Of a stretch of DNA of 64,000 nt, positions 1 through 64,000 are shown one piece after another. Position 1 is the first letter of the stretch. The number at the start of each line of letters is the position of its first letter. This DNA is from Candidatus Frackibacter sp. WG13 (lineage in GTDB: Bacteria; Bacillota; Halanaerobiia; Halobacteroidales; Acetohalobiaceae), in contig NZ_FOTT01000011.1 of the NCBI RefSeq assembly GCF_900114655.1, positions 1 through 64,000 of the forward strand, in the 5' to 3' direction. Below the pieces are notes generated by a model that did not search any database, had not been told where the DNA came from, and worked only from the letters and a program-made list of their open reading frames with translations. Both the position numbers and the translations under genes were made by a program.

Positions 1-264
1 AAAAGTGTAGAAACTTCGATTACAAAAAGTAGTATTCCTAGGACAAAACATTACTATGCAGATGCTTACTGCTCATGGCAGAGAGGTAGTAATGAAAATC
101 TTAATAAAATGATAAGAAGGTTTATTCCTAAAGGAAGAAGTTTTAAAGAATATAGCAGAAATGAAATAAAGCGGATACAAAAGTGGATGAATAACTATCC
201 TAGAAAGATATTTGATTTTAAGACTTCAAATGATGTTTATGAAAAGAAATTAGAAGCAGCTTAG
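1..264 (+). CDS. IS30-family transposase, C-terminal part (cut by window edge)
   Basis: The frame is open from base 1 and ends with TAG at 262-264, giving about 87 residues. It contains YADAYCSWQRGSNENLNKMI, which carries the last acidic residue of the DDE triad as seen in IS30 transposases, followed by the usual NNYPRKIFDFKTSNDV tail. The protein would bind the element ends and catalyse transposition. The start lies outside the window, so whether the gene is intact cannot be judged. Confidence 0.85.
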   Translation, partial: KSVETSITKSSIPRTKHYYADAYCSWQRGSNENLNKMIRRFIPKGRSFKEYSRNEIKRIQKWMNNYPRKIFDFKTSNDVYEKKLEAA

Positions 265-288
265 AAAGCAATTATATATGTAGGTATA

Positions 289-325
289 ATTTTTCAAAAA
301 ACCGTGCATTTAACCTTGCAATTAA
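289..325. repeat. Probable terminal end of the IS30-like element
   Basis: About 30 bases after the transposase stop is a stretch containing TGCATTTAACCTTGCAATTA. It resembles the terminal inverted repeats of IS30 elements, which typically carry a TTGCA...TTGCAA pattern. The partner repeat would be left of the window, so the exact boundary is a guess. Confidence 0.4.
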
Positions 326-352
326 TAATATCAAATATTTTCTAATATATAT

Positions 353-381
353 TTGACATTGATAGTAATAAATGGTACAAT
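353..381 (+). promoter_or_regulatory. Sigma-A type promoter for the riboswitch transcript
   Basis: TTGACA at 353-358 is separated by exactly 17 bases from TACAAT at 376-381. This near-consensus promoter lies about 95 bases upstream of the cyclic-di-GMP riboswitch and would start transcription near 388. Confidence 0.7.
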
Positions 382-471
382 ATACATCCATCGGGTACGA
401 AGTATATAAAATCATTTTATTGATTTAAATGTAAAAAATATATTATAAGTAATACAATTAAATATTATCTT

Positions 472-546
472 GAAAAAGGCATACTCATTGTGAAATGAGG
501 ACGCAAAGCTATGGGTCTTTGATGAAGATCGCCAAGCTACCAAGAA
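472..546 (+). ncRNA. Cyclic-di-GMP-I riboswitch (GEMM-I class)
   Basis: The segment has the conserved GEMM-I core GGACGCAAAGC at 499-509. A hairpin with a GTGA tetraloop (CTCATT/AATGAG, about 484-499) precedes it. The second hairpin follows, ending in ATCGCCAAGCTACC at about 528-541. These elements and their order match the class that binds cyclic-di-GMP. It is followed at once by an intrinsic terminator, as expected for control of transcription termination. The downstream operon is now interrupted by an IS110 element. Whether the ligand turns expression on or off is not clear from the sequence. Confidence 0.88.
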
Positions 547-557
547 GTTATTCTTAT

Positions 558-607
558 AATAACCTTTTTGTGTGGCTTAATAGCTGCGTAAAAAGGTTAT
601 TTTTATT
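558..607 (+). terminator. Intrinsic terminator of the riboswitch expression platform
   Basis: An 11-bp stem (559-569 with 590-600, ATAACCTTTTT with its complement) is followed by TTTTATTT. It lies just 3' of the cyclic-di-GMP aptamer and is the likely regulated terminator. Confidence 0.85.
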
Positions 608-644
608 TAATATGATATATATTAATAAAATCTAAATTTTGGAG

Positions 645-728
645 GTGATTAAAATTGCTATTTTAATTTGGACAGTCTGCATTATTGGATTATTAGGTTA
701 TTCTAAAGTAGATTCAATTCTCAAATAG
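645..728 (+). CDS. Possible 27-residue hydrophobic peptide behind the riboswitch
   Basis: The frame reads GTG at 645 to TAG at 726-728 and encodes a short peptide with one hydrophobic segment (AILIWTVCIIGLLGY). The Shine-Dalgarno GGAGGTG at 641-647 overlaps this GTG, so the true start is unclear. It is the first reading frame after the riboswitch terminator. It lies just before the inferred IS110 insertion point at 735-736 and would have preceded the kinase gene at 2479 by about 20 bases before insertion. It may be a small membrane peptide or a relic. Confidence 0.3.
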   Translation: MIKIAILIWTVCIIGLLGYSKVDSILK

Positions 729-863
729 TATTAAGACGTCCTATGTCAAGTAAAAATATTACAAGTTAAAAAATGGAAAATAATTTAAGTCAGAGATCCC
801 CTAATGTGTAGTTATAGAATTTTTAAATAGTCAGAAGGGACAATGATTAGTAAACTAAACTGG

Positions 864-2102
864 TTAACCTGCTTTATTTAAAATGTCATAGTCTGGGGTA
901 TCAGGCAATCTATAAGCTGTTTTATCCCTCATCATAGCAAAGATAATATCAACTAAGCGACGTTGTAAGCAGATTAAAGCAGACTTACCAGATTTGCCTT
1001 CGGCTAATTTCTTTTGGTAATAGTTATAAGCAACTGGATTTTTAGGTCTACCATTTCTAGTAGTACTAATTTGCTGTAAAGCAAGCAGATAAAAAGCATG
1101 GTTAAGGTTACGACAACCATATTTTTTACGAGATGTACGGTTTGATTTACCTGAACTATGTTCAGCTGGTGCTAAACCTGCGTATCTAGCTAATTTATCG
1201 GCGGAATCAAAACGGTTAATATAACCGATTTCAGCAATGAATTTAGCTGCTAAGTTATAGCTAATACCAGGCATAGTAGTAAGTTGGTAAGGGCTATTTT
1301 CAACTGCTTCTTTAAGCTCATTTTTAATTTTTTCAAGCTGCTGATTAATTAGTCGAAGTTGTTCAATTAGCATAACAACAAGTTTGTTTCTAGTTGTTAC
1401 AGAGACATCTTGATCTTTGTCTTTATCAACTAATGAAAGAATTTTACTAGCTTTATTATTGGAAATATTTTTAGTCTGCTTTTTTAAGAAATTATGTAAT
1501 CTCTTTTCTCCGTAATGCTTAAGTTTACTAGGATGAGGGAACTTTTCCCAAAAAGCCAGAGCAGTTTTTACTTTAAAAGGTTTACTAAAAAATTCTTCAT
1601 AGTTAGGATATTGTTGGTGGATTAGATCATGTAATTGATTTTTAACTTGGGTTCGCTGTTTAACTAGACCACGTAAGTGGTTGTTTAATTGCTTAATAGC
1701 TTTTGAATTACCATCTTTATGGACTGTAGGCAGGTCATCCCATTGAGCTAGTAATACATTAGCAATAGCTTCGCCATCAATTTGATCAGATTTATCAGGA
1801 TTAGGGCTATGTTGTCTTTCACGTTTAGTTAAAGCAGGATTGACTTCTTTAACTTGATAATTTCTTTTAATTAGCCATTGTGCTAAAGAACGTCCTAATC
1901 CTCGAGTGTCTTCTAGACCAAAGACTAAAGTTTCTTGGTTAGAAATAAAAGTTTTAAGTTCTGCAATAAATTCGTTAAAATGACTGGGATTATTAGGTGT
2001 TTCAACTACACCAAGTTTTTGGTGAAAACAGTTAATAATCACAGCAGTATGTTGATTCTTATGAGTGTCAACACCAACGAAAAGATAGTCTTGATAATTC
2101 AT
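864..2102 (-). CDS. IS110-family transposase (DEDD recombinase)
   Basis: The protein has about 412 residues. The N-terminal RuvC-like domain starts FVGVDTHKNQHTAVI, with the first catalytic Asp in GVDTHK. Further acidic residues lie around PDKSDQIDGEAIA. The C-terminal Tnp/transposase_20 domain contains TMPGISYNLAAKFIAEIG and YAGLAPAEHSSGKSNR, with the catalytic Ser region. These enzymes recombine DNA guided by an RNA encoded in the element. I chose the ATG at 2102 over the TTG at 2111 because AAGGAG lies 9 bases upstream. The frame is intact, so the element may be active. Confidence 0.93.
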   Translation of the reverse strand: MNYQDYLFVGVDTHKNQHTAVIINCFHQKLGVVETPNNPSHFNEFIAELKTFISNQETLVFGLEDTRGLGRSLAQWLIKRNYQVKEVNPALTKRERQHSPNPDKSDQIDGEAIANVLLAQWDDLPTVHKDGNSKAIKQLNNHLRGLVKQRTQVKNQLHDLIHQQYPNYEEFFSKPFKVKTALAFWEKFPHPSKLKHYGEKRLHNFLKKQTKNISNNKASKILSLVDKDKDQDVSVTTRNKLVVMLIEQLRLINQQLEKIKNELKEAVENSPYQLTTMPGISYNLAAKFIAEIGYINRFDSADKLARYAGLAPAEHSSGKSNRTSRKKYGCRNLNHAFYLLALQQISTTRNGRPKNPVAYNYYQKKLAEGKSGKSALICLQRRLVDIIFAMMRDKTAYRLPDTPDYDILNKAG

Positions 2103-2136
2103 GAAAATCAACTCCTTATAGAGATTATTTATTAAT

Positions 2137-2370
2137 AATCATCAGGCGAGTCCTGTTGTAGAAGCGTTGGTTCGCAGCGTCCTATCTACCGACTCTGATG
2201 ATTAAAAGGAGTGGGAGCCAGTCTTAATAAAAGCGTTACTTCAAAACTAATTGAAGCCGCAAGGAGGAAGAAAGACTAACCCACTCCTTATAACTAAAAA
2301 ACGAGATGGAGTCCTCAATGGTACGAGCGTTACTCCTAAAAAGGAGTCGCAGGGGTACTCCACCTCGCTT
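2137..2370 (-). ncRNA. Candidate IS110 bridge RNA (three stem-loops)
   Basis: Three consecutive imperfect hairpins fill the non-coding end upstream of the transposase. Read on the - strand they are a 5' hairpin (2302-2367), a hairpin with a large internal loop (2206-2289, outer stem 10 bp), and another (2137-2203, outer stem 9 bp plus 4 bp). This is the architecture of IS621-type bridge RNA: 5' stem-loop, target-binding loop, donor-binding loop. In the second hairpin one loop strand carries UAUUAAGA, identical to the + strand flank 729-736. The opposite strand carries UUCCUCCU, the complement of 2463-2470. In the third hairpin AUAGGACG pairs with 737-744 and ACAACAGGA is identical to 2458-2466. 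All four matches have the polarity expected for left and right guides. Function is inferred from this pattern. Confidence 0.8.
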
Positions 2371-2376
2371 AGGATA

Positions 2377-2405
2377 ATTATAACAAAATTTAAGACAAAT
2401 GTTAA
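2377..2405 (-). promoter_or_regulatory. Promoter for the bridge RNA and transposase
   Basis: On the - strand TTAACA (2400-2405) lies exactly 17 bases before a perfect TATAAT (2377-2382). Transcription would begin about 7 bases further on, at the foot of the first bridge-RNA hairpin near 2370. Confidence 0.65.
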
Positions 2406-2478
2406 GTGGAGTACAATTTTTTAACTTATTGGTAAGAGTTCTTACTAATAAAATATCACAACAGGAGGAAAGAGTAGT

Positions 2479-3081
2479 ATGGGTGATGATAAGCTAATTG
2501 AGAGGTTAAGAAGTGAAAGACATGATTTCTTGAATCATTTGCAGACAGTATATGGTATGGCACAGTTAAAACGGAATAAACAGATTTTAAATTATATTCA
2601 ATCTTTAAATGAGGAACTAACAAATATAAAAATATCAAAAACAAATAATCATCAGTCTATCTTAGACCCTATTTTAATGACTAAAAAGAAGGCAGCTGAG
2701 AAGGAAGGTATTAAATTACTTTATCATTTAGATAAGGGTCTAAAAACTTTAGATGTAGAATTAAATAGAATTTTTAGAATAGTTTTTAACTTAATTGATA
2801 ATGCAGTTGAAGCATTAAAGGATCGTAACGGATATAAGAAGATTAGGATAATGGGAGAAAATACGATAGATAATTATATATTATCCGTTTATAATAATAA
2901 GTCAGTAATAAATCAGGAATTAATAAATGAGCTTTTTAAGCCAGGTTTTTCAACTAAAGGTAAAGAAAGAGGTTATGGCTTATATATTATTAAATCTTTA
3001 GTTGAAGAGACCGGGGGAAAATTAAAAGTTAAAAGTGAGGAAGGCTTTGGAACTCAATTCATTTGTTATTTTCCAAAGTGA
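2479..3081 (+). CDS. Spo0B-type (SPOB_a/GHKL) cytoplasmic histidine kinase
   Basis: The protein has 200 residues. Residues 8-35 form a Spo0B/DpiB-type dimerisation helix with the phospho-accepting His at 15 (ERHDFLNHLQ). A HATPase domain follows, with N-box NLIDNAVEAL at about 104-113 and a Gly-rich GYGLYII near 160. There is no membrane segment or sensor domain, so it is either a soluble phosphotransfer enzyme or the kinase half of a split system. AGGAGGA lies 9 bases upstream of the ATG. The IS110 left end contributes part of this site; before insertion it would have read AAGAGGA. The STAS and AbrB-like genes follow on the same strand, 64 and 57 bases apart. No response regulator is adjacent. 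Confidence 0.85.
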   Translation: MGDDKLIERLRSERHDFLNHLQTVYGMAQLKRNKQILNYIQSLNEELTNIKISKTNNHQSILDPILMTKKKAAEKEGIKLLYHLDKGLKTLDVELNRIFRIVFNLIDNAVEALKDRNGYKKIRIMGENTIDNYILSVYNNKSVINQELINELFKPGFSTKGKERGYGLYIIKSLVEETGGKLKVKSEEGFGTQFICYFPK

Positions 3082-3145
3082 GGCTATCCACATACATAAT
3101 GAAAATTTTATATTAATTCTAAATTGAATTATGGGGGTAGTAATA

Positions 3146-3454
3146 ATGAATGAACAGCAAAAAGTTAAAAAAGCAGTTCTTTGTGTAAAAAATCACGAAA
3201 TAAATACTAATAAGTCGAGGGTTCTTAAGAAGAGAATCATATCACATATAGATAATGATTATAAGGTTATCGAGCTTGATTTTTCAGATGTACATAAAAT
3301 AGATTCTTTAGGAATTGATCAATTGTTGATAGGCTATCGAAAGGTAAGTGAAGCAGAAGGAAAACTTAGAATTATTAATGTTAAGAATGAATATATCAAG
3401 ACAATTATAAAATTGATACATCTTGATAATATAATGGAAGTTAAATTTAATTAG
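3146..3454 (+). CDS. STAS-domain protein (anti-sigma-factor antagonist type)
   Basis: The protein is about 102 residues. The centre reads IELDFSDVHKIDSLGIDQLL, the STAS signature in which the Ser of DSLG is the usual phosphorylation site in SpoIIAA/RsbV proteins. The domain accounts for the whole protein. I chose the ATG at 3146 because GGGGGT at 3133-3138 is correctly spaced, whereas the ATG at 3131 has no ribosome site. It sits between a Spo0B-type kinase and an AbrB-like regulator, suggesting a small signalling operon. No partner anti-sigma factor is in view. Confidence 0.8.
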   Translation: MNEQQKVKKAVLCVKNHEINTNKSRVLKKRIISHIDNDYKVIELDFSDVHKIDSLGIDQLLIGYRKVSEAEGKLRIINVKNEYIKTIIKLIHLDNIMEVKFN

Positions 3455-3511
3455 CTGTTTAAAGATATATATTCTATATTAATAAGAAAATAATTGGAAG
3501 GATGATAATAA

Positions 3512-3760
3512 ATGGAAGGCGTAGGAATTGTTAGGGAGGTAGATAAATTAGGGAGAGTGGTTTTACCGGCTGAATTACGTGAAAAGCTAGATATTGAATC
3601 CGGTGAGCCCTTAAAGATATTTATAGATGAAACTGAAGGTGAAATTATATTACAGAAGTTTCAGCTTGCTTGTGTTTTTTGTGATGAAGCCGAAGATGTT
3701 ATTAGATTCAAAGGAAAAATTGTCTGCAAGGCATGTTTGAATAAAATATTAGAAAAATAA
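3512..3760 (+). CDS. AbrB-like transition regulator with C-terminal zinc-ribbon-like tail
   Basis: The protein has 82 residues. The N-terminal swapped-hairpin DNA-binding domain matches AbrB/SpoVT (GIVREVDKLGRVVLPAELR). Residues 53-80 add two Cys pairs, CVFC and CKAC, likely a metal-binding ribbon. A paralogue with the same layout is at 49588-49845. AbrB proteins are dimeric or tetrameric repressors of growth-transition genes. An intrinsic terminator at 3811-3843 ends this operon. Confidence 0.85.
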   Translation: MEGVGIVREVDKLGRVVLPAELREKLDIESGEPLKIFIDETEGEIILQKFQLACVFCDEAEDVIRFKGKIVCKACLNKILEK

Positions 3761-3810
3761 TATATAAGAATTAATTAATACTACCCTGTCTAATGGGAAT
3801 TCTTTATTAA

Positions 3811-3843
3811 GCGCCTTGTTCAATCAAGGTGCTCTTCTTTTTA
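3811..3843 (+). terminator. Intrinsic terminator after the AbrB-like gene
   Basis: GCGCCTTG (3811-3818) pairs with CAAGGTGC (3825-3832) around a 6-base loop, followed by a T-rich tract TCTTCTTTTT. Confidence 0.8.
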
Positions 3844-3915
3844 GAGATGATTAATGATTTTACTTATTAGTGATGTAGACATGAAATTTGACATAATTTA
3901 TTTGGAGGTGATATT

Positions 3916-4557
3916 ATGATTCTCGATTTTAAAATGAAAATAACGCATAATGATATAGAGATTAAGATTCCAGAAATAAATACACAATTAATTGTACCAG
4001 GAGTAATAATCCTTACTGCTTCAGATAATGAAGGAATTAATAATAGCATTTTTGAGATTGATAAAACAGAAGAAGAGTTTAAGCAGCAAGCTCTTGAACA
4101 GTATATGGAAATGTCTGATGATGAATATTATGAATTAGTCAGACAGGGAAATAAACCTAAAGACAAAAGCTTTGAGGAAATGAAAGAGTTTAGGAAAGTG
4201 TGTAAAAAAGATTATCAAGAAAAAACTTTTGATTTTTGGATAATTGAGCGAGAATATTTTGATTTTATTTATCCATTTAGTAAAGAAAATTTTAATCCTA
4301 ATATGATAATTAGCTACTTGAAGTTTTATGTAACTAAAATTACTTTTGATAAATTGATGATAGGAGCTTTGGATAGAGTTTTATGGAACTTTTTTAATAG
4401 ATATAAGTTTAATTATAAATTAGATATTGAGCACTATGAAGAGATAAAAGAAGAACTTCGCAATAACCTTGAAAAAGAATTGAAAAGAAATAAAAGGTTC
4501 ATAGCTGCGAATGAGATATGGATAAATAATAAAAAATTAAAAGATTCTTTGTTCTAA
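3916..4557 (+). CDS. Uncharacterised 213-residue charged protein
   Basis: I do not recognise a family. The ATG follows GGAGGTG with good spacing, so the gene is probably translated. The N-terminal 45 residues look beta-rich (DIEIKIPEINTQLIVPGVII). The rest is helical and highly charged, with many Glu, Lys and aromatic residues, and the C-terminus is basic. There is no signal peptide or membrane segment. It stands alone, with about 300 non-coding bases on its right. Confidence 0.6.
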   Translation: MILDFKMKITHNDIEIKIPEINTQLIVPGVIILTASDNEGINNSIFEIDKTEEEFKQQALEQYMEMSDDEYYELVRQGNKPKDKSFEEMKEFRKVCKKDYQEKTFDFWIIEREYFDFIYPFSKENFNPNMIISYLKFYVTKITFDKLMIGALDRVLWNFFNRYKFNYKLDIEHYEEIKEELRNNLEKELKRNKRFIAANEIWINNKKLKDSLF

Positions 4558-4866
4558 AGAATTGGTAAATTAATAAAAATATTATAATGAAGAATTTAAT
4601 ATTAAGATGATCCTAAATGAAGTTTCGTTATATAAGCTTTTATTTGGGGTCCCCCTCTTATTAAAAACTAGAGGGGGATTGAAAAATGTAAGATGTAATC
4701 AATCACATGCTACCATACATTGGTATTGTATGTCAAGACTTTTTTAAAGATATAAAAAATTAAAAATAATCAAATGCAAAAGAAGGAGAATGAATCACCA
4801 ATGGATAATATAGTATATAACTGGAATTAATTGTAAAATAGATATTATTATTCGGAGGTGAAATAT
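4558..4866. other. Intergenic stretch with one G/C-rich hairpin
   Basis: The only clear structure is CCCCCTCT at 4651-4658 pairing with AGAGGGGG at 4670-4677, with no T tract on either side. A 9-codon frame (4801-4830) behind a ribosome site is too short to call. Otherwise the stretch is AT-rich and featureless. Confidence 0.5.
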
Positions 4867-5133
4867 ATGGAATGTGAAATGATAGGTCAATGTGAATTTA
4901 TAAACCATTATCAAAATCAGAATAAGATTGTTATAAATGGATTTATAAATAAATACTGCAAATCAAAAGAAAGTTCCAACAAATGTATTAGAAAAAGATT
5001 AATGTCTATTTTAGAAATAAATAATAAGATTCCGATTAATATGATGCCGAATGGATTATGTTATCCTGGAACTGATAAGTCCAAGTGGTCTAATGAAATG
5101 AAAAAATACTATTTTATACAAAATGAGGGTTAA
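4867..5133 (+). CDS. Small cysteine-rich protein, uncharacterised
   Basis: The protein has 88 residues with five Cys in a C-x5-C ... YC ... C-R ... C pattern (CEMIGQC, KYCKSKESSNKCIRKR) and a late MMPNGLC. The pattern resembles small Cys-rich cytosolic proteins often found beside signalling genes; that link is from memory and weak. I chose the ATG at 4867 because GGAGGTG at 4854-4860 is 6 bases upstream, and the GTG at 4858 falls inside that site. There is no signal peptide. The Cys pattern suggests a bound metal. Confidence 0.6.
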   Translation: MECEMIGQCEFINHYQNQNKIVINGFINKYCKSKESSNKCIRKRLMSILEINNKIPINMMPNGLCYPGTDKSKWSNEMKKYYFIQNEG

Positions 5134-5178
5134 AATTTTGGAAACTAGATTTTAGTCAAAAAAAATTCAAATTTACAC

Positions 5179-5207
5179 TTTACATTATTTTACATTTATG
5201 CTATTAT
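5179..5207 (+). promoter_or_regulatory. Likely promoter of the cytochrome island
   Basis: TTTACA (5179-5184), a 17-base spacer and TATTAT (5202-5207) form a good promoter about 330 bases upstream of the first cytochrome gene. The -35 region overlaps the first copy of a 15-base repeat found again at 5312-5326. Confidence 0.5.
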
Positions 5208-5311
5208 ATTATTAGTAAATGATAAATAAGTACTTAACAAGACATGAAGTGAAGATATTCACTATAGTAAATAAGGCAATTGGAAATAGAGATAAATTTT
5301 TTTAATCATAA

Positions 5312-5352
5312 TTTACATTATTTTACTTTTAAACCATGAAAAGTAAAATAAT
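5312..5352. promoter_or_regulatory. Candidate operator: 14-bp inverted repeat
   Basis: ATTATTTTACTTTT (5317-5330) is repeated inverted at 5339-5352 around 8 bases, with no mismatch. Its left side is part of a 15-base direct repeat (TTTACATTATTTTAC) also present at 5179-5193 over the promoter -35. ATTATTTTAC therefore occurs three times upstream of the cytochrome genes. It lacks a T tract suited to termination, so a protein-binding site is more likely. Confidence 0.5.
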
Positions 5353-5535
5353 AATTTATTAAGACTTTTAGAAAAATGATCCCCCTTGATAACTCCCCTA
5401 AAAAACTGGATAACAAAGTGAGGTGATATTTTAATATAACCAGTTAGTGAATAATATCGCAAGTATTATTAAATTGAATTTAAGCACAGTTCAAAATAGT
5501 TTACACTCACAAAATAAATGAAGGAGGGGACTGAC

Positions 5536-6297
5536 TTGAAGAAAATTAAGATTTCATTTTTGATCTGTTTGTTAATTGTTGTTGGATTGAGCTTAGTTTC
5601 TGAAAATGTATCTGCTATGGATTCTGAGCAATGTAAGCAGTGCCATCAGGATGTGAAGAAGAGTTGGGAGAAGTCTGGTCACGCTAAGATGGGAATTGCT
5701 TGTTTATCTTGTCACAAGTCAAATATGCAATTAAGACAAGACAAGAAAAAGCTTTGTAGCACATGTCATAGTACTGGAGAGATTCAAGCTGGTGGGTCGA
5801 TAGGAATGCCGCAGAAGGAAGTGTTTGAGGGAGAGAAAGTAGCATTCTTTACCGAAGATGCAATACCAAGTCGTCATTCAGCTTCTGAAGTAACGTGTGT
5901 AGATTGTCATATGCCGGATAATAAGAGCCATACTTTTGAAATTGTAATGCCGGTACCTCCAAAATCAGAAAATGATGAGAATGTAAAAGAGAAAGAGGCT
6001 AATAAAGATAAGAAGAAACGAGTAGCTTCTTGTACTACTTGTCATCAAGTTTTACCACCAGAATTGTTACAAAGAGAGATAGATTCAAAACAGGCTGTAG
6101 TGACTAATATGCAAAATCGAGTTAAAGAATTGTTAGAAGAGAAGAAAGAATTTAAAGGCCGAGATATTTATAAAAAAGCTAAAGCTAACTATAACTTTAT
6201 AAAAAAAGATGGTAGCAAGGGTATCCACAATTACTATTATATTAGAGATGTTTTAGGACATGCGGCTGAACAGTTGAGTAGTCTTGAGGAGAAATAG
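5536..6297 (+). CDS. Exported five-haem c-type cytochrome
   Basis: The protein is about 253 residues. An N-terminal hydrophobic segment (ISFLICLLIVVGLSLV) ends in VSA, a plausible signal peptidase site. Five CXXCH motifs follow: CKQCH, CLSCH, CSTCH, CVDCH and CTTCH. The first four lie in the N-terminal half; the last precedes a Lys/Glu-rich helical tail. I chose the TTG at 5536 because AAGGAGGG lies 7 bases upstream, while the ATG at 5518 precedes that site. The VTCVDCHMP segment recalls NrfA/HAO-like cytochromes. It starts the cytochrome gene set, with the 11-haem gene 24 bases downstream. If the signal is not cleaved, it could be membrane-anchored like NrfH. Confidence 0.85.
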   Translation: MKKIKISFLICLLIVVGLSLVSENVSAMDSEQCKQCHQDVKKSWEKSGHAKMGIACLSCHKSNMQLRQDKKKLCSTCHSTGEIQAGGSIGMPQKEVFEGEKVAFFTEDAIPSRHSASEVTCVDCHMPDNKSHTFEIVMPVPPKSENDENVKEKEANKDKKKRVASCTTCHQVLPPELLQREIDSKQAVVTNMQNRVKELLEEKKEFKGRDIYKKAKANYNFIKKDGSKGIHNYYYIRDVLGHAAEQLSSLEEK

Positions 6298-6321
6298 TAA
6301 GAATAGCATGGAGGGGGCATG

Positions 6322-7356
6322 ATGAAGAAAACTAGAAAAAATACATATTTAATACTAATATTACTAGTCATTATGTTAATTCCATTAGTTAATAATACAA
6401 AACCTGTGAAAGGTAAAGAGATAAAACAAGTTACAAGTTCAAAAGAATGCAAATTATGTCATGTACAATTATATTTTAATTGGAGTAAGACTCCTCATTA
6501 TCAAGGTTTTAAAGAATTATCTTCATCTCCAAAGTTTGATTATCGTAGTGAGTGTGAAGTTTGTCATAATACTCATGCAAAAAGAGATGAAATTTTAATT
6601 CCTGTTTCTTTTCAGGAAGCTAATCAAAAGTGTGGTGATAAGTGTCACTTTAAGAGTAATAATTTTCATAATGGTGAACAGATTACAACTATTAAAGAAA
6701 AAGATTGGTTAGAAAGTAATCATGGGCAAGGTAATGTAGCCTGTACACAATGTCATAGGCAGCATCAATCTGAAGATCAAAATTTGCAGAGTAGAGAGTT
6801 TTGTTTAAATTGCCATGGCCCAACAAATGTAATTTCATATTCTAATAAGACTAAAGAACATTATGCAGAAAAGAATTGTATAAATTGTCATAATCCACAT
6901 AAGAATTCATTAGATTTAAATTTATTCAAACGGAAGTATAGACATTATCCAGTAGCTAAAAATAAATGTTTTGAATGCCATAGTCCTCATAAGGCTTTTG
7001 GTGAAAAATTAACCAAAAACTCTGGTAATAATGTATGTTATAAGTGTCATGGTGCAAAGGAGTATGTCTTTACCAAAACAGGTCATGCTAAGGCTCAAGG
7101 GATAATAGGTAAGGGGTTATGTATTAATTGTCATACGCCACATAGTGCTGAGTATCAACCTTTATTGAGAAAAGAGATATCTAAGCTATGTCGATCTTGT
7201 CATGTTAACTATGGACCGCATCATTTTTTAGGAAATATTGAATTACAAAAAGAGATAGACTGTCTTACATGCCACTATCCTCATGGTGGAGCTAACAAGG
7301 CATCTTTAAAGATAAAAGCTCAGAACATATGTAAACAATGTCATGAACAATCATGA
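6322..7356 (+). CDS. Exported multihaem cytochrome, 11 CXXCH motifs (MtrA/DmsE-like)
   Basis: The protein has 344 residues. A signal peptide (YLILILLVIMLIPLV) is followed by CXXCH motifs spread evenly to the C-terminus: CKLCH, CEVCH, CTQCH, CLNCH, CINCH, CFECH, CYKCH, CINCH, CRSCH, CLTCH and CKQCH. A twelfth site, CGDKCH, has three residues between the cysteines. Size and haem density recall periplasmic decahaem cytochromes of the MtrA/DmsE type, which pass electrons into an outer-membrane barrel. I chose the ATG at 6322 over 6319 for spacing from GGAGGGGG. It is followed by an NHL-propeller gene 48 bases on. The MtrA link is inferred from layout. Confidence 0.85.
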   Translation: MKKTRKNTYLILILLVIMLIPLVNNTKPVKGKEIKQVTSSKECKLCHVQLYFNWSKTPHYQGFKELSSSPKFDYRSECEVCHNTHAKRDEILIPVSFQEANQKCGDKCHFKSNNFHNGEQITTIKEKDWLESNHGQGNVACTQCHRQHQSEDQNLQSREFCLNCHGPTNVISYSNKTKEHYAEKNCINCHNPHKNSLDLNLFKRKYRHYPVAKNKCFECHSPHKAFGEKLTKNSGNNVCYKCHGAKEYVFTKTGHAKAQGIIGKGLCINCHTPHSAEYQPLLRKEISKLCRSCHVNYGPHHFLGNIELQKEIDCLTCHYPHGGANKASLKIKAQNICKQCHEQS

Positions 7357-7404
7357 AAATGAATTAGTTAGACTAAAAAATATATTTATAGCGAGGGGTG
7401 AATT

Positions 7405-8562
7405 ATGAATATACACATTACAAATAGAAGACGACTGAATAATATTTTTGTACTGGGATTAGTAATAGGAATTATCTTTTTAAGTTTGAATACTCCGGTA
7501 TTAGCTAAGGATAATGATACAGATGAACAAGTAGTAAAAAAGAATAAACAAGAGGAGAAAATGGATGAAGTTTATGTACAGGATCGCATGAAAGCATTAG
7601 CAATTACATATGGTAGTACTCGGGAAAAAGGGATTTTGGCAAGTATTAAGAGATTCTTTGTAGGCTCTAAACCTCTAGTTGAGTTTAATAAACCTTTTGG
7701 AATTGCAGTAGATAATTCAACAGGTAAGTTTTACGTAACAGATGCTGTTAAGAGTGAAATACTAGTATTTAATGCCGATGGCTCTTATCTCAAGAAGATT
7801 GGAGTAAAGAGATTAGAGAATCCAACTGGTATTGATATAATTAAAGATAAGATTTATGTTTCTAATTCTACCAAAAATCGAATTACTATATTTAATACAA
7901 AGGGAAAATTTATTAATGAATTTGGTTATATAACAGATAAAAAAGATATAAAAAGACTTAAAAGACCAACAGGTTTAGCAATTGATGAGAAGAGAAAGCG
8001 AGTCTATGTGGCAGATACAAGAGGCCATAATATACAGGTTTATAATTTAAAAGGAAAATTACTTAAGGTAATTGGTAAACAACGAGGTAATATTCATGGA
8101 ACATTTAATTATCCAATTGCGGTTGCTGTAGATCAAAAAGGAAAAATCTACGTAGGAGATACTCTTAATTATCGAGTGCAAATTCTAAATTCAAAAGGAG
8201 AGTTTGTTAGACAGATTGATGGTGGTCCTGGTCAAACTTTAGGAAGTTTGCCACGGGCAAAAGGTATTGCTATCGATAATAAAGGTCGAACTTATATAAC
8301 TGATGGTTACTTGCAGGTTGTACAGATATTTAATCAAAAAGGCAAGTTAACCTCTTTCTTTGGTCGACCTGGTGTAAGTGATAAGCAGTTTCGATTGCCA
8401 GCAGAAATAGAGATTGATGATCAAGGTCGAATATATATTGTTGATACTATGAATAGAAGAGTACAGGTATTAAAGCTCCAACCTCCAAAGAAAGAAGATA
8501 AATCTAATAAGAATAAAGATGTTAAACAAAAGAAGTCTGATAATAAATCTGACAATAACTAA
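7405..8562 (+). CDS. Exported NHL-repeat beta-propeller protein
   Basis: The protein has 385 residues. The signal peptide (IFVLGLVIGIIFLSL) ends near VLA. From about residue 88 to 355 there are six NHL-type repeats with the recurring pattern PFGIAVD...KFYVTDA...I.VFN.DG, consistent with a six-bladed propeller. The C-terminal 25 residues are Lys/Asn/Asp-rich and disordered. NHL propellers usually bind proteins or glycans, so a scaffold role for the cytochromes is possible. A paralogue lies at 13781-14881 with similar repeats, and each precedes a cytochrome with a shared haem module. Confidence 0.88.
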   Translation: MNIHITNRRRLNNIFVLGLVIGIIFLSLNTPVLAKDNDTDEQVVKKNKQEEKMDEVYVQDRMKALAITYGSTREKGILASIKRFFVGSKPLVEFNKPFGIAVDNSTGKFYVTDAVKSEILVFNADGSYLKKIGVKRLENPTGIDIIKDKIYVSNSTKNRITIFNTKGKFINEFGYITDKKDIKRLKRPTGLAIDEKRKRVYVADTRGHNIQVYNLKGKLLKVIGKQRGNIHGTFNYPIAVAVDQKGKIYVGDTLNYRVQILNSKGEFVRQIDGGPGQTLGSLPRAKGIAIDNKGRTYITDGYLQVVQIFNQKGKLTSFFGRPGVSDKQFRLPAEIEIDDQGRIYIVDTMNRRVQVLKLQPPKKEDKSNKNKDVKQKKSDNKSDNN

Positions 8563-8581
8563 GTTTTAAATTTTATATAGC

Positions 8582-8629
8582 TTTTGCCTATTTGTCTAGA
8601 GATGGTAGAGTATCTCTAGACAGGCAAAA
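8582..8629 (+). promoter_or_regulatory. Strong hairpin in the leader of the four-haem cytochrome gene
   Basis: TGTCTAGAGAT (8593-8603) pairs perfectly with ATCTCTAGACA (8612-8622). The stem is extended by TTTTGCC (8582-8588) with GGCAAAA (8623-8629) across a 4-base bulge. There is no T tract on either side, so it is unlikely to terminate. It lies 20 bases before the ribosome site of the next gene and may be an mRNA processing or stabilising element. Confidence 0.55.
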
Positions 8630-8660
8630 ATCTATCCCAGTATAGAAAGGAGGTGAGATT

Positions 8661-9482
8661 ATGAAGAAGCTAGGAGTTCTTTTCCTATCTGCTTTGGTAA
8701 TAGCTCTATTTGCCATACCAGCAGCAGCTGCTGATGCTACTTTGGATACTGATGGTACTTACGGAATCGATGGTTCTGGCCATGATTTCAGTATAGATCA
8801 GGATTCAGCTGCATTAGGGACTACTGGTAACGGTTATGATGTTCTAACTGGTGCTGATATCTCTTGTGTAGGATGCCACGTTCCTCACAACACTAATTCA
8901 GAGGAAGAAGGAGCTTTATTCAGTGATTACTATAATGGTTCTGGTACTACTACTGATGCAGCTTTGACTCCTCCAGGCAAATTATATAACTTTGCAGAGT
9001 TCAGTACTGCTACAAAGTTATGTATGAGCTGTCACGATGGTACTATGACAGTACCTCAAACAGCAGGTACTACTACTGAAGACACTAGTACTGCTGGTAA
9101 CGCTGGAGGTCAAGTTACTTTAGCAGAGAACGTCATTACTCGAGACTTAAATGATGATCACCCAGTAGGTATCCAGTATGAACCTGGAAGATTCAGAGGT
9201 ATTACAACAACTTCTTGGGGTGCTAAGATGGTTGACTTAAACCCAGGTGATGAATCTTTCGCTTTATTAAGTGAAAGTGTGAGTGGAACATATGACGATA
9301 TAGTTAGTTGCTATACTTGTCACGATCCACACTTAGACCTTGATGGTATGGCAGGAGACGAAGACTCTTTCTTAAGAGTTAAGCCTGCACAAGCTTGGGC
9401 ACAGTCACCAGTAGATATAGCTACCTTCCAAGAAGGTGGGCATGCTGCTGAGAACCTTTGTATCCAGTGTCACCAGAAGTAA
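8661..9482 (+). CDS. Exported four-haem cytochrome, candidate extracellular filament subunit
   Basis: The protein has 273 residues with a clear signal peptide (LGVLFLSALVIALFAIPAAA) and a mature chain rich in Gly, Thr, Ser and Asp. Four CXXCH motifs: CVGCH, CMSCH, CYTCH and CIQCH. Five further His (GHDF, VPHN, DDHPV, DPHL, GGHA) can supply distal ligands. The order CVGCHVPH, CMSCHDGT, NDDHPVG, CYTCHDPH also occurs in the first part of the 15-haem cytochrome at 14932-17106. The ribosome site AAAGGAGGTGAG is near perfect, and the codons are richer in AAC, ATC, TTC and GAC than those of its neighbours, so very high expression is likely. Four haems, small size and abundance recall OmcE-type filament cytochromes; polymerisation is inference. 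An intrinsic terminator follows. Confidence 0.85.
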   Translation: MKKLGVLFLSALVIALFAIPAAAADATLDTDGTYGIDGSGHDFSIDQDSAALGTTGNGYDVLTGADISCVGCHVPHNTNSEEEGALFSDYYNGSGTTTDAALTPPGKLYNFAEFSTATKLCMSCHDGTMTVPQTAGTTTEDTSTAGNAGGQVTLAENVITRDLNDDHPVGIQYEPGRFRGITTTSWGAKMVDLNPGDESFALLSESVSGTYDDIVSCYTCHDPHLDLDGMAGDEDSFLRVKPAQAWAQSPVDIATFQEGGHAAENLCIQCHQK

Positions 9483-9537
9483 AATTAATTAAATTATAAG
9501 TGCTTATTATAAGTGCTTATTAAAGCTGGACTTAACT

Positions 9538-9562
9538 AAAGGGCTCTTTTAGAGCCCTTTAG
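9538..9562 (+). terminator. Hairpin terminator after the four-haem cytochrome gene
   Basis: AAAGGGCTCT (9538-9547) pairs with AGAGCCCTTT (9551-9560) around three T. The tail after it is only weakly T-rich. A tandem 13-base repeat (TATAAGTGCTTAT twice) lies just before it, at about 9496-9521. Confidence 0.65.
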
Positions 9563-9773
9563 CCCTTTAAATGCTATATTTTGAATATTATATTGTATTA
9601 GTTTTAATAACTTATTATGTATTATATATCTAAATTGTTACGAAACTATGATATAAATATTATGAATTTATGAATTAATAATGTTTAAATGTATTTTTAT
9701 AATAAAATAACCAAAAAAGTAATACAAAAAATAAGAAATTAGACTAATTAATCTTTAGATTGGAGGTAATATT

Positions 9774-11609
9774 TTGAAAGAGATTAATAAGTATCAGAAT
9801 TATTTATACTTAGCACCTATCGCTTTTATAATTAGTATTATTCCTTTGATAGTATATTTGAAGAAAGTCCGATTACAATATTTTTTACTTAGATACTGGA
9901 CAGGTACCAAATTTAATTGGGATTATTTTTCTTATTATAAGATGGTGTGGTTTTTAATAGTTACTGCTGTTGCTATAATATTATTTATTGTTTATTTAAG
10001 AAAGAGTAATAAATTAAAAAAGACTTATTATTATCTACCTTTAGGAATCTATGCTTTTTTTATTATAATTTCTACATTTTTATCGGAATATAAAGTAATT
10101 GCTTTTTTTGGATTTCCGGATCGTTATGAAGGAATGTTTGTTTTACTTTCATATTTGGTTATAACCTTTATTACAATAAATTTAGTTAATACTAAGCAAG
10201 ATATAAAATTTTTAGTAGGGTCTCTATTAATGTCTGCTTTTATTTTAGGTATTTTAGGTATTTTTCAGTATTTTGGTTTAGATTTTTTTAAGACATTAAC
10301 AGGACAGTTATTAATTATGCCTGATACATTACATACTGCCGCAGGAACAATAGATACTAAATTTCCTCCAAATACTATATATGCTACTCTGTATAATCCC
10401 AATTATGTTGGGAGTTATATGGTTATCTTATTTAGTTTTACTTTAGGATTATATATTTTAATTAAGAATAAGAAGTATAAATTAATGGTGGGTATCTTTA
10501 ATATTTTGATATTTGCTAATTGGCTTGGTTCTCGTTCACGGGCAGGAATAGTCGGTGGCTTTTTTGCAATATTACTTTTAATTATATTATTATATCAAAG
10601 AATAGTTAAGGATTACAAGTATGTTTTAGGAATTATTTGTTGTTTTATTGTAGTATTTAGCATTATGAATTATGCAGCTAATGGTGATTTAGGAAGTGAG
10701 TTATTATCCCTAGGAAAAGAGACTAGGATGGTTTTTGGTGAAGGTAAAGTAAGTAACCTTAAAGATATCGAAATGAATGATAATAGATTATCTATCATAA
10801 CAGAGACAGAAACGTTAAATGTTGTTTTAAAAGAGAATAATTATTTAAAATTTTATAATCAGCTTAACGAAGAGATTTTTTATTCATCTTCTAGATATCC
10901 AGATCCTTATGAAGAGGGGGAATATGTAAATGTAATTAAGCTTCATGACCGGCAGTATAAAAATTATCATTTTACATATGTACCGAGAAAAGACCTACTT
11001 CACTTCGAATACGATAAGCTCTTTGGTAATAAAAGAATGAAAGTTAATTTTAAATTGACTGAAAAAGGCTTGCGAATTATGGGAATAAAAAGGAATTTAT
11101 ATAAACTGAAGGAGATAGAACATTGGGGGTTTAAGAATAAAGAGCGTTTAGGATCAGGGCGTGGATTTATTTGGTCTAGATCACTTCCAATATTGAAAGA
11201 TACTTTTATTACTGGGTATGGTCCTGACACTTTTGCTCTTTATTTTCCACAGAATGATTTTATCGGTAAGCTTAAGACATTTGGTAATGTATTGCAGATT
11301 GTAGACAAGCCTCATAATCTATATTTACAGATCGCAATTAATACTGGACTAGTCTCACTTTTAGCTGTTTTATCTTTATTTATTTTCTATTTTATATCAA
11401 GTATTAAGCTTTATTGGCAGATAGAATTAAATGATACTTATACTATAGTTGGCTTCGGAGTCTTAGTTGCTTTTACAGGTTATATTACAACAGGATTCTT
11501 TAATGATAGTGTAATTTCTGTTGCACCTATCTTTTGGGTATTATTAGGGTTAGGAATAAGCATTAATTTAAAGATAAAAGAAGTTTATAGTGAAGAATTA
11601 AATAAATGA
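9774..11609 (+). CDS. O-antigen ligase / O-oligosaccharyltransferase-like membrane protein
   Basis: The protein has 611 residues and about a dozen membrane segments. WzyC-type motifs are visible: PDRYEGMFVLLSYLV near 115, NPNYVGSYMVILF near 215, NWLGSRSRAGI near 255, and KPHNLYLQIAINTGL in the last third, the usual loop with the catalytic His. Between about residues 305 and 480 there is an unusually long external, beta-rich segment. The family joins polysaccharide to lipid A core, to another lipid, or (PglL type) to protein. Start is TTG at 9774 behind GGAGGT. Lying inside the cytochrome island, it may attach glycan to the cytochromes or to a matrix polymer. Substrate cannot be told from sequence. 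Confidence 0.8.
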   Translation: MKEINKYQNYLYLAPIAFIISIIPLIVYLKKVRLQYFLLRYWTGTKFNWDYFSYYKMVWFLIVTAVAIILFIVYLRKSNKLKKTYYYLPLGIYAFFIIISTFLSEYKVIAFFGFPDRYEGMFVLLSYLVITFITINLVNTKQDIKFLVGSLLMSAFILGILGIFQYFGLDFFKTLTGQLLIMPDTLHTAAGTIDTKFPPNTIYATLYNPNYVGSYMVILFSFTLGLYILIKNKKYKLMVGIFNILIFANWLGSRSRAGIVGGFFAILLLIILLYQRIVKDYKYVLGIICCFIVVFSIMNYAANGDLGSELLSLGKETRMVFGEGKVSNLKDIEMNDNRLSIITETETLNVVLKENNYLKFYNQLNEEIFYSSSRYPDPYEEGEYVNVIKLHDRQYKNYHFTYVPRKDLLHFEYDKLFGNKRMKVNFKLTEKGLRIMGIKRNLYKLKEIEHWGFKNKERLGSGRGFIWSRSLPILKDTFITGYGPDTFALYFPQNDFIGKLKTFGNVLQIVDKPHNLYLQIAINTGLVSLLAVLSLFIFYFISSIKLYWQIELNDTYTIVGFGVLVAFTGYITTGFFNDSVISVAPIFWVLLGLGISINLKIKEVYSEELNK

Positions 11610-11727
11610 CATTTATGATCTATTAAGTAGCATTGAAAGGGCACTATTAATTATATTACTAAATAATCGGGTTAAAGTTAGAAATTCAAATTTAGAAAGG
11701 ATAAGATAATATGAGGAGTATGCTATT

Positions 11728-13686
11728 ATGAAGAGAAATTTTACAATTATAAGAATTATATTAATAGTTCTGATTAGCATATTATTAACTCAGAATACTT
11801 TAGCTCGTGGTCTAGATCTTCAAGGTTATTTAAGATGGAAAAGCGATTATAGGAAGAATAAAGATGGAGCTAGTGATTATAATGCATATAGTGATTATAG
11901 CCTTGAACTTGGGAAGGCAGGGGTGCTTTTTATACCACAGATAGGTTATTATGATTTTGGCTTAAATTATCGCGACTATCTTTATAAATCCGAAGGATTA
12001 GAGCCTAAAGTAACTGGTTATCATCTTAATACTGATCTGTTTCCGATGAGTCCTATGTCTTTAGGCTTAAATACAAGTAAAAGTAAACGAGAATACAAAA
12101 CGGATAAGATAACATCTCCTGTGGATACCATATCTAAAAGTTCTTCGGTTTCTTTATCCAGTCCTTTACCTTTTGGATTGCGGTTCCAGACAGAATTGAA
12201 GAAAAAACAAAATTTTGATGTAAAAAAGGCAAAGATAAATGATAAAAATTATGAATATGATCTGTCTTTAAATAAGAATTTATCTTTTGGAGAGTATAGA
12301 GATACTGCTTTCTTAAATACTAAAATAACTGGTAAATATAATAAAATGTTTACAAAAGATTTAATTAATAATAAAACTAAGAATAAATTTATCAATAGAT
12401 ATATTTCTATTAATAATTATTTTCATAAAGATTGGTTCTCTCTGTCTGATATTGATGGTGTATATTATATTACTGACCGTAAGAAGAAACGGAATATTGG
12501 TTATAATTTACGTACTAAATGGCAACCATTAAAGTATTTAGAAACACAAGTAAGTCATAAAAAAAGAATTGAGAAGGAGGAGATAGAGGAGGATAGCTAT
12601 ATCTTTGAAGATTCAAATACCGAATCAACAGTAGCATTTACTGCTACTCCTTATCCAATTTTGAGTTTTAATGGTGAGATTAATAAAATAGATTCGAAAA
12701 AAAGAGCTGGACTTGCTTCAAATGATTTAATAATAGAATTAGGCTTTGATACTTCATATTGGAAGGAAGCACCAATTGAATTTGATATATCTAGCACCAG
12801 TCAAGAGACTTTTGATCAAATAAATAATCTTAGAATCAACAGACAGGAGAATGTAGAATTAAGTTTGGAGAGTAACCTAAATTTTAAAGATATTAATTCT
12901 AAAGTTAATTTTTCTAATAATAGTAATAAAGAGTTCGAAACAGGGTATAAAGTATTTGAAAAACAGAATACTAGCTTATCATTAGAAGATAATCTCTATG
13001 ATATTGAATCTATTTTAAAGATTTCTAATAGCACTCAAAAAAGATTTAATAAGAATTATAAAATATCTAGTCAACAACAGACGTCTTTAAGTTTAGATTT
13101 AGATAAAGAATTTGTAAATCTTTATTTTGGTAATTTTACTCTTGAGTCTTCTTATAACCAAAATATTAAATGGAAAAAAGAGATTAAAGATGAAGTAATT
13201 AAAAATAGAAGAACTGATGTTACTCAGAAATTTAGTGCTGAGCTTAATTATCAGCGTTATTTAACTAAAAATTTATATTTTAATGGAAGAACTGAGTATG
13301 ATTCTAATCTAAAAGATTTTGAATATAAACCTAATTATGACTTAGATTTATTATATAATCCTACTTATAGTGATTTAAAATTTAAATTAGGAGTAGAAGG
13401 TTACCATGAAGATGAAGAAGATAATATAGGTGAAAAGGTAAAAAATTATCGTCAATGGGAAGGTGAAATTAGTTATTCCAAAGGATGGTCACAATTGAGT
13501 ATGAATCTGTGGCAAGATAATGATTTTGTAGCAGATAAATGGGATAGGAGTATTAATCTCAATGTGAGGTATCGTTATCGATCTATAGTATTAAAATTAG
13601 ATGTATCATGGCGAGAAACAGGTGGTAATACTTATAATCCAGGTGATACTTTAGAGGTAACTACTGGTATAACACGTTACTTTTAA
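11728..13686 (+). CDS. Large outer-membrane beta-barrel protein, candidate conduit porin
   Basis: The protein has 652 residues. The signal peptide (IIRIILIVLISILLT) is cleaved near TLA-RG. The mature chain is made of alternating-polarity strands with many Tyr, Asn, Lys and Ser, and it ends GITRYF, the terminal-Phe signal typical of outer-membrane barrels. No Cys or haem motif was seen. Size suits a barrel of 20 or more strands, similar to MtrB-type sheaths. Internal similarity is visible (repeats around KQNTSLSLEDN and QQTSLSLDLD). It sits between the O-antigen-ligase-like gene and an NHL propeller in the cytochrome island, suggesting it houses a cytochrome across the outer membrane. The family is unassigned. 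Confidence 0.75.
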   Translation: MKRNFTIIRIILIVLISILLTQNTLARGLDLQGYLRWKSDYRKNKDGASDYNAYSDYSLELGKAGVLFIPQIGYYDFGLNYRDYLYKSEGLEPKVTGYHLNTDLFPMSPMSLGLNTSKSKREYKTDKITSPVDTISKSSSVSLSSPLPFGLRFQTELKKKQNFDVKKAKINDKNYEYDLSLNKNLSFGEYRDTAFLNTKITGKYNKMFTKDLINNKTKNKFINRYISINNYFHKDWFSLSDIDGVYYITDRKKKRNIGYNLRTKWQPLKYLETQVSHKKRIEKEEIEEDSYIFEDSNTESTVAFTATPYPILSFNGEINKIDSKKRAGLASNDLIIELGFDTSYWKEAPIEFDISSTSQETFDQINNLRINRQENVELSLESNLNFKDINSKVNFSNNSNKEFETGYKVFEKQNTSLSLEDNLYDIESILKISNSTQKRFNKNYKISSQQQTSLSLDLDKEFVNLYFGNFTLESSYNQNIKWKKEIKDEVIKNRRTDVTQKFSAELNYQRYLTKNLYFNGRTEYDSNLKDFEYKPNYDLDLLYNPTYSDLKFKLGVEGYHEDEEDNIGEKVKNYRQWEGEISYSKGWSQLSMNLWQDNDFVADKWDRSINLNVRYRYRSIVLKLDVSWRETGGNTYNPGDTLEVTTGITRYF

Positions 13687-13780
13687 TCTGTTGAATTTTG
13701 AAGTTTAACTAGACAATCGACTAATATTTAGATAATAATTACATATAAAAGTAACTAAAATATTTTTAGGAGGGAAGACA

Positions 13781-14881
13781 ATGAAAAATTATGATAAATA
13801 TAACTATGATTTTCTAACGTATATAACATTAATAATAACTGTAATTATAATAACTATTTTAAGTATAAGTATGGGCTTTCCTGTAAAAGTGAGTGCTGCT
13901 CAAGAGAAAAAAACAGATTTTCGTAAGTATTGGCCATCACCAAATAATGCTAAGATTAAATTTATACGTAGTATTTCTCATGCCCAACAATTAAAGCCTA
14001 AACAAGAAGAAAGTTTATGGGGTAAAATTGTAGACTTTCTTTTAGGACAGGAAGAGAGTAAAGCTAGATTAGAAAGACCTTTTGGTTTAAGTAGTTTCAA
14101 TAATGAATTATATATTGCAGACCCAACTGCCCAAGCAGTATATAAGATAGATTTTAATGAGCATAAAATGAAAAAAATTTTATATAAGAGTGAAGGGTCA
14201 TTCTTTTCTGGAGAAGGGAAGAAATATTTTGAAACGCCTATTGATGTAGTAGTGGATGGTAAAAAAATATTTGTTTCTGACTCTTCCCAACAAGAAGTTT
14301 TAGTTTTTTCTAATAAAGGTAAATTAATTAAACGATTAGGAGTTAAGAAATTTAAGAGACCTACAGGGTTAGGAATTGATAGAAAGCAGAATCGATTATA
14401 CATAGTTGATACTATAGAAAGTAGAGTTTATATTTATGATACTAATACTTATAAATTAATAAAAAGCTTTGGACAACGAGGAGTAAAAGCAGGGAGATTT
14501 AACTATCCAATTGATATTTCTGTAAAGAATGAAAAGGTGTATGTTAGTGATTCTATGAATTTTAGAGTACAAATTTTTGATTTAAAAGGCAATTTTATTT
14601 CCAAGTTTGGTGATTTAGGAGATAGTTCAGGTAGGTTTGCCCGACCAAAAGGACTAGCTGTTGATAGTGATGGACATATTTATGTAGTTGATACTTTATT
14701 TGGAGTTGTGCAAATCTTTAATGAACAAGGACAGTTATTATTAATCTTAGGGGAGAAAGGGACGGACTTAGGTGAATTTTGGTTGCCAACGGGAATTTAT
14801 ATTGATCAACAGAATAAGATTTATGTAGCTGATTCACATAATCACCGAATACAGATATTTAAATATTTAGGTAAGCAATAA
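13781..14881 (+). CDS. Second exported NHL-repeat beta-propeller protein
   Basis: The protein has 366 residues with one N-terminal hydrophobic segment (ITLIITVIIITILSI), probably a signal peptide ending at VSA. NHL repeats run from about residue 98 to 362 (FGLSSFNNELYIADP, PIDISVKNEKVYVSD, GLAVDSDGHIYVVD and similar). It resembles the protein at 7405-8562, including the FNYPI-V-V and RVQI-N blade edges, but lacks the charged tail. RBS AGGAGGG precedes the ATG. The 15-haem cytochrome follows closely, so the propeller-then-cytochrome order occurs twice in this island. Confidence 0.88.
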   Translation: MKNYDKYNYDFLTYITLIITVIIITILSISMGFPVKVSAAQEKKTDFRKYWPSPNNAKIKFIRSISHAQQLKPKQEESLWGKIVDFLLGQEESKARLERPFGLSSFNNELYIADPTAQAVYKIDFNEHKMKKILYKSEGSFFSGEGKKYFETPIDVVVDGKKIFVSDSSQQEVLVFSNKGKLIKRLGVKKFKRPTGLGIDRKQNRLYIVDTIESRVYIYDTNTYKLIKSFGQRGVKAGRFNYPIDISVKNEKVYVSDSMNFRVQIFDLKGNFISKFGDLGDSSGRFARPKGLAVDSDGHIYVVDTLFGVVQIFNEQGQLLLILGEKGTDLGEFWLPTGIYIDQQNKIYVADSHNHRIQIFKYLGKQ

Positions 14882-14931
14882 GCGGCTAAAATACTAGAAA
14901 TTAGTATCAATATAATACTTTGGAAGAGGTG

Positions 14932-17106
14932 ATGAAAGTAATTATGAATATTACTAAAAAAGTTATAGTTTGCATGCTAATACAGTTGATTATGTTATTT
15001 GTTTTTACTAATTTTGTTGTGGCAGATACATATGACACAAGAGATTCAGCACATAATTTAACTGTTACTGGAACAGGGGATATAAAATCTAATGAAGGCG
15101 ATAACTATTGTCTGTATTGTCATACACCACATTTTGCTGATCCAATTGAGCCATTGTGGAATCATAAAATGTCAGGACAAACTTATACTCTTTATGATAG
15201 TTCTACTACGGATGCAAGAGACATCGGACAGCCAAATGGAACATCTGCTTTATGTTTAAGTTGTCATGATGGGACAATTGCTATGGGGGATGTTAATTAT
15301 GCTCGTTCTGTAGGAAGAGATGAAACTATCACTGATAGTGGTAGTGAGAAGTTAGATTCTTCTAATACTTTTGCTAATACAGCTAAAGCTAATTTAGGAG
15401 TTAATATTGCCAATGATCATCCAATTAGCTTTGTTTATGATCCTACGTTAGCAGAAAAAGATGAGGGATTAGTAGACCCTACTATGGCACCTAGTGGTCT
15501 AGGTGATACTATTAATATTGATATGTTAGATAGTAATTCTAGATTGCAATGTACTTCGTGTCATGAACCCCATGATAATACTTATGGAAACTTTTTAATT
15601 AAAGATAATACTAATGGTGAATTATGTACTACTTGTCATGATAAAACTGGTTGGGCAACTGGAAATGCTCATTATGATGCTGGGGTTACTTGTAATGATT
15701 GTCATACTTCTCATAATGCTAATGAACCAGCACAATTGAAGGCTGCTACTGAAGAGCAGTTATGCTATACATGTCATGATGATGATGGGAGTCGCTATAG
15801 TGAATGGGATTCAATACCTGATATCGGTAGTGTAATAGATAAGGCTAATAACAATAGAGGCTCTGTGCATCCAATAGAAGATGGGAACTTAACAGGACGA
15901 CATGATGCAATAGAGAATAATGATCCAAGTAATAACTTGCCAATTTTTGCTGCTAATAAACATGCGGAGTGTTCTGACTGCCATGACCCTCATCAAGTTA
16001 CAGGTACCAATGCTTTCGCAGGAGTGCCAGGTTTCGATTTAAGTGGTACTTTAATTACTTCAGTGACAAATAGTTATGAGTTATGCTATAAATGTCATCA
16101 AGGGGCTAATGGTTTACAAGAAAGTATAGATAGTGTGAAATATACTTTTGATAATAGAACTTATACTCATGGTAATGAGACTAATGCTGAACAATGTAAT
16201 AAATGTCACGGTGGGAATAGTGTAGATGTAACTACTGAGGCAATTCATGGTTCTAATGCATCAGGTTTATTAACCAAGTCGCAATTTATTGATATATTTA
16301 ATCCAAGTACTAGTGATCTTTGCTTAAAATGTCATGATGATGCTACTAATGGACAACAACCTAAAATTTACTTTACGCAAGCCGTAGGTTCACAACACAA
16401 TACAAAGTGTACTGCTTGTCATGGTGATAGTGTTAATTATAATAATATTATAAATGTAGGAAGTGAAACAGGTGTGCCTCATGGTTCCAACAAACCTTCG
16501 ATTCTCAAAGGAAGTGACCCACAGGTATGTCTTGATTGTCATAGTGATAAATTTAGTGGATATAATACAATCCACGATTTACAGGACCTTAGTTATGATG
16601 ATGGTAATAATGGGCAAGTAGCTTTTAACAATGGATTTACTTCTAATACGAACATGAAATGTACTGCCTGTCATGGAAATAGTAATAATAGCAATCAGGG
16701 CAGTCAAACTGGAATCCCCCATGGTTCAGATCAACCAAAATTATTGAAAAATGATTGGGATCCGAACTTTGGTATTGAAGGTAGAAGTGGTGATTCATCA
16801 ATATGTTTAGACTGCCATGATAGTAATACTTATGGAATAAATGCGAGCCAAAATGCTAGTTCAGGGTTTACTGGTAGAGATGGTGGTGAGAATTTACACG
16901 AAGAACATAATGACTTTAATTGTGCATCGTGCCATGCAGTGCATGGAGCGAATAATGATCAAAGTCGATCACTATTAAAAGACTCAGCATCTTCTGGGAA
17001 TTTCTATGATCATGGCAGTGGTGGAGATACCTATTTGACAATAATCAATTGGAGTCAAAGTGGAAATTGGGGGCAGGATGATTGTGATCATAGTGGATGT
17101 GGATAA
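14932..17106 (+). CDS. Exported 15-haem c-type cytochrome
   Basis: The protein is about 724 residues. The signal peptide (IVCMLIQLIMLFVFT) ends near VVA. I count 15 CXXCH motifs, from CLYCH near residue 60 to CASCH near 675, many followed by PH or DD. The first four-haem block (CLYCHTPH, CLSCHDGT, NDHPISF, CTSCHEPH, CTTCH) has the order of the separate four-haem cytochrome at 8661. A later block repeats internally (PHGSNKPSILKGS and PHGSDQPKLLKND). The C-terminus has an extra CDHSGCG. Start is uncertain between 14932 and 14944. It is likely periplasmic-to-surface or secreted, acting as a large electron-transfer chain. There is no terminator before the sugar transferase, 66 bases on. Confidence 0.88.
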   Translation: MKVIMNITKKVIVCMLIQLIMLFVFTNFVVADTYDTRDSAHNLTVTGTGDIKSNEGDNYCLYCHTPHFADPIEPLWNHKMSGQTYTLYDSSTTDARDIGQPNGTSALCLSCHDGTIAMGDVNYARSVGRDETITDSGSEKLDSSNTFANTAKANLGVNIANDHPISFVYDPTLAEKDEGLVDPTMAPSGLGDTINIDMLDSNSRLQCTSCHEPHDNTYGNFLIKDNTNGELCTTCHDKTGWATGNAHYDAGVTCNDCHTSHNANEPAQLKAATEEQLCYTCHDDDGSRYSEWDSIPDIGSVIDKANNNRGSVHPIEDGNLTGRHDAIENNDPSNNLPIFAANKHAECSDCHDPHQVTGTNAFAGVPGFDLSGTLITSVTNSYELCYKCHQGANGLQESIDSVKYTFDNRTYTHGNETNAEQCNKCHGGNSVDVTTEAIHGSNASGLLTKSQFIDIFNPSTSDLCLKCHDDATNGQQPKIYFTQAVGSQHNTKCTACHGDSVNYNNIINVGSETGVPHGSNKPSILKGSDPQVCLDCHSDKFSGYNTIHDLQDLSYDDGNNGQVAFNNGFTSNTNMKCTACHGNSNNSNQGSQTGIPHGSDQPKLLKNDWDPNFGIEGRSGDSSICLDCHDSNTYGINASQNASSGFTGRDGGENLHEEHNDFNCASCHAVHGANNDQSRSLLKDSASSGNFYDHGSGGDTYLTIINWSQSGNWGQDDCDHSGCG

Positions 17107-17172
17107 ACATGTGTATCCACATATAATGAAAAAATGTTATATTATTATGTGAGATTAAGAGAGGTGTCATAA

Positions 17173-17838
17173 ATGTCTAAGATAGATTCTGAGATTGTTA
17201 ATTCTAGAGTCAAAGAGGTATGGTTAAAAAGAAAAAGGAGTAAAAAATTTAGTTATCAATCATATTTAATCATTAAACGCTTGTTAGATATAATAGTCTC
17301 GCTAACTGGTTTAATATTGACGCTACCGTTAATATTAATAGTAGCTATTACAATTAAGGTTGAAACTCCAGGACCAATTATATTTAAACAATCAAGGCTT
17401 GGTTTAGCGGGGGAGGAATTTACTATCTATAAATTTAGATCAATGATAGAAAATGCAGAGGAAAAGACGGGTCCAGTTTGGGCTCAGAAAGATGACCCAC
17501 GAATAACTAAAGTGGGTCATTTTATTCGTAAGAAACGTATTGATGAAATACCTCAGTTTGTGAATGTATTAAAAGGAGAGATGTCTTTAGTAGGTCCTAG
17601 GCCAGAGCGAGAAATTTTTATAAAGAAATTTAGTGATGAGCATCCATCTTTTAAGAATAGATTACTAATTAAACCAGGAATAACTGGACTGGCACAGGTG
17701 ACAGGAGGATATGAATTGACGCCTAGACAAAAAACAAGATTGGATTTGCTTTACATACATAACCAAGGATTAATTTTAGATATTAAGATATTATTGAAGA
17801 CGGTATTAGTTGTTATTTTAGAAAAAGGAGTGCGATAA
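17173..17838 (+). CDS. Undecaprenyl-phosphate sugar phosphotransferase (bacterial sugar transferase family)
   Basis: The protein has 221 residues. One N-terminal membrane helix (DIIVSLTGLILTLPLILIVA) precedes the catalytic domain with KFRSM, KVGHFIRKKRIDEIPQF and SLVGPRPER, all signatures of the WcaJ/PglC-like family that loads the first sugar-phosphate onto undecaprenyl phosphate. Length fits the short, catalytic-domain-only form. It ends the cytochrome island, 66 bases after the 15-haem gene. Together with the ligase-like protein at 9774 it implies a glycan pathway tied to the cytochromes, although no other glycosyltransferases are present here. Confidence 0.9.
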   Translation: MSKIDSEIVNSRVKEVWLKRKRSKKFSYQSYLIIKRLLDIIVSLTGLILTLPLILIVAITIKVETPGPIIFKQSRLGLAGEEFTIYKFRSMIENAEEKTGPVWAQKDDPRITKVGHFIRKKRIDEIPQFVNVLKGEMSLVGPRPEREIFIKKFSDEHPSFKNRLLIKPGITGLAQVTGGYELTPRQKTRLDLLYIHNQGLILDIKILLKTVLVVILEKGVR

Positions 17839-18278
17839 TTGAAACTAAAAAAATGACCGTAAGGCTAATTAGTTGTAATCTTTGCTTAAAATTAGAGTGG
17901 GTTGGGATTAATATGCAAAGATTCACTTAAAAGCCTATGGTTTAACTATAAATATATTAATAATAAAAAATTAGTAAAAGGATGGTAAGTGAGATATCAT
18001 TAATATTATTTTACCATGTTATGGAAAACAAATCAAGTTAAAAGTGAAATTTAATTTAATAATCAACAGGGAGTGCTTGCAAAAAAATAGATAAATTACA
18101 GGAATTTGTCGTAAAACAACGAATACAATATATGTAACATAAATATGTGATATATATATGTGATATATATCACTCTAATTTAGGGGTATCTCTTTTTTTT
18201 AGATGGCAAAGTATAATCAGCATATAATGTTGTAATTGTAAAAGAATTATAAATATTTTTTAAGGATGGGATGAGAAT
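17839..18278. other. 440-base intergenic region with two inverted repeats
   Basis: Near 17877-17930 AATCTTTGC is repeated inverted as GCAAAGATT, about 36 bases apart, possibly a weak structured leader or terminator. Further right is a CRP/FNR-like palindrome (listed separately). I see no open frame with a ribosome site. Confidence 0.45.
18159..18174. promoter_or_regulatory. CRP/FNR-like operator
   Basis: TGTGA, six bases, then TCACT makes a near-perfect CRP/FNR-type site (GTGATATATATCAC is a 14-base perfect palindrome). It lies about 105 bases upstream of the Fe-S protein gene, and a half-site copy (TGTGATATATAT) precedes it at about 18147. Confidence 0.4.
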
Positions 18279-19430
18279 ATGCTTGGAAAACTACTTAACT
18301 TTATTGAAAAAATAGATACTAGACCAATAAAGGTTAAAGAAAAATGTTGTACTAAAATTATATCTTCGAAAAGCAATTGCTCTGCCTGTCAAGATGTTTG
18401 TTCCCAGAATGCTATTATAATAGATGATGAAGAAATAAGAATAGATTTTGATAAATGTAATCAATGTGGACTTTGTGTTACTAGTTGTCCAAATCAAGTA
18501 TTTAATTTGGAAATAGATTCAGACTCTCATCTTTTGAATGAGGTTCAGAAAAAACTTAATGTAAGTTCAAATCTAATAATTCAATGTCAAGCAGCGAAAA
18601 AGAATAAAAATAGTATACAGATTAAATGCTTAGGAAGACTATCTGAAAGGTTATTATTAAAGTTACTCTTTACTGGTGCAGATTCAATTTGGTTGCAGTC
18701 AGGCCAATGTGCTCAATGTCAATTGCAAAGTGGACGTAAATTAATAGATAGAGCAGTAAATAATTGTAATTTTTTATTAAAAAACTACTTTGATGAATCT
18801 AGAATTATCATTTCAATGGAAGAACCTAATAATCTAAATTTTGAATCTTTTAATCTTAAAGAAACTAATTATGAAGGTAAAGAAGCTGAGGGACTTGGAA
18901 GAAGGGAGTTTATAAATAAGTTAAGAGACGAAAGTATTAATGGTCTAACAAGTTTATTGACTTTTAGCCAAAATGAAAAGACTGAAAAAGATAGTGTTGA
19001 GGTTAAAATTAATGATAAAAGAAAAGAATTATTATCATTAATTGAAAGGTTAGAAGATAATGTGACAAAGAATAAAAGAGTTGAGTCCTTATCTTTATTT
19101 TGGAAAGTAGATATCGGAATAGATTGTGATTTCTGTCAGATTTGTACTTCCTTATGTCCAAATAATGTTTTAGAACTAAAGAATGAAAAAGAAGAAAAGA
19201 AGATTGTAGCTAATCATAATCTTTGTACTAATTGTGGTCTTTGCGAAGATGTCTGTTATAAACAGCAGATTAGTATTAATCAAGACATCAATTATAACCT
19301 AGATAATAGTGAGCAAGAAGTAATAGTTGGACTGAAGAAGGTTTGTAATGAATGTCAGAAAGAATTTTACACTGCTAAGCAAGATAAAAAGATATGTAGT
19401 TTTTGTGAAAGTTCGAAAGGTATCTTATAA
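18279..19430 (+). CDS. Multi-cluster 4Fe-4S protein, function unknown
   Basis: The protein has 383 residues and no signal peptide. N-terminal ferredoxin module: CSACQDVC and CNQCGLCVTSCP (about 35-75). The middle has further Cys (QSGQCAQCQLQSG) in a region that recalls hydrogenase/heterodisulfide-reductase iron-sulfur subunits. C-terminal module: CDFCQICTSLCP and CTNCGLCEDVC, then a zinc-ribbon-like end, CNECQ...CSFC. It is most likely a cytosolic electron carrier or a subunit of a redox complex. It stands alone between the CRP-like site and a terminator. Confidence 0.75.
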   Translation: MLGKLLNFIEKIDTRPIKVKEKCCTKIISSKSNCSACQDVCSQNAIIIDDEEIRIDFDKCNQCGLCVTSCPNQVFNLEIDSDSHLLNEVQKKLNVSSNLIIQCQAAKKNKNSIQIKCLGRLSERLLLKLLFTGADSIWLQSGQCAQCQLQSGRKLIDRAVNNCNFLLKNYFDESRIIISMEEPNNLNFESFNLKETNYEGKEAEGLGRREFINKLRDESINGLTSLLTFSQNEKTEKDSVEVKINDKRKELLSLIERLEDNVTKNKRVESLSLFWKVDIGIDCDFCQICTSLCPNNVLELKNEKEEKKIVANHNLCTNCGLCEDVCYKQQISINQDINYNLDNSEQEVIVGLKKVCNECQKEFYTAKQDKKICSFCESSKGIL

Positions 19431-19496
19431 AAATATAATTAGCTAATTATGAAATAATTATTTTGGCATCATTTTAACATTAATAATAATATTATT

Positions 19497-19546
19497 AAAA
19501 TTCACTTACTTCCATTGTTAAAGAAGGAACTAAGTGAATTTTTTGT
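19497..19546 (+). terminator. Terminator after the Fe-S protein gene
   Basis: AAAATTCACTTA (19497-19508) pairs with TAAGTGAATTTT (19531-19542), with TTCC/GGAA extending it inside, followed by TTTGTTTATTT. Confidence 0.8.
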
Positions 19547-19604
19547 TTATTTGTGGGGATTCAAATATAAGGCTGGAATTTTGCTCGAGAAATAGAAGAT
19601 GATT

Positions 19605-19640
19605 AATGACTAACTTCTTAATCTTAAGAAGTTAGTCATT
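19605..19640. terminator. Terminator of the alcohol dehydrogenase gene (both strands possible)
   Basis: A perfect 15-bp stem (19605-19619 with 19626-19640) and 6-base loop lie just downstream of the - strand dehydrogenase stop. The T tract is poor on both sides. Confidence 0.6.
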
Positions 19641-19643
19641 TCA

Positions 19644-20789
19644 TTATTTCCCATAATATGCTTTCTCATAAAGTACTTTCATATCTTCTACCGTAGGCTC
19701 ATTAGGATTAGTTAGAGTACATGGGTCCTTATGACTATTTTCTGGCATCCGACTTAAAGCATCTTCAAACATTTCATCTGTGACATCAAATTTGTCTGCT
19801 ATTGCTTGGAAGTTATCAGGAATTCCTACTTTGTTATTTAATTTGTGAACCTCTTCTGCTAGACAACCGATTCCTAAAGTATCTTGAATCTTTTGAAGTT
19901 TATCTTCAGCTGCTTCATAATTAAATTCGATTACATATGGTAATAATATTGCATTAGATAGTCCATGTGTAAAATGCAATTCACCACCAATCTTATGAGC
20001 TAATGAGTGGACAATACCTAACGAAGCATTAGAAAAGGCCATTCCTGCCATTGTAGATGCATCATGCATCTTTTCTCTTGCTGCTAGGTCATCACCATTT
20101 TCATAAGCTGTTGGTAGATATTCAAATACTGAATCGATAGCTTTTAGGGCTAATGCATCTGTATAGTCAGTTGCTGCTGTAGAGATATAAGCTTCGACAG
20201 CATGAGTTAATACGTCCATACCAGTATTGGCAGTAATATGTTTAGGCATTGTTGAAGGTATTTCAGGGTCTACAATAGCAATGTCGGGAATGATTTCCCC
20301 GGAGACTAATGGATATTTAATCTTTTTTTCTCGGTCTGTAATTACTGCAAAGGCGGTAATCTCTGATGCAGTACCACTAGTTGAAGGGATGGCAACAAAT
20401 CTAGCTTTATTTCTTAATTTAGGCATGGAATTTACTTCTATAATATCTTCGAATTTTAAATCTGGATGCTCATAAAAAGACCACATGACTTTAGCACCAT
20501 CCATTGGTGAGCCTCCACCTAGTGCAATTATCCAGTCAGGTCCAAAGTCTAACATTATATCTTTACCTTCTTTTACGGTTTTTACCGATGGGTCGGGTTC
20601 GACTCCTTCAAAAACTTTTACTTCTAAACCTGCATTTTTTAAGTGTTTTCTTACCTTATCAACAAAGCCAAGCTTACTCATAGTTCCTTCATCTGTGACT
20701 ATAATGGCTTTATTACCTTCTAGATTTTCTAATTCCTTTAGTGAATTCTTGCCATGGTGAACTGTTCTTGGAATTGCGAAAGTTGTCAT
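19644..20789 (-). CDS. Iron-containing alcohol dehydrogenase
   Basis: The protein has 381 residues, the usual size. The N-terminal Rossmann-like domain contains ALGGGSPMDGAKVM, the NAD(P)-binding GGGS motif of the family. Iron ligands are visible in TGMDVLTHAVEAY (Asp and His) and HSLAHKIGGELHFTHG (two His). The enzyme would interconvert an alcohol and its aldehyde or ketone in the cytosol during fermentation. I chose the ATG at 20789 over the GTG at 20792; AAGGAG lies upstream. It is monocistronic, with an IS3 element inserted about 75 bases upstream of its start. Confidence 0.92.
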   Translation of the reverse strand: MTTFAIPRTVHHGKNSLKELENLEGNKAIIVTDEGTMSKLGFVDKVRKHLKNAGLEVKVFEGVEPDPSVKTVKEGKDIMLDFGPDWIIALGGGSPMDGAKVMWSFYEHPDLKFEDIIEVNSMPKLRNKARFVAIPSTSGTASEITAFAVITDREKKIKYPLVSGEIIPDIAIVDPEIPSTMPKHITANTGMDVLTHAVEAYISTAATDYTDALALKAIDSVFEYLPTAYENGDDLAAREKMHDASTMAGMAFSNASLGIVHSLAHKIGGELHFTHGLSNAILLPYVIEFNYEAAEDKLQKIQDTLGIGCLAEEVHKLNNKVGIPDNFQAIADKFDVTDEMFEDALSRMPENSHKDPCTLTNPNEPTVEDMKVLYEKAYYGK

Positions 20790-20918
20790 CACTAATCACT
20801 CCTTTTTTATGTTAAATGCAATATCTTTTTTTATTATATCCTATTGGACGGTGTTTGTCAAGTAAGTTGTCGCATTTAATTAAAAATTTCTTTGAATACT
20901 CTTCATTCAGAGTTCCAG

Positions 20919-22013
20919 TTAGGAACTCTGCTGGTTGAGATATTTTTCTACTTTGTCTTCTTCCATTGGGTTTAATGTTACATATTCAGGAAGAGACCAA
21001 TCTCTAATTTTTCCTGACCATCTTTCTGGATGAGCTGCTTTAGCTTTTTTATATGTTTCAATACGCTTTTTCATTATATTTATATCAAGCCCGTAATGTC
21101 TCTGGTAGGGCGTTATAAAATTAATTCCACTATGTAAATGCTCATGATTGTACCAGTGAACAAATTTAGAGACCCATTTTCTGGATTCATTTAAGTCTTT
21201 AAAGCCTTGATTTGGATAAACAGGTCTATACTTCATTGTCTTAAATAGTGACTCAGAATAGGGATTATCGTTACTTACTCTTGGTCTTGAAAATGAACTT
21301 TGAACTCCTAGTTTTTCGAGTGTTGCCATAAATGTTGCTGCTTTCATAGGGCTACCGTTATCAGAATGTAATACTAACGGTTTATCTTTTTTAGCTGCTA
21401 TGCCTTGAAAAAGAGTTGCTTTTCTAATTAATCTTTTAGAGTACTCAGCATTTTCTGTTTCCCAGACTTCATGAGCAACTATTAGTCTGCTAAACATATC
21501 TACAATTAAATACAGTTTAAAGAATTTACCCTTGATAAAAGCATTGAGCCAAGTTATATCCCAGGTCCACACCTGATTGGGAGCAGTAGCTATATGAGTT
21601 GGTATTTCTCTTTTTACTGGCTCCTTAGATTTACTCCTATGGGTATTTAGTTTTTCTTCAGCTAATATTCTATAAAAAGTTGATTCCGAAGCAATATATT
21701 TACCCTTATCAGCTAATTTAGGTACAATTTTTGATGGTGGTAGGTCTGCAAACTTTTTACTGTTAGATACTCTAATAATTTCTTCTCTTTCTGATTTTGT
21801 TAATTTGTTTTTAGGTGGTTTTCTTTTAATCATTGGTCTTTGATCTTTCTTGATCCCACCGTTTTTAGTCCACCTTTGGTAGGTGCGGGAGCTAATTCCA
21901 AGCTCTCTACAGGCTGGTTTTAACCTTGCACCATTTTCTCTTGCTTCATTGATCAGCTTTACTGCTCTTATGCGATCTGAATCACTGATCAGTCTTCCTC
22001 GGGGTCCCCCCAA
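20919..22013 (-). CDS. IS3-family transposase OrfB (DDE integrase core)
   Basis: The protein has 364 residues. The N-terminal helix-turn-helix (ACRELGISSRTYQRW) is followed by an rve domain with the DDE residues in WTWDITWLNAF, LVLHSDNGSPM and NPYSESLFKTMK. The frame is -1 relative to orfA and overlaps it by 25 bases across GGGGGG, so it is made either by ribosomal frameshifting as an OrfAB fusion or from its own TTG. Confidence 0.92.
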   Translation of the reverse strand: MGGPRGRLISDSDRIRAVKLINEARENGARLKPACRELGISSRTYQRWTKNGGIKKDQRPMIKRKPPKNKLTKSEREEIIRVSNSKKFADLPPSKIVPKLADKGKYIASESTFYRILAEEKLNTHRSKSKEPVKREIPTHIATAPNQVWTWDITWLNAFIKGKFFKLYLIVDMFSRLIVAHEVWETENAEYSKRLIRKATLFQGIAAKKDKPLVLHSDNGSPMKAATFMATLEKLGVQSSFSRPRVSNDNPYSESLFKTMKYRPVYPNQGFKDLNESRKWVSKFVHWYNHEHLHSGINFITPYQRHYGLDINIMKKRIETYKKAKAAHPERWSGKIRDWSLPEYVTLNPMEEDKVEKYLNQQSS

Positions 22014-22483
22014 ATCGCATTTGACTTTTTTCTAAGTGTCAGTAAAGCTGCAGTTTCAGCGAGAGCTTTTTCCTTATATCTTAGTTCTTCCTGGAGTTCT
22101 TTATTTTTCTGTTTTTCATTTTTTAGGTTATCTTTAAGTTCTTTTGGATCTTCTAGTTTAGTATCATTAGCATTTTGACATTGCTTAGCCCAGCTTTTTA
22201 ATTCTTCAAGATGAATTCCTTTTTCTCGACAGTATTTAGAAGTTTCCAATTCAGAAAGACTGGCAGTTTCTAAGACAGCTTGAAACTTATCTTTAGAAGT
22301 CCATTTGCTCGCTCTTTTACTAGTAGCAGAGCTTTCTTTAAGAACCTTACTTCGCCAGGAATAAAGAGTATTTCTAGGTATGTCTAATTCTTTTGCTAAA
22401 TCAGGTACTTTTTCAGCATTTGGTGGAGCAAGTCTTTTAAAAACAGATTCTTTTAATTCTTTGGGATAAACTTTTTTGGGCAT
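21989..22483 (-). CDS. IS3-family transposase OrfA (DNA-binding)
   Basis: The protein has 164 residues. A helix-turn-helix region near the start (DLAKELDIPRNTLYSWRSKV) is followed by a second one, then a leucine-rich coiled coil (NEKQKNKELQEELRYKEKAL), as expected for the DNA-binding, multimerising part of IS3 transposases. The ATG at 22483 follows AAGGAG on the - strand. The last codons overlap orfB. Confidence 0.85.
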   Translation of the reverse strand: MPKKVYPKELKESVFKRLAPPNAEKVPDLAKELDIPRNTLYSWRSKVLKESSATSKRASKWTSKDKFQAVLETASLSELETSKYCREKGIHLEELKSWAKQCQNANDTKLEDPKELKDNLKNEKQKNKELQEELRYKEKALAETAALLTLRKKSNAIWGDPEED

Positions 22484-22650
22484 ATTAATTCTCCTTAGGA
22501 TTTATTGTCGTTACTTTATTATACACAAATTTTATTCCTTACGACAACTATCCTAACATATAGGGTTGGATTACATGATATTTAATTATATTTGGATATA
22601 TTAATGTAATTATAGTATATATTAAATAAGTTAATAAAGGGGTAAGAGAA

Positions 22651-22725
22651 ATGTCAATATTAATTAGTAAACTTAAAAGTGAACTATTCAAAAGATATTT
22701 AGGTTATTTTTATAGTTTTCAGTAA
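22651..22725 (+). CDS. Possible 24-residue peptide
   Basis: ATG at 22651 follows AAAGGGG and the frame runs 24 codons (MSILISKLKSELFKRYLGYF...). It is amphipathic and basic. It may be a leader peptide of the lar operon or chance; there is no homology I recognise. Confidence 0.25.
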   Translation: MSILISKLKSELFKRYLGYFYSFQ

Positions 22726-22801
22726 AAATAAAATGGTTTTTTGTTTTTATATCTAATTATATCTATGGTTACCTAAAATATAAATAATGGAGGTAATAAT
22801 T

Positions 22802-23635
22802 ATGAGCGAATTATCAAAGACAGTAAAAGAGAAATATAATGAACTTCAAGATTATTTAGCTAATTTAGATAGTTTAGTTATCGGGTTTTCTGGTGGAGTA
22901 GATAGCACTTTCTTACTTAAAGTTGCTTATGATGTGTTGGGAGATAAGGTATTAGCTGTTACTTCTAGTGCCGAAACTTATCCAGCAGAACAATTAGAAG
23001 AAGCAAAAGAGCTAGCAAAAGAGATTGGTGCTCAGCACTTAGTTACTTATACTGAAGAATTAGATAACGAAGATTTTGTAAAAAATCCACCGCGACGTTG
23101 TTATTATTGTAAGTTTGAGTTTTTTAAATCTTTAAAAGAAGTAGCTGAAGAAAAAGGTTATGCTAACGTAGCTGATGGTGCCAATTATGATGATATAAGC
23201 GATTATCGTCCAGGAGCCGATGCAGCTAAAGAATTAGGAGTGTTAAGTCCTTTAAAAGAGACTGGTTTTACTAAAGATGATATTCGTGAGGTTTCAAAAG
23301 AGTTAGGGTTACCTACATGGAATAAAGCTGCTTTTGCTTGTCTTTCTTCTCGTTTCCCGTATGGAGATGAGATTACTGCTGATAAATTAGAGATGGTTGA
23401 CCAAGCAGAGGCTTATTTACGACAATACTCTTGGCAACAGTTAAGGGTTCGACATCATGATGAGAATACAGCTCGAATTGAAATACTATCTGAAGATTTT
23501 GAGCAACTGTTGAATTTAAGAGAGGATATAGTTAACAAATTCAAAGAGATTGGTTATACTTACATCACTATGGACTTAGAAGGGTATCGGACAGGTAGTA
23601 TGAATGAAGTATTAAATGAAGAAGATAAGAAGTAG
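22802..23635 (+). CDS. larE: LarE, sulfur insertase for the nickel-pincer cofactor
   Basis: The protein has 277 residues. The PP-loop SGGVDS (30-35) adenylates the substrate carboxylate; the enzyme then adds sulfur to make the thiocarboxylates of pyridinium-3,5-bisthiocarboxylic acid mononucleotide. Three cysteines, C100 and C103 (RRCYYCKF) and C180 (FACLSSR), match the arrangement in the [4Fe-4S]-dependent LarE of Thermotoga maritima. The Lactiplantibacillus enzyme, in contrast, sacrifices a single Cys. The ATG at 22802 follows GGAGGT with good spacing; the upstream ATG at 22787 overlaps that site. First gene of larE-larB-larC. Confidence 0.93.
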   Translation: MSELSKTVKEKYNELQDYLANLDSLVIGFSGGVDSTFLLKVAYDVLGDKVLAVTSSAETYPAEQLEEAKELAKEIGAQHLVTYTEELDNEDFVKNPPRRCYYCKFEFFKSLKEVAEEKGYANVADGANYDDISDYRPGADAAKELGVLSPLKETGFTKDDIREVSKELGLPTWNKAAFACLSSRFPYGDEITADKLEMVDQAEAYLRQYSWQQLRVRHHDENTARIEILSEDFEQLLNLREDIVNKFKEIGYTYITMDLEGYRTGSMNEVLNEEDKK

Positions 23636-23653
23636 ATAAAGGAGGACTTAAAC

Positions 23654-24427
23654 TTGAAAAATGAAGATATTAAAGCCATTTTAAATGAAGTAAAAGATGG
23701 GACTCTAGAGACCGACAAAGCTATGAAGAAGTTAAAAGATCTACCTTTTGAAGATTTAGGTTATGCTAAGATTGATCATCACCGAGGTATTCGTAATGGT
23801 TATCCCGAAGTAATCTACTGTGAAGGTAAATCTATTGAGCATATTAAAGGAATAGTAGCAACGATGATGGAACGTGGTAATAATATCTTAGCAACGAGGG
23901 CAAAGAAGGAAGTATATGAAGCGGTAAGAGAAGTAACAGATGATGTTGAATACCACGAAGAAGCCCGAATAATCATAGTGAAGAATGAAGAGATTGAGAA
24001 GACGAAGAGTAAGATTCTAGTTGTAACCGGTGGTACTTCTGATATTCCTGTCGCCGAAGAGGCAGCTCTTACAGCGGAAGTAATAGGGAATACAGTTGAA
24101 CGTCTTTATGATGTTGGAGTTGCTGGCATTCATCGACTTCTATCTCAACGTGATAAATTTGAAGAAGCAAACATAATTATAACTGTTGCTGGGATGGAAG
24201 GTGCTTTAGCCAGTGTAGTTGGTGGATTAGTAGATAAACCGGTAATTGCGGTGCCGACTAGTGTTGGTTATGGTGCTCACTTTGAAGGGTTAGCGACTCT
24301 GTTAGCTATGTTAAATAGCTGTGCTAGTGGGATTGGTGTGGTTAATATTGATAATGGCTTTGGAGCTGGTTATTTAGCTAATACTATCAATAAACAGATT
24401 GAGAAGGCTAGGAAAAATGGCAAATAG
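23654..24427 (+). CDS. larB: LarB, pyridinium-3,5-biscarboxylic acid mononucleotide synthase
   Basis: The protein has 257 residues. LarB carboxylates and hydrolyses nicotinic acid adenine dinucleotide to start nickel-pincer cofactor synthesis. The C-terminal half is AIR-carboxylase-like, with VVTGGTSDIPVAEEAALTAE and IITVAGMEGALASVVGGLVD. Start is TTG at 23654 with AAGGAGGA 8 bases upstream. It lies 18 bases after larE and 18 before larC, so it is cotranscribed. Confidence 0.93.
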   Translation: MKNEDIKAILNEVKDGTLETDKAMKKLKDLPFEDLGYAKIDHHRGIRNGYPEVIYCEGKSIEHIKGIVATMMERGNNILATRAKKEVYEAVREVTDDVEYHEEARIIIVKNEEIEKTKSKILVVTGGTSDIPVAEEAALTAEVIGNTVERLYDVGVAGIHRLLSQRDKFEEANIIITVAGMEGALASVVGGLVDKPVIAVPTSVGYGAHFEGLATLLAMLNSCASGIGVVNIDNGFGAGYLANTINKQIEKARKNGK

Positions 24428-24445
24428 GAAAGGATTTGTTGCTAG

Positions 24446-25642
24446 ATGGAGCGAATACTATATTTTGATTCTTTGTCAGGTATAAGTGGTGATATGACTA
24501 TTGGTGCTTTATTAGATTTAGGTGTAGATGAAGATGAGTTTTTGGAAGAGTTAAAGAAGATAAATATTGATGGATATGAAATAAAAGTTGAAGAAGATAA
24601 GAAGAAGGGTATTACAGGAATAAATTTTGACGTGATATTGGCAGATCATGATACTCATTCTCAAGATAATCATAATCACCACCATGCACATAGAAATCTT
24701 TATGATATTGAGAAGATAATAGATGAGAGTGAATTAAATGAGGATGTCAAAGAATTAAGCAGACGCATTTTTAAGCTAGTAGCCCAAGCAGAAGCTGTGG
24801 TTCATGCTAAACCAATCGATAAGGTTCATTTTCATGAAGTAGGTGCTGTCGATTCAATTGTAGATATCATTGGTGCGGCTATCTGTATAGATAAGTTAGG
24901 AGTCGATAAAATCTATTCGTCACCTTTACATGTAGGTACCGGTTTTACTAAGTGTGCTCACGGAAAGATACCAGTGCCTGCACCGGCTACCTTAGAAATT
25001 CTGAAGGATGTGCCTATTTATTCTAAAGGGATCAAGAGTGAATTAGTCACACCGACTGGAGCAGCGATTATTAAGACTTTAGCTCAAGACTTTACTACTT
25101 TTCCTCAGATGTCGGTTGAGAAGATAGGTTATGGTTTAGGTAATAAAGACTTAGAAATCGCTAACCTTTTACGGGTAGTTTTAGGTAAGAAGAAGAGAAA
25201 AAGAAAATTAATGATTATCGAAACGAACATAGATGATATGAACCCAGAGGTTTATTCTCATTTAGTTCCTCTATTATTAAAAGAAGGGGCTTTAGATGTC
25301 TATTTAACTAATATTATGATGAAGAAGAATCGTCCTGGCGTCAAGGTTAATATATTATGTTACCAAAATGAATATCAGAAATTTGAGGATATTCTATTTA
25401 GGGAAACTACTACCTTAGGCACTAGACGATATGAAGTTGAAGGCACAGCTTTAGATAGAAAGTTTATAAAGGTAGAGACTGAATTTGGGGAGATGACTCT
25501 TAAAGTTGCTTTAACTGATGGTGAAGTTTTGAAGTATGCACCTGAATATGATGAATGTAAAGAGATAGCTAACGAGTTTGGTTTACCGCTTAAAGATGTT
25601 TATAATGAAGTATTGAGTAAAGTAGATAAAATCATGGAATAA
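24446..25642 (+). CDS. larC: LarC, nickel insertion protein (unsplit)
   Basis: The protein has 398 residues. LarC uses CTP to insert nickel into the pincer nucleotide. N-terminal LYFDSLSGISGDMTIGALLDLG is diagnostic (quoted in part: DSLSGISGDMTIGALLD). A His-rich loop (about residues 66-82, with HNHHHAH) probably binds nickel. The C-terminal half holds IETNIDDMNPEVY. In some lactobacilli the gene is split by a frameshift; here it is one frame. It is the last gene of the operon, closed by the hairpin at 25696-25738. The lactate racemase gene larA is not in this window. Confidence 0.93.
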   Translation: MERILYFDSLSGISGDMTIGALLDLGVDEDEFLEELKKINIDGYEIKVEEDKKKGITGINFDVILADHDTHSQDNHNHHHAHRNLYDIEKIIDESELNEDVKELSRRIFKLVAQAEAVVHAKPIDKVHFHEVGAVDSIVDIIGAAICIDKLGVDKIYSSPLHVGTGFTKCAHGKIPVPAPATLEILKDVPIYSKGIKSELVTPTGAAIIKTLAQDFTTFPQMSVEKIGYGLGNKDLEIANLLRVVLGKKKRKRKLMIIETNIDDMNPEVYSHLVPLLLKEGALDVYLTNIMMKKNRPGVKVNILCYQNEYQKFEDILFRETTTLGTRRYEVEGTALDRKFIKVETEFGEMTLKVALTDGEVLKYAPEYDECKEIANEFGLPLKDVYNEVLSKVDKIME

Positions 25643-25695
25643 TTTTCACATAGCCGAATTTTATAATTATGCAATAGACTTATATAGAATAGCTT

Positions 25696-25738
25696 AATGG
25701 CTAACCTCTTAAAATTTACAATTAAGAAGTTAGCCATT
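25696..25738. terminator. Hairpin terminator between larC and the lipoprotein gene
   Basis: AATGGCTAACCTCTT (25696-25710) pairs with AAGAAGTTAGCCATT (25724-25738) with one mismatch, followed by TTGTTAT. It lies between converging genes and may serve both. Confidence 0.65.
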
Positions 25739-25762
25739 TTGTTATCTATTTTTAACTTATTC

Positions 25763-26389
25763 TTATCTCATCATATTTGGTCCCATTCCTCGTCTTCTGG
25801 GATCAAATTCTGAATTATCATACATCATACCCGGTCCGAAATTAGAGTTAGGCATCATTTGAGGTCCCATCATTGGACTATACATACCAGGTCCCATCAT
25901 ACTATAATGCATATTATACATATTAGAAATTCCTCTGAACCTAGTATTGCCTTCTTCATAATAATTCTTCATTAAACTTAACCTTGTTAACATATAATCT
26001 GCCTGTTTTTTGGTAATGAAGCCTCTTTCTAGCTGTTTTTGGATAGCATCTTTACGGAATTGATATTCTTTTTCCAACCAGTTATCTCCTATTGCTTCGT
26101 AATAATTTTTTGCTGCATTCAGTCTTTCTAACATATAGTCAGCTTGACGTTTAGTAATAAGATCTTTTTCTAAGAGATTTGCAATATAATCTTTTTGTAA
26201 ATCATAACTTTGTTGGAGTGAACCATTATTATTTTCTTTTTTTGTGGATATATTTTGCTTAAGCTGATTATCATCTTTAGGCATTAATTGAGCTTGCTGT
26301 TTATTAGAACATCCAGTAATAGTAATGAATAAAAATATTAGAATAAAAGTAGTTACAATAAGTTTTAGTCTTTTAATTGATGTGTTCAT
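25763..26389 (-). CDS. Met-rich lipoprotein with duplicated helical repeats
   Basis: The protein is about 208 residues. A lipoprotein signal ends in ITGC, so Cys would be lipidated. Two repeats of about 45 residues contain LITKRQADYMLERL and FITKKQADYMLTRL, like the ITKEQAD segments of DUF2680-type proteins. The C-terminal 60 residues are extremely Met-, Pro- and Gly-rich (MMGPGMYSPMMGPQMMP), a composition common in Cu(I)- or Ag(I)-binding proteins. I chose the second ATG, 26389, since the first lies within AAGGATGAT, the likely ribosome site. Metal binding is inference. Confidence 0.75.
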   Translation of the reverse strand: MNTSIKRLKLIVTTFILIFLFITITGCSNKQQAQLMPKDDNQLKQNISTKKENNNGSLQQSYDLQKDYIANLLEKDLITKRQADYMLERLNAAKNYYEAIGDNWLEKEYQFRKDAIQKQLERGFITKKQADYMLTRLSLMKNYYEEGNTRFRGISNMYNMHYSMMGPGMYSPMMGPQMMPNSNFGPGMMYDNSEFDPRRRGMGPNMMR

Positions 26390-26502
26390 CTTAATCATCC
26401 TTTTTGTTTTTGGTCTAATTAAAGAAATTAGTAAGATTGTACATCGTGAAAGGATATTCTAACTTTATTGTTTCATTTGTTATCATTATTTATACTTTTT
26501 AT

Positions 26503-27087
26503 TTAAAAACCTAACCATTCTACTTTTTCTGTTAGCTTAGGGTCTTCTCTAGGTGGGGCAGGTGGATCCATATCTGGATATCCAATCGGAATAATTCCAG
26601 CGATATTCTGATCATCAGGAATATTTAAGATTTCTTTTGTTTCTGCTTCATGGGCAACATGACCAGCAATCCATACTGTGCCTAGACCTTCTTCAAAAGC
26701 AGCTAAGGCTAAATTTTGTATAGCAGCACTAGCTGCCATTAATGCTTCTTCAGTTTTTATTTCATCATCATAAGTTTGATAAGAGATAGTAATATGTACT
26801 GGTGCTCCACCAAAATTTTTAGCATACTCTAACATCGCTGGTTTCTTTTCTTCAGGAATGTAAGGGGCATCAGGAATATAGCTTTTGGCAAAATCATAGA
26901 AGATATTACAGACTTTTTTTACAGGTTCTCCTTTGGTAACAGTAAAGTACCAAGGCTGACTATTGCCATTAGAAGGAGCCCAGTTAGCTGCTTCTAAAAC
27001 TTTTTTTATTTTCTCTTTTGGCACCTCCTTATCTTTATATTTACGGATACTTCTTCGGTCTTTAATAGTTTCTAATATTTTTTCCAT
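26503..27087 (-). CDS. Nitroreductase-family flavoprotein
   Basis: The protein has 194 residues. The N-terminal RRSIRKYKDKEVPKEKI and the NWAPSNGNSQPW segment form the FMN site of the family. The later EEGLGTVWIAGH and IPIGYP segments fit. It would reduce nitro or quinone-like compounds with NAD(P)H. The ATG at 27087 is preferred because AAGGAGAGG lies just upstream; an ATG at 27111 lies before it. The physiological substrate is unknown. Confidence 0.9.
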   Translation of the reverse strand: MEKILETIKDRRSIRKYKDKEVPKEKIKKVLEAANWAPSNGNSQPWYFTVTKGEPVKKVCNIFYDFAKSYIPDAPYIPEEKKPAMLEYAKNFGGAPVHITISYQTYDDEIKTEEALMAASAAIQNLALAAFEEGLGTVWIAGHVAHEAETKEILNIPDDQNIAGIIPIGYPDMDPPAPPREDPKLTEKVEWLGF

Positions 27088-27398
27088 AATTCCTCTCCTT
27101 TCAAAATTCATCTGATTTCAATCTTATTATATAATTAATAAGGGATTATATGCAAGCATGATAAGTATTTATTCTCTATGGAATAATACATATTGCAATG
27201 AAGAGTTGAAGGTATTTTAAAGTAGAATTAATTTAAAGCTGAGTCTTGATATTATATATAATTTATATTATAATAATTAGTACTTCTAAATAAAAGAATA
27301 TCTAAATAAGAGAAATCCTAACAAAAATTAATTATTTTTTAATCAAATCGTTTATTTAACAGTTATAAAAATTATAAAAAGATCAAGGAGGATTGCCA

Positions 27399-27833
27399 GT
27401 GAACGATGGGGTACAGGAAGTAGAGATGTTATTAAGGACTATCAGTAGTAAAATTAATAAGGAAACAAAGGATAATCTTTCTAAGTTTAATTTGAATAAA
27501 AGTAGATTCTTTGTTCTAATTATAGTTTCCAAATATGAAAACATTACTATGGGAGAATTGAAAAAGGAGATGCATTTAGCATGTAGCTCAATTACCAATT
27601 TAGTAGATAAATTAGAAGATGATAACCTATTAAAAAGAAGTAGAAGTAAAGAAGATAGACGAGTAATAAATTTACATCTGACTGAAAAAGGAGAAGAACT
27701 ATTAGAATCTATTATGACCTTTAGATGCCAATATATTAATCAAGCTATTAAGAAATTGGATGTAACAGAGACTTTACAGTTAAAGGATACTTTAAAGAAA
27801 ATAAACCAACTTTTAGGAGAAAGTTCTTGCTGA
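27399..27833 (+). CDS. MarR-family transcriptional regulator
   Basis: The protein is about 144 residues. It has a winged helix typical of MarR ([20 protein letters not shown], then wing with [19 protein letters not shown]). I chose GTG at 27399, 7 bases after AAGGAGG; the TTG at 27393 is too close. It precedes an exporter pair at 28122-30964 which it probably controls. A remnant of a flavodoxin-type gene starts within its last codons. Confidence 0.88.
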
Positions 27834-28005
27834 TGCAAATAACTTAGGTAAGCAATTAGTTGTGGCTATAGAGGAAGAGAAGGAGTATCCAGAACAATTA
27901 GAGTTTCACAAGCAGATGCGAGAAATGTTAAAAGAAGCAGTTGTTGCTAATCAAGAAGATTGGGAAGCCGAATATAATTATTGGCAGGAAAAAGGATGGA
28001 TTTAG
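27817..28005 (+). pseudogene. Remnant of a flavodoxin-like NAD(P)H oxidoreductase (C-terminus only)
   Basis: An open frame from 27817 to TAG at 28003-28005 has no credible start or ribosome site. It translates to [20 protein letters not shown] ... [16 protein letters not shown]. The helix LGKQLVVAI and the W-rich end resemble the last 60 residues of flavodoxin-fold NADPH-dependent FMN reductases and iron-sulfur flavoproteins. Its 5' part has evidently been deleted up to the end of the MarR gene. Confidence 0.6.
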
Positions 28006-28036
28006 TTAATTAATGTTTAAAGTTAAATATTAATTT

Positions 28037-28100
28037 GATTCAGAACAAAAGTGTTTTTATTATCAAAAAGTACCTTTTGATCTGAATCTTTATTTTTGTT
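28037..28100 (+). terminator. Probable terminator before the exporter genes
   Basis: GATTCAG (28037-28043) and CAAAAG (28046-28051) pair with CTTTTG (28074-28079) and CTGAATC (28082-28088), followed by TTTATTTTTGTTTTTG. It could separate the MarR transcript from the exporter or act as a regulated leader. Confidence 0.55.
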
Positions 28101-28121
28101 TTTGTTGAGAGGAGGGAATAC

Positions 28122-29681
28122 ATGTCGAAGCAAGACGTAAAATCTATAGAGCAAAAGACTGAAGAAGAGAATGGGGCTTATAAATGGATAGTCTTAGGGG
28201 TAGTCTTAATTGGAGCTTTTATGGCGATTTTGGATACTAGTATTGTTAACATAGCATTAGCAGAAATGATGTCAGTTTTTGGAGTTACCTATGAAGAGAT
28301 AGATTGGGTAGTGACTGCTTACTTATTGTCTATGGGAGTTATTCAACCGATTACTGGTTATTTAAGTAATAATTTTGGTGCTAAGAGGATGTATATATTT
28401 AGTTTGATTGTCTTTACTATAGGTTCGGCTTTATGTGGAATGGCTTGGAGTAGGGAATCAATGATCTTCTTTCGAATTATTCAGGCAATCGGTGGTGGGA
28501 TGATTATGCCGATTAGTAATACAATTATTTATCAAGTATTTCCATTAGAAGAAAGAGGGATGGCTCTAGGAATTTGGGGTATCGCTGCAATGGCTGCGCC
28601 TGCTATTGGACCAACATTGGGTGGTTATATTGTTCAGAATCTAAATTGGCGTGTTATCTTTACTATTAATATCCCTATTGGAATTATAGGAGTTGTATTA
28701 GCTGGGATATTATTAAAAGAGACTGAGATTATTCCGTCTAAAAAGTTTGACTTTATTGGATTTATAACTGCTTCTATTGGCTTTGCTTCTGTCTTATATG
28801 CATTAAGCGAGGCTTCTAGTAAGGGATGGGATGAAGCATATGTTTTAGCAATTCTAGCTGTAGGTATTTTAATGTTAATATTATTTGTGATCAATGAATT
28901 ACATATTACTGAACCTTTAATAGATTTAAGAATCTTTAAGAAGAGGAATTTTACGTTTAGTATGATATCGGTCTTTTTTGTAACTATTGGTCTTTATGGT
29001 GGAATCTTCTTATTACCACTATACTTACAAAATATCAGAGGTTATACTGCTTTGCAAACAGGACTTTTATTGATGCCAATAGCAATTGTTACGGGAATAA
29101 TGATGCCTATTGCTGGGTGGTTATTTGATAGGATTGGCGCTCGTCCTTTGGCACTGACTGGTATTTCATTGATGGTATTTTCTATGTATAAGTTGCATGG
29201 TTTAAATCTAGTTGTTTCTTCTTGGTATATTCAGTTTTGGATGATTATTCGTGCGATTGGTTTGGGGTTAACTATGATGCCGGTTACCACCGCTGCATTA
29301 AATGCAATTTCTGAACCGAAGATGGCACAAGCGGCGGCAACTAGAAGTCTAGTGACTAGAGTGGCTGGTTCGTTTGGGTTAGCAATTTTATCTCCACAGT
29401 TAGAACATAGAAGAATATTTCATTTTAATAAATTAGCTAATGGTTTAAAGCAAGGAGAAGCAATAGTCAGTCAGACACTTAATAAATTACAGCATGGTAT
29501 TTTAGTTAACGGTAATGCTGTTGAGCATTTACAACAAAAAGCATTAGTGATGTTATATGGTAATATTTCAAAACAAGCTATGGCTAATGCATTTGGAGAC
29601 ACATTTTTACTTGTAGCAGTTTTTTGTAGTTTAGGTTTAATTCCAGCTTTATTCATAGAAAAACACCCAGATAAAAATTAA
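28122..29681 (+). CDS. MFS drug exporter, DHA2 (EmrB) type
   Basis: The protein has 519 residues with about 14 membrane helices. Motif near the start: AILDTSIVNIALAEM (DHA2 motif D1). The loop after helix 2 has NNFGAKRMYIFS (motif A variant), and helix 5 has GIAAMAAPAIGPTLGGYIV (antiporter motif C). It would export drugs or organic compounds with proton influx. It pairs with the HlyD-type adaptor 17 bases downstream, as in EmrAB. The upstream MarR gene is the likely regulator. Confidence 0.92.
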   Translation: MSKQDVKSIEQKTEEENGAYKWIVLGVVLIGAFMAILDTSIVNIALAEMMSVFGVTYEEIDWVVTAYLLSMGVIQPITGYLSNNFGAKRMYIFSLIVFTIGSALCGMAWSRESMIFFRIIQAIGGGMIMPISNTIIYQVFPLEERGMALGIWGIAAMAAPAIGPTLGGYIVQNLNWRVIFTINIPIGIIGVVLAGILLKETEIIPSKKFDFIGFITASIGFASVLYALSEASSKGWDEAYVLAILAVGILMLILFVINELHITEPLIDLRIFKKRNFTFSMISVFFVTIGLYGGIFLLPLYLQNIRGYTALQTGLLLMPIAIVTGIMMPIAGWLFDRIGARPLALTGISLMVFSMYKLHGLNLVVSSWYIQFWMIIRAIGLGLTMMPVTTAALNAISEPKMAQAAATRSLVTRVAGSFGLAILSPQLEHRRIFHFNKLANGLKQGEAIVSQTLNKLQHGILVNGNAVEHLQQKALVMLYGNISKQAMANAFGDTFLLVAVFCSLGLIPALFIEKHPDKN

Positions 29682-29698
29682 AGGAGGAATTATGATTT

Positions 29699-30964
29699 AT
29701 GGAAGGAAATGTAGAGCAATCTCAACCAGCAACTAAAAATAGATTTAAAATATTTTTTATACTGATTGGGATATTTATTGTATTAGGTGGTATCTTTGGT
29801 TATCGATGGTGGGTGCACCAGAGTACGATAGTTAGTGTAGAGAATAGTAAGATTAATGCTACTCAAGTTAAGATTAGTGCTGAGATGCCTGCGAAAATAA
29901 GCAAAATGTTAAAAGAGGAGAATGATCAGGTTAAGGCTGGAGAAGTAGTAGCAAAACTAGACCAAACCGAACTTTTGAATACCTTACATCAAGCTCAGGC
30001 ACACTATAAAACTTTAAAGTCGAAGGTTCCTCAATTAAAATTGAATATTAAATTACAGAGAAAAGTACATGCAGAAAAGTTAAATCAAGCTCGGGCTAAA
30101 GTTGATGAAGTTCAACAAAGTTTAACTCTTCTTGAAAAAGGGCCAAGAAAAGAAGAAGTTGAACAGATGGAAGCGGCTTTATCTAAAGCCAAAGCAGTGT
30201 TACAAAAGGTGAAGAGTGACTTGGAACAAGTTAAAAATTTACATCAAAAAGGAGTAGCAACACAGGACCAATTAGAGAACGTTACTACTGAATATAAAAA
30301 AGCTTTAGCTCAACAAAAAAGTGTTGCCAAGAAATTAGAACTTTTACAAAAAGGGACTAGAAAAGAAAAAGTAAATATAGCTAAAAATAAATTAGAAGCA
30401 GCAAGAGCTAATCTTAATTTAGCTAAAGCAGAAGTAATGAAGATACAGATTAAGGAACAAGAATTAGTTACACTAAAGAATCAGTTGCAGGAAGCTAAAA
30501 AGAAGATCAATTCAATAAAAGACAAACTGAATGATACTACTGTTAAAACTCCTATGAATGGAACAATAATTAAGAAGTATTTAGAACCAGGTAGCTTTAC
30601 TTCTCCTGGGCAGCCTATTTATGCAATAGCTAATTTAAAGGATACTTGGGTAGAGTCTAATGTTGAAGAAACAGATATTCATAAAGTGAAAGTAGGACAG
30701 AAGGTTGATGTTTATGTTGATGCTTATCCAGATAATGTTTTTAGCGGTCAAGTAGTACGGATAGGAAAAGCGGCAAATTCTAATTTTAATTTATTTCCAA
30801 GTACTAATACTAGTGGAGATTATACTAAAGTGGTACAAAGAATTCCGGTAAAAATAACTGTAGATAAAGAAGGATATATCTTTAGACCAGGAATGAATGT
30901 AGTAGTTGATATTCACATTGCAAAAAATGAACAAGGAGGTGAAATTTCTAGAAAAGTAGATTAA
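29699..30964 (+). CDS. HlyD/EmrA-type membrane fusion protein
   Basis: The protein has 421 residues. One N-terminal anchor (FFILIGIFIVLGGIFGY) is followed by a lipoyl half-motif (SAEMPAKISKMLKEENDQVK), a very long Lys/Gln/Ala-rich coiled coil (about 95-275), the second half-motif (TPMNGTIIKKYLEPGS) and a beta-barrel. It links the inner-membrane EmrB-like transporter to an outer-membrane channel, which again implies a diderm envelope. Start at 29699, 10 bases after AAGGAGGA. Confidence 0.92.
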   Translation: MEGNVEQSQPATKNRFKIFFILIGIFIVLGGIFGYRWWVHQSTIVSVENSKINATQVKISAEMPAKISKMLKEENDQVKAGEVVAKLDQTELLNTLHQAQAHYKTLKSKVPQLKLNIKLQRKVHAEKLNQARAKVDEVQQSLTLLEKGPRKEEVEQMEAALSKAKAVLQKVKSDLEQVKNLHQKGVATQDQLENVTTEYKKALAQQKSVAKKLELLQKGTRKEKVNIAKNKLEAARANLNLAKAEVMKIQIKEQELVTLKNQLQEAKKKINSIKDKLNDTTVKTPMNGTIIKKYLEPGSFTSPGQPIYAIANLKDTWVESNVEETDIHKVKVGQKVDVYVDAYPDNVFSGQVVRIGKAANSNFNLFPSTNTSGDYTKVVQRIPVKITVDKEGYIFRPGMNVVVDIHIAKNEQGGEISRKVD

Positions 30965-31082
30965 AAGGTAGAAACTTCATATGTTTTTAGGGGTAGATAG
31001 CTAATACAGTTTGGAAGCAGTCACATAATACGAAAATATTAGGTTAAACTAATCTTAAGATAATAAGTTATGGAGGGATAAT

Positions 31083-32279
31083 ATGTCTATTTTTCAAGTT
31101 AAAGAAGATGTTTATTGGGTTGGGGCAAGAGATTGGAATATTAACTCGTTTCATGGACCTGCTTATAGTACGAAACAAGGTACAACCTATAATAGTTATT
31201 TGATTAAAGATGAAAAGAATGTATTAGTAGATGGTGTGTACAAGCCTTTTATAGATAGGTTCTTTGAACATATAGAAGAGGTAGTTGATTTCAAAGATAT
31301 TGATTATTATATTGTTAATCATGTAGAGCCAGATCATTCTTCTAGTTTTCCTAGAACGATGGAAAGACTAAGAGATGATGTTACAGTAGTTTGTTCAGCT
31401 AAGGGTAAAGAAGGGATTATTGAACATTATGGTAGTGGATATAACTTTGAAGTGGTTAGTACTGGAGATACTATTAATATAGGAGAGCGGAACCTAGCTT
31501 TTGTAGATGCTTCTATGTTACATTGGCCTGATAGCATGTTTACATATATTCCAGAAGATAAATTATTACTACCTAATGATGCTTTTGGAATGCATTATTG
31601 TACTTCCCAATTATTTGATGACCAGGTTGATGACTGTCTGATGATGGATGAAGCTAAAAAATACTTTGCAAATATCTTGACTCCATTTAGTAGTATTCTG
31701 CTTAAGAAATTAAAAGAAGTACAAGAAATGGATATTGAGATAGATATGATTGCACCTTCTCATGGTATAATTTGGCGAGAAGATCCAAATAAGATAATTC
31801 AGAAATACTTAGAATGGGCAGAAGGTAAGGCTAAAGAGAAAGCTTTGGTTATTTATGAAACTATGTGGGATAGTACAGAGTTGATGGCTAAAAAGATTGC
31901 TGATGGTTTAATAGACCAAGGCATAGAAGTTCAGTTTTATCGCAAATCTGATGCTGATAAGAATGATATAATTAAAGAATTTCTTGATGCTAAAGCAATT
32001 ATTGTTGGTTCTCCTACTATTAATAATGTTATGATTCCTGAGTTAACTCCTTTATTAGAAGAGTTAGAAGGTTTAAGATTTAAGAATAAGTTAGGTGCCT
32101 CATTTGGTTCTTATGGTTGGCGTGGAGGCGCAGCAAAAAGGATTGCTGATAGATTAGAAGGAGCTAAGATTGAATTAATTGATGAACCGCTAGAGGTCAA
32201 GTATGTTCCTGATAAAGAACAATTAAAAGAGTGTTATGAATTTGGAGTAAGCATTGCCGAGAAGATAAAACAAAGTTAA
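31083..32279 (+). CDS. FprA-family flavodiiron protein
   Basis: The protein has 398 residues, standard size. N-terminal beta-lactamase-like domain with diiron ligands in NHVEPDHSSS (H80, E82, D84, H85) and later DASMLHWPD, NDAFGMH and PSHGIIW. C-terminal flavodoxin domain starts ALVIYETMWDSTELMA with the FMN phosphate loop; SPTINN and GSYGWRGGAA complete the site. Such enzymes reduce oxygen to water or NO to N2O using rubredoxin or similar donors and protect anaerobes. It is monocistronic, with a strong terminator at 32354-32399. Confidence 0.93.
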   Translation: MSIFQVKEDVYWVGARDWNINSFHGPAYSTKQGTTYNSYLIKDEKNVLVDGVYKPFIDRFFEHIEEVVDFKDIDYYIVNHVEPDHSSSFPRTMERLRDDVTVVCSAKGKEGIIEHYGSGYNFEVVSTGDTINIGERNLAFVDASMLHWPDSMFTYIPEDKLLLPNDAFGMHYCTSQLFDDQVDDCLMMDEAKKYFANILTPFSSILLKKLKEVQEMDIEIDMIAPSHGIIWREDPNKIIQKYLEWAEGKAKEKALVIYETMWDSTELMAKKIADGLIDQGIEVQFYRKSDADKNDIIKEFLDAKAIIVGSPTINNVMIPELTPLLEELEGLRFKNKLGASFGSYGWRGGAAKRIADRLEGAKIELIDEPLEVKYVPDKEQLKECYEFGVSIAEKIKQS

Positions 32280-32353
32280 TTTGTAATATTTACCAGGAAA
32301 TAAAATATCATTTTGCTTCTATATAGTTTGATTACTCATTAAGATAAATTGTG

Positions 32354-32399
32354 ATCCCCAGAAACATTCAATATAGATGATGTTTTTGGGGATTTTTTA
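32354..32399 (+). terminator. Terminator after the flavodiiron gene
   Basis: ATCCCCAGAAACAT (32354-32367) pairs with ATGTTTTTGGGGAT (32380-32393), followed by six T. Confidence 0.85.
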
Positions 32400-32579
32400 T
32401 TATTATGCATAAAAAATTGATGATTTGTCTAAAAATTGATATAATGAAGATGTAAGTGAGAATTTTAACATTAAAAATTTTATTTTGTAATTAGTTTGTC
32501 ATTATTTATAAATTAGAACTTATTAAAGTGAAGAATGACTGAGAATAGTAATGGAGATTAAAATAGGGGATGAGATTTA

Positions 32580-34835
32580 ATGAGTAAGCTATCTTTAGAA
32601 GAATTTATTAATAAAAAATTTAATATAATCTTTATTAGCCTTTTAATTGTTTTACTAACTGTGTCTGGATTTGTCTTTTATACTTTTTATAATATTGAAT
32701 ACCAAAGAGAAAAGCAAGCAATTAGAAGTTCGATGAAGTATTTTATTAATAATTTAACGGGTCAAGTTACTAAAATTGAAAGAAAGTATAATGGAGCATT
32801 AAAAAAGCAGTTAATGGAATTTTATAATAGTTATAATAAGATTAACAATGTTAGTGATTTTAAAAAGGAGATAAGAGATGTTAAGCAAAACATAAAGTCA
32901 ATAAATAGTCAAGGTATAGAATTAGATAAGGTAAATTATTATTTAATTAATTCACAAGGGATAATTACTAAGACAGATTATGAAGTCGATTTAGGTTTGA
33001 ATCTTTCAAAGTTCGGAGGGCTTTGGGATAGAATAAAACAGTTAAAAGTTGGAGAAGTATTGTTATTACCATTTGATAGGGAGAATAGTACAGGTAGGCT
33101 TAGGTTGTATTCTTATGTAAGATTATCTGATAATAGTATTCTTGAAATAGGAGTTAGATTTAAAAATTATGACCAACTAATAAAAGGCAAACTACAACGT
33201 TTTGCCAATGGTTATGAGGCAGATATATATTGGTTCTCTTATGCTTTCCATCCATTATTTAAAGAAAGTATTAAGTTAACAGAAAAAGAGAAGGATGTTT
33301 TAAGAGAAGCTTTGAATAAAAATAGATTAATTGCAAAAAATGATTCTTTCTTTGAAACAGCTTATTATTCTGGTTGGAATACCGACTATGGTGCGCAATA
33401 TATTAAAATGGAAGTTACATATTTACGGTTTAAAAATATCTTGGCTATTTTTTCACTATTATTTTTAATGGTTATGGCGACATTATATCTATTAAAAAGA
33501 AACTTAAGTAGTTTGCTTGAAACTAATTTTATTAATCCCATTAATCAAATATCGATGAAGATGAATTCATTTAATCCTGAGGAAGAAGTCGAAGCAAAAA
33601 TAGAAGAAAGTGAAATTAAAGAGATAGATCAAATTGGAAAGAGTTATACGGATATGGTCAGTGAAATAAGTGCTAGCTATCAACAACTGAAATCTTATAG
33701 TCAGGAGATTACTTTTTTAAATGAAGAACTTGAAGACTCACTTAAGGAAGTAAGTGTGTTAAATGAACGTTTTATTAATATGATAGAGATAATTTCTAGT
33801 CTAACTACGGACCTTTATCAAGAAGAAGAATTTTTATCAAAATTACTGGAGGTTGCTGCAGATATAATTCCTGAGGTCGATTATGGTAGAGTCTGTCTTT
33901 TTAAAGATGGCAAATGTCTGTTTGTAGATGCCATTGGTCATGATGCTTCTTTATTAAGGGAATTAGAGATTAATGAAGAGTTGCTTCTTAACTGTGACCA
34001 TGAGGGGATCTATCATTTAGAGGAGTGTATATTAGTTAATTCAAGAAAAATTTCTAAAGAAGATAGGTCTATTTTAAGAACAGCTCTAAAACCAAGCAAA
34101 GAAGTTATCTGTATAGATATAATTATAAATTCAAATGTGGCAGGAAAGATGACTTTTGCTATAGCTGAAGGTAGTAGTAAGTCTTTTGATAATAAAGCTA
34201 AGAAGTTTCTTAAGTCATTTAGTAATTTAGCTTCGGCGTTCTTTTATTGGCAACGATATAATCGAATTAGAGGTGAGTTTAATAAAGAGTTTATTACTTC
34301 GCTTACGAATGTTTTAGAGATACATGATGTCTATACTAAAGGACATTCAAAGAATGTTGCTGAGTTAGGAGCAAAAATAGCAAGAAAAATGGAGCTTTCT
34401 GATGAAGAGATTGATGATACTTATTGGGCAGGGATGTTACATGATATCGGGAAATTATTAGTTCCGTTAGAAATATTAAATAAAAACGGATCTTTAACCG
34501 AAGAAGAGTATGAAAAGGTTAAAAATCATCCTTATTGGGGTTATTTAAGCTTGAAAGATTCTGAGTTCTTAAAAGAGGTTGGGGAATACGTATTATATCA
34601 TCATGAACGTTGGGATGGAAAAGGTTATCCGGAAGGATTAAAAGGTGAAGAAATTCCATTAATCTCACAGGTATTAACTGTGGCTGATGCTTGGGATGCG
34701 ATGACTTCGAAAAGAGCTTATCGAGGTCCATTAACAAGAGATGAAGCTATTCAGGAGATTAAAGATAATAAAGGAACTGAGTTTTCTCCTAAAGTAGTAG
34801 ACATCTTTTTAAGAATATTGGATAATGAATTTTAA
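32580..34835 (+). CDS. Membrane sensor with HD-GYP domain (cyclic-di-GMP phosphodiesterase)
   Basis: The protein has 751 residues. It has a membrane helix at about 15-37, an extracytoplasmic sensor domain to about 285, a second helix (IFSLLFLMVMATLYLL), then a helical linker and coiled coil (about 320-410) and a GAF-like domain (about 410-560). The C-terminal HD-GYP has MLHDIGK, YHHERWDGKGYPEGL and VLTVADAWDAMTS; all family metal ligands appear present. It would hydrolyse cyclic-di-GMP in response to an external signal. The stop overlaps the stop of the converging LysR gene by 4 bases. Confidence 0.88.
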   Translation: MSKLSLEEFINKKFNIIFISLLIVLLTVSGFVFYTFYNIEYQREKQAIRSSMKYFINNLTGQVTKIERKYNGALKKQLMEFYNSYNKINNVSDFKKEIRDVKQNIKSINSQGIELDKVNYYLINSQGIITKTDYEVDLGLNLSKFGGLWDRIKQLKVGEVLLLPFDRENSTGRLRLYSYVRLSDNSILEIGVRFKNYDQLIKGKLQRFANGYEADIYWFSYAFHPLFKESIKLTEKEKDVLREALNKNRLIAKNDSFFETAYYSGWNTDYGAQYIKMEVTYLRFKNILAIFSLLFLMVMATLYLLKRNLSSLLETNFINPINQISMKMNSFNPEEEVEAKIEESEIKEIDQIGKSYTDMVSEISASYQQLKSYSQEITFLNEELEDSLKEVSVLNERFINMIEIISSLTTDLYQEEEFLSKLLEVAADIIPEVDYGRVCLFKDGKCLFVDAIGHDASLLRELEINEELLLNCDHEGIYHLEECILVNSRKISKEDRSILRTALKPSKEVICIDIIINSNVAGKMTFAIAEGSSKSFDNKAKKFLKSFSNLASAFFYWQRYNRIRGEFNKEFITSLTNVLEIHDVYTKGHSKNVAELGAKIARKMELSDEEIDDTYWAGMLHDIGKLLVPLEILNKNGSLTEEEYEKVKNHPYWGYLSLKDSEFLKEVGEYVLYHHERWDGKGYPEGLKGEEIPLISQVLTVADAWDAMTSKRAYRGPLTRDEAIQEIKDNKGTEFSPKVVDIFLRILDNEF

Positions 34836-35707
34836 CTAAACATATGATTTACAAATTCATTAAACAGGTTTGAATGGTATTTATCTCGATGATAAATAAG
34901 TTGAAACTTTCTTGTGAAGTCTATCTTTTCAATAGATACCTTTACAATTTTATCTTCTTCCATCTCTTTTTTGACAGCTATTTCTGGTAAAATAGAAATT
35001 CCTATATTAGCTTCTACTGACTTCTTAATTGCTTCTATATTATTGAGGATATACTTTGGCTGGTAAGATAGATTAAATTTAACCAAGGTATTCTCAATAA
35101 CTTCTCTAGTTCCACTTCCTTTTTCACGAGTAATAAATTTTTCTTCCTCAATTTCAGATGGTTCAATCAATTCTCTCTTTGCCCATTTATGCTGGGGAGA
35201 GCAGATTATAATCATTTGATCATCGAAGAAAGGTTTAATAGTAATTTCAGTACTTTTAATAGGACCTTCTACTAAAGCAAGGTCGATCTTATTATTAAGG
35301 ATCATTTCTTCTATTACACTTGTATTATCAATGATAAAAGGTAGTTCAATATTTTGATATTTTGTTTGGAAATCCTTGATTATTTTTGGTAGCAAGTAAG
35401 TTCCGATAGTCATGCTAGCTCCAATACGCAGTCTACCTTGATTCATCTTAGCAATATCAGTTATTGTATTTTCGGCTTCTTCTGTAAGTATTAGGATTCG
35501 CCTACTATAATTTAAAAGTATTCTACCAGGATGAGTTAAGATTAACTTTTTCTTAATGCGTTCAAAGAGTTTAACTTCTAAATTTTCTTCAAGCTCAATA
35601 ATAGTTTGGCTAATAGCTGGTTGGGTCATATACAATTCTTTAGCAGCACCCGACATACTACCGATTTCACAGACTTTCATAAAAATTTTAAGTTGCCTTA
35701 AGTTCAT
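34832..35707 (-). CDS. LysR-family transcriptional regulator
   Basis: The protein has 291 residues. The N-terminal winged helix is typical (GSMSGAAKELYMTQPAISQT). The C-terminal substrate domain starts LRIGASMTIGTYLLP, the usual CysB/CysL-like motif. It is divergent from the YeiH-family gene at 35873, with about 165 AT-rich bases between, so it probably controls that gene and itself. Ligand unknown, possibly a sulfur compound by analogy with CysL/YwfK. Confidence 0.9.
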   Translation of the reverse strand: MNLRQLKIFMKVCEIGSMSGAAKELYMTQPAISQTIIELEENLEVKLFERIKKKLILTHPGRILLNYSRRILILTEEAENTITDIAKMNQGRLRIGASMTIGTYLLPKIIKDFQTKYQNIELPFIIDNTSVIEEMILNNKIDLALVEGPIKSTEITIKPFFDDQMIIICSPQHKWAKRELIEPSEIEEEKFITREKGSGTREVIENTLVKFNLSYQPKYILNNIEAIKKSVEANIGISILPEIAVKKEMEEDKIVKVSIEKIDFTRKFQLIYHRDKYHSNLFNEFVNHMFS

Positions 35708-35872
35708 GAGGCTCCCTCCATACTCTTTATATAAGTAATTAATTATATATATAATAATATCATATTATTTTACTAATACAAGGCTAAATGTTAGAATAGT
35801 AAATAAGAAGTATATGGAGATTAAAACTATATTTGGTTGCAGAGATAGTTAGAGAATAAGGGGGGAGAATAG

Positions 35873-36847
35873 ATGAATTTTTTTAAAGATAAAGGGGCAG
35901 GTTTAGTCCTTACAATCATTATAGGAATCGGGAGCAGATATTTGTCTAACTGGATTCCTCATTTAGGAGGAGTTACATTAGCGATAATTGTAGGTTTTTT
36001 AGTTAGTAATATCTTCAGTATAGGAGGAAATTACGAAGCTGGAATTAGGTTTGTAGAAAAGAAGATTTTAGCTATGGCGATTATGCTAATGGGTTTAAAG
36101 TTAGAATTGAATATTTTATCTCAACTAGGTTTCTCTTCGATCTTGGTTATTGTTACTATGGTTTTAAGTACTATTGGGCTTGGCTATCTAATTGGTAGAT
36201 TGTTAGGATTATCTAAGTCATTCAGTATTTTATTAGGAGTAGGTAACGGAATTTGTGGTTCTTCTGCCATTGCAGCGGTGGCTCCAGTTGTAAGTAAAAA
36301 TGAAGAGGAAATTGGTCTTTCTATTAGTGTAGTTAATTTATTAGGGACTTTAGGAATCTTTATCTTACCAGGACTAACTTATGCTTTACACCTTAATGAT
36401 ACAATTAGTGGGCTAATGGTTGGTAGTACTTTGCAGGCTACTGGGCAAGTAGTAGCAGCTGGTTTTTCTATAAGTGATGTAGTTGGTAGGCTAGCTACTG
36501 TTGTGAAGATGGGCAGAATTTTAATGTTAGGACCAATTGTGTTAGGTTTAAATATATTTATTGGTCCAAATGATGAGGTTTCTCAAGGTAAAGTGAAAAT
36601 TCCAGCTTTTATTATTGGCTTTTTCATTTTGAGTATTGTAGGGACTTTACATCTGTTACCTATTGAAATGATAAGTTACTTAAAGACTTTAAGCAAGATA
36701 CTATTAACTATAGCTATGGCCGGAATTGGTCTTAGGATTAAGGTTTCTGCTTTAACTGACCAAGGGCCTAAAGCATTATTGGTCGGTTGTTTAATTTTTA
36801 TTAGTCAATTATTTATGATTACAGGTCTGATTACTCTATTATTCTAA
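35873..36847 (+). CDS. YeiH/UPF0324-family membrane transporter
   Basis: The protein has 324 residues, about 10 membrane helices. Family motifs: GLVLTIIIGIGSRYLS, KKILAMAIMLMGLKLE, LLGVGNGICGSSAIAAVAPV and STLQATGQVVAAGFSIS. The family is annotated as putative sulfate exporter; the true substrate is uncertain. The divergent LysR gene is the likely regulator. Confidence 0.9.
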   Translation: MNFFKDKGAGLVLTIIIGIGSRYLSNWIPHLGGVTLAIIVGFLVSNIFSIGGNYEAGIRFVEKKILAMAIMLMGLKLELNILSQLGFSSILVIVTMVLSTIGLGYLIGRLLGLSKSFSILLGVGNGICGSSAIAAVAPVVSKNEEEIGLSISVVNLLGTLGIFILPGLTYALHLNDTISGLMVGSTLQATGQVVAAGFSISDVVGRLATVVKMGRILMLGPIVLGLNIFIGPNDEVSQGKVKIPAFIIGFFILSIVGTLHLLPIEMISYLKTLSKILLTIAMAGIGLRIKVSALTDQGPKALLVGCLIFISQLFMITGLITLLF

Positions 36848-36867
36848 TACGGAAAGGGTGAGTATAC

Positions 36868-36960
36868 TTGACAGAAAGACTACTTTTATTAGTAGATGGA
36901 AATGGCGATATTAGAATGGCTACTCTTGATTTTGGTATGGATTTGAAAAACAGAGAATAG
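36868..36960 (+). CDS. Possible 30-residue peptide
   Basis: TTG at 36868 follows AAAGGGTGAG with normal spacing, and the frame encodes MTERLLLLVDGNGDIRMATL plus ten more residues. It lies 20 bases after the YeiH-family gene. It may be a small gene or a remnant; no family recognised. Confidence 0.3.
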   Translation: MTERLLLLVDGNGDIRMATLDFGMDLKNRE

Positions 36961-37134
36961 TTAAGAGATAATTTCATATAATAGTTAAATTATTGCATAC
37001 TTGATAAAATTAGGTGTACTTTTATTTATAATTGGATTTGGAGATTATTGGTTGAACTATGATAGTTAAATGTGATATAATAAAAATTAAGTTTTAAACA
37101 ATTGAACTATAGATATTATGAAAGGAGGAGTAAG

Positions 37135-37485
37135 ATGGAGTTATTAGTGATGGTTATAGAAAATAATGATGATTTAGACAGAATTTTAGAAGGATTCAAA
37201 GAGATAGGCTTACATGGAATCACGGTTCTTGATAGTATGGGAACTGGTCATTTATTAACTGAGGATATTTCGATCTTTGGTCGGGTTATGAGAATGGCGG
37301 AAGGAAATAAAAAGTACAACAAGACTGCATTTACTATTATCATGGAAGATGAGACTTTAGAAAAAGCAATAGCGGTTGTAGAAAATGTAGTGGGTGATCT
37401 TAGTAAACCACATACTGCATTAGTCTTTACACTACCTTTATCCAGGCTTAAAGGTTTAACTAAAGTGCCAGAAGCTTGCGAATAA
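37135..37485 (+). CDS. PII-like small regulatory protein
   Basis: The protein is about 116 residues. The pattern LLVMVIENNDDLDRILEGF ... GITVLDSMGTGH ... ALVFTLPLSRL has the ferredoxin-like strand-helix order of PII-like proteins. It lacks the classical uridylylation Tyr segment. I chose the ATG at 37135 because AAAGGAGGAG lies just upstream. It precedes a cation:proton antiporter by 36 bases, so it likely senses a nucleotide and controls that transporter. Ligand cannot be read from sequence. Confidence 0.65.
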   Translation: MELLVMVIENNDDLDRILEGFKEIGLHGITVLDSMGTGHLLTEDISIFGRVMRMAEGNKKYNKTAFTIIMEDETLEKAIAVVENVVGDLSKPHTALVFTLPLSRLKGLTKVPEACE

Positions 37486-37521
37486 CAGAATATAAAATTG
37501 TAAAAAGTGGAGGGAATATAA

Positions 37522-38730
37522 TTGGAAGTAAATTTAATTTTGATTTTAGGAGTAATTCTACTATTAAGTCTAGCATTAGGAAGATTAGCTAATAAACTTA
37601 AATTACCAGCCGTACCAGGATATTTAATTGCTGGGCTACTATTAGGTCCTTCTATTTCTAAAGTAATGAGTCACGAAATGGTTAAGCAATTACATCCTAT
37701 TAATGGGATTGCATTAGGAATCATTGCTTTAGTAATAGGTGGAGAATTAAGTTTAGAGTCAGTGAAGAAGTTAGGGAAAGCAGTTATATTTATGGGGCTT
37801 TTTGAAGTTTTAGGGGCAATAGCTGTGGTAACAGTAGTAATGATGTTCTTCTTGCATCAATTTGCTTTATCGTTATTACTCGGTGGTTTAGCTGCAGCAA
37901 CAGCACCGGCAGCTACAGTAGCTGTAATTAAAGAAAGTAAGGCGTCTGGCCCTTTAACGAACAGTTTATTAGGGATCGTGGCACTAGATGATGTATTTGG
38001 AGTTATTTCTTTTGGAATAATCTCAGCTATTGTTAAGACAATGGCTAGTGGTTCAGCAAATACTTCAATTTTGACTATGATTAAAACACCAATGATAGAA
38101 ATTGTAGGATCAATTATTTTAGGGTCAATAATGGGCTATATTCTTAGTTATTTCAGTAATCGAATGAATAGTGAAAAGAGTTTATTGGCTTTAGTGCTTG
38201 GCAGTGTATTTTTGGCTAGTGGTTTAGCGACTTTATTTGAATTTTCTCCTATATTAACTAATATGGTTTCTGGAGTCATGGTTAGAAATATATCTTCTCG
38301 TTATAAGAAGGTATTTGATGTTACTGAAGGGATAGAAGTTCCTATCTTTATTGTCTTCTTTGCTTTGGCTGGAGCTAGATTTGAATTACATCGCTTGGTT
38401 GAAATCGGTGGTATCGGTTTAGCGTATGCTTTAGCAAGGGTAGCGGGCAAGATGCTAGGAGTAAGAATAGGTGGCGAGTTAGGAGGAGCCTCTAGTCAAG
38501 TTAAGAAGTATCTTGGCATGGGTTTGATGCCACAAGCTGGAGTAGCAGTGGGTTTAGTCATCATAGCCCAACAAGCATATCCTCAGGCTAGTAATCTTAT
38601 TTTGAATATCCTTTTAACTTCAGTGATGATTTCAGCTTTATTTGGGCCTATTTTATCTAAAATAGCTTTAGTTAAAGCTGGTGAGGTAGGTGCCTTAGAA
38701 CAAGGACAAGATTGTAGAAAAACAGCATGA
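37522..38730 (+). CDS. CPA2-type cation:proton antiporter
   Basis: The protein has 402 residues, about 12 membrane helices. Family features: NKLKLPAVPGYLIAGLLLGP near the start, GLAAATAPAATVAVIKES (discontinuous helix) and GIVALDDVFGVISFGII, with the DD pair typical of electrogenic antiporters. There is no C-terminal TrkA domain, so the adjacent PII-like protein may supply regulation. Start is TTG at 37522 behind GGAGGGA. Confidence 0.88.
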   Translation: MEVNLILILGVILLLSLALGRLANKLKLPAVPGYLIAGLLLGPSISKVMSHEMVKQLHPINGIALGIIALVIGGELSLESVKKLGKAVIFMGLFEVLGAIAVVTVVMMFFLHQFALSLLLGGLAAATAPAATVAVIKESKASGPLTNSLLGIVALDDVFGVISFGIISAIVKTMASGSANTSILTMIKTPMIEIVGSIILGSIMGYILSYFSNRMNSEKSLLALVLGSVFLASGLATLFEFSPILTNMVSGVMVRNISSRYKKVFDVTEGIEVPIFIVFFALAGARFELHRLVEIGGIGLAYALARVAGKMLGVRIGGELGGASSQVKKYLGMGLMPQAGVAVGLVIIAQQAYPQASNLILNILLTSVMISALFGPILSKIALVKAGEVGALEQGQDCRKTA

Positions 38731-38805
38731 GGTTGTGTTGATGTTTAATTAAGATGTCTTCTTATATAGAGAGAGGAATATATAATTTGATATTAACTAT
38801 TAATG

Positions 38806-38848
38806 AAGCTATATGTCGGTTTAAAGACTGATATATAGCTTTTTTTGT
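38806..38848 (+). terminator. Terminator after the antiporter gene
   Basis: AGCTATAT (38807-38814) pairs with ATATAGCT (38833-38840), with a weaker inner stem, followed by TTTTTT. Confidence 0.75.
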
Positions 38849-39004
38849 ATTTAAAATAAATTGTGAGTGAGGTAATAAGAGGAGTAAAATCAGTTTTAAA
38901 AAATTAATAAAAAAGAAGGAGAACACCAATATTAGTCGAAATATGTAGATAAGGGATTATTAGATTAAATATCTATTTTTTGTCAATACGAAGGGGGAGT
39001 CACA

Positions 39005-40975
39005 ATGAAGAAGATAAGTTCAAAGATTATTATTGCAATTACTGCTTGTTCAGTATTTATTGCCTTATTAGTAGGTGGTGTAAGTATTTTCAAGAGTACT
39101 AAATTAGCTAAGAGTTTGATAGAAGATAAGATTCATTTTATGACAGAAAGTCTTGCTAATGAATTTAATAATACGATTATTAATGTTGAGAATAATGTAG
39201 ATGGATTGGCAACTACTATTAGGAGTACATTAGATTATAATAAATTATTATCGAATTCTAGTTATATGAGTCAATATAAAGAATTAATTGATCCGGTTAT
39301 TAAGAGCTTTACCATGAATGATAAAAAAGCAGTACATACATACTTTTATTTAGATGCAAAAATAACAGGTGGAGAGGTATATAAAATTTATTATTCGAAG
39401 AATGAAAGTTCATCGGAGCAGACTGAGGAAGTAGATACAGTAGCTTCAGCAACCTCAAATAATAAGCAAAAAAATGCTGATTTAATTGTAAATGAGAATT
39501 TAGAATGGTATGATGAAGTGGTTAAGAGTAAGAGTGGTGTTTGGAGTGATTTATATAAGGATAAGGAAACAGGAGAGATGTTAATTTCTTATAAGAAACC
39601 TGTATATAGTGATGGACAATTAGTGGGTGTAGTAGGAATGGATATTAAAGCAGAGGAAATTAAGAACATTATTTTAGATATGAAAGTTTACAATAGTGGG
39701 TATGCATTCTTATTAAATGATACTTATGACTTTTTGATTCATAAAGATTTTTCTCAGAAAGATAATCTGGCTAATATTGATAATGGTAAGCTTAAATTCA
39801 TAACTAAACAAATGAGTCAGAAGAATTTTGATGTTATAGAGTATCAACTAAAAGGTCAAGAAAAAATTATGGGTTATGCTCATTTAACGAACGGTAATAT
39901 TTTAGGAGTTTCTGTTTCAGCAGATGAAGCTTTACAAGAAATATCTAGTTTAAGTTATTTTTTAATTGGGATAATAGTATTAGGTACTATAGTAGCAGTT
40001 CTTGTAGCTTGGTATTTAGGTAATTTATTAGCTAAACCGATAGTTAAAACAACAGAAACAGTTAGAGAAGTAGCTGATGGTAATTTAAATGCTGAAATAA
40101 CAGAGGTTAGAACTAATGATGAGGTCGGTCAATTAGCTAATGCTTTTAATGAAATGATAAGTAACTTTAAGCAAGTTATAGCTGATTTATTAAGTACTGC
40201 TGAGGATTTAGCAGCTTATAGTGAAGAGTTATCGGCTTCGGCTCAAGAAGGTGATGCTACAATAGATATGACTAATGATTTGGTAGAAGAGATGACAGCA
40301 AATATTCAACAGATTTCAGCTAGTGCTGAAGAGGTAACAAGCTATGCTCAGGAGTCTAGTTCAAAGACAGAAGTAGGGAATGAGAATATTGAAAATACAT
40401 TAGCGAGCATGAGAGAGATTAGTCAAGCAGTTAATAGCTCAGTAGAAGTCATTAATGATTTAGATAGTAACTCTAAAGAGATCGGTGAAATAGTAGAATT
40501 AATTACTGACATTGCAGAACAGACTAATCTATTGGCGTTAAATGCTGCTATTGAAGCGGCAAGAGCTGGGGAAGCTGGAAAAGGATTTGCAGTAGTAGCA
40601 GAAGAGATTAGAACATTAGCAGAAGAGACAAATGATGCCACTGAGAGAATTGCTAATTTAATTCGAGAAACTCAGCAGAAATCTGATACTGGTCTTAAGG
40701 CTATTCAGGAAGTAAAGAGTAAAGTGCAGGAGGGTCAAGAAGTAACTGAAGAAGCCGGTGAAGTCTTTAAAGAGATTCAAGAAGCCAGTGAAGAAACAGC
40801 TGCCCAAATTCAACAGACAGCAGGAGCTACTCAAACTTTAGCTCAAAGTAGTGAAGAAGTGAAGGGGGCTACGACAGATATTCAGAATATGTCTAATGAG
40901 ATAACTCATTCTTCACAGGAATTAGCTAATATGGCTCAAAAACTAAAAGAAATAGTTAGCGAGTTTAAATTATAA
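39005..40975 (+). CDS. Methyl-accepting chemotaxis protein with dCache-like sensor
   Basis: The protein has 656 residues. Membrane helix 8-30; extracytoplasmic dCache-like domain with [20 protein letters not shown] and [11 protein letters not shown]; second helix ([20 protein letters not shown]) near 320; HAMP; then the signalling helical hairpin with the conserved tip [20 protein letters not shown]. Terminal residues lack a CheR-docking pentapeptide. It senses a small molecule and signals through CheA. No other chemotaxis gene is adjacent. Confidence 0.92.
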
Positions 40976-41003
40976 GTTAGGAGAATTGAATAGAGTTCTT
41001 CTT

Positions 41004-41040
41004 AATAAGAATCCAGGTTAACCTGGATTCTTATTTTTTA
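41004..41040 (+). terminator. Terminator after the chemoreceptor gene
   Basis: A perfect 32-base palindrome (41004-41035, half-site AATAAGAATCCAGGTT) ends in TTATTTTTTA. Confidence 0.85.
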
Positions 41041-41179
41041 TAATTAATTTTGCATATCTTAAATTAAAATATGCAAAATAAGATTAGGAATAGAATTGAA
41101 GTTAGTTTTGTGATTTATATCATAGAAGTTTTAAGCTTATTAGATTATTATTAAGTTACAGTATTTTTTTAAACACCAG

Positions 41180-41197
41180 TGAATGAACATTCATTCA
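41180..41197. promoter_or_regulatory. TetR-family operator
   Basis: TGAATGAACATTCATTCA is a near-perfect palindrome of the TGAATGA-type bound by many AcrR/FadR-like TetR proteins. It lies 40 bases before the TetR gene at 41237 and likely mediates autoregulation. Confidence 0.6.
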
Positions 41198-41236
41198 TTA
41201 ATTTATTTATTCATAAATTAACTAGGAGGGATACTA

Positions 41237-41806
41237 GTGAACAAAAAAGAATTAATCCGACAAAGTGCAATTAAGATTATCGCAGATGAAGGTTACTACA
41301 ATACAACAATTAAGATGATTGCTGATGAGGCTGGAATTGCTGTTGGTACTATCTATAATTATTTCAATAATAAGCAGGATATTTTAAACCATATATTTGC
41401 AGTGGAACTTGATAAGAGGATTAAGATATTAACGAGGGTGAAAGAAGATGAGAGTTCATTAAAGGAAAAATTAAATACCTTTTTAGACCTCCATTTTAAT
41501 AAGTTAGAAGCTAATCCAGATGTAGCTACAGTTTTAGTACAAGAAATGAGTCAGCCAAGAAAGTATGGATTAGAAGCGATTGATAACTTTATGAATGAAT
41601 TACCAGAGTTATTAGGAGAAATAATAGAAGTTGCTGTGGAAGTAGGGGAAATTAGAGAGGTTAATTCAGAATTAATCGCCAATGCTATTTTCCATACTAT
41701 TCGTGGTATGGTAACTAAGACAAAGACTAGTGAATTAGATTATAATTTAAAAGATGTTAAGGAAGAGATAATTAATTTTATTTGGTTAGGATTAAATTTA
41801 AAATAA
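41237..41806 (+). CDS. TetR-family transcriptional regulator (efflux operon)
   Basis: The protein has 189 residues. N-terminal helix-turn-helix: IKMIADEAGIAVGTIYNYFN. The ligand domain ends with LIANAIFHTIRGMVTKTKTS. GTG start behind AGGAGGG. It heads a run of genes ending in an RND efflux system, with the palindrome at 41180-41197 as probable operator. Confidence 0.9.
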   Translation: MNKKELIRQSAIKIIADEGYYNTTIKMIADEAGIAVGTIYNYFNNKQDILNHIFAVELDKRIKILTRVKEDESSLKEKLNTFLDLHFNKLEANPDVATVLVQEMSQPRKYGLEAIDNFMNELPELLGEIIEVAVEVGEIREVNSELIANAIFHTIRGMVTKTKTSELDYNLKDVKEEIINFIWLGLNLK

Positions 41807-41838
41807 AGACCTATAAATTCTAAAGGAGGAGATTAATT

Positions 41839-42156
41839 ATGGAAATTATTAAGATGAATGAGATTGAAGGTAGAACTAATAAGAGGGGGGTTACGGCTAA
41901 AAAGATCTTGAAGCATGAGCATGCTCAAATAATGAACTTAGTTTTGAATCCTGGTGATGTAGTGCCTGAACATTCGGTTCCAGTTGATGTTTTCTTCTAT
42001 ATTGTAGAAGGTAAAGGAAGATTACAGATTGGAGATGAGGCTAAAGTAGTAGAGGCTAAGGATATTATTCCGTGTCCTGCTAATACAGAGATGTCACTTA
42101 AGGCAGACCAAGATGAAGAGTTTGTAGTTTTAAATGTAAAGACACCTAGTCTGTAA
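41839..42156 (+). CDS. Small cupin-domain protein
   Basis: The protein has 105 residues, a single cupin_2 barrel: LNPGDVVPEHSVPVDVFFYI with one clear metal-type His and YIVEGKGRLQIGDE, the two cupin motifs. The first motif has EHSVPVD, so one His is replaced, and metal binding is uncertain. AAAGGAGGA upstream. It sits between TetR and the efflux genes and ends at a terminator. Confidence 0.85.
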   Translation: MEIIKMNEIEGRTNKRGVTAKKILKHEHAQIMNLVLNPGDVVPEHSVPVDVFFYIVEGKGRLQIGDEAKVVEAKDIIPCPANTEMSLKADQDEEFVVLNVKTPSL

Positions 42157-42172
42157 ATAATATTTAATAATC

Positions 42173-42216
42173 TCCCCTTCTATATAATTTGAGCTGAATA
42201 TAGAAGGGGAATTTAT
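42173..42216 (+). terminator. Terminator after the cupin gene
   Basis: TCCCCTTCTATAT (42173-42185) pairs with ATATAGAAGGGGA (42198-42210), followed by ATTTATTATTT. Confidence 0.75.
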
Positions 42217-42300
42217 TATTTAGAGGCAAAATATGATTATCAAATAGCAATAGCTCAATTAAATAAAGCTATGGGAGTTAGGAATAGGAGGGGTCTATAA
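42214..42300 (+). pseudogene. C-terminal remnant of a TolC-family outer-membrane channel gene
   Basis: In frame, 42214-42300 reads YYLEAKYDYQIAIAQLNKAM plus GVRNRRGL and a stop. The YDYQIALAQLNKAMG pattern is the usual last helix of TolC/OprM-type channels. There is no start or ribosome site, so the gene has lost all but its end. Its TAA shares bases with the next ATG (TAATG at 42298-42302), the coupling expected inside an intact channel-adaptor-pump operon. Confidence 0.65.
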
Positions 42301-43571
42301 TGAATTTTTCTAAACGAAATTCAGTAATATTTAGTTTGATTTTAATGTTAAGTTTAATGATAATATTGGCTGGTTGTAGCAAACAAGTAAAAAGAGTAAA
42401 CCAGACTAAAGAAGAAGTGAAGAAATCACCAGTTAGTATTTTGACGGCTAAAAGAAAAGATTTTAAAGTTAAGTTACCAGTGACTGGAACTATTGAAGGC
42501 ATTAAAGAGATTAAGGTATTTGCAGAAAGTAATGGGAGATTAGTAAATTTAAGGATTGGAGAAGGAAGTCAGGTTAAAAAGGGTGAGATTATTGGTTCTT
42601 TAGAAAAAGATAATTTAAAAGTTAACCTTAAACAAGCACGAGCAAATCTAGAGATGAATCAAGCAAATTTAGCTAAAATAAAAGCAGGAGCACGTCCTCA
42701 AGAAATAAAACAGGTCCAGGCAGTTCTTCATCAAGCACAAGCAAGTTATAATAAGTTGAAATTGGACTATGATAGAATTAAAAGCCTGTATGAAAAAGGA
42801 ACGACTACTAAAGCCCGTTTGGATGCGGTTAAGGCTAATTATGAAGTGGCAAAGGCTAAATTAGAATCTGCTAAAGAGAATTTATCTTTAATTAAAGCTG
42901 GAGCTAGAAAAGAAGATATATTAGCTGCTAAAGCAAAGGTAAAACAGGCTAAAGCAAAACTAGAATCATCTAAATTACAATTAAATGATGCTAATATTAC
43001 AGCATCTATTTCAGGAGTTATCACTGATCTTTTTGTTGAGGAAGGTGAAATAGTCAAGCCTAATGCATCTTTAGCTTATTTAGTGAAGATGGGTCAGGTC
43101 TTATTAGAAGCTGATATAAGTACTAAAGATTTAGCAAAGGTGAAAAAAGGGCAGATGGTTGAAGTTAAAGTAGTTAGTTATCCTCAAAATATATTCAAAG
43201 GAGAAATTACTAGAATTGGAGATAAGGTTAATCAAAGAAGTAGAACTGTTCAAGTAAAGATTGAGATTGATAATTCTGGTCTTAAGCTGAAATCAGGTAT
43301 GTTTGCTGAAGGAAAAATTATAATTGATACTTTTGAAGATGCCATTGTTCTATCTGAGAGAGTAGTAGAGCAAAGTGCTAATCAAGATATTATTTATGTA
43401 ATTAAAGATGGAAGAGTAATTAAAAGAAAAGTAACAGGAGAATTGATTACAATAAATAAATATTTAGTGAAGAGCGGTTTAACCCAAGGAGAAAGAGTTA
43501 TAATGACTAATTTAAATGAACTACAGGATGGCAGCCAAGTATACGTCAGAAAGCAAGGAAGTGGTCAATAA
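42300..43571 (+). CDS. RND efflux periplasmic adaptor (lipoprotein)
   Basis: The protein has 423 residues. The lipoprotein signal ends LAGCSK. Lipoyl halves (SNGRLVNLRIGEGSQVKKG and ITASISGVITDLFVEEGE) flank an Ala/Lys-rich coiled coil (about 110-225); beta-barrel and membrane-proximal domains follow. It bridges pump and outer-membrane channel. ATG overlaps the preceding stop and its own stop overlaps the next ATG by one base, so all are translationally coupled. Confidence 0.92.
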   Translation: MNFSKRNSVIFSLILMLSLMIILAGCSKQVKRVNQTKEEVKKSPVSILTAKRKDFKVKLPVTGTIEGIKEIKVFAESNGRLVNLRIGEGSQVKKGEIIGSLEKDNLKVNLKQARANLEMNQANLAKIKAGARPQEIKQVQAVLHQAQASYNKLKLDYDRIKSLYEKGTTTKARLDAVKANYEVAKAKLESAKENLSLIKAGARKEDILAAKAKVKQAKAKLESSKLQLNDANITASISGVITDLFVEEGEIVKPNASLAYLVKMGQVLLEADISTKDLAKVKKGQMVEVKVVSYPQNIFKGEITRIGDKVNQRSRTVQVKIEIDNSGLKLKSGMFAEGKIIIDTFEDAIVLSERVVEQSANQDIIYVIKDGRVIKRKVTGELITINKYLVKSGLTQGERVIMTNLNELQDGSQVYVRKQGSGQ

Positions 43572-46500
43572 TGAATTTACCTAAATTCTCTGTTGAAAAA
43601 CCCTATACAGTAGTTGCTTCGGTTTTAATTATCTTATTATTAGGTGTCCTTGCTTTTAATACATTGCAGGTTAAATTATACCCAGAGCTTAATCCGACAG
43701 TAATTACAGTTATGACGGAATATTCAGGTGTGTCTGCTGTAGATGTTGATGAATTAATCAACGAACCTTTAGAAGATGAGTTAGGTACTGTTGAAGGAAT
43801 AAAGAGTATCGAAGCTAAAGCACAGCAGGGGATTTCAATAGTTACCGCTGAATTTGGATATGAAAAAGATATTAACGTGGCAGCAGTAGATATTCAGAAT
43901 GTCATTAATCGGATCAGAAATCAACTACCTAAAGATATTGAAGAACCGAAGGTGTTAAAGGTTGATTCATCTAATAAACCGGTCTTAACGATTTCGGTAA
44001 ATGGATTAAATTCTTTAGTAAAGCTAAGGAGTTTGGTTGAAAATGAAATAAGACCACAATTTCAGGTAGTAGATGGAATTTCTGCGGTTAATCTATTTGG
44101 AGGATTAGAAAGAGAAGTAATTATTACTGTAGATAAGAGTAAGTTAAAAGCCTATCAAATTCCAATTAATGCAATTACTCAAAGAATCAAGAATGAAAAT
44201 GTAAATAAGCCAGCTGGAAAGATAACTATAAAAAAGAATGAATATCTAATTAGAGCTATCGGCGAGTATGAAAAGATAAAAGATTTAAAGAATATAGTTA
44301 TTAGTAATTTTAATGGTCGATTAGTTAAATTAGGGGATGTTGCTAGAGTCAAAGATAGCCATGCAGAAAAGAGAAGTCAGTTTCGAGTAAATGGCAAAGA
44401 GACAGTTGCTATTAATATTAAAAAGACTGATGAAGCAAATACTGTGGAAGTCGTTAAGAAGGCTAAAAGAGTATTATCAAATTTAAAGCAAGATTATCCT
44501 CAACTCACCTTTGAAATAGTAGATGATCAATCAGACTTAGTAAATATAGTGGTAAATAGTATGGTTAGTAGTTTAAGAAGTGGGATTATCTTAACGATTA
44601 TTATTCTCTTCTTATATTTGACTAGTGTGAGAAGTACTTTGATTGTGGCTTTATCGATTCCAGCTACCTTTCTAGTTGCTTTAACGTTGATTAAGCTTTC
44701 TGGCTTAACTCTAAATATGGTTACGATGTCAGGATTAATCTTAGCGACTGGAATGTTAGTCGATGATTCAATAGTGGTAACTGAAAGTATAGTACGACAT
44801 ATTAAATTAGGAAAATCTCCTTATCGAGCAGCTGTTAAGGGTGCAAAGGAGATTATGTTAGCAAGTATGGCCGGAACTACTACTTCAATTATCGTTTTAT
44901 TACCACTAATCTTTGTTGGTGGTTTCGTTCAGCAGATGTTTAGACCTTTAGCATTGACATTAGTCTTTGCTTGGACGGCATCAGTTATTCTATCATTAAC
45001 ATTTATTCCGTTCTTAGCTTCGGTTATCTTAAAAAGAGATAACGGATTGAATAGATTAGAAAAATATATATCGTTCTTTAGTAAAGGTGTAGACTTTTTA
45101 CGAGAGAAGTATATTCAAATATTGGAGTTTGGTTTAGGTAAGTGGTATATTGTAATTCCATTAATTCTAATGATCTTTGTCGGAACAATTAGAATGGTGC
45201 CACAAATTGGTGCTGAGAAGTTGCCTAAGATGGATTCCGGACAGATATATATTTCTATTGAAAGTGAGCCTGGTTCTTCTCTAAAAAAGACTAGTAATAT
45301 AGTTAAACAAGTAGAAGAAATTTTAGCTCAGGAAGAAGAAATAGTGACTTTTTCTAGTCAAATAGGCTTCGAGTCAGGAAGCCTTTCTAGTAACAAGACG
45401 GGAGCTATAGGTGTTCAACAAGCTAATATTTCGGTTATTCTCACTGATAGACATGACCGCCAAGAAAGTATTTGGCAAATAGAAGATAGAATAAGGACTA
45501 AAATAGCAAAGATTCCTGGTATTAGGTCTGCAGTAGTGCGCGAAGTGGGAACTACTGTGCTTTCAACTACAGAAGCACCGGTTGTAGTCAGAATTTCTGG
45601 TGCTGATCTAAAAAAATTAGAGAAGATAGCTAATGAAATCAAAGATAAAATTTCTAATGTGCAAGGGCTATCCAATATAGCAACAACTTGGACTTTAAAT
45701 AATCCAGAGTATCATCTTGACTTAGACCACCAACGCTTAGCAGATTTAAACTTAACGGCTAATGAAGTTGTTAAGCAAACAATGATTGGACTAGAAGGTT
45801 TAGAAGTTTCAAAATTTAATTTACCATATAAAGATGATTTAGATATTAGAGTGAAGTATCAAGAAGAAGATCAGAATCAATTAACTGATTTAGATGAAGT
45901 TATGATTAAGTCTCCAAATGGACCAGTAATTCCTTTGAAGTCGCTAGTAGAGATAAAAAAGAGTAAAGAAGCTAATCTAATTACAAGAGAGGACTTTAAG
46001 AAAACTATTAAAATTTTAGCTTACAATCAAGGTCGACCATTAAGTAAGGTAGCTAATGAAGTGAAAGCTAGATTACAGAAGGCTAATCTTCCGGCTGGTT
46101 ACGAAGCTAAACTTGTCGGTCAACAAGAGGATTTGAAGAAATCAATGAAGAGAATGGGAATTAGCTTTGTTTTAGCTATATTGCTAGTCTATATAGTTTT
46201 AATCAGTCAATTTAAATCTTTTGGTCAGCCATTGATCATTATGTTAGCTATTCCGTTAGAGCTTATTGGAGTGGTAGGTGCTTTATTTATTACCGGTAAG
46301 TATCTTTCACTACCGGCAATGATGGGAATTATTTTAGTAACTGGAATTGTAGTTAATAACTCAATTTTATTAATAGATAGAACTATTTCCAATAGAGAAG
46401 AAGGATTAGACCTTAAGGAGGCGATTATAGAAGCGGCTGCGACTCGATTTAGACCTATTTTAATGACAGTAACGTCTACTATTGGCGGAATGTTACCTTT

Positions 46501-46645
46501 AGCCTTAGCTTTAGCTACAGGGTCAGAAAGATTTGCTCCTCTAGCTACTAGTGTAATAGGTGGTTTAATTGTTTCAACTTTCTTAACTCTAATTTTGATA
46601 CCAGTAGTCTATAATTTAGCAGCAAAGATTAGAGATAATAGATAG
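43571..46645 (+). CDS. RND-family efflux pump, inner-membrane permease
   Basis: The protein has 1024 residues, normal size. Twelve membrane helices, two large periplasmic loops. Helix 4 contains ATGMLVDDSIVVTESIVRH with the proton-relay acidic pair, and TFEIVDDQSDLV precedes it. The second half ends with TVTSTIGGMLPLALA and a matching transporter bundle. It would expel drugs, lipids or toxic compounds using proton or sodium flow. One-base overlap with the adaptor gene. Confidence 0.93.
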   Translation: MNLPKFSVEKPYTVVASVLIILLLGVLAFNTLQVKLYPELNPTVITVMTEYSGVSAVDVDELINEPLEDELGTVEGIKSIEAKAQQGISIVTAEFGYEKDINVAAVDIQNVINRIRNQLPKDIEEPKVLKVDSSNKPVLTISVNGLNSLVKLRSLVENEIRPQFQVVDGISAVNLFGGLEREVIITVDKSKLKAYQIPINAITQRIKNENVNKPAGKITIKKNEYLIRAIGEYEKIKDLKNIVISNFNGRLVKLGDVARVKDSHAEKRSQFRVNGKETVAINIKKTDEANTVEVVKKAKRVLSNLKQDYPQLTFEIVDDQSDLVNIVVNSMVSSLRSGIILTIIILFLYLTSVRSTLIVALSIPATFLVALTLIKLSGLTLNMVTMSGLILATGMLVDDSIVVTESIVRHIKLGKSPYRAAVKGAKEIMLASMAGTTTSIIVLLPLIFVGGFVQQMFRPLALTLVFAWTASVILSLTFIPFLASVILKRDNGLNRLEKYISFFSKGVDFLREKYIQILEFGLGKWYIVIPLILMIFVGTIRMVPQIGAEKLPKMDSGQIYISIESEPGSSLKKTSNIVKQVEEILAQEEEIVTFSSQIGFESGSLSSNKTGAIGVQQANISVILTDRHDRQESIWQIEDRIRTKIAKIPGIRSAVVREVGTTVLSTTEAPVVVRISGADLKKLEKIANEIKDKISNVQGLSNIATTWTLNNPEYHLDLDHQRLADLNLTANEVVKQTMIGLEGLEVSKFNLPYKDDLDIRVKYQEEDQNQLTDLDEVMIKSPNGPVIPLKSLVEIKKSKEANLITREDFKKTIKILAYNQGRPLSKVANEVKARLQKANLPAGYEAKLVGQQEDLKKSMKRMGISFVLAILLVYIVLISQFKSFGQPLIIMLAIPLELIGVVGALFITGKYLSLPAMMGIILVTGIVVNNSILLIDRTISNREEGLDLKEAIIEAAATRFRPILMTVTSTIGGMLPLALALATGSERFAPLATSVIGGLIVSTFLTLILIPVVYNLAAKIRDNR

Positions 46646-46766
46646 AAGAATATTCGATAGTGACTAATTTTTAAATTAAATATCTATTATAAATCATAAC
46701 AAATTATAATAAATCTTCTCTTTTTGACAAAGAATAATAAATAATAAGATTAAAGGAGGAGATTTA

Positions 46767-48689
46767 ATGGCCGAAGAAATTCATTTTAGAGAAGTATTGG
46801 ATGGCAGAGTTAGTATTCATGATTCTGTGCAGGAAATGTATGAAAAAAGATTAACTAAAGATGGGATGAGTAATACTTTTGATCGATTTGATGCCCAAGA
46901 TAGAATTAGGTGTAAGTTCTGTGTTGACGGGGTAAGTTGTCAGTTATGTACTAATGGACCATGTCGTATTTCAGAAAAAGCCGATGCTAATCTAGGAACT
47001 TGTGGTATTGATCCTAATGCTATGGCTATGCGGGATATGCTACTTAGAAATGTTATGGGGACTAGTACCTATACTCATCATGCCTATAATGCATTTAGAA
47101 CTCTTAAAGCAACTGCTCAAGGAAAGACGCCGTTTGGAATCGTTGATGAAAAGAAATTACGAGATATTGCAGCGGCAGTAGGTATTGATAATTCTGGTGC
47201 GAAAGAAGATGTTGCTATTCAATTAGCAGACACGATGATTGGACAGTTATATTCTGGATATGAAGATTCACCACTGATGGTTGACACTTTTGCGCCAAAG
47301 CATAGAAAAAAACTGTGGAAGGATACAGGTCTATATCCATCGGGGGTAGTACATGAGATTAAAGATTCTACAGCTAGTTGTTTAACTAATGTTGATGGTT
47401 ATCATGTATCTATGGCCAAGAAAGCCCTACGTCTTGGGATAGCAACTATTTATGGAGCACAACTTGGTTTAAATTTAGTACAAGATATGCTATTTGGAAC
47501 ACCTGCTCCTCATTCAATTCAAACAGATTTAGGAATTCTTGACCCTGATTATATTAATATTGTATTTAATGGACATGAACCGTGGACAGGAGTAGCTACT
47601 ATTTATGCTGCGCGCGATGAGAAAGTGCAACAAAGAGCCAAGGACGCTGGAGCTAAGGGAATTAGAATTATCGGTTGTATTGAAACCGGTCAAGAATTGG
47701 CCCAAAGGTTTGGAATGGATGATGTCTTTGGCGGTCTAATCGGGAACTGGTTAGCGATTGAACCTGCTTTAGCTACTGGTGCAATTGATGTCTTTGCTAT
47801 GGATGAAAACTGTTCACCACCGAACTTAAAACCTTATGAAGATAAGTATCAAGTTACTTTAGTTTCTGTTAGTGATTTGGTTAGAATTCCTGGAGTAGAA
47901 AGAAACTATAATTATATGCCTGAGAAGATTGGTGATACGGCACAAGAACTAATAAATATGGGAATTGAAAACTTTAAGCAACGAAATGAAAGAGGCATTG
48001 AGCCGTATGTACCAAAAAGAACTCAAGAAGCAATTGCTGGGTTTTCTACTGAATCTGTGTTAGAAGCTTTAGGTGGTAAACTAGATCCATTAGTAGATGT
48101 AATTAAAGATGGAAATATTAAAGGAATTGTTGCTTTAGTTAACTGTACTACTCTTCAGAATGGTCCTCATGATTATATGACGGTTAAGTTAACCGAAGAA
48201 TTAATTAAGAAGGATATTTTAGTAGTAACAGGTGGTTGTGGTTGTCATGGTCTTGAAGTAGCTGGACTAGCTAGTATGGAAGCTATTGATCAAGCAGGAG
48301 ATGGATTAAAAGCTGTCTGCGAGCAGTTACAGATTCCACCAGTATTACCTTTCGGGACCTGTACAGACACGGGAAGAATTTCAACAGTAGTTACTGCTAT
48401 AGCTGATTTTTTAGACGTAGATACTTCTGATCTTCCAGTAGCGGTAACTGCACCACAATATTTAGAACAGAAAGCAACGATTGATGGTGTATTTGCTTTA
48501 GCTTATGGACTTTATACTCACTTGTCTCCAACACCTCCGGTGACTGGTGGAGAAAAGTTAGTTAAACTTTTAACTGAAGATTTAGAAGGGATTAGTGGTG
48601 GTAAAGTAGCGTTAGGCGAAGACCCAGCTGCAGTTGCTAATGATATAGAAGCTCATATTATAGAGAAAAGAGAAGGATTAGGGATTTAA
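46767..48689 (+). CDS. cooS: CooS, anaerobic nickel-iron carbon monoxide dehydrogenase
   Basis: The protein has 640 residues, standard size. Near the start, RCKFCVDGVSCQLCTNGPCR carries the D- and B-cluster cysteines. Later segments with conserved Cys and His (IIGCIETGQELAQRFG, VALVNCTTL, VVTGGCGCHGLEVAG, FGTCTDTGR) provide C-cluster ligands. It interconverts CO and CO2 with electrons to or from ferredoxin. No cooF, CODH accessory or acetyl-CoA synthase genes are nearby, so it is a stand-alone enzyme. The RBS AAAGGAGGAG and the terminator at 48717-48746 frame it. Confidence 0.94.
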   Translation: MAEEIHFREVLDGRVSIHDSVQEMYEKRLTKDGMSNTFDRFDAQDRIRCKFCVDGVSCQLCTNGPCRISEKADANLGTCGIDPNAMAMRDMLLRNVMGTSTYTHHAYNAFRTLKATAQGKTPFGIVDEKKLRDIAAAVGIDNSGAKEDVAIQLADTMIGQLYSGYEDSPLMVDTFAPKHRKKLWKDTGLYPSGVVHEIKDSTASCLTNVDGYHVSMAKKALRLGIATIYGAQLGLNLVQDMLFGTPAPHSIQTDLGILDPDYINIVFNGHEPWTGVATIYAARDEKVQQRAKDAGAKGIRIIGCIETGQELAQRFGMDDVFGGLIGNWLAIEPALATGAIDVFAMDENCSPPNLKPYEDKYQVTLVSVSDLVRIPGVERNYNYMPEKIGDTAQELINMGIENFKQRNERGIEPYVPKRTQEAIAGFSTESVLEALGGKLDPLVDVIKDGNIKGIVALVNCTTLQNGPHDYMTVKLTEELIKKDILVVTGGCGCHGLEVAGLASMEAIDQAGDGLKAVCEQLQIPPVLPFGTCTDTGRISTVVTAIADFLDVDTSDLPVAVTAPQYLEQKATIDGVFALAYGLYTHLSPTPPVTGGEKLVKLLTEDLEGISGGKVALGEDPAAVANDIEAHIIEKREGLGI

Positions 48690-48716
48690 TTAATTTAAAA
48701 AATTAAATTATAAAGG

Positions 48717-48746
48717 CTCCTCTGTAAGTTTGCAGGGGAGTTTTTT
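48717..48746 (+). terminator. Terminator after cooS
   Basis: CTCCTCTG (48717-48724) pairs with CAGGGGAG (48733-48740), followed by six T. Confidence 0.85.
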
Positions 48747-48962
48747 ATTTTTAAACATAAAGTTTTGTGAGATTTATCAAATAAGAAAGTGATTCTTTTA
48801 GCTGAAGTTGAGAGTAATAAATGAGATAATATACCTATAATAAAACTTTACACACTGAATAATATTATAGAGGAGTGAGCTATAACTATGGATATATTAT
48901 CAAAAGATTCAATAAAGAGGTATTAAAATAAGGTTGAGTTTTGTTATTTAGGGGGGGTAAGG

Positions 48963-49495
48963 ATGAAAGTTAAGTTAAAAAAGCAAACAGAATCAAGGAT
49001 AACAAAGACTAAATATTTTCTAATAGCAATTTCAATATTAGCGTTATTATTAACGACAGTTTCTTTCTATTTTTGGTTAAAAAATATTAAGAAGCAATAT
49101 TATAAGCGGTTATAATGTATGACTTAGACCATTTTAAAGATGTAAATGATACATATGGTCATAACTGTGGTGATCTTGTTTTAAAGGAAGTTTCACAAAC
49201 AGTCAAGGATGAAGTGAGACAAAACGATATAGTAGGTAGACTTGGTGGAGAAGAATTCTTATTAATCTTACCTAACACCGATGGTCAAAATGCAATTAAG
49301 GTTGCAGAGAAATGTCGAAAAGCAATTGAAGAAATGAAGATTAATTATAAAGAAAATAAAATTAAAATAACAGCTAGTTTTGGTGTTACTGAGGTAAGTA
49401 ATAGCATAGACACGACAGATGAATTGCTTAATATCGTTGATAAGAATATGTATGAAGCAAAGTCTAGTGGAAGGAATAAGGTTTACGGTTCTTAG
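48963..49495 (+). pseudogene. Broken diguanylate cyclase gene (membrane anchor and truncated GGDEF)
   Basis: A 50-residue frame (48963-49115) with one membrane helix (FLIAISILALLLTTVSFYFW) ends in TAA that overlaps ATG at 49115. The following 126-residue frame, in another phase, starts YDLDHFKDVNDTYGHNCGD and holds GGEEF. A normal GGDEF domain has about 35 more residues, including DPLTGLYNRR, before this point; they and the linker are missing. A deletion that joined the ends out of frame explains this. The TAATG overlap could still allow the GGDEF part to be translated, but it would lack the first strand and helix and is probably inactive. Confidence 0.75.
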
Positions 49496-49530
49496 TTTAA
49501 GCTGGTGCTAGTGAAGAATCAAATAAATTA

Positions 49531-49564
49531 TAAGCCGGATTCAATAATTATTGAATCCGGCTTA
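49531..49564. terminator. Bidirectional terminator, 34-base perfect palindrome
   Basis: The half-site TAAGCCGGATTCAATAA is repeated inverted without mismatch. It lies between the decayed GGDEF gene and the converging AbrB-like gene and suits termination from both sides, though T tracts are short. Confidence 0.7.
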
Positions 49565-49587
49565 CTTAAATAAGTTATTAATTTTAG

Positions 49588-49845
49588 TTAAGCAGATTGT
49601 TCGATAACTTCTTTCATGTTATCTAAACATTCAGAGCAGATGGTCTTACCCTTGAATTCGATCGTTTCACCTGCGTTTCCACAGAAGACACAAGCAGGTT
49701 CATATTTTTTGAAGATGATTTTATCATCATCCACGTATATTTCTAAAGGATCTTTAGTTTCAATATGTAAAGTTCTGCGGAGCTCAACAGGAATTACTAC
49801 TCTCCCTAAATCATCTACTTTTCTAACAATACCAGTTGATTTCAT
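49588..49845 (-). CDS. AbrB-like transition regulator with C-terminal zinc-ribbon-like tail
   Basis: The protein has 85 residues. N-terminal GIVRKVDDLGRVVIPVELRR is very close to Bacillus AbrB, and IYVDDDKIIFKKYEP completes the swapped hairpin. The tail has CVFC and CSEC pairs. It shares its layout with the protein at 3512-3760. A textbook promoter lies upstream at 49893-49921. It is likely a global repressor of growth-phase genes. GC-poor, no cotranscribed neighbour. Confidence 0.9.
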   Translation of the reverse strand: MKSTGIVRKVDDLGRVVIPVELRRTLHIETKDPLEIYVDDDKIIFKKYEPACVFCGNAGETIEFKGKTICSECLDNMKEVIEQSA

Positions 49846-49892
49846 TATTTATTTCCTCCTTTGCTACATTATTCGACATAACTTCTACATTT

Positions 49893-49921
49893 ATTATATA
49901 AAGATTAAAGTCTTTTGTCAA
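49893..49921 (-). promoter_or_regulatory. Consensus promoter of the AbrB-like gene
   Basis: On the - strand TTGACA (49916-49921), 17 bases, TATAAT (49893-49898): a perfect sigma-A promoter about 50 bases from the start codon. Confidence 0.8.
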
Positions 49922-49930
49922 GCAATTTAT

Positions 49931-49997
49931 TATTAAAATAGAATTATTTATAAATAATTCTATTTTAATACCAATATAGTATTTAAAATACTATATT
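49931..49997. repeat. Two adjacent large palindromes
   Basis: A 40-base perfect palindrome at 49931-49970 (half-site TATTAAAATAGAATTATTTA) is followed at 49973-49997 by a second (AATATAGTATTT, one base, its complement). They lie between the divergent AbrB-like and TetR promoters. Confidence 0.8.
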
Positions 49998-50084
49998 TAA
50001 GGAACATTTTAGAAACGTTTAAATTAATATTAAGTAAAAAGTCACAATTGTTAATCGTTAATTAATATATATTTATCCCTATCA

Positions 50085-50135
50085 TTGACATATAATAAAA
50101 ACTAAGATATAATATTTCTAGACTGACCAGTCGGT
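50085..50135 (+). promoter_or_regulatory. Promoter and operator of the TetR-MATE operon
   Basis: TTGACA (50085-50090), 17 bases, TATAAT (50108-50113) is a perfect promoter. Immediately downstream, near the transcription start, is the palindromic GACTGACCAGTCGGT (50121-50135), the ACTGxxCAGT type bound by TetR proteins. Autorepression of the operon is likely. Confidence 0.75.
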
Positions 50136-50170
50136 TGATAAGTATATTTAACAAGGAATGGGTGGCAAAT

Positions 50171-50743
50171 ATGAAAACTAAGGATAAAATTATAGAAGTA
50201 GCAGTAGAGTTATTTGCTAATTATGGCTATCATAAGACTACTATGGATTTAATAGCTGAAAAAGCTGGGGTAGCAAAAGGAACTTTATATTGGCATTTTT
50301 CAAGTAAGAATGAATTATTTAATGGGATTATAGAACGAAATTTAAATAAGTATTTTAATTTTTTAGAAGAGGTTAGAGATAATAAAGAATTAAATACTCA
50401 TCAAAAGATTGAATATATAATCGATAATCAATCTACTTTCTTTAATAAACACCAATCTATTATTAGAGAGTTAATGAGTAATCAGGAAGGAATAGATAAG
50501 GAATGTAAAGAAAGAATTTTGACATTGAAAGATAAAAATATAAATTTATTGTCAGCAATCTTTCAACAAGGAATTAATAATAAAGAGTTTAGTTTAGTTG
50601 ATTCACATATAGCAGCATTAGCATTTATGGGGATTAATATTATGGTATCTAGGGAGGAAGAGTTATTCTTAGGTAATAATCTAGATAGAACAAATCAGAT
50701 CTTAAAAAATTTCATCTTTAATGGGATATTAAATGATAAATAG
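50171..50743 (+). CDS. TetR-family transcriptional regulator (MATE operon)
   Basis: The protein is about 190 residues. N-terminal DNA-binding helices: MDLIAEKAGVAKGTLYWHFS, the usual TetR signature. The ATG at 50171 is chosen because the TTG at 50135 overlaps the operator. The MATE gene follows after 24 bases, so it probably represses its own operon until a drug-like ligand binds. Confidence 0.9.
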   Translation: MKTKDKIIEVAVELFANYGYHKTTMDLIAEKAGVAKGTLYWHFSSKNELFNGIIERNLNKYFNFLEEVRDNKELNTHQKIEYIIDNQSTFFNKHQSIIRELMSNQEGIDKECKERILTLKDKNINLLSAIFQQGINNKEFSLVDSHIAALAFMGINIMVSREEELFLGNNLDRTNQILKNFIFNGILNDK

Positions 50744-50767
50744 GAATAGAGAGAGGATTAAATTCAA

Positions 50768-52177
50768 ATGACAAATACAGAAAAATTCAATGACTTTAAT
50801 TATATTACTGATGGTCCCATATTGAAAGCAATTTTGAAGTTAGCATTACCTATAATGGCTAGTCAATTATTACAGACACTGTATAACTTAGTTGATACTT
50901 TATGGGTAGGAAAAGTAGGGGCGGAGGCAGTGGCTGCTATTTCAATAAGTTTTCCTTTAGTATTTTTAATGATAGCAATAGGGGTTGGATTAACTATTGC
51001 GGGTACGGCTATAATTGCTCAATATAAAGGTGCAAATAATTATGACCAAATTCATAGGGTTTTAGGTCAATTATTTCTCTTTGTAGAAGTTATTTCAATC
51101 GTTATTGGTATTATAGGTTTTTTATTAGCTGAAAAGATGATTGTTTTAATGGGGGCTGAACCTGCAATCATTAACGAAGCAGCTGGTTATTTAAAGATAA
51201 TCTTTGCTGGAATGCCTTTTATGTTTGGTTTCTTTATCTTTTCTTCTACATTAAGGGGTATAGGAGACACAGTTACTCCAGCAATTATGATGGTGGTTTC
51301 TGTTATATTAAATATAATCTTAGATCCTTTATTGATTTTTGGTGTTGGGTTCTTTCCTGAATTAGGAGTCCAAGGTGCAGCTGTTGCTACAATCTTTTCA
51401 CGAACAGTAGTGACTATTTATGCTCTAGTCTTATTAGTACGAGGTATAAAAGGCTTAAAATTAAAATTGAAGTATATGGTTCCAGATTTAGAGATAATTA
51501 AAATGATAATTAAAGTTGGGATTCCTTCTTCAGTAGAACAGTCAATGGTAGCACTAGGTCAATTATTTATGACAAATTTAGTTGCTTCTTTTGGTACAAT
51601 GACCTTAGCAGCATACGGGATTGTTAATCGAGTTATAAATTTACCTATCATTCTTGCTTTTGGAATCTCAGCGGCATCTACTACTATGGTAGGGCAGAAT
51701 ATTGGTGCTGATAAAGAAGAGCGAGCAGAAAAGACATCATTTATAAGTATAAGTACAGCATTTATTGGATTGACATTAATTGGATTAATCTTAGTAATAA
51801 GTCCAGAAATGATAATTAGTATCTTTAATAAGGAACCAGAAGTATTGAAATTTGGAACAGAGTTTTTAAGGATAGTGGGGCTAACTGTTGGTTTTACTGG
51901 GGTTATGTATGTAGGTAATGGTGTCTTTAAAGGTGCTGGGAGAACGATTCCACCGATGATTATTTCTAGTTTAACATTGTGGGTTTTTAGATTAATATTA
52001 GCCTATATTCTCATTTATACATTTAAGTGGCAGCAGTTTGGTTTATGGTGGGCAGTTGCTATTTCGAATATAGTTGGTGCTTTAATAGGTGTCACTTGGC
52101 TTAAGGTTACAGATTGGAGTGACAAAATCGTCGATGATAGAATGATAGAACCAGAATTAGTTTCTGATAATGAATGA
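50768..52177 (+). CDS. MATE-family efflux transporter
   Basis: The protein has 469 residues with 12 membrane helices in two related halves. Each half has the family pattern (LALPIMASQLLQTLYNLVDT and VGIPSSVEQSMVALGQLFMT). It exports cationic drugs or metabolites using sodium or protons. It follows its TetR regulator in the same operon. Confidence 0.93.
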   Translation: MTNTEKFNDFNYITDGPILKAILKLALPIMASQLLQTLYNLVDTLWVGKVGAEAVAAISISFPLVFLMIAIGVGLTIAGTAIIAQYKGANNYDQIHRVLGQLFLFVEVISIVIGIIGFLLAEKMIVLMGAEPAIINEAAGYLKIIFAGMPFMFGFFIFSSTLRGIGDTVTPAIMMVVSVILNIILDPLLIFGVGFFPELGVQGAAVATIFSRTVVTIYALVLLVRGIKGLKLKLKYMVPDLEIIKMIIKVGIPSSVEQSMVALGQLFMTNLVASFGTMTLAAYGIVNRVINLPIILAFGISAASTTMVGQNIGADKEERAEKTSFISISTAFIGLTLIGLILVISPEMIISIFNKEPEVLKFGTEFLRIVGLTVGFTGVMYVGNGVFKGAGRTIPPMIISSLTLWVFRLILAYILIYTFKWQQFGLWWAVAISNIVGALIGVTWLKVTDWSDKIVDDRMIEPELVSDNE

Positions 52178-52250
52178 CTTTTAAAATAAAGAAGAATGAT
52201 GTTAAAGTTAAACTTATAAACTATAAACTCTTAGAAAGGAGGTGAACGTG

Positions 52251-52970
52251 ATGAAGAGTAAGATTGCTGAAGCTATCAACTTAAAGACTTCACCCGTGGC
52301 TGTATTATGGACTGACCAGAAGCCAGAAGATGCTTTACAATTTAAAGAAGGTAGATGGGGCTGTGTTATTGCTATGTTAAACAAAGCAGCCCAAGGGAAG
52401 ACGGCTGTGTTTGATGAGAAGACTCATGGCTGTCAAGGTGGAGCAACTGGCCTTGGTTTTAAGAAGTATGAGGAGGGTTATATTGAATACTTCCTTTCTA
52501 CAGGAGAAAATATAGAAAAGGAAGGCGAGTTTTATAAGCAGTCTCCAGAATATGCGAAGGACTTTGTTAATAGTCTTCCTGATATTACTACTCCTACAAA
52601 GTATGTTGTTTTGAAGCCACTAGATAAAGTAACTGAAGATGAAGAACCAAAAGTAATAGTGTTTTTAGTAAATGCTGATCAAATTTCTGGTTTAACATTC
52701 TTTGCTAATTATGACCAACCGACTCAAGATAACGTAACTACCTTTTTTGGAGCAGGTTGTCACAGTACTATACTTCAACCAATTGAACAATCTAAATCAG
52801 ATACTCCTAAAGCGCTTATCGGTTTAACAGATCCTTCGGCAAGAAAATTTGTTGATAAGAATATATTATCATTTAGTATCCCTTATGAACGCTTTTTAGA
52901 GATGGAGGATAATGTAGAAGAAAGTTTCTTAACTAAAGAAACTTGGGCGCCGATTAAAGATAGAATATAA
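52251..52970 (+). CDS. DUF169-family protein
   Basis: The protein is about 239 residues. Typical DUF169 features: SPVAVLWTDQKPEDALQF near the start, GRWGCVIAMLN, THGCQGGATGLGF and FGAGCHSTI with conserved Cys. The conserved Cys pattern suggests a bound cofactor or metal. Function unknown. AAAGGAGGTG lies 6 bases before the ATG at 52251. The gene stands alone, with a terminator at 53035-53064. Confidence 0.85.
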   Translation: MKSKIAEAINLKTSPVAVLWTDQKPEDALQFKEGRWGCVIAMLNKAAQGKTAVFDEKTHGCQGGATGLGFKKYEEGYIEYFLSTGENIEKEGEFYKQSPEYAKDFVNSLPDITTPTKYVVLKPLDKVTEDEEPKVIVFLVNADQISGLTFFANYDQPTQDNVTTFFGAGCHSTILQPIEQSKSDTPKALIGLTDPSARKFVDKNILSFSIPYERFLEMEDNVEESFLTKETWAPIKDRI

Positions 52971-53034
52971 ATAAAGGCTGAGAGAGTTTTATAATTCAAA
53001 GAATTTTAATTTAAAAAACTTTAATTAGTCTATT

Positions 53035-53064
53035 GATATACCTTAATAAGGTATATCTTTTTTT
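53035..53064 (+). terminator. Terminator after the DUF169 gene
   Basis: GATATACCTT (53035-53044) pairs with AAGGTATATC (53048-53057), followed by seven T. Confidence 0.85.
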
Positions 53065-53080
53065 ATAATATAAGGTTCTT

Positions 53081-53143
53081 GCATAATTAATTGCTGACGC
53101 CCAAAAATTCCGCTTTTAAGTGGCTTACATCAATTAATTATGC
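53081..53143. repeat. Unexplained 13-bp inverted repeat with 37-base spacer
   Basis: GCATAATTAATTG (53081-53093) is repeated inverted at 53131-53143 without mismatch. The spacer is more GC-rich than its surroundings. It could be a small mobile-element relic or a structured RNA. Confidence 0.5.
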
Positions 53144-53288
53144 TCTAATTTTGATTATGAAATTCGCTTAATATAAATAATTTTAGATTTTAATAATATT
53201 TTGATCTTATGTGAATAATAAATTAGTAATATTGATTACACAGAGGAGAAATTAACTATTTAAAATAATGACGAAGGAGGTATTAAGT

Positions 53289-54215
53289 TTGAAAAAGATA
53301 ATAATATTTATTTTAATCTTTTGTTTTGTACTTACTTCTACAGGGTTAGCAATAGATTCTGAACTTAATTGTGATTGCCAAGAATATAGAAAATTATCAT
53401 TACAAGAACCGAGATTAAAAGGAAACGATGTGTTAGAATTACAAAAAGAATTGAAAGATTTAGGGTTTTATGAAGATGAATTAACTTCAATCTACGATTG
53501 GAATACCTATCTTGCTGTTAAGGAGTTTCAAAAGGAGAGAGGTTTATCGGTAACAGGTAAGGCTGAAAAACATCTATGGCTAGAGTTAGCTAAAGCTTTA
53601 GGGAAAAAACCAACTACAATTCAAGTTGATAAAAAGAGTCCACCAGAAGGAGAGGTTTTAATTGTAGTAGATGGTTATGCTCGACAATTAATAGTATATG
53701 TAGATGGAGAAAAATATCAAACATTTCCCGTAGCTATCGGTAAGCCATCGACTAAATCTCCAGTAGGTGAGTGGACAGTAATCAGTAAGAATGTTCGTCG
53801 TGGTGGTGCATTAGGAGTTAGATGGATAAGATTAAATGTGCCTTGGGGGAATTACGGAATTCATGGTACTAATCAACCAGGTTCTATTGGTAGAGCGGCT
53901 AGTAAAGGGTGTATCAGAATGTTTAATCGTGATGTTAAAGTTCTTTATCCTTGGGTTGAAGTAGGAACTAAAGTTAAAATTATTGGCAGAAGAGACCCCA
54001 TTGAGATAACTCATAATCTTCGTCCGCATCAAGCAGGCAAAGATGTATTATTATTACAAGAGAAATTGAGGGAATATGGGTTTAATGCTGGGCGAACGGA
54101 TGGCAGGTTTGGTGAACAGACTATAGAAGCTATAAAAGAGTTTAAATATATTTATGGATTACAAGATGATTTAATTGGTGATAAGAATACACTTTATATT
54201 TTGGGGATAGAATAA
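53289..54215 (+). CDS. L,D-transpeptidase (YkuD) flanked by two peptidoglycan-binding domains
   Basis: The protein is about 308 residues. Signal peptide (IIIFILIFCFVLTSTGLA); PG_binding_1 domain (about 45-105, VLELQKELKDLGFYED); YkuD domain with IHGTNQPGSIGRAASKGCIR holding the catalytic His and Cys; a second PG_binding_1 domain at the end (VLLLQEKLREYGFNAGRTDG). It would make 3-3 cross-links or anchor proteins in the wall. TTG at 53289 is 8 bases after AAGGAGG, while the ATG at 53268 precedes that site. Confidence 0.92.
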   Translation: MKKIIIFILIFCFVLTSTGLAIDSELNCDCQEYRKLSLQEPRLKGNDVLELQKELKDLGFYEDELTSIYDWNTYLAVKEFQKERGLSVTGKAEKHLWLELAKALGKKPTTIQVDKKSPPEGEVLIVVDGYARQLIVYVDGEKYQTFPVAIGKPSTKSPVGEWTVISKNVRRGGALGVRWIRLNVPWGNYGIHGTNQPGSIGRAASKGCIRMFNRDVKVLYPWVEVGTKVKIIGRRDPIEITHNLRPHQAGKDVLLLQEKLREYGFNAGRTDGRFGEQTIEAIKEFKYIYGLQDDLIGDKNTLYILGIE

Positions 54216-54333
54216 ATTGATAAAATTAAAAAAATAATTATCTATAGGCAGGATTTTAATTGCTAAGCAAGAATTTATCATAATAGTATAACGAGTTAGA
54301 CCTGTGCTATTTTCATTATTGGGGAGGGATAGA

Positions 54334-54564
54334 ATGATAAAATTATATCAATTTGAAACTTGTCCATTTTGTATAAAAGTAAGGAAAAAATTAGATGAAT
54401 TAAATTTAAATTATGAAACAGTAGAAGTATCTAGGGATAGAGCTAAACGCACTAAGATAAAAGAATTATCTGGTCAGATTAAGGTACCAGTATTAGAAGA
54501 TAGCGATGGAACAGTAGTCTATGATTCGAGTAGAATAGTTGAATATTTAGAAGATAATTATTAA
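54334..54564 (+). CDS. Glutaredoxin-like protein
   Basis: The protein is 76 residues. Thioredoxin fold with active-site CPFC (YQFETCPFCIKVRKKL), cis-Pro segment KVPVLED and C-terminal SSRIVEYLEDNY. It reduces disulfides or mixed thiols in the cytosol. Start at 54334 behind GGAGGGA. Terminator directly downstream. Confidence 0.92.
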   Translation: MIKLYQFETCPFCIKVRKKLDELNLNYETVEVSRDRAKRTKIKELSGQIKVPVLEDSDGTVVYDSSRIVEYLEDNY

Positions 54565-54571
54565 TTATAAA

Positions 54572-54603
54572 ACCCCAAGATTTAAATCTTGGGGTCATTT
54601 TTT
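54572..54603. terminator. Bidirectional terminator between glutaredoxin and tRNA genes
   Basis: A perfect palindrome (54572-54595, half-site ACCCCAAGATTT) has T-rich tails on both sides (CATTTTTT on +, TTTATAATT on -). It probably ends both the glutaredoxin and the tRNA transcripts. Confidence 0.85.
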
Positions 54604-54631
54604 AATATGTAGTTTAAATTCAAATATAAAA

Positions 54632-54708
54632 TGGTGGCGGCGCAGGGATTCGAACCCCGGACACTACGGGTATGAACCGTATGCTCTAGCCAACTGAGCT
54701 ACCCCGCC
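54632..54708 (-). tRNA. tRNA-Met, anticodon CAT (elongator type), CCA encoded
   Basis: On the - strand a cloverleaf starts GGCGGGGTAGCTCAG and ends CGCCGCCACCA. The D arm has GCTCAGTTGGCTAGAGC. Anticodon stem TACGG/CCGTA flanks loop TTCATAC with anticodon CAT. T arm CGGGG-TTCGAAT-CCCTG. Acceptor pairing fits except position 6-67, which is G-G. Similarity to bacterial elongator tRNA-Met is close; Ile2 (lysidine) tRNAs normally differ in the acceptor and anticodon stems. The TmcAL gene that acetylates this tRNA is 2 kb away. Confidence 0.95.
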
Positions 54709-55009
54709 AAGAAATATATTATTTTTATTGACTACAGTCATGTATTATAGTATATATTTAAGTATTAATCAATATTCATTATAAGACTATAAGGCCGATT
54801 AATTTATTTTATGATTGTCAAATTAGCTTTTATTAGCAAATACTTTAATTTATAAGAAGATTGAAATAGAAGTGTTTTTTGTATTTATGCAGGAAGAATC
54901 TTTTTTTTAAAAAAATAATATAAAAACAAGTATACTGTTTTAATGATGTAGATAATATAATAATATAATAACTTGAGTGGCAACAGGTTATTGGCTTGAG
55001 GTGATGGCA
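54709..55009. other. Intergenic region upstream of the patatin-like gene
   Basis: About 300 AT-rich bases with runs of A and T. I see no frame, strong hairpin or repeat. Confidence 0.4.
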
Positions 55010-55822
55010 GTGGAGAGGAATCCTAAAATCGGTTTAGCTTTAGGGGCAGGTTCAGCTAGAGGGGTAGCTCATATTGGAGTTTTAAAGGCATTAGAAGCGG
55101 AAGGAATTAATATAGATTATTTAGCGGGCACTAGTATTGGTAGTATGATAGGTAGCTTTTATGCTGTTGGTATGGATTTAAAACGTTTAGAGCAGTTATC
55201 ATATCAGATGGATTGGGATCTTGTAACTGATATAACTGTACCTAGGCAAGGCTTAATAGCTGGTAATAAAGTAAAAGAGTTTGTTCAGTTGTTGACTAAA
55301 AATAAAAAGTTTTCCGATTTAGATTTACCTTTTGCAGTAGTGGCTACAGATATTGAGAAGGGAGAAGAAGTGGTCATTACTGATGGGTTAGTTGCTGATG
55401 CTATTAGGGCAAGTATTTCTATTCCAGGTGTATATGTACCTTACCAAATTAAAGATAGACTATTAGTTGATGGAGCAGTTTTAAATCGGATTCCAGTCAA
55501 TGTAGTCAGGGAGTTTGGAGCAGATATTATTATTGGTGTTGATGTAAGCTATAATATTCACCGTGATAGTAAGGTAGGTAATATATTTGACATTATTACA
55601 AAGGCGATAGGAATTATGGAAGAACAGATAGTTAAGTATAGAGGAATAGATGCCGATGTGATAATTAGACCTGAAGTAGGGCATGTGCCTTCAACAGCTT
55701 TAGAGCAAGCAGAAGAATGTGTAGAAGCTGGCATTAAAGCTGCTAAGGCAGCAGTGCCAGAGATTAAAGAATTGATTGAAAGGTGGGAGGAGAATGGCGA
55801 GATTTCGAGTGATAAGGCTTAA
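55010..55822 (+). CDS. Patatin-like phospholipase (YlbK/RssA family)
   Basis: The protein is about 270 residues. Oxyanion loop GAGSARGVAHIG, nucleophile elbow GTSIG and catalytic Asp in LLVDGAVLNRIPV are all present, a Ser-Asp dyad. It would hydrolyse lipids or fatty esters at the membrane. GTG at 55010 is preferred, 6 bases after GAGGTG. It overlaps the next gene by 29 bases. The set ylbK-ylbL-ylbM is neighbouring in Bacillus too. Confidence 0.9.
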   Translation: MERNPKIGLALGAGSARGVAHIGVLKALEAEGINIDYLAGTSIGSMIGSFYAVGMDLKRLEQLSYQMDWDLVTDITVPRQGLIAGNKVKEFVQLLTKNKKFSDLDLPFAVVATDIEKGEEVVITDGLVADAIRASISIPGVYVPYQIKDRLLVDGAVLNRIPVNVVREFGADIIIGVDVSYNIHRDSKVGNIFDIITKAIGIMEEQIVKYRGIDADVIIRPEVGHVPSTALEQAEECVEAGIKAAKAAVPEIKELIERWEENGEISSDKA

Positions 55823-56810
55823 AAAAATAATGACAATCATTCTAATAATTTTTGTGGTAGTAACTTTGGCAGCGATTTGGCCTACTGATTATTACATAGA
55901 AGCTCCAGGAATAGCCAAAGAATTAGGACCGTTGGTGACAGTAGAAGATGGACATCAGGACAGGATTAAAGGTAAGTTTAGATTAACTGCGGTTTCTTTA
56001 GAGCCAGCTAGTGTATTAGAGTATTATTATGTTTCTTTGACTAAACCTAAAGGGTTAGCATTGACGCCTTTAAAACAACAGCTACCCTCAGGAGTAGACC
56101 CTAAAGAATACTTTGAGATGATGAAGGAAGTTATGAAAGAGAGTCAATTGAAAGCAAAGGCAGTTGCTTTGAAGCAAGCAGGATATGATCCAAAAATAAC
56201 TGGTGAAGGAGCAAAAATTGTTCAAGTCCTAGAAAAAAGTAATGCAAAAGGTAAGTTAAAGAAAGGAGATATTATTACCAAAATAGACGGTGAACCAGTA
56301 GAACTTTTAACTGAAGTAGTAAGTAAGATTAGGGATAGAGAGGTTGGAGATTGGGTAGAGGTTGTAGTCAAGAGAGGAGAGGAGACAAAAGAATATAAGA
56401 TTAAGACGAAGGAGATTGAAGAGAGCCCAGGAAAGCCTTCATTAGGAGTTTTGATTTCATCTTATAAGCGTTCCTATGAATTTCCAGTCGATATTGAAAT
56501 TGATTCCGGTGATATTGGTGGTCCGTCTGCAGGTATGATGTTTACGTTAGAAATATTAAATCACTTAACTGAAGAGGATTTGACCCATGGCAAAGATGTT
56601 GCTGGGACAGGTACAATTGCACTTGATGGAAAAGTAGGAGAGATTAGTGGAGTTAGTCAGAAGGTATTAGCTGCGGAGAAGGAAGGAGTAGATATCTTTT
56701 TAGCACCTAAGAATAATTATCAAAGAGCTAAAGAGACTGCTACTCAATTAAAGGTAGTTTCTGTAGAGAATATTGAAGATGCCATTAATTTTTTGAATTC
56801 TTTAGAATAA
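55794..56810 (+). CDS. ylbL: YlbL-family PDZ and Lon-like (S16) membrane protease
   Basis: The protein is about 338 residues. N-terminal membrane anchor (IMTIILIIFVVVTLAAIW); PDZ domain (about 130-215, KLKKGDIITKIDGEPV); C-terminal S16 protease domain with nucleophile Ser in DIGGPSAGMMFTLE and Lys in SGVSQKVLAAEKEG. It would degrade extracytoplasmic or membrane proteins. The ATG at 55794 follows GGAGGAG. The end overlaps the converging tmcAL gene by 26 bases. Confidence 0.92.
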   Translation: MARFRVIRLKKIMTIILIIFVVVTLAAIWPTDYYIEAPGIAKELGPLVTVEDGHQDRIKGKFRLTAVSLEPASVLEYYYVSLTKPKGLALTPLKQQLPSGVDPKEYFEMMKEVMKESQLKAKAVALKQAGYDPKITGEGAKIVQVLEKSNAKGKLKKGDIITKIDGEPVELLTEVVSKIRDREVGDWVEVVVKRGEETKEYKIKTKEIEESPGKPSLGVLISSYKRSYEFPVDIEIDSGDIGGPSAGMMFTLEILNHLTEEDLTHGKDVAGTGTIALDGKVGEISGVSQKVLAAEKEGVDIFLAPKNNYQRAKETATQLKVVSVENIEDAINFLNSLE

Positions 56811-58062
56811 TTGGTTGTTTATAATCTTGACCAGCATGGCGGTATTCTTTATTCATATAAGCTAAAGAATATATATCAGTAGCTTTAATATCATAAGCTA
56901 ACATCTTCTCTTTAAGAGAGTTAGGTTGATAGTTATTCTTGTAATGATTAGCAGTACGATTAACTACTGGTAATTCAGCTTTATCTTTCATTATTTTTAG
57001 TAAATCTTGTCCCTTTTCAGTAAAGCCTAAAATGCGTAAATACTGGGGACCGCCATTCTTATCAAACTCTTGAAGAAGACTCTTTTTTAAATCTAATAAA
57101 AGATGAATTAGTATTCTTTTAATTCGGGTTTGGGTAAAGCGTTTGGTCTTAATAAGAGAAATCAATTTACTTAAGGATGCTGTCTGATTGGCAGCATCTT
57201 TAATTCTATTTTCTAAGCCCCCGATAATGTCTTCGATTTTCTGCAATTGATTAGATGAAATACGGCGTAGTAGAGTAAGGATTGATAACTCAAAGTCGTT
57301 TAATGAAATAGGGCCTTTGTTCTGCATTAAACTTTCGTTCAAAATATTATATGAATGACTAGGAACTACATTATCTAGGTTTTGTAATTCTTTATTATTT
57401 AGAATTGCTTTACGAATAGCAGTAGCGCTAGTTATCTTACCTTTAATTTCTGTTTGATGATAATTAGCATCTTTTCGCTTGATAGTTAATGGCTGAATTG
57501 AACTTTCTGTTCTAATTAGGGCTTTAATATATTCAATGCCTAAGATATTATTTGGGTTATTAAGAATAGTTTTAAATTGTTTAGAGCTAGAACTATTTTT
57601 GAACTTAGTAAAATATTTTTGTAAAGCATTAGCCCTTGCTTCAGGGAAGGAGATTCCGGTTTGTAGTTCTTTTTGAATTAAGTTTGATAATTGGTCAGGT
57701 TCATAGGCTAATACTTCACTTATTTCTAATAACGGTTTAATACTGCCAATTTCACTGCCAAATACTATTTTGTTAACTATGCCAGTCTTATTTAGTAATT
57801 GAATACTACCATATGCAAAGTATTCAGCACTACGTAAAGCATAAGTAACTGGTAGTTCGATTATTAGGTCAACGCCATTTTTTAAAGCCATTTCAGTCCT
57901 AGTCCATTTATCTATAATAGCAGGTTCACCGCGTTGTACAAAGTTACCACTCATAATACAAACGACGTAATCAGCATTGCTAACTTCTATGCTTTTATTT
58001 AAATGATATAGATGTCCATTGTGAAAAGGATTATATTCAGTAATGAGGCCAACTACTTTCAT
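56785..58062 (-). CDS. tmcAL: TmcAL (YlbM), tRNA-Met cytidine acetate ligase
   Basis: The protein has 425 residues. N-terminal nucleotidyltransferase fold with GLITEYNPFHNGHLYHL (HxGH-type) and IMSGNFVQRGEPAIIDKW. The enzyme uses ATP and acetate to acetylate C34 of elongator tRNA-Met. A tRNA with this anticodon lies at 54632-54708. It converges on ylbL; upstream is a 500-base gap before pta. Length fits the family (about 400). Confidence 0.92.
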   Translation of the reverse strand: MKVVGLITEYNPFHNGHLYHLNKSIEVSNADYVVCIMSGNFVQRGEPAIIDKWTRTEMALKNGVDLIIELPVTYALRSAEYFAYGSIQLLNKTGIVNKIVFGSEIGSIKPLLEISEVLAYEPDQLSNLIQKELQTGISFPEARANALQKYFTKFKNSSSSKQFKTILNNPNNILGIEYIKALIRTESSIQPLTIKRKDANYHQTEIKGKITSATAIRKAILNNKELQNLDNVVPSHSYNILNESLMQNKGPISLNDFELSILTLLRRISSNQLQKIEDIIGGLENRIKDAANQTASLSKLISLIKTKRFTQTRIKRILIHLLLDLKKSLLQEFDKNGGPQYLRILGFTEKGQDLLKIMKDKAELPVVNRTANHYKNNYQPNSLKEKMLAYDIKATDIYSLAYMNKEYRHAGQDYKQPIILKNSKN

Positions 58063-58578
58063 GGATTATACCGACTCCTTAATTAATTTTAGTCCCAAAT
58101 AAAGGGATAGAAGAATAGAATAATAAGTAACTATTTATTTCTTTAATTGAATCATTATTTCCTTCTATAATGACCACTTTCTCCTATAATAAGATAGAAA
58201 TTTTGTATAAGATAAACATAGATTAATTTGTCCTTACATATTATTTATAATAAATATAATATTTTTTCTATTTTTTGCAGGAATAATCTATTTAATACAG
58301 AATATAGTTATGTAAGATGGTAAAATTTAATATTGATGGTATAATATTTTTGAAATTTAATTTTTAGTATTAAGTTTGGTGTTAAATTAATGATTTAATT
58401 ACAAGGCCCAGATTAGAAAGGAGGGATGAAGTCTTTATTACTCTTAATCTGAATTTTCAGAAAATTTAAAAATATTAATCCATAGATAGATATCATACCT
58501 TAAATTTAATAATTCATTCATATAATAAATTGCATTTTGATAATTAATTTTCATTTAAGAAAAAGGAGGAATTTAAAG
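58063..58578. other. Long leader between tmcAL and pta, with a tiny Leu-rich frame
   Basis: About 500 AT-rich bases. A TATAAT near 58339 may be a promoter for pta. After it, AAAGGAGGG precedes an 8-codon frame at 58426-58452, MKSLLLLI, inside a possible CAGATTA/TAATCTG stem. It may be a leader peptide or chance. I see nothing else. Confidence 0.35.
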
Positions 58579-59592
58579 ATGGGATTTGTTGAAGAAATTA
58601 GAACAAAGGCAGCAGAGGATAAGCAAACTATAGTGTTGCCAGAGGGTACAGAACCAAGAATGATTAAGGCTACACCTAAGATTTTAGAACAAGATATTGC
58701 TGACATTATTTTAGTTGGTGATGAAGTGGAGTTAAATCAGATAGCTGACGATGAAGGAGTAGATATTTCTGGAGCTGAGATAATCAATCCAGAAGAGTCA
58801 GATAAGCTAGATGATTTTGCTGATACTTTTTATGAGTTAAGAAAACATAAGGGGATTTCTAAAAAGGATGCTATAGAACAGATGAAGGATCCACTTTATT
58901 TTGGATCTATGTTAGTTAAGAAAGGGATAGCTGATGGTAAGGTTGCTGGAGCTTTAAATACTACAGCTAATGTATTACGTCCAGTAATCAGAATTATTGG
59001 TACATCAGATGATGTCTCTATAGTTTCTGGTTCTTTCTTAATGATTGTGCCAGACTGTGAATATGGTGCAGAGGGCAAAATGTTATTTGCCGATAGTGGA
59101 GTATTTCCAGAAGGTACTCCAGAGGAGCTAGCTGAATTAGCTATTTCTTCTGCCAATACTTTTGAAGTATTAACTGGAGAAGAGCCGATTGTTGCTATGT
59201 TATCATTCTCTACTAAGGGAAGTGCAGAGCACCCAATTGTAGAACGAATGAGAAAAGCAGCTGAAATCTGTAAAGAGAAAGCACCTAACTTACAAGTTGA
59301 TGGAGAGATGCAAGGAGACGCTGCTTTAGTACCTGAAATTGGAGCTAAGAAGGCGCCAGATAGTGATGTCGCAGGTAAGGCTAACGTTTTAATCTTCCCT
59401 GACTTGAACGCAGGTAATATTGCTTATAAGTTGGTTCAGAGATTAGCTAAGGCTGATGCTTTTGGACCGTTAATTCAGGGTAATGCTTTACCGGTTAATG
59501 ACTTATCAAGAGGATGTAGTGTAGAAGATATTGTTACTGTAAGTGCGATTACGGCAGTTCAGTCTCAGTTTAGAAAGTCACAAGAGGGCTAA
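58579..59592 (+). CDS. pta: Phosphate acetyltransferase
   Basis: The protein is about 337 residues, the size of the short, catalytic-only form. Family motifs: IVLPEGTEPRMIKA, GSMLVKKGIADGKVAGA, FADSGVFPEGTPEELAELA, AMLSFSTKGSAEHP and FPDLNAGNIAYKLVQR. It converts acetyl-CoA to acetyl phosphate. ATG at 58579 behind AAAGGAGGA. ackA follows 53 bases on, giving the acetate/ATP pathway. Confidence 0.95.
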   Translation: MGFVEEIRTKAAEDKQTIVLPEGTEPRMIKATPKILEQDIADIILVGDEVELNQIADDEGVDISGAEIINPEESDKLDDFADTFYELRKHKGISKKDAIEQMKDPLYFGSMLVKKGIADGKVAGALNTTANVLRPVIRIIGTSDDVSIVSGSFLMIVPDCEYGAEGKMLFADSGVFPEGTPEELAELAISSANTFEVLTGEEPIVAMLSFSTKGSAEHPIVERMRKAAEICKEKAPNLQVDGEMQGDAALVPEIGAKKAPDSDVAGKANVLIFPDLNAGNIAYKLVQRLAKADAFGPLIQGNALPVNDLSRGCSVEDIVTVSAITAVQSQFRKSQEG

Positions 59593-59645
59593 ATTGTGAA
59601 GAAGAATCTTTAAATAAATATTAAATTAATAAGGGGGCTAAATTT

Positions 59646-60860
59646 ATGAAAGTGTTAGTTTTGAATTGTGGTAGTTCTTCGGCTAAATATCAGTTGATCA
59701 ATATGGAAGATGAGTCGCCATTAGCAAGCGGGGTTGTAGAGAGAATTGGTATTGATGGTGCATTCTTGACACATGAACCAGTAGGAAGCGAAGAAGTCAA
59801 GATTGAGAATGAAATTCCAGACCATAGTGTAGCGATTAAGATGGTTATCGATGCTCTTTTAGATGATGATTATGGAGTAATTGATAGTATGGATGAGATT
59901 AGTGCTGTTGGTCACCGTGTTGTTCACGGAGGAGAGAATTTTGCTGATTCAGCATTAATCGACGATGAAGTGTATAATGCTATTGATGAAGTTAAGCACT
60001 TAGCGCCATTACACAATCCACCTAACTTATTAGGAATTCAGGTTAGCCAAGAGTTAATGCCTGAAACTCCTGATGTGGCAGTATTTGATACTGCTTTCCA
60101 TCAGACAATGCCTGCTAAGTCTTATATGTATGCACTACCTTATGAATGGTATGAAGACTATGGGGTGCGTCGTTATGGTTTCCATGGTACTTCTCATAAG
60201 TATGTTGCTAGACGAGCAGCAGAAATTCTTGATAAGCCATTTGAAGACTTAAAGATTATTACTTGTCACTTAGGAAATGGAGCTAGTATGGCTGCTGTTA
60301 AAGGTGGTAAGGTAATGGATACTAGTATGGGGTTAACGCCATTAGAAGGATTAGTAATGGGAACTCGTTGTGGAGATATTGATCCGGCGATTGTACCATT
60401 TATGATGGAAAATGAAGGTTATGAGCCTGCAGAAATGGATAACGTATTAAATAAGAAGAGTGGTGTAGCAGGTTTATCTGGAGTAAGTAATGACTTTAGA
60501 GATATTGGAGAAGAGGCAGAGAATGGTAACGAGCAAGCACAGATAGCTATTGATGTCTTTGCTCAGCGTGTGAAGAAGTATATCGGTTCTTACTCTGCGG
60601 TATTAGGTGGAGCAGATGTGGTAGTCTTCACTGCTGGTATTGGTGAGAATGCTATCGATATTAGAGCTAAAATTTTAGACGGATTAGATTATCTAGGTCT
60701 TACTTTAGATGAAGAGAAGAACGATATGCGTGGCGAAGAGCAAGTAATCACTACTGATGATTCTGATAATATTGCTATAGTGGTGCCTACTAATGAAGAA
60801 CTAGTAATTGCTCGTGACACTAAGCGATTAGTTGAAGAGGCTGAAGAAGTAGCTAGCTAA
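59646..60860 (+). CDS. ackA: Acetate kinase
   Basis: The protein has 404 residues. Signatures LVLNCGSSSAKYQLIN (start), GHRVVHGGENFAD, YGFHGTSHKYVARR, CHLGNGASMAAVKGG and FTAGIGENAIDIR are all present. It makes ATP and acetate from acetyl phosphate, the main energy-yielding step of many fermenters. It forms an operon with pta and ends in two consecutive hairpins. Confidence 0.97.
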   Translation: MKVLVLNCGSSSAKYQLINMEDESPLASGVVERIGIDGAFLTHEPVGSEEVKIENEIPDHSVAIKMVIDALLDDDYGVIDSMDEISAVGHRVVHGGENFADSALIDDEVYNAIDEVKHLAPLHNPPNLLGIQVSQELMPETPDVAVFDTAFHQTMPAKSYMYALPYEWYEDYGVRRYGFHGTSHKYVARRAAEILDKPFEDLKIITCHLGNGASMAAVKGGKVMDTSMGLTPLEGLVMGTRCGDIDPAIVPFMMENEGYEPAEMDNVLNKKSGVAGLSGVSNDFRDIGEEAENGNEQAQIAIDVFAQRVKKYIGSYSAVLGGADVVVFTAGIGENAIDIRAKILDGLDYLGLTLDEEKNDMRGEEQVITTDDSDNIAIVVPTNEELVIARDTKRLVEEAEEVAS

Positions 60861-60903
60861 GATTGACATTTGTTAATGATTATAATTAAATAGAATGATA
60901 ATT

Positions 60904-60947
60904 AATAGCTCCTGAGGTGAATTTATTACTTCAGGAGCTATTTTATG
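60904..60947 (+). terminator. Terminator after ackA
   Basis: AATAGCTCCTGA (60904-60915) pairs with TCAGGAGCTATT (60931-60942), followed by TTATG. Confidence 0.75.
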
Positions 60948-60949
60948 TA

Positions 60950-60995
60950 AAGGGTTGACACTTAAAAATAGTAAAAGTGTCAGCCCTTTTTTATT
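60950..60995 (+). terminator. Second hairpin terminator behind ackA
   Basis: AAGGGTTGACACTT (60950-60963) pairs with AAGTGTCAGCCCTT (60975-60988), then TTTTTTATTCT. With the hairpin at 60904 it forms a tandem terminator. Confidence 0.8.
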
Positions 60996-61133
60996 CTACT
61001 CTACACTAAGGACAGGACCTCTTAAAATCGGTTCTCCAACTCGTGTATTATCTAATTGAGGTCGAACTACAACATTAATTGGGAATAAAGTACCGCCAAA
61101 AGTTAAGAAAGTTGTAGCTGCCCATACCTCCTC
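60996..61133 (-). pseudogene. Possible gene remnant on the - strand
   Basis: GAGGAGGT (- strand, 61126-61133) is a fine ribosome site, but no normal start follows in the longest frame. That frame reads FLTFGGTLFPINVVVRPQLD then TRVGEPILRGPVLSVE and stop at 60996. The composition looks protein-like. The other frame with ATG stops after 16 codons. It is probably a decayed or frameshifted small gene; family unknown. Confidence 0.3.
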
Positions 61134-61296
61134 TTTGATTTACCATATTTTATGAAATATTTAATTAAAATGTGCAGAGATTAGTTAATTATTTTTTTAT
61201 TGCAATCATTATAGCGATAAGATACAATAATAATTGGTAAATATTTTTAAAAGTACTTGGTGATGATATAAACTAGAAGGGAGTCAAGGATTAGCA
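61134..61296. other. Promoter-side gap of the U32 peptidase gene
   Basis: AT-rich and without clear repeats; presumably the promoter of the U32 peptidase gene. Confidence 0.3.
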
Positions 61297-63783
61297 ATGT
61301 ATAATTATCATTCGGATAAACCAGAATTATTAGCACCAGTAGGGAATCGTGAAAGTTTGTATGCAGCAGTACAGAATGGGTGTGATGCTGTTTATTTAGG
61401 TGGGAAAGCTTTTAATGCCCGTGAAAATGCTCAAAATTTTACTGTAGATGAATTGAAAGAAGTCTTTAATTACGCTCATATTCGTGGAGTTAAGGTTTAT
61501 GTTACGGTTAATACTTTATATAAAGATGATGAAGTTAGAGATGTACTTAAGTTCATAGAAAAGATCTATAATTATGGGGTAGATGCAGTAATTGTACAGG
61601 ATTTAGGAGTGGCTCGCTTAATCAATGAAGCATTTCCAGATTTAGAATTACACGGGAGTACGCAGATGACTATACATAATTTAGAAGGAGCAAAGTATTT
61701 AGAAGATCTGGGATTTTCACGAGTGATTTTGGCTCGTGAGTTATCTTTAGATGAAATTAAAAAGATTATAAAAGGGACTAAATTAGAAGTAGAGACATTT
61801 GTTCATGGGGCTTTATGTGTCTGTTATTCAGGACAATGTCTTATGAGTAGTTTAATAGGTGGGAGAAGTGGGAATCGTGGTCGTTGTGCTCAGCCATGTC
61901 GTTTACCTTATACTTTGGTTGAGCTAGAAGATGAAGTGGTAGTCGGGAAAGAATATACTAATAGTCATTTACTTAGTCCTAAGGATATCAATACCTTAGA
62001 GATTTTACCGAATTTAATTGACGTCGGAATTCGATCGCTTAAAGTTGAAGGAAGGATGAAGCGACCAGAATATACTGCATTGGTAATAAAGAATTATCGC
62101 AAATATATTGATAATTATTTACAAAATAGACAGCAAAGCTATGGAGTTAGTGAGAAAGATAAAGAAGATATTAAACAGATATTTAATCGCGGTGGTTTTA
62201 TTCCTGGATATTATCTTGGGAAAGAAGATTTAGATTTAATTAGTTATGAGCGACCTAAAAATTGGGGGATAAAGGTTGGAGAAGTAATTAATTATGATCA
62301 TAGAAGTAAAGAATGCAAAATAAAATTAAGTACAGAGCTTAATTCTGGTGATGGAATTGAAATTTGGACTGAAGATGGTAGAAATCCTGGGCTTACCTTA
62401 TCTAATTTTGAACTATTATCAGAAGATATAATAACAATTAATGTTAGAGGTAGAATTAAAGTAGGAGATTTAGTTTATCGTACATCGGATAAAGAGTTGT
62501 TAAGTGGTTTACAGAAAAGTTATGAGCAACCAGATACTATGAAAAAGATAGAGATTTATGGGCAGTTAATTGCTAATTTAGGCGATCCAATGCAGCTTAA
62601 TATTTGGGAGCAGGAAGGACATTATGTGTCGGTAACTAGTGAATTTATTCCAGAAGAGGCTAGAAAGCAACCAATTACGGAAGAAGACTTTAGAGAGCAA
62701 TTGAATAAATTAGGTAATACTCCTTATCAATTTGGAAATTTAGAGTTGGATGTTGATTATAATTTATTTGTACCTATCTCTAAAATAAATGAGCTGCGTC
62801 GTAAAGCGATAGAAAAGTTGAATCAAAAAAGAAGTAAGCAATTCATTGTAAATTCTCGTAATAATAGCTTGCAAGAAGAATATTTTGAATTAAAAGATGC
62901 TAAAAGAGAGGATAAATGTAAATTAACGGTCTATCTTAAAGAATTAGATTATTTAAACGATCTTTTAAGATTAGGAGTAGATAGAATTTATTGTGATAGT
63001 AAAGGGTTAAATATAGATGATAATATAGATGATATAGAAAGGTTAGCTCAAAAATTTATTAATTATGATACAGAATTATTTATTAAGTTACCACAGATTG
63101 CTCGTCAGGATGAAATGAAGGAAGTCAAAGAGAAAATTAGTAAGTTAGAGGCAAGTAATGTAGATGGTTATCTAGTTTCACAATTAGGTGTTGCTCAGAT
63201 ATTAAAAGGAACTGGTAAGGAGTTAATTGTTGACTATTCGGTTAATAATTTTAATAGTTATATGGTTAAACATTGGCAACAAGAGGGTTATCAAGGAGTT
63301 GTGTTATCACCTGAGCTTAATTTAAAAGAAATCAAAAGTTTAACTCAATATAATGAGATTGACAAAGAACTTATCGTTTATGGACACTTACCGATGATGG
63401 TTACTGAATATTGTCCAATTGGTAGTGTAGCAACAGATTTTGATATTAATAAAGATTGTAACCGCGAGTGTCTAGAAAACGATTATGGTCTATTAGATCG
63501 AAAAGGAATGGTTGCTCCTATTGAAACAGACCCAAGGACTTGTTCTACATTTATTTATAATAGTCAAACATTATACTTAGTAGATTATTTAACAGAGATT
63601 ACTGAGGCAGGTTGTCAAAGCTATCGTCTTGATTTTACTTTTGAGGATAGGGAAGAAGTTATTGAAATCATTAGTGCTTACCAAGCTAAAATTAATAACG
63701 AAGATTTTGATTTTAATGAGTTAAAGGCTAAGATGAGAAGAAAAGATTATACTACGGGACACTTTTATCGCGGTGTGAAGTAG
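61297..63783 (+). CDS. U32-family peptidase with DUF3656 (RlhA-like)
   Basis: The protein has 828 residues. N-terminal TIM-barrel-like U32 domain: PELLAPVGNRESLYAAVQNG, LHGSTQMTIHN. Conserved Cys cluster in FVHGALCVCYSGQCLMSS, GRCAQPCR and later Cys near 720-750 (YCPIGS, CNREC) likely bind Fe-S. A DUF3656/collagenase-like middle domain follows. In E. coli RlhA of this type hydroxylates C2501 of 23S rRNA; other U32 proteins act in tRNA modification or as peptidases, so the exact role is unproved. The ATG follows AGAAGGGAG at some distance. Confidence 0.85.
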   Translation: MYNYHSDKPELLAPVGNRESLYAAVQNGCDAVYLGGKAFNARENAQNFTVDELKEVFNYAHIRGVKVYVTVNTLYKDDEVRDVLKFIEKIYNYGVDAVIVQDLGVARLINEAFPDLELHGSTQMTIHNLEGAKYLEDLGFSRVILARELSLDEIKKIIKGTKLEVETFVHGALCVCYSGQCLMSSLIGGRSGNRGRCAQPCRLPYTLVELEDEVVVGKEYTNSHLLSPKDINTLEILPNLIDVGIRSLKVEGRMKRPEYTALVIKNYRKYIDNYLQNRQQSYGVSEKDKEDIKQIFNRGGFIPGYYLGKEDLDLISYERPKNWGIKVGEVINYDHRSKECKIKLSTELNSGDGIEIWTEDGRNPGLTLSNFELLSEDIITINVRGRIKVGDLVYRTSDKELLSGLQKSYEQPDTMKKIEIYGQLIANLGDPMQLNIWEQEGHYVSVTSEFIPEEARKQPITEEDFREQLNKLGNTPYQFGNLELDVDYNLFVPISKINELRRKAIEKLNQKRSKQFIVNSRNNSLQEEYFELKDAKREDKCKLTVYLKELDYLNDLLRLGVDRIYCDSKGLNIDDNIDDIERLAQKFINYDTELFIKLPQIARQDEMKEVKEKISKLEASNVDGYLVSQLGVAQILKGTGKELIVDYSVNNFNSYMVKHWQQEGYQGVVLSPELNLKEIKSLTQYNEIDKELIVYGHLPMMVTEYCPIGSVATDFDINKDCNRECLENDYGLLDRKGMVAPIETDPRTCSTFIYNSQTLYLVDYLTEITEAGCQSYRLDFTFEDREEVIEIISAYQAKINNEDFDFNELKAKMRRKDYTTGHFYRGVK

Positions 63784-64000
63784 GAACGTGAAATAGGAAT
63801 AAGTGGAAACGAATTTAATAAAATATATATATAAGGTTAAGATTGAGTAGATAACAGATTACAATCAAGACCGTTAAAGACAGTTTGACACAGATTATCA
63901 CAGACTAAAGACAAATAAATAATAATTAAAATTTGGCAATAATAGAATATAGATTGATATTGTTATGTTGTGGATTTAGTATTTATTAGTTTTTTTAAAG
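63784..64000. other. Trailing intergenic region
   Basis: About 217 AT-rich bases to the window edge. No frame, hairpin or repeat that I can support. Confidence 0.4.

Follow-up and report, generated by a model that had tools for sequence, protein, structure and literature searches.

Several described systems resemble the operon reported here. In MtrCAB of Shewanella (6R2Q), an MtrA-family wire, an MtrB-sized barrel and a secreted multihaem cytochrome are encoded together, as their putative counterparts are in this operon. The Pcc system of Geobacter (OmaB-OmbB-OmcB) and the clusters collected in PMC4245776 likewise group a porin, a periplasmic wire and an outer cytochrome; that survey reports six phyla in its abstract, and its text makes no mention of Firmicutes or Halanaerobiales. 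In the nanowire cytochrome OmcE, one distal histidine is supplied by the neighbouring subunit, such that the filaments are built on inter-subunit histidine ligation (PMC12307469). OmcE filaments are also highly glycosylated (PMC13319180, PMC9473688). The closest described gene kit, compared by description, is that of Geoalkalibacter ferrihydriticus (Ga0056053_02426-02431), with an MtoA homologue, an MtoA/C-like cytochrome, an OmcE homologue and two NHL proteins (PMC12016550). Among Firmicutes, clusters 1-Fe-T to 3-Fe-T of Dethiobacter alkaliphilus encode MtrA/MtoA-like multihaem proteins together with NHL proteins (PMC10376724).

Here we describe nine plus-strand genes that form one operon-like run at 5518-17838 of a 64 kb window, the whole stretch of DNA analysed. 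No earlier report of this operon was found in the literature searched, which included few subscription papers. We think it reasonably likely that the products of the nine genes form an electron conduit through the outer membrane, linked to OmcE-type cytochromes outside the cell. The comparisons below draw on the rest of the same genome (2.77 Mb in 48 contigs), including a paralogous operon on contig C11; on G050, a genome from another genus of the same family; and on G225 and G273, which belong to one small, distant class of the phylum with a GC content near 60%.

The genes of the operon

The preliminary description had reported nine same-strand genes with 35 CXXCH motifs, distributed as 5, 11, 4 and 15 over four cytochrome genes. 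Gene and motif counts bear this out, although the operon had been said to start at 5134 and its first gene in fact begins at 5518. Of the 36 six-frame CXXCH occurrences in the window, 35 fall in the operon and one outside, which excludes chance as the source of the clustering.

What do the four cytochromes resemble? The first (5518..6297; 259 aa, 5 CXXCH) is a pentahaem c-type cytochrome that is 70% identical to its G050 orthologue. It has a weak Cytochrom_C552 match in Pfam over residues 118-238, alongside c7/c3 matches; its C-terminal half appears to resemble NrfA/cytochrome c552, and the protein is probably a periplasmic carrier. The second (6319..7356) is a candidate trans-outer-membrane wire. 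Its best profile match in the PDB is 6R2Q chain A, MtrA (E 1.2e-21); the molecule name of this chain is mislabelled in the PDB copy used, and the structure is the MtrCAB crystal. It also scores 99 bits against the DmsE family (NCBIfam TIGR03508), under the cut-off of 192. Judged by these matches, the protein is an MtrA-family homologue. It had been labelled an 11-haem protein and does carry 11 CXXCH motifs, but because a CX3CH site (CGDKCH, residue 105) is present as well and is kept in three homologues, the protein probably binds 12 haems. Its 26 histidines would suffice for 12 bis-His haems.

The third cytochrome, with four haems (8661..9482), matches OmcE (7tfs_A, E 5e-6) and 9yuq (E 1e-7), and its equivalent in the C11 operon matches OmcE at E 7e-17. 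C11 encodes two more OmcE-like proteins, one of which matches OmcE at 7e-28. The fourth is the secreted 15-haem cytochrome (14920..17106). Its residues 32-242 match 7tfs_A at E 2.7e-24, and the N-terminal domain alone gives E 6e-24, in an alignment that reaches the very C-terminus of OmcE. From residue 206 onward, the protein matches MtrA (6r2q_A, E 2.5e-9); it thus consists of an OmcE-like tetrahaem domain fused to 11 further haems. The 15-haem protein also matches PF22113, the MtrC/MtrF domain II/IV family (1.8e-20; 73.7 bits against a cut-off of 30), with no NCBIfam match to TIGR03507 (OmcA/MtrC) and no lipobox seen. Both the 4-haem protein and the N-terminal domain of the 15-haem protein retain all eight haem-ligand histidines of OmcE, comprising those of four CXXCH motifs and four distal histidines, in the conserved motifs HD[LF]S/HNL, CHxPH, DHP and CHxxH. 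On this evidence, the two proteins are OmcE-family homologues.

The 652-aa protein encoded at 11728..13686 has a signal peptide, no cysteine and the C-terminus RYF, and had been described as an outer-membrane-type barrel. It finds no sequence match in Pfam, NCBIfam or the PDB, and no sequence link to MtrB/PioB or OmbB was found. Its sequence has 25 peaks of amphipathic-strand character, where shuffles have 13.4 (z 4.3). The four complete members of its family have 22-26 peaks against about 10-13 in shuffles (z 4.3-5.9; controls negative), and all end in RYF or RRF. AlphaFold gives a nearly all-beta model in which the strands are long, at a pLDDT of 35 from a 5-row alignment, and this model is no guide to topology; that of the 4-haem protein reached a pLDDT of 37 (11-row alignment). 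Because the two models scored this low, the call of a barrel rests on sequence character. Strand statistics, signal peptide and C-terminal phenylalanine support that call, which lacks a confident model, and the protein is a putative outer-membrane barrel and a candidate for an MtrB-sized sheath.

The remaining four genes encode two exported NHL beta-propellers and two glycan proteins, and Pfam agrees with the assignments previously given to each. NHL protein 1 (7405..8562; PF01436, 2e-29) is 44% identical to the NHL protein in the same position of the G273 operon, and NHL protein 2 (13781..14881; PF01436, 5e-33) is 68-69% identical to its counterparts in both relatives. A Wzy_C/O-antigen-ligase-like membrane protein (9774..11609; PF04932, 1.9e-12; 72% to G050) is a candidate O-oligosaccharyltransferase. 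The last gene (17173..17838) encodes a bacterial sugar transferase of the initiating phosphoglycosyltransferase type (PF02397, 2e-67; TIGR03025 above cut-off). Since OmcE filaments are highly glycosylated, these two genes may be best read, by analogy, as a filament O-glycosylation pair. The paralogous operon lacks both genes, which weakens this hypothesis and means that glycosylation is not obligatory.

The 4-haem gene is flanked by stable hairpins. One of 14 bp lies in the upstream gap (8563..8660), and one of 12 bp lies downstream (9536..9562). The paralogous 4-haem gene on C11 is flanked likewise (8 bp before, 19 bp after), and the 3' hairpin is also kept in G050, which places it in three operons. 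The hairpins have no U tails, and a terminator scan found no terminator in the 3' gap. They resemble mRNA stabilisers or attenuators, as would suit a subunit that is produced in excess, and their bracketing of both the gene and its paralogue fits a high-copy subunit.

Two possible origins of the operon were considered and rejected. There is no sign of recent import from a high-GC donor, as the GC content of the operon, the 4-haem gene excepted, equals that of its surroundings. A composite transposon is not indicated, as the flanking IS elements belong to different families.

The rest of the genome and related genomes

The expectation that quinol-oxidising and haem maturation genes would lie elsewhere proved correct. 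Cytochromes of NapC/NrfH type are encoded on C15, C17 and C4. C17 carries a Ccm (system I) cluster, with CcmB, a CcmC/CcmF-type protein, CcmE and CcmF identified by Pfam and the ABC subunit by reading; ResB and CcsA are encoded as well, so that genes for both types of cytochrome c maturation are present. The genome also encodes complex I subunits, and genes for a UbiE methyltransferase and a polyprenyl synthase adjoin one NrfH-like gene. A single MqnA-type match occurs in each of the five family genomes tested, which makes a quinone pool in the host likely. The host is diderm, with Omp85/BamA present (PF01103, E 1.2e-54). The preliminary description had related the lineage to Halanaerobiia, and nothing in these results speaks against that class. 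The reading of the nine genes as an operon for extracellular electron transfer, carried by a diderm Firmicute, is well supported by homology, gene order and the machinery of the genome.

The paralogous operon on C11 encodes, in order, an NHL protein, a 4-haem protein, two GGDEF-HD proteins, two 5-haem proteins, an 11-haem protein, an NHL protein, a 4-haem protein, a barrel, a 4-haem protein, an NHL protein, a 14-haem protein, ResB and CcsA. The two GGDEF-HD genes had been candidates for Wzy-like proteins, and this was rejected. A third pair, on C17, combines an 8-haem protein of the DmsE/MtrA family (6r2q_A, E 1.3e-28) with a 679-aa putative barrel. The paralogous operon, this third pair and the homology to OmcE had not been part of the preliminary description.

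How widely is the operon shared? G050 has the same nine genes in identical order, with orthologues about 66-72% identical, except that the barrel is only 42% identical (34% to the C11 paralogue). The expected conservation of gene order thus holds in a second genus and is not class-wide: within the class, a barrel together with proteins of doubled CXXCH was found only in these two genomes of 59. Outside the class, among 398 genomes of the phylum, homologous barrels occur only in G225 and G273. The G273 locus reads 9-haem, NHL, 4-haem, barrel, and the G225 locus reads 4-haem, barrel; the conserved core is therefore a multihaem wire, an NHL protein, an OmcE-like protein and the barrel. Two further barrel candidates, found with an improved profile in the same 398 genomes, were marginal, contained internal stops and were judged to be chance matches. 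A scan of genome contigs with the barrel returned nothing, and a contig scan with the 11-haem protein returned three generic multihaem loci (Marinilabiliales, Ignavibacteria), none with this operon. In this diderm Firmicute class, the putative barrel-type conduit is thus present in two genera and lacking from 57 of 59 sampled genomes; it recurs in another, distant diderm class within the phylum.

Proposed electron flow and alternative readings

How might such a system work? We infer the following scheme, including its localisations and its direction of electron flow. Electrons would pass from the quinol pool to the NapC/NrfH-type cytochromes of the inner membrane, encoded elsewhere, then to the periplasmic pentahaem protein, and on to the 12-haem MtrA-like wire, which would be held in complex with the 652-aa barrel. 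The wire would hand them to the 15-haem protein at the cell surface, from which they would reach the OmcE-like 4-haem protein, as filaments or as monomers, and finally an external acceptor. The first filament subunit would find a matching interface in the OmcE-like domain of the 15-haem protein. Glycosylation of the filament would fall to the Wzy_C protein and the sugar transferase, while the NHL propellers may be assembly or docking proteins. The operon had been called a complete electron transfer island; the conduit operon stands, and "complete" is too strong, as no acceptor or reductase for the conduit was identified.

More tentatively, the 15-haem protein could be an adaptor. Its 11 C-terminal haems would be fed by the barrel-held wire, and its OmcE-like N-terminal domain would be the anchored first subunit of a glycosylated OmcE-type nanowire. 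We hold this to be possible and rather doubtful. If true, one operon in a diderm Firmicute encodes a conduit, an adaptor, a filament and the means of its glycosylation. To our knowledge, how cytochrome nanowires join outer-membrane conduits is unsettled. Because this operon brings together a barrel, an MtrA-like wire, an OmcE-like subunit and a fusion of OmcE-like and multihaem parts, it makes the junction directly testable.

First among the alternatives, the OmcE-like proteins may be monomeric secreted cytochromes that form no nanowire. Codon usage gives no hint that the 4-haem gene is highly expressed, the OmcE-like paralogues are several and divergent, and a sequence cannot tell whether its product forms filaments. 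All four distal histidines are kept, however, among them the one that a neighbour supplies in OmcE, and a filament subunit would be in keeping with the glycan genes and with the hairpins on either side; we regard the monomeric state as a minority prospect that deserves to be taken seriously.

Second, the same conduit could run in reverse, with an acetogen-type metabolism taking electrons from Fe(0), Fe(II), a partner cell or a cathode. The usual role of NapC-type cytochromes is to oxidise quinol, which speaks against this direction, although direction as such cannot be told from sequence. The window also carries genes read as those for CODH, phosphotransacetylase and acetate kinase, and wires of the MtrA family are used for Fe(II) oxidation too (MtoA, PMC10376724). 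Serum-vial controls on H2/CO2 became enriched in Halanaerobiales (Selenihalanaerobacter), but the biocathode itself was dominated by Marinobacter and not by a halanaerobial (PMC6855130). Uptake of electrons by this route is unlikely on balance. Third, the 652-aa protein might not sheathe the 12-haem wire but serve as a pore through which cytochromes or glycan are exported. The barrel gene adjoins an OmcE-like gene, or is one gene removed from it, in all five loci, and the G225 barrel lies beside a 4-haem gene on an 11-kb contig with no MtrA-like gene. Against this, the protein has a size that suits an MtrB-class barrel, and at four of the five loci the cluster includes a gene for a long multihaem wire; we consider an export pore improbable. 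Finally, the similarity of the 11-haem protein to the DmsE family would allow a conduit dedicated to one particular extracellular reductase, in the way that DmsEF works for DmsAB, with the secreted cytochromes as donors to that enzyme. No molybdopterin or other reductase gene, however, lies within or next to the operon, the paralogous operon or the copy in G050, which leaves this a slim chance.

Comparison with known systems

Within the reading of a conduit coupled to OmcE-type cytochromes, the operon shows the architecture of Pcc clusters: a barrel and periplasmic and outer multihaem cytochromes lie together, in an order kept in G050 and with a paralogous set on C11. The cytochrome families differ from those of the Geobacter Pcc. 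Relative to MtrCAB, the wire probably carries 12 haems rather than 10, the barrel has no detectable homology to MtrB, and an OmcE/11-haem fusion without a lipobox stands in the place of MtrC. Relative to OmcE (7TFS), to which the 4-haem protein and the 15-haem N-terminal domain are homologous with all ligand histidines retained, the OmcE-like domain here is also fused to 11 more haems. The Geoalkalibacter ferrihydriticus locus belongs to Desulfuromonadia, and no Wzy_C protein or sugar transferase is described for it in PMC12016550. The Dethiobacter alkaliphilus clusters have no reported barrel (the word is absent from the text of PMC10376724), whereas a putative one is encoded here. The suggestion of an independent version of the porin-cytochrome conduit does not hold, as homology to the MtrA and OmcE families indicates a common descent of the parts with those of proteobacterial and Geobacter systems, although their assembly may have been separate. 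Judged by the literature searched, what is new is the pairing of a putative barrel conduit with an OmcE system in a diderm Firmicute, together with an OmcE/multihaem fusion, built from relatives of known parts.

Divergence and surroundings of the operon

The putative 652-aa outer-membrane beta-barrel (window 11728-13686) matches its orthologue in a different genus of the same family (L011:7851-9671) at 42%, against 66-72% for the remaining eight orthologues. Its divergence is far faster than that of the other eight, perhaps through outside selection on exposed loops. Transposases lie on either side of the operon region: an IS110-family transposase ~3.4 kb away (window 864-2111) and an rve-type (IS3-like) one ~3.1 kb away (window 20919-22483). 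Immediately downstream of the operon lies a gene for a polyferredoxin with a FlpD-like domain (window 18279-19430), which could donate or accept electrons in the cytoplasm.

Cytochrome loci elsewhere in the genome

Two cytochrome c maturation systems coexist in the genome: system I, Ccm (L013:2573-7890), and system II, ResB/CcsA (L008:16606-19045). The latter are the last genes of a paralogous electron-transfer operon on contig C11 (L008:374-19045), which starts with two GGDEF-HD (cyclic-di-GMP) proteins; an FTR1-type iron permease and Fe2+ transport proteins (L009) lie ~9 kb beyond it. Contig C4 carries two NapC-like proteins with six haems each (L031:166-8516), adjoining an FMN-binding/4Fe-4S protein and an NHL protein with a TAT signal. 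NHL propellers are repeatedly adjacent to cytochromes in this genome. On contig C15, a 7-haem cytochrome and a cytochrome b561-type protein (L030:6217-7987) lie downstream of complex I genes.

A candidate third porin-cytochrome pair

Contig C17 holds a candidate third porin-cytochrome pair on the minus strand (L032:10759-13597), an 8-haem protein followed by a 679-aa protein. The 679-aa protein had no family match; it has a signal peptide and the C-terminal end GLEGGF. The 8-haem protein belongs to the MtrA/DmsE family, matching the MtrA chain of the MtrCAB structure (6r2q_A) with an E-value of 1.3e-28.
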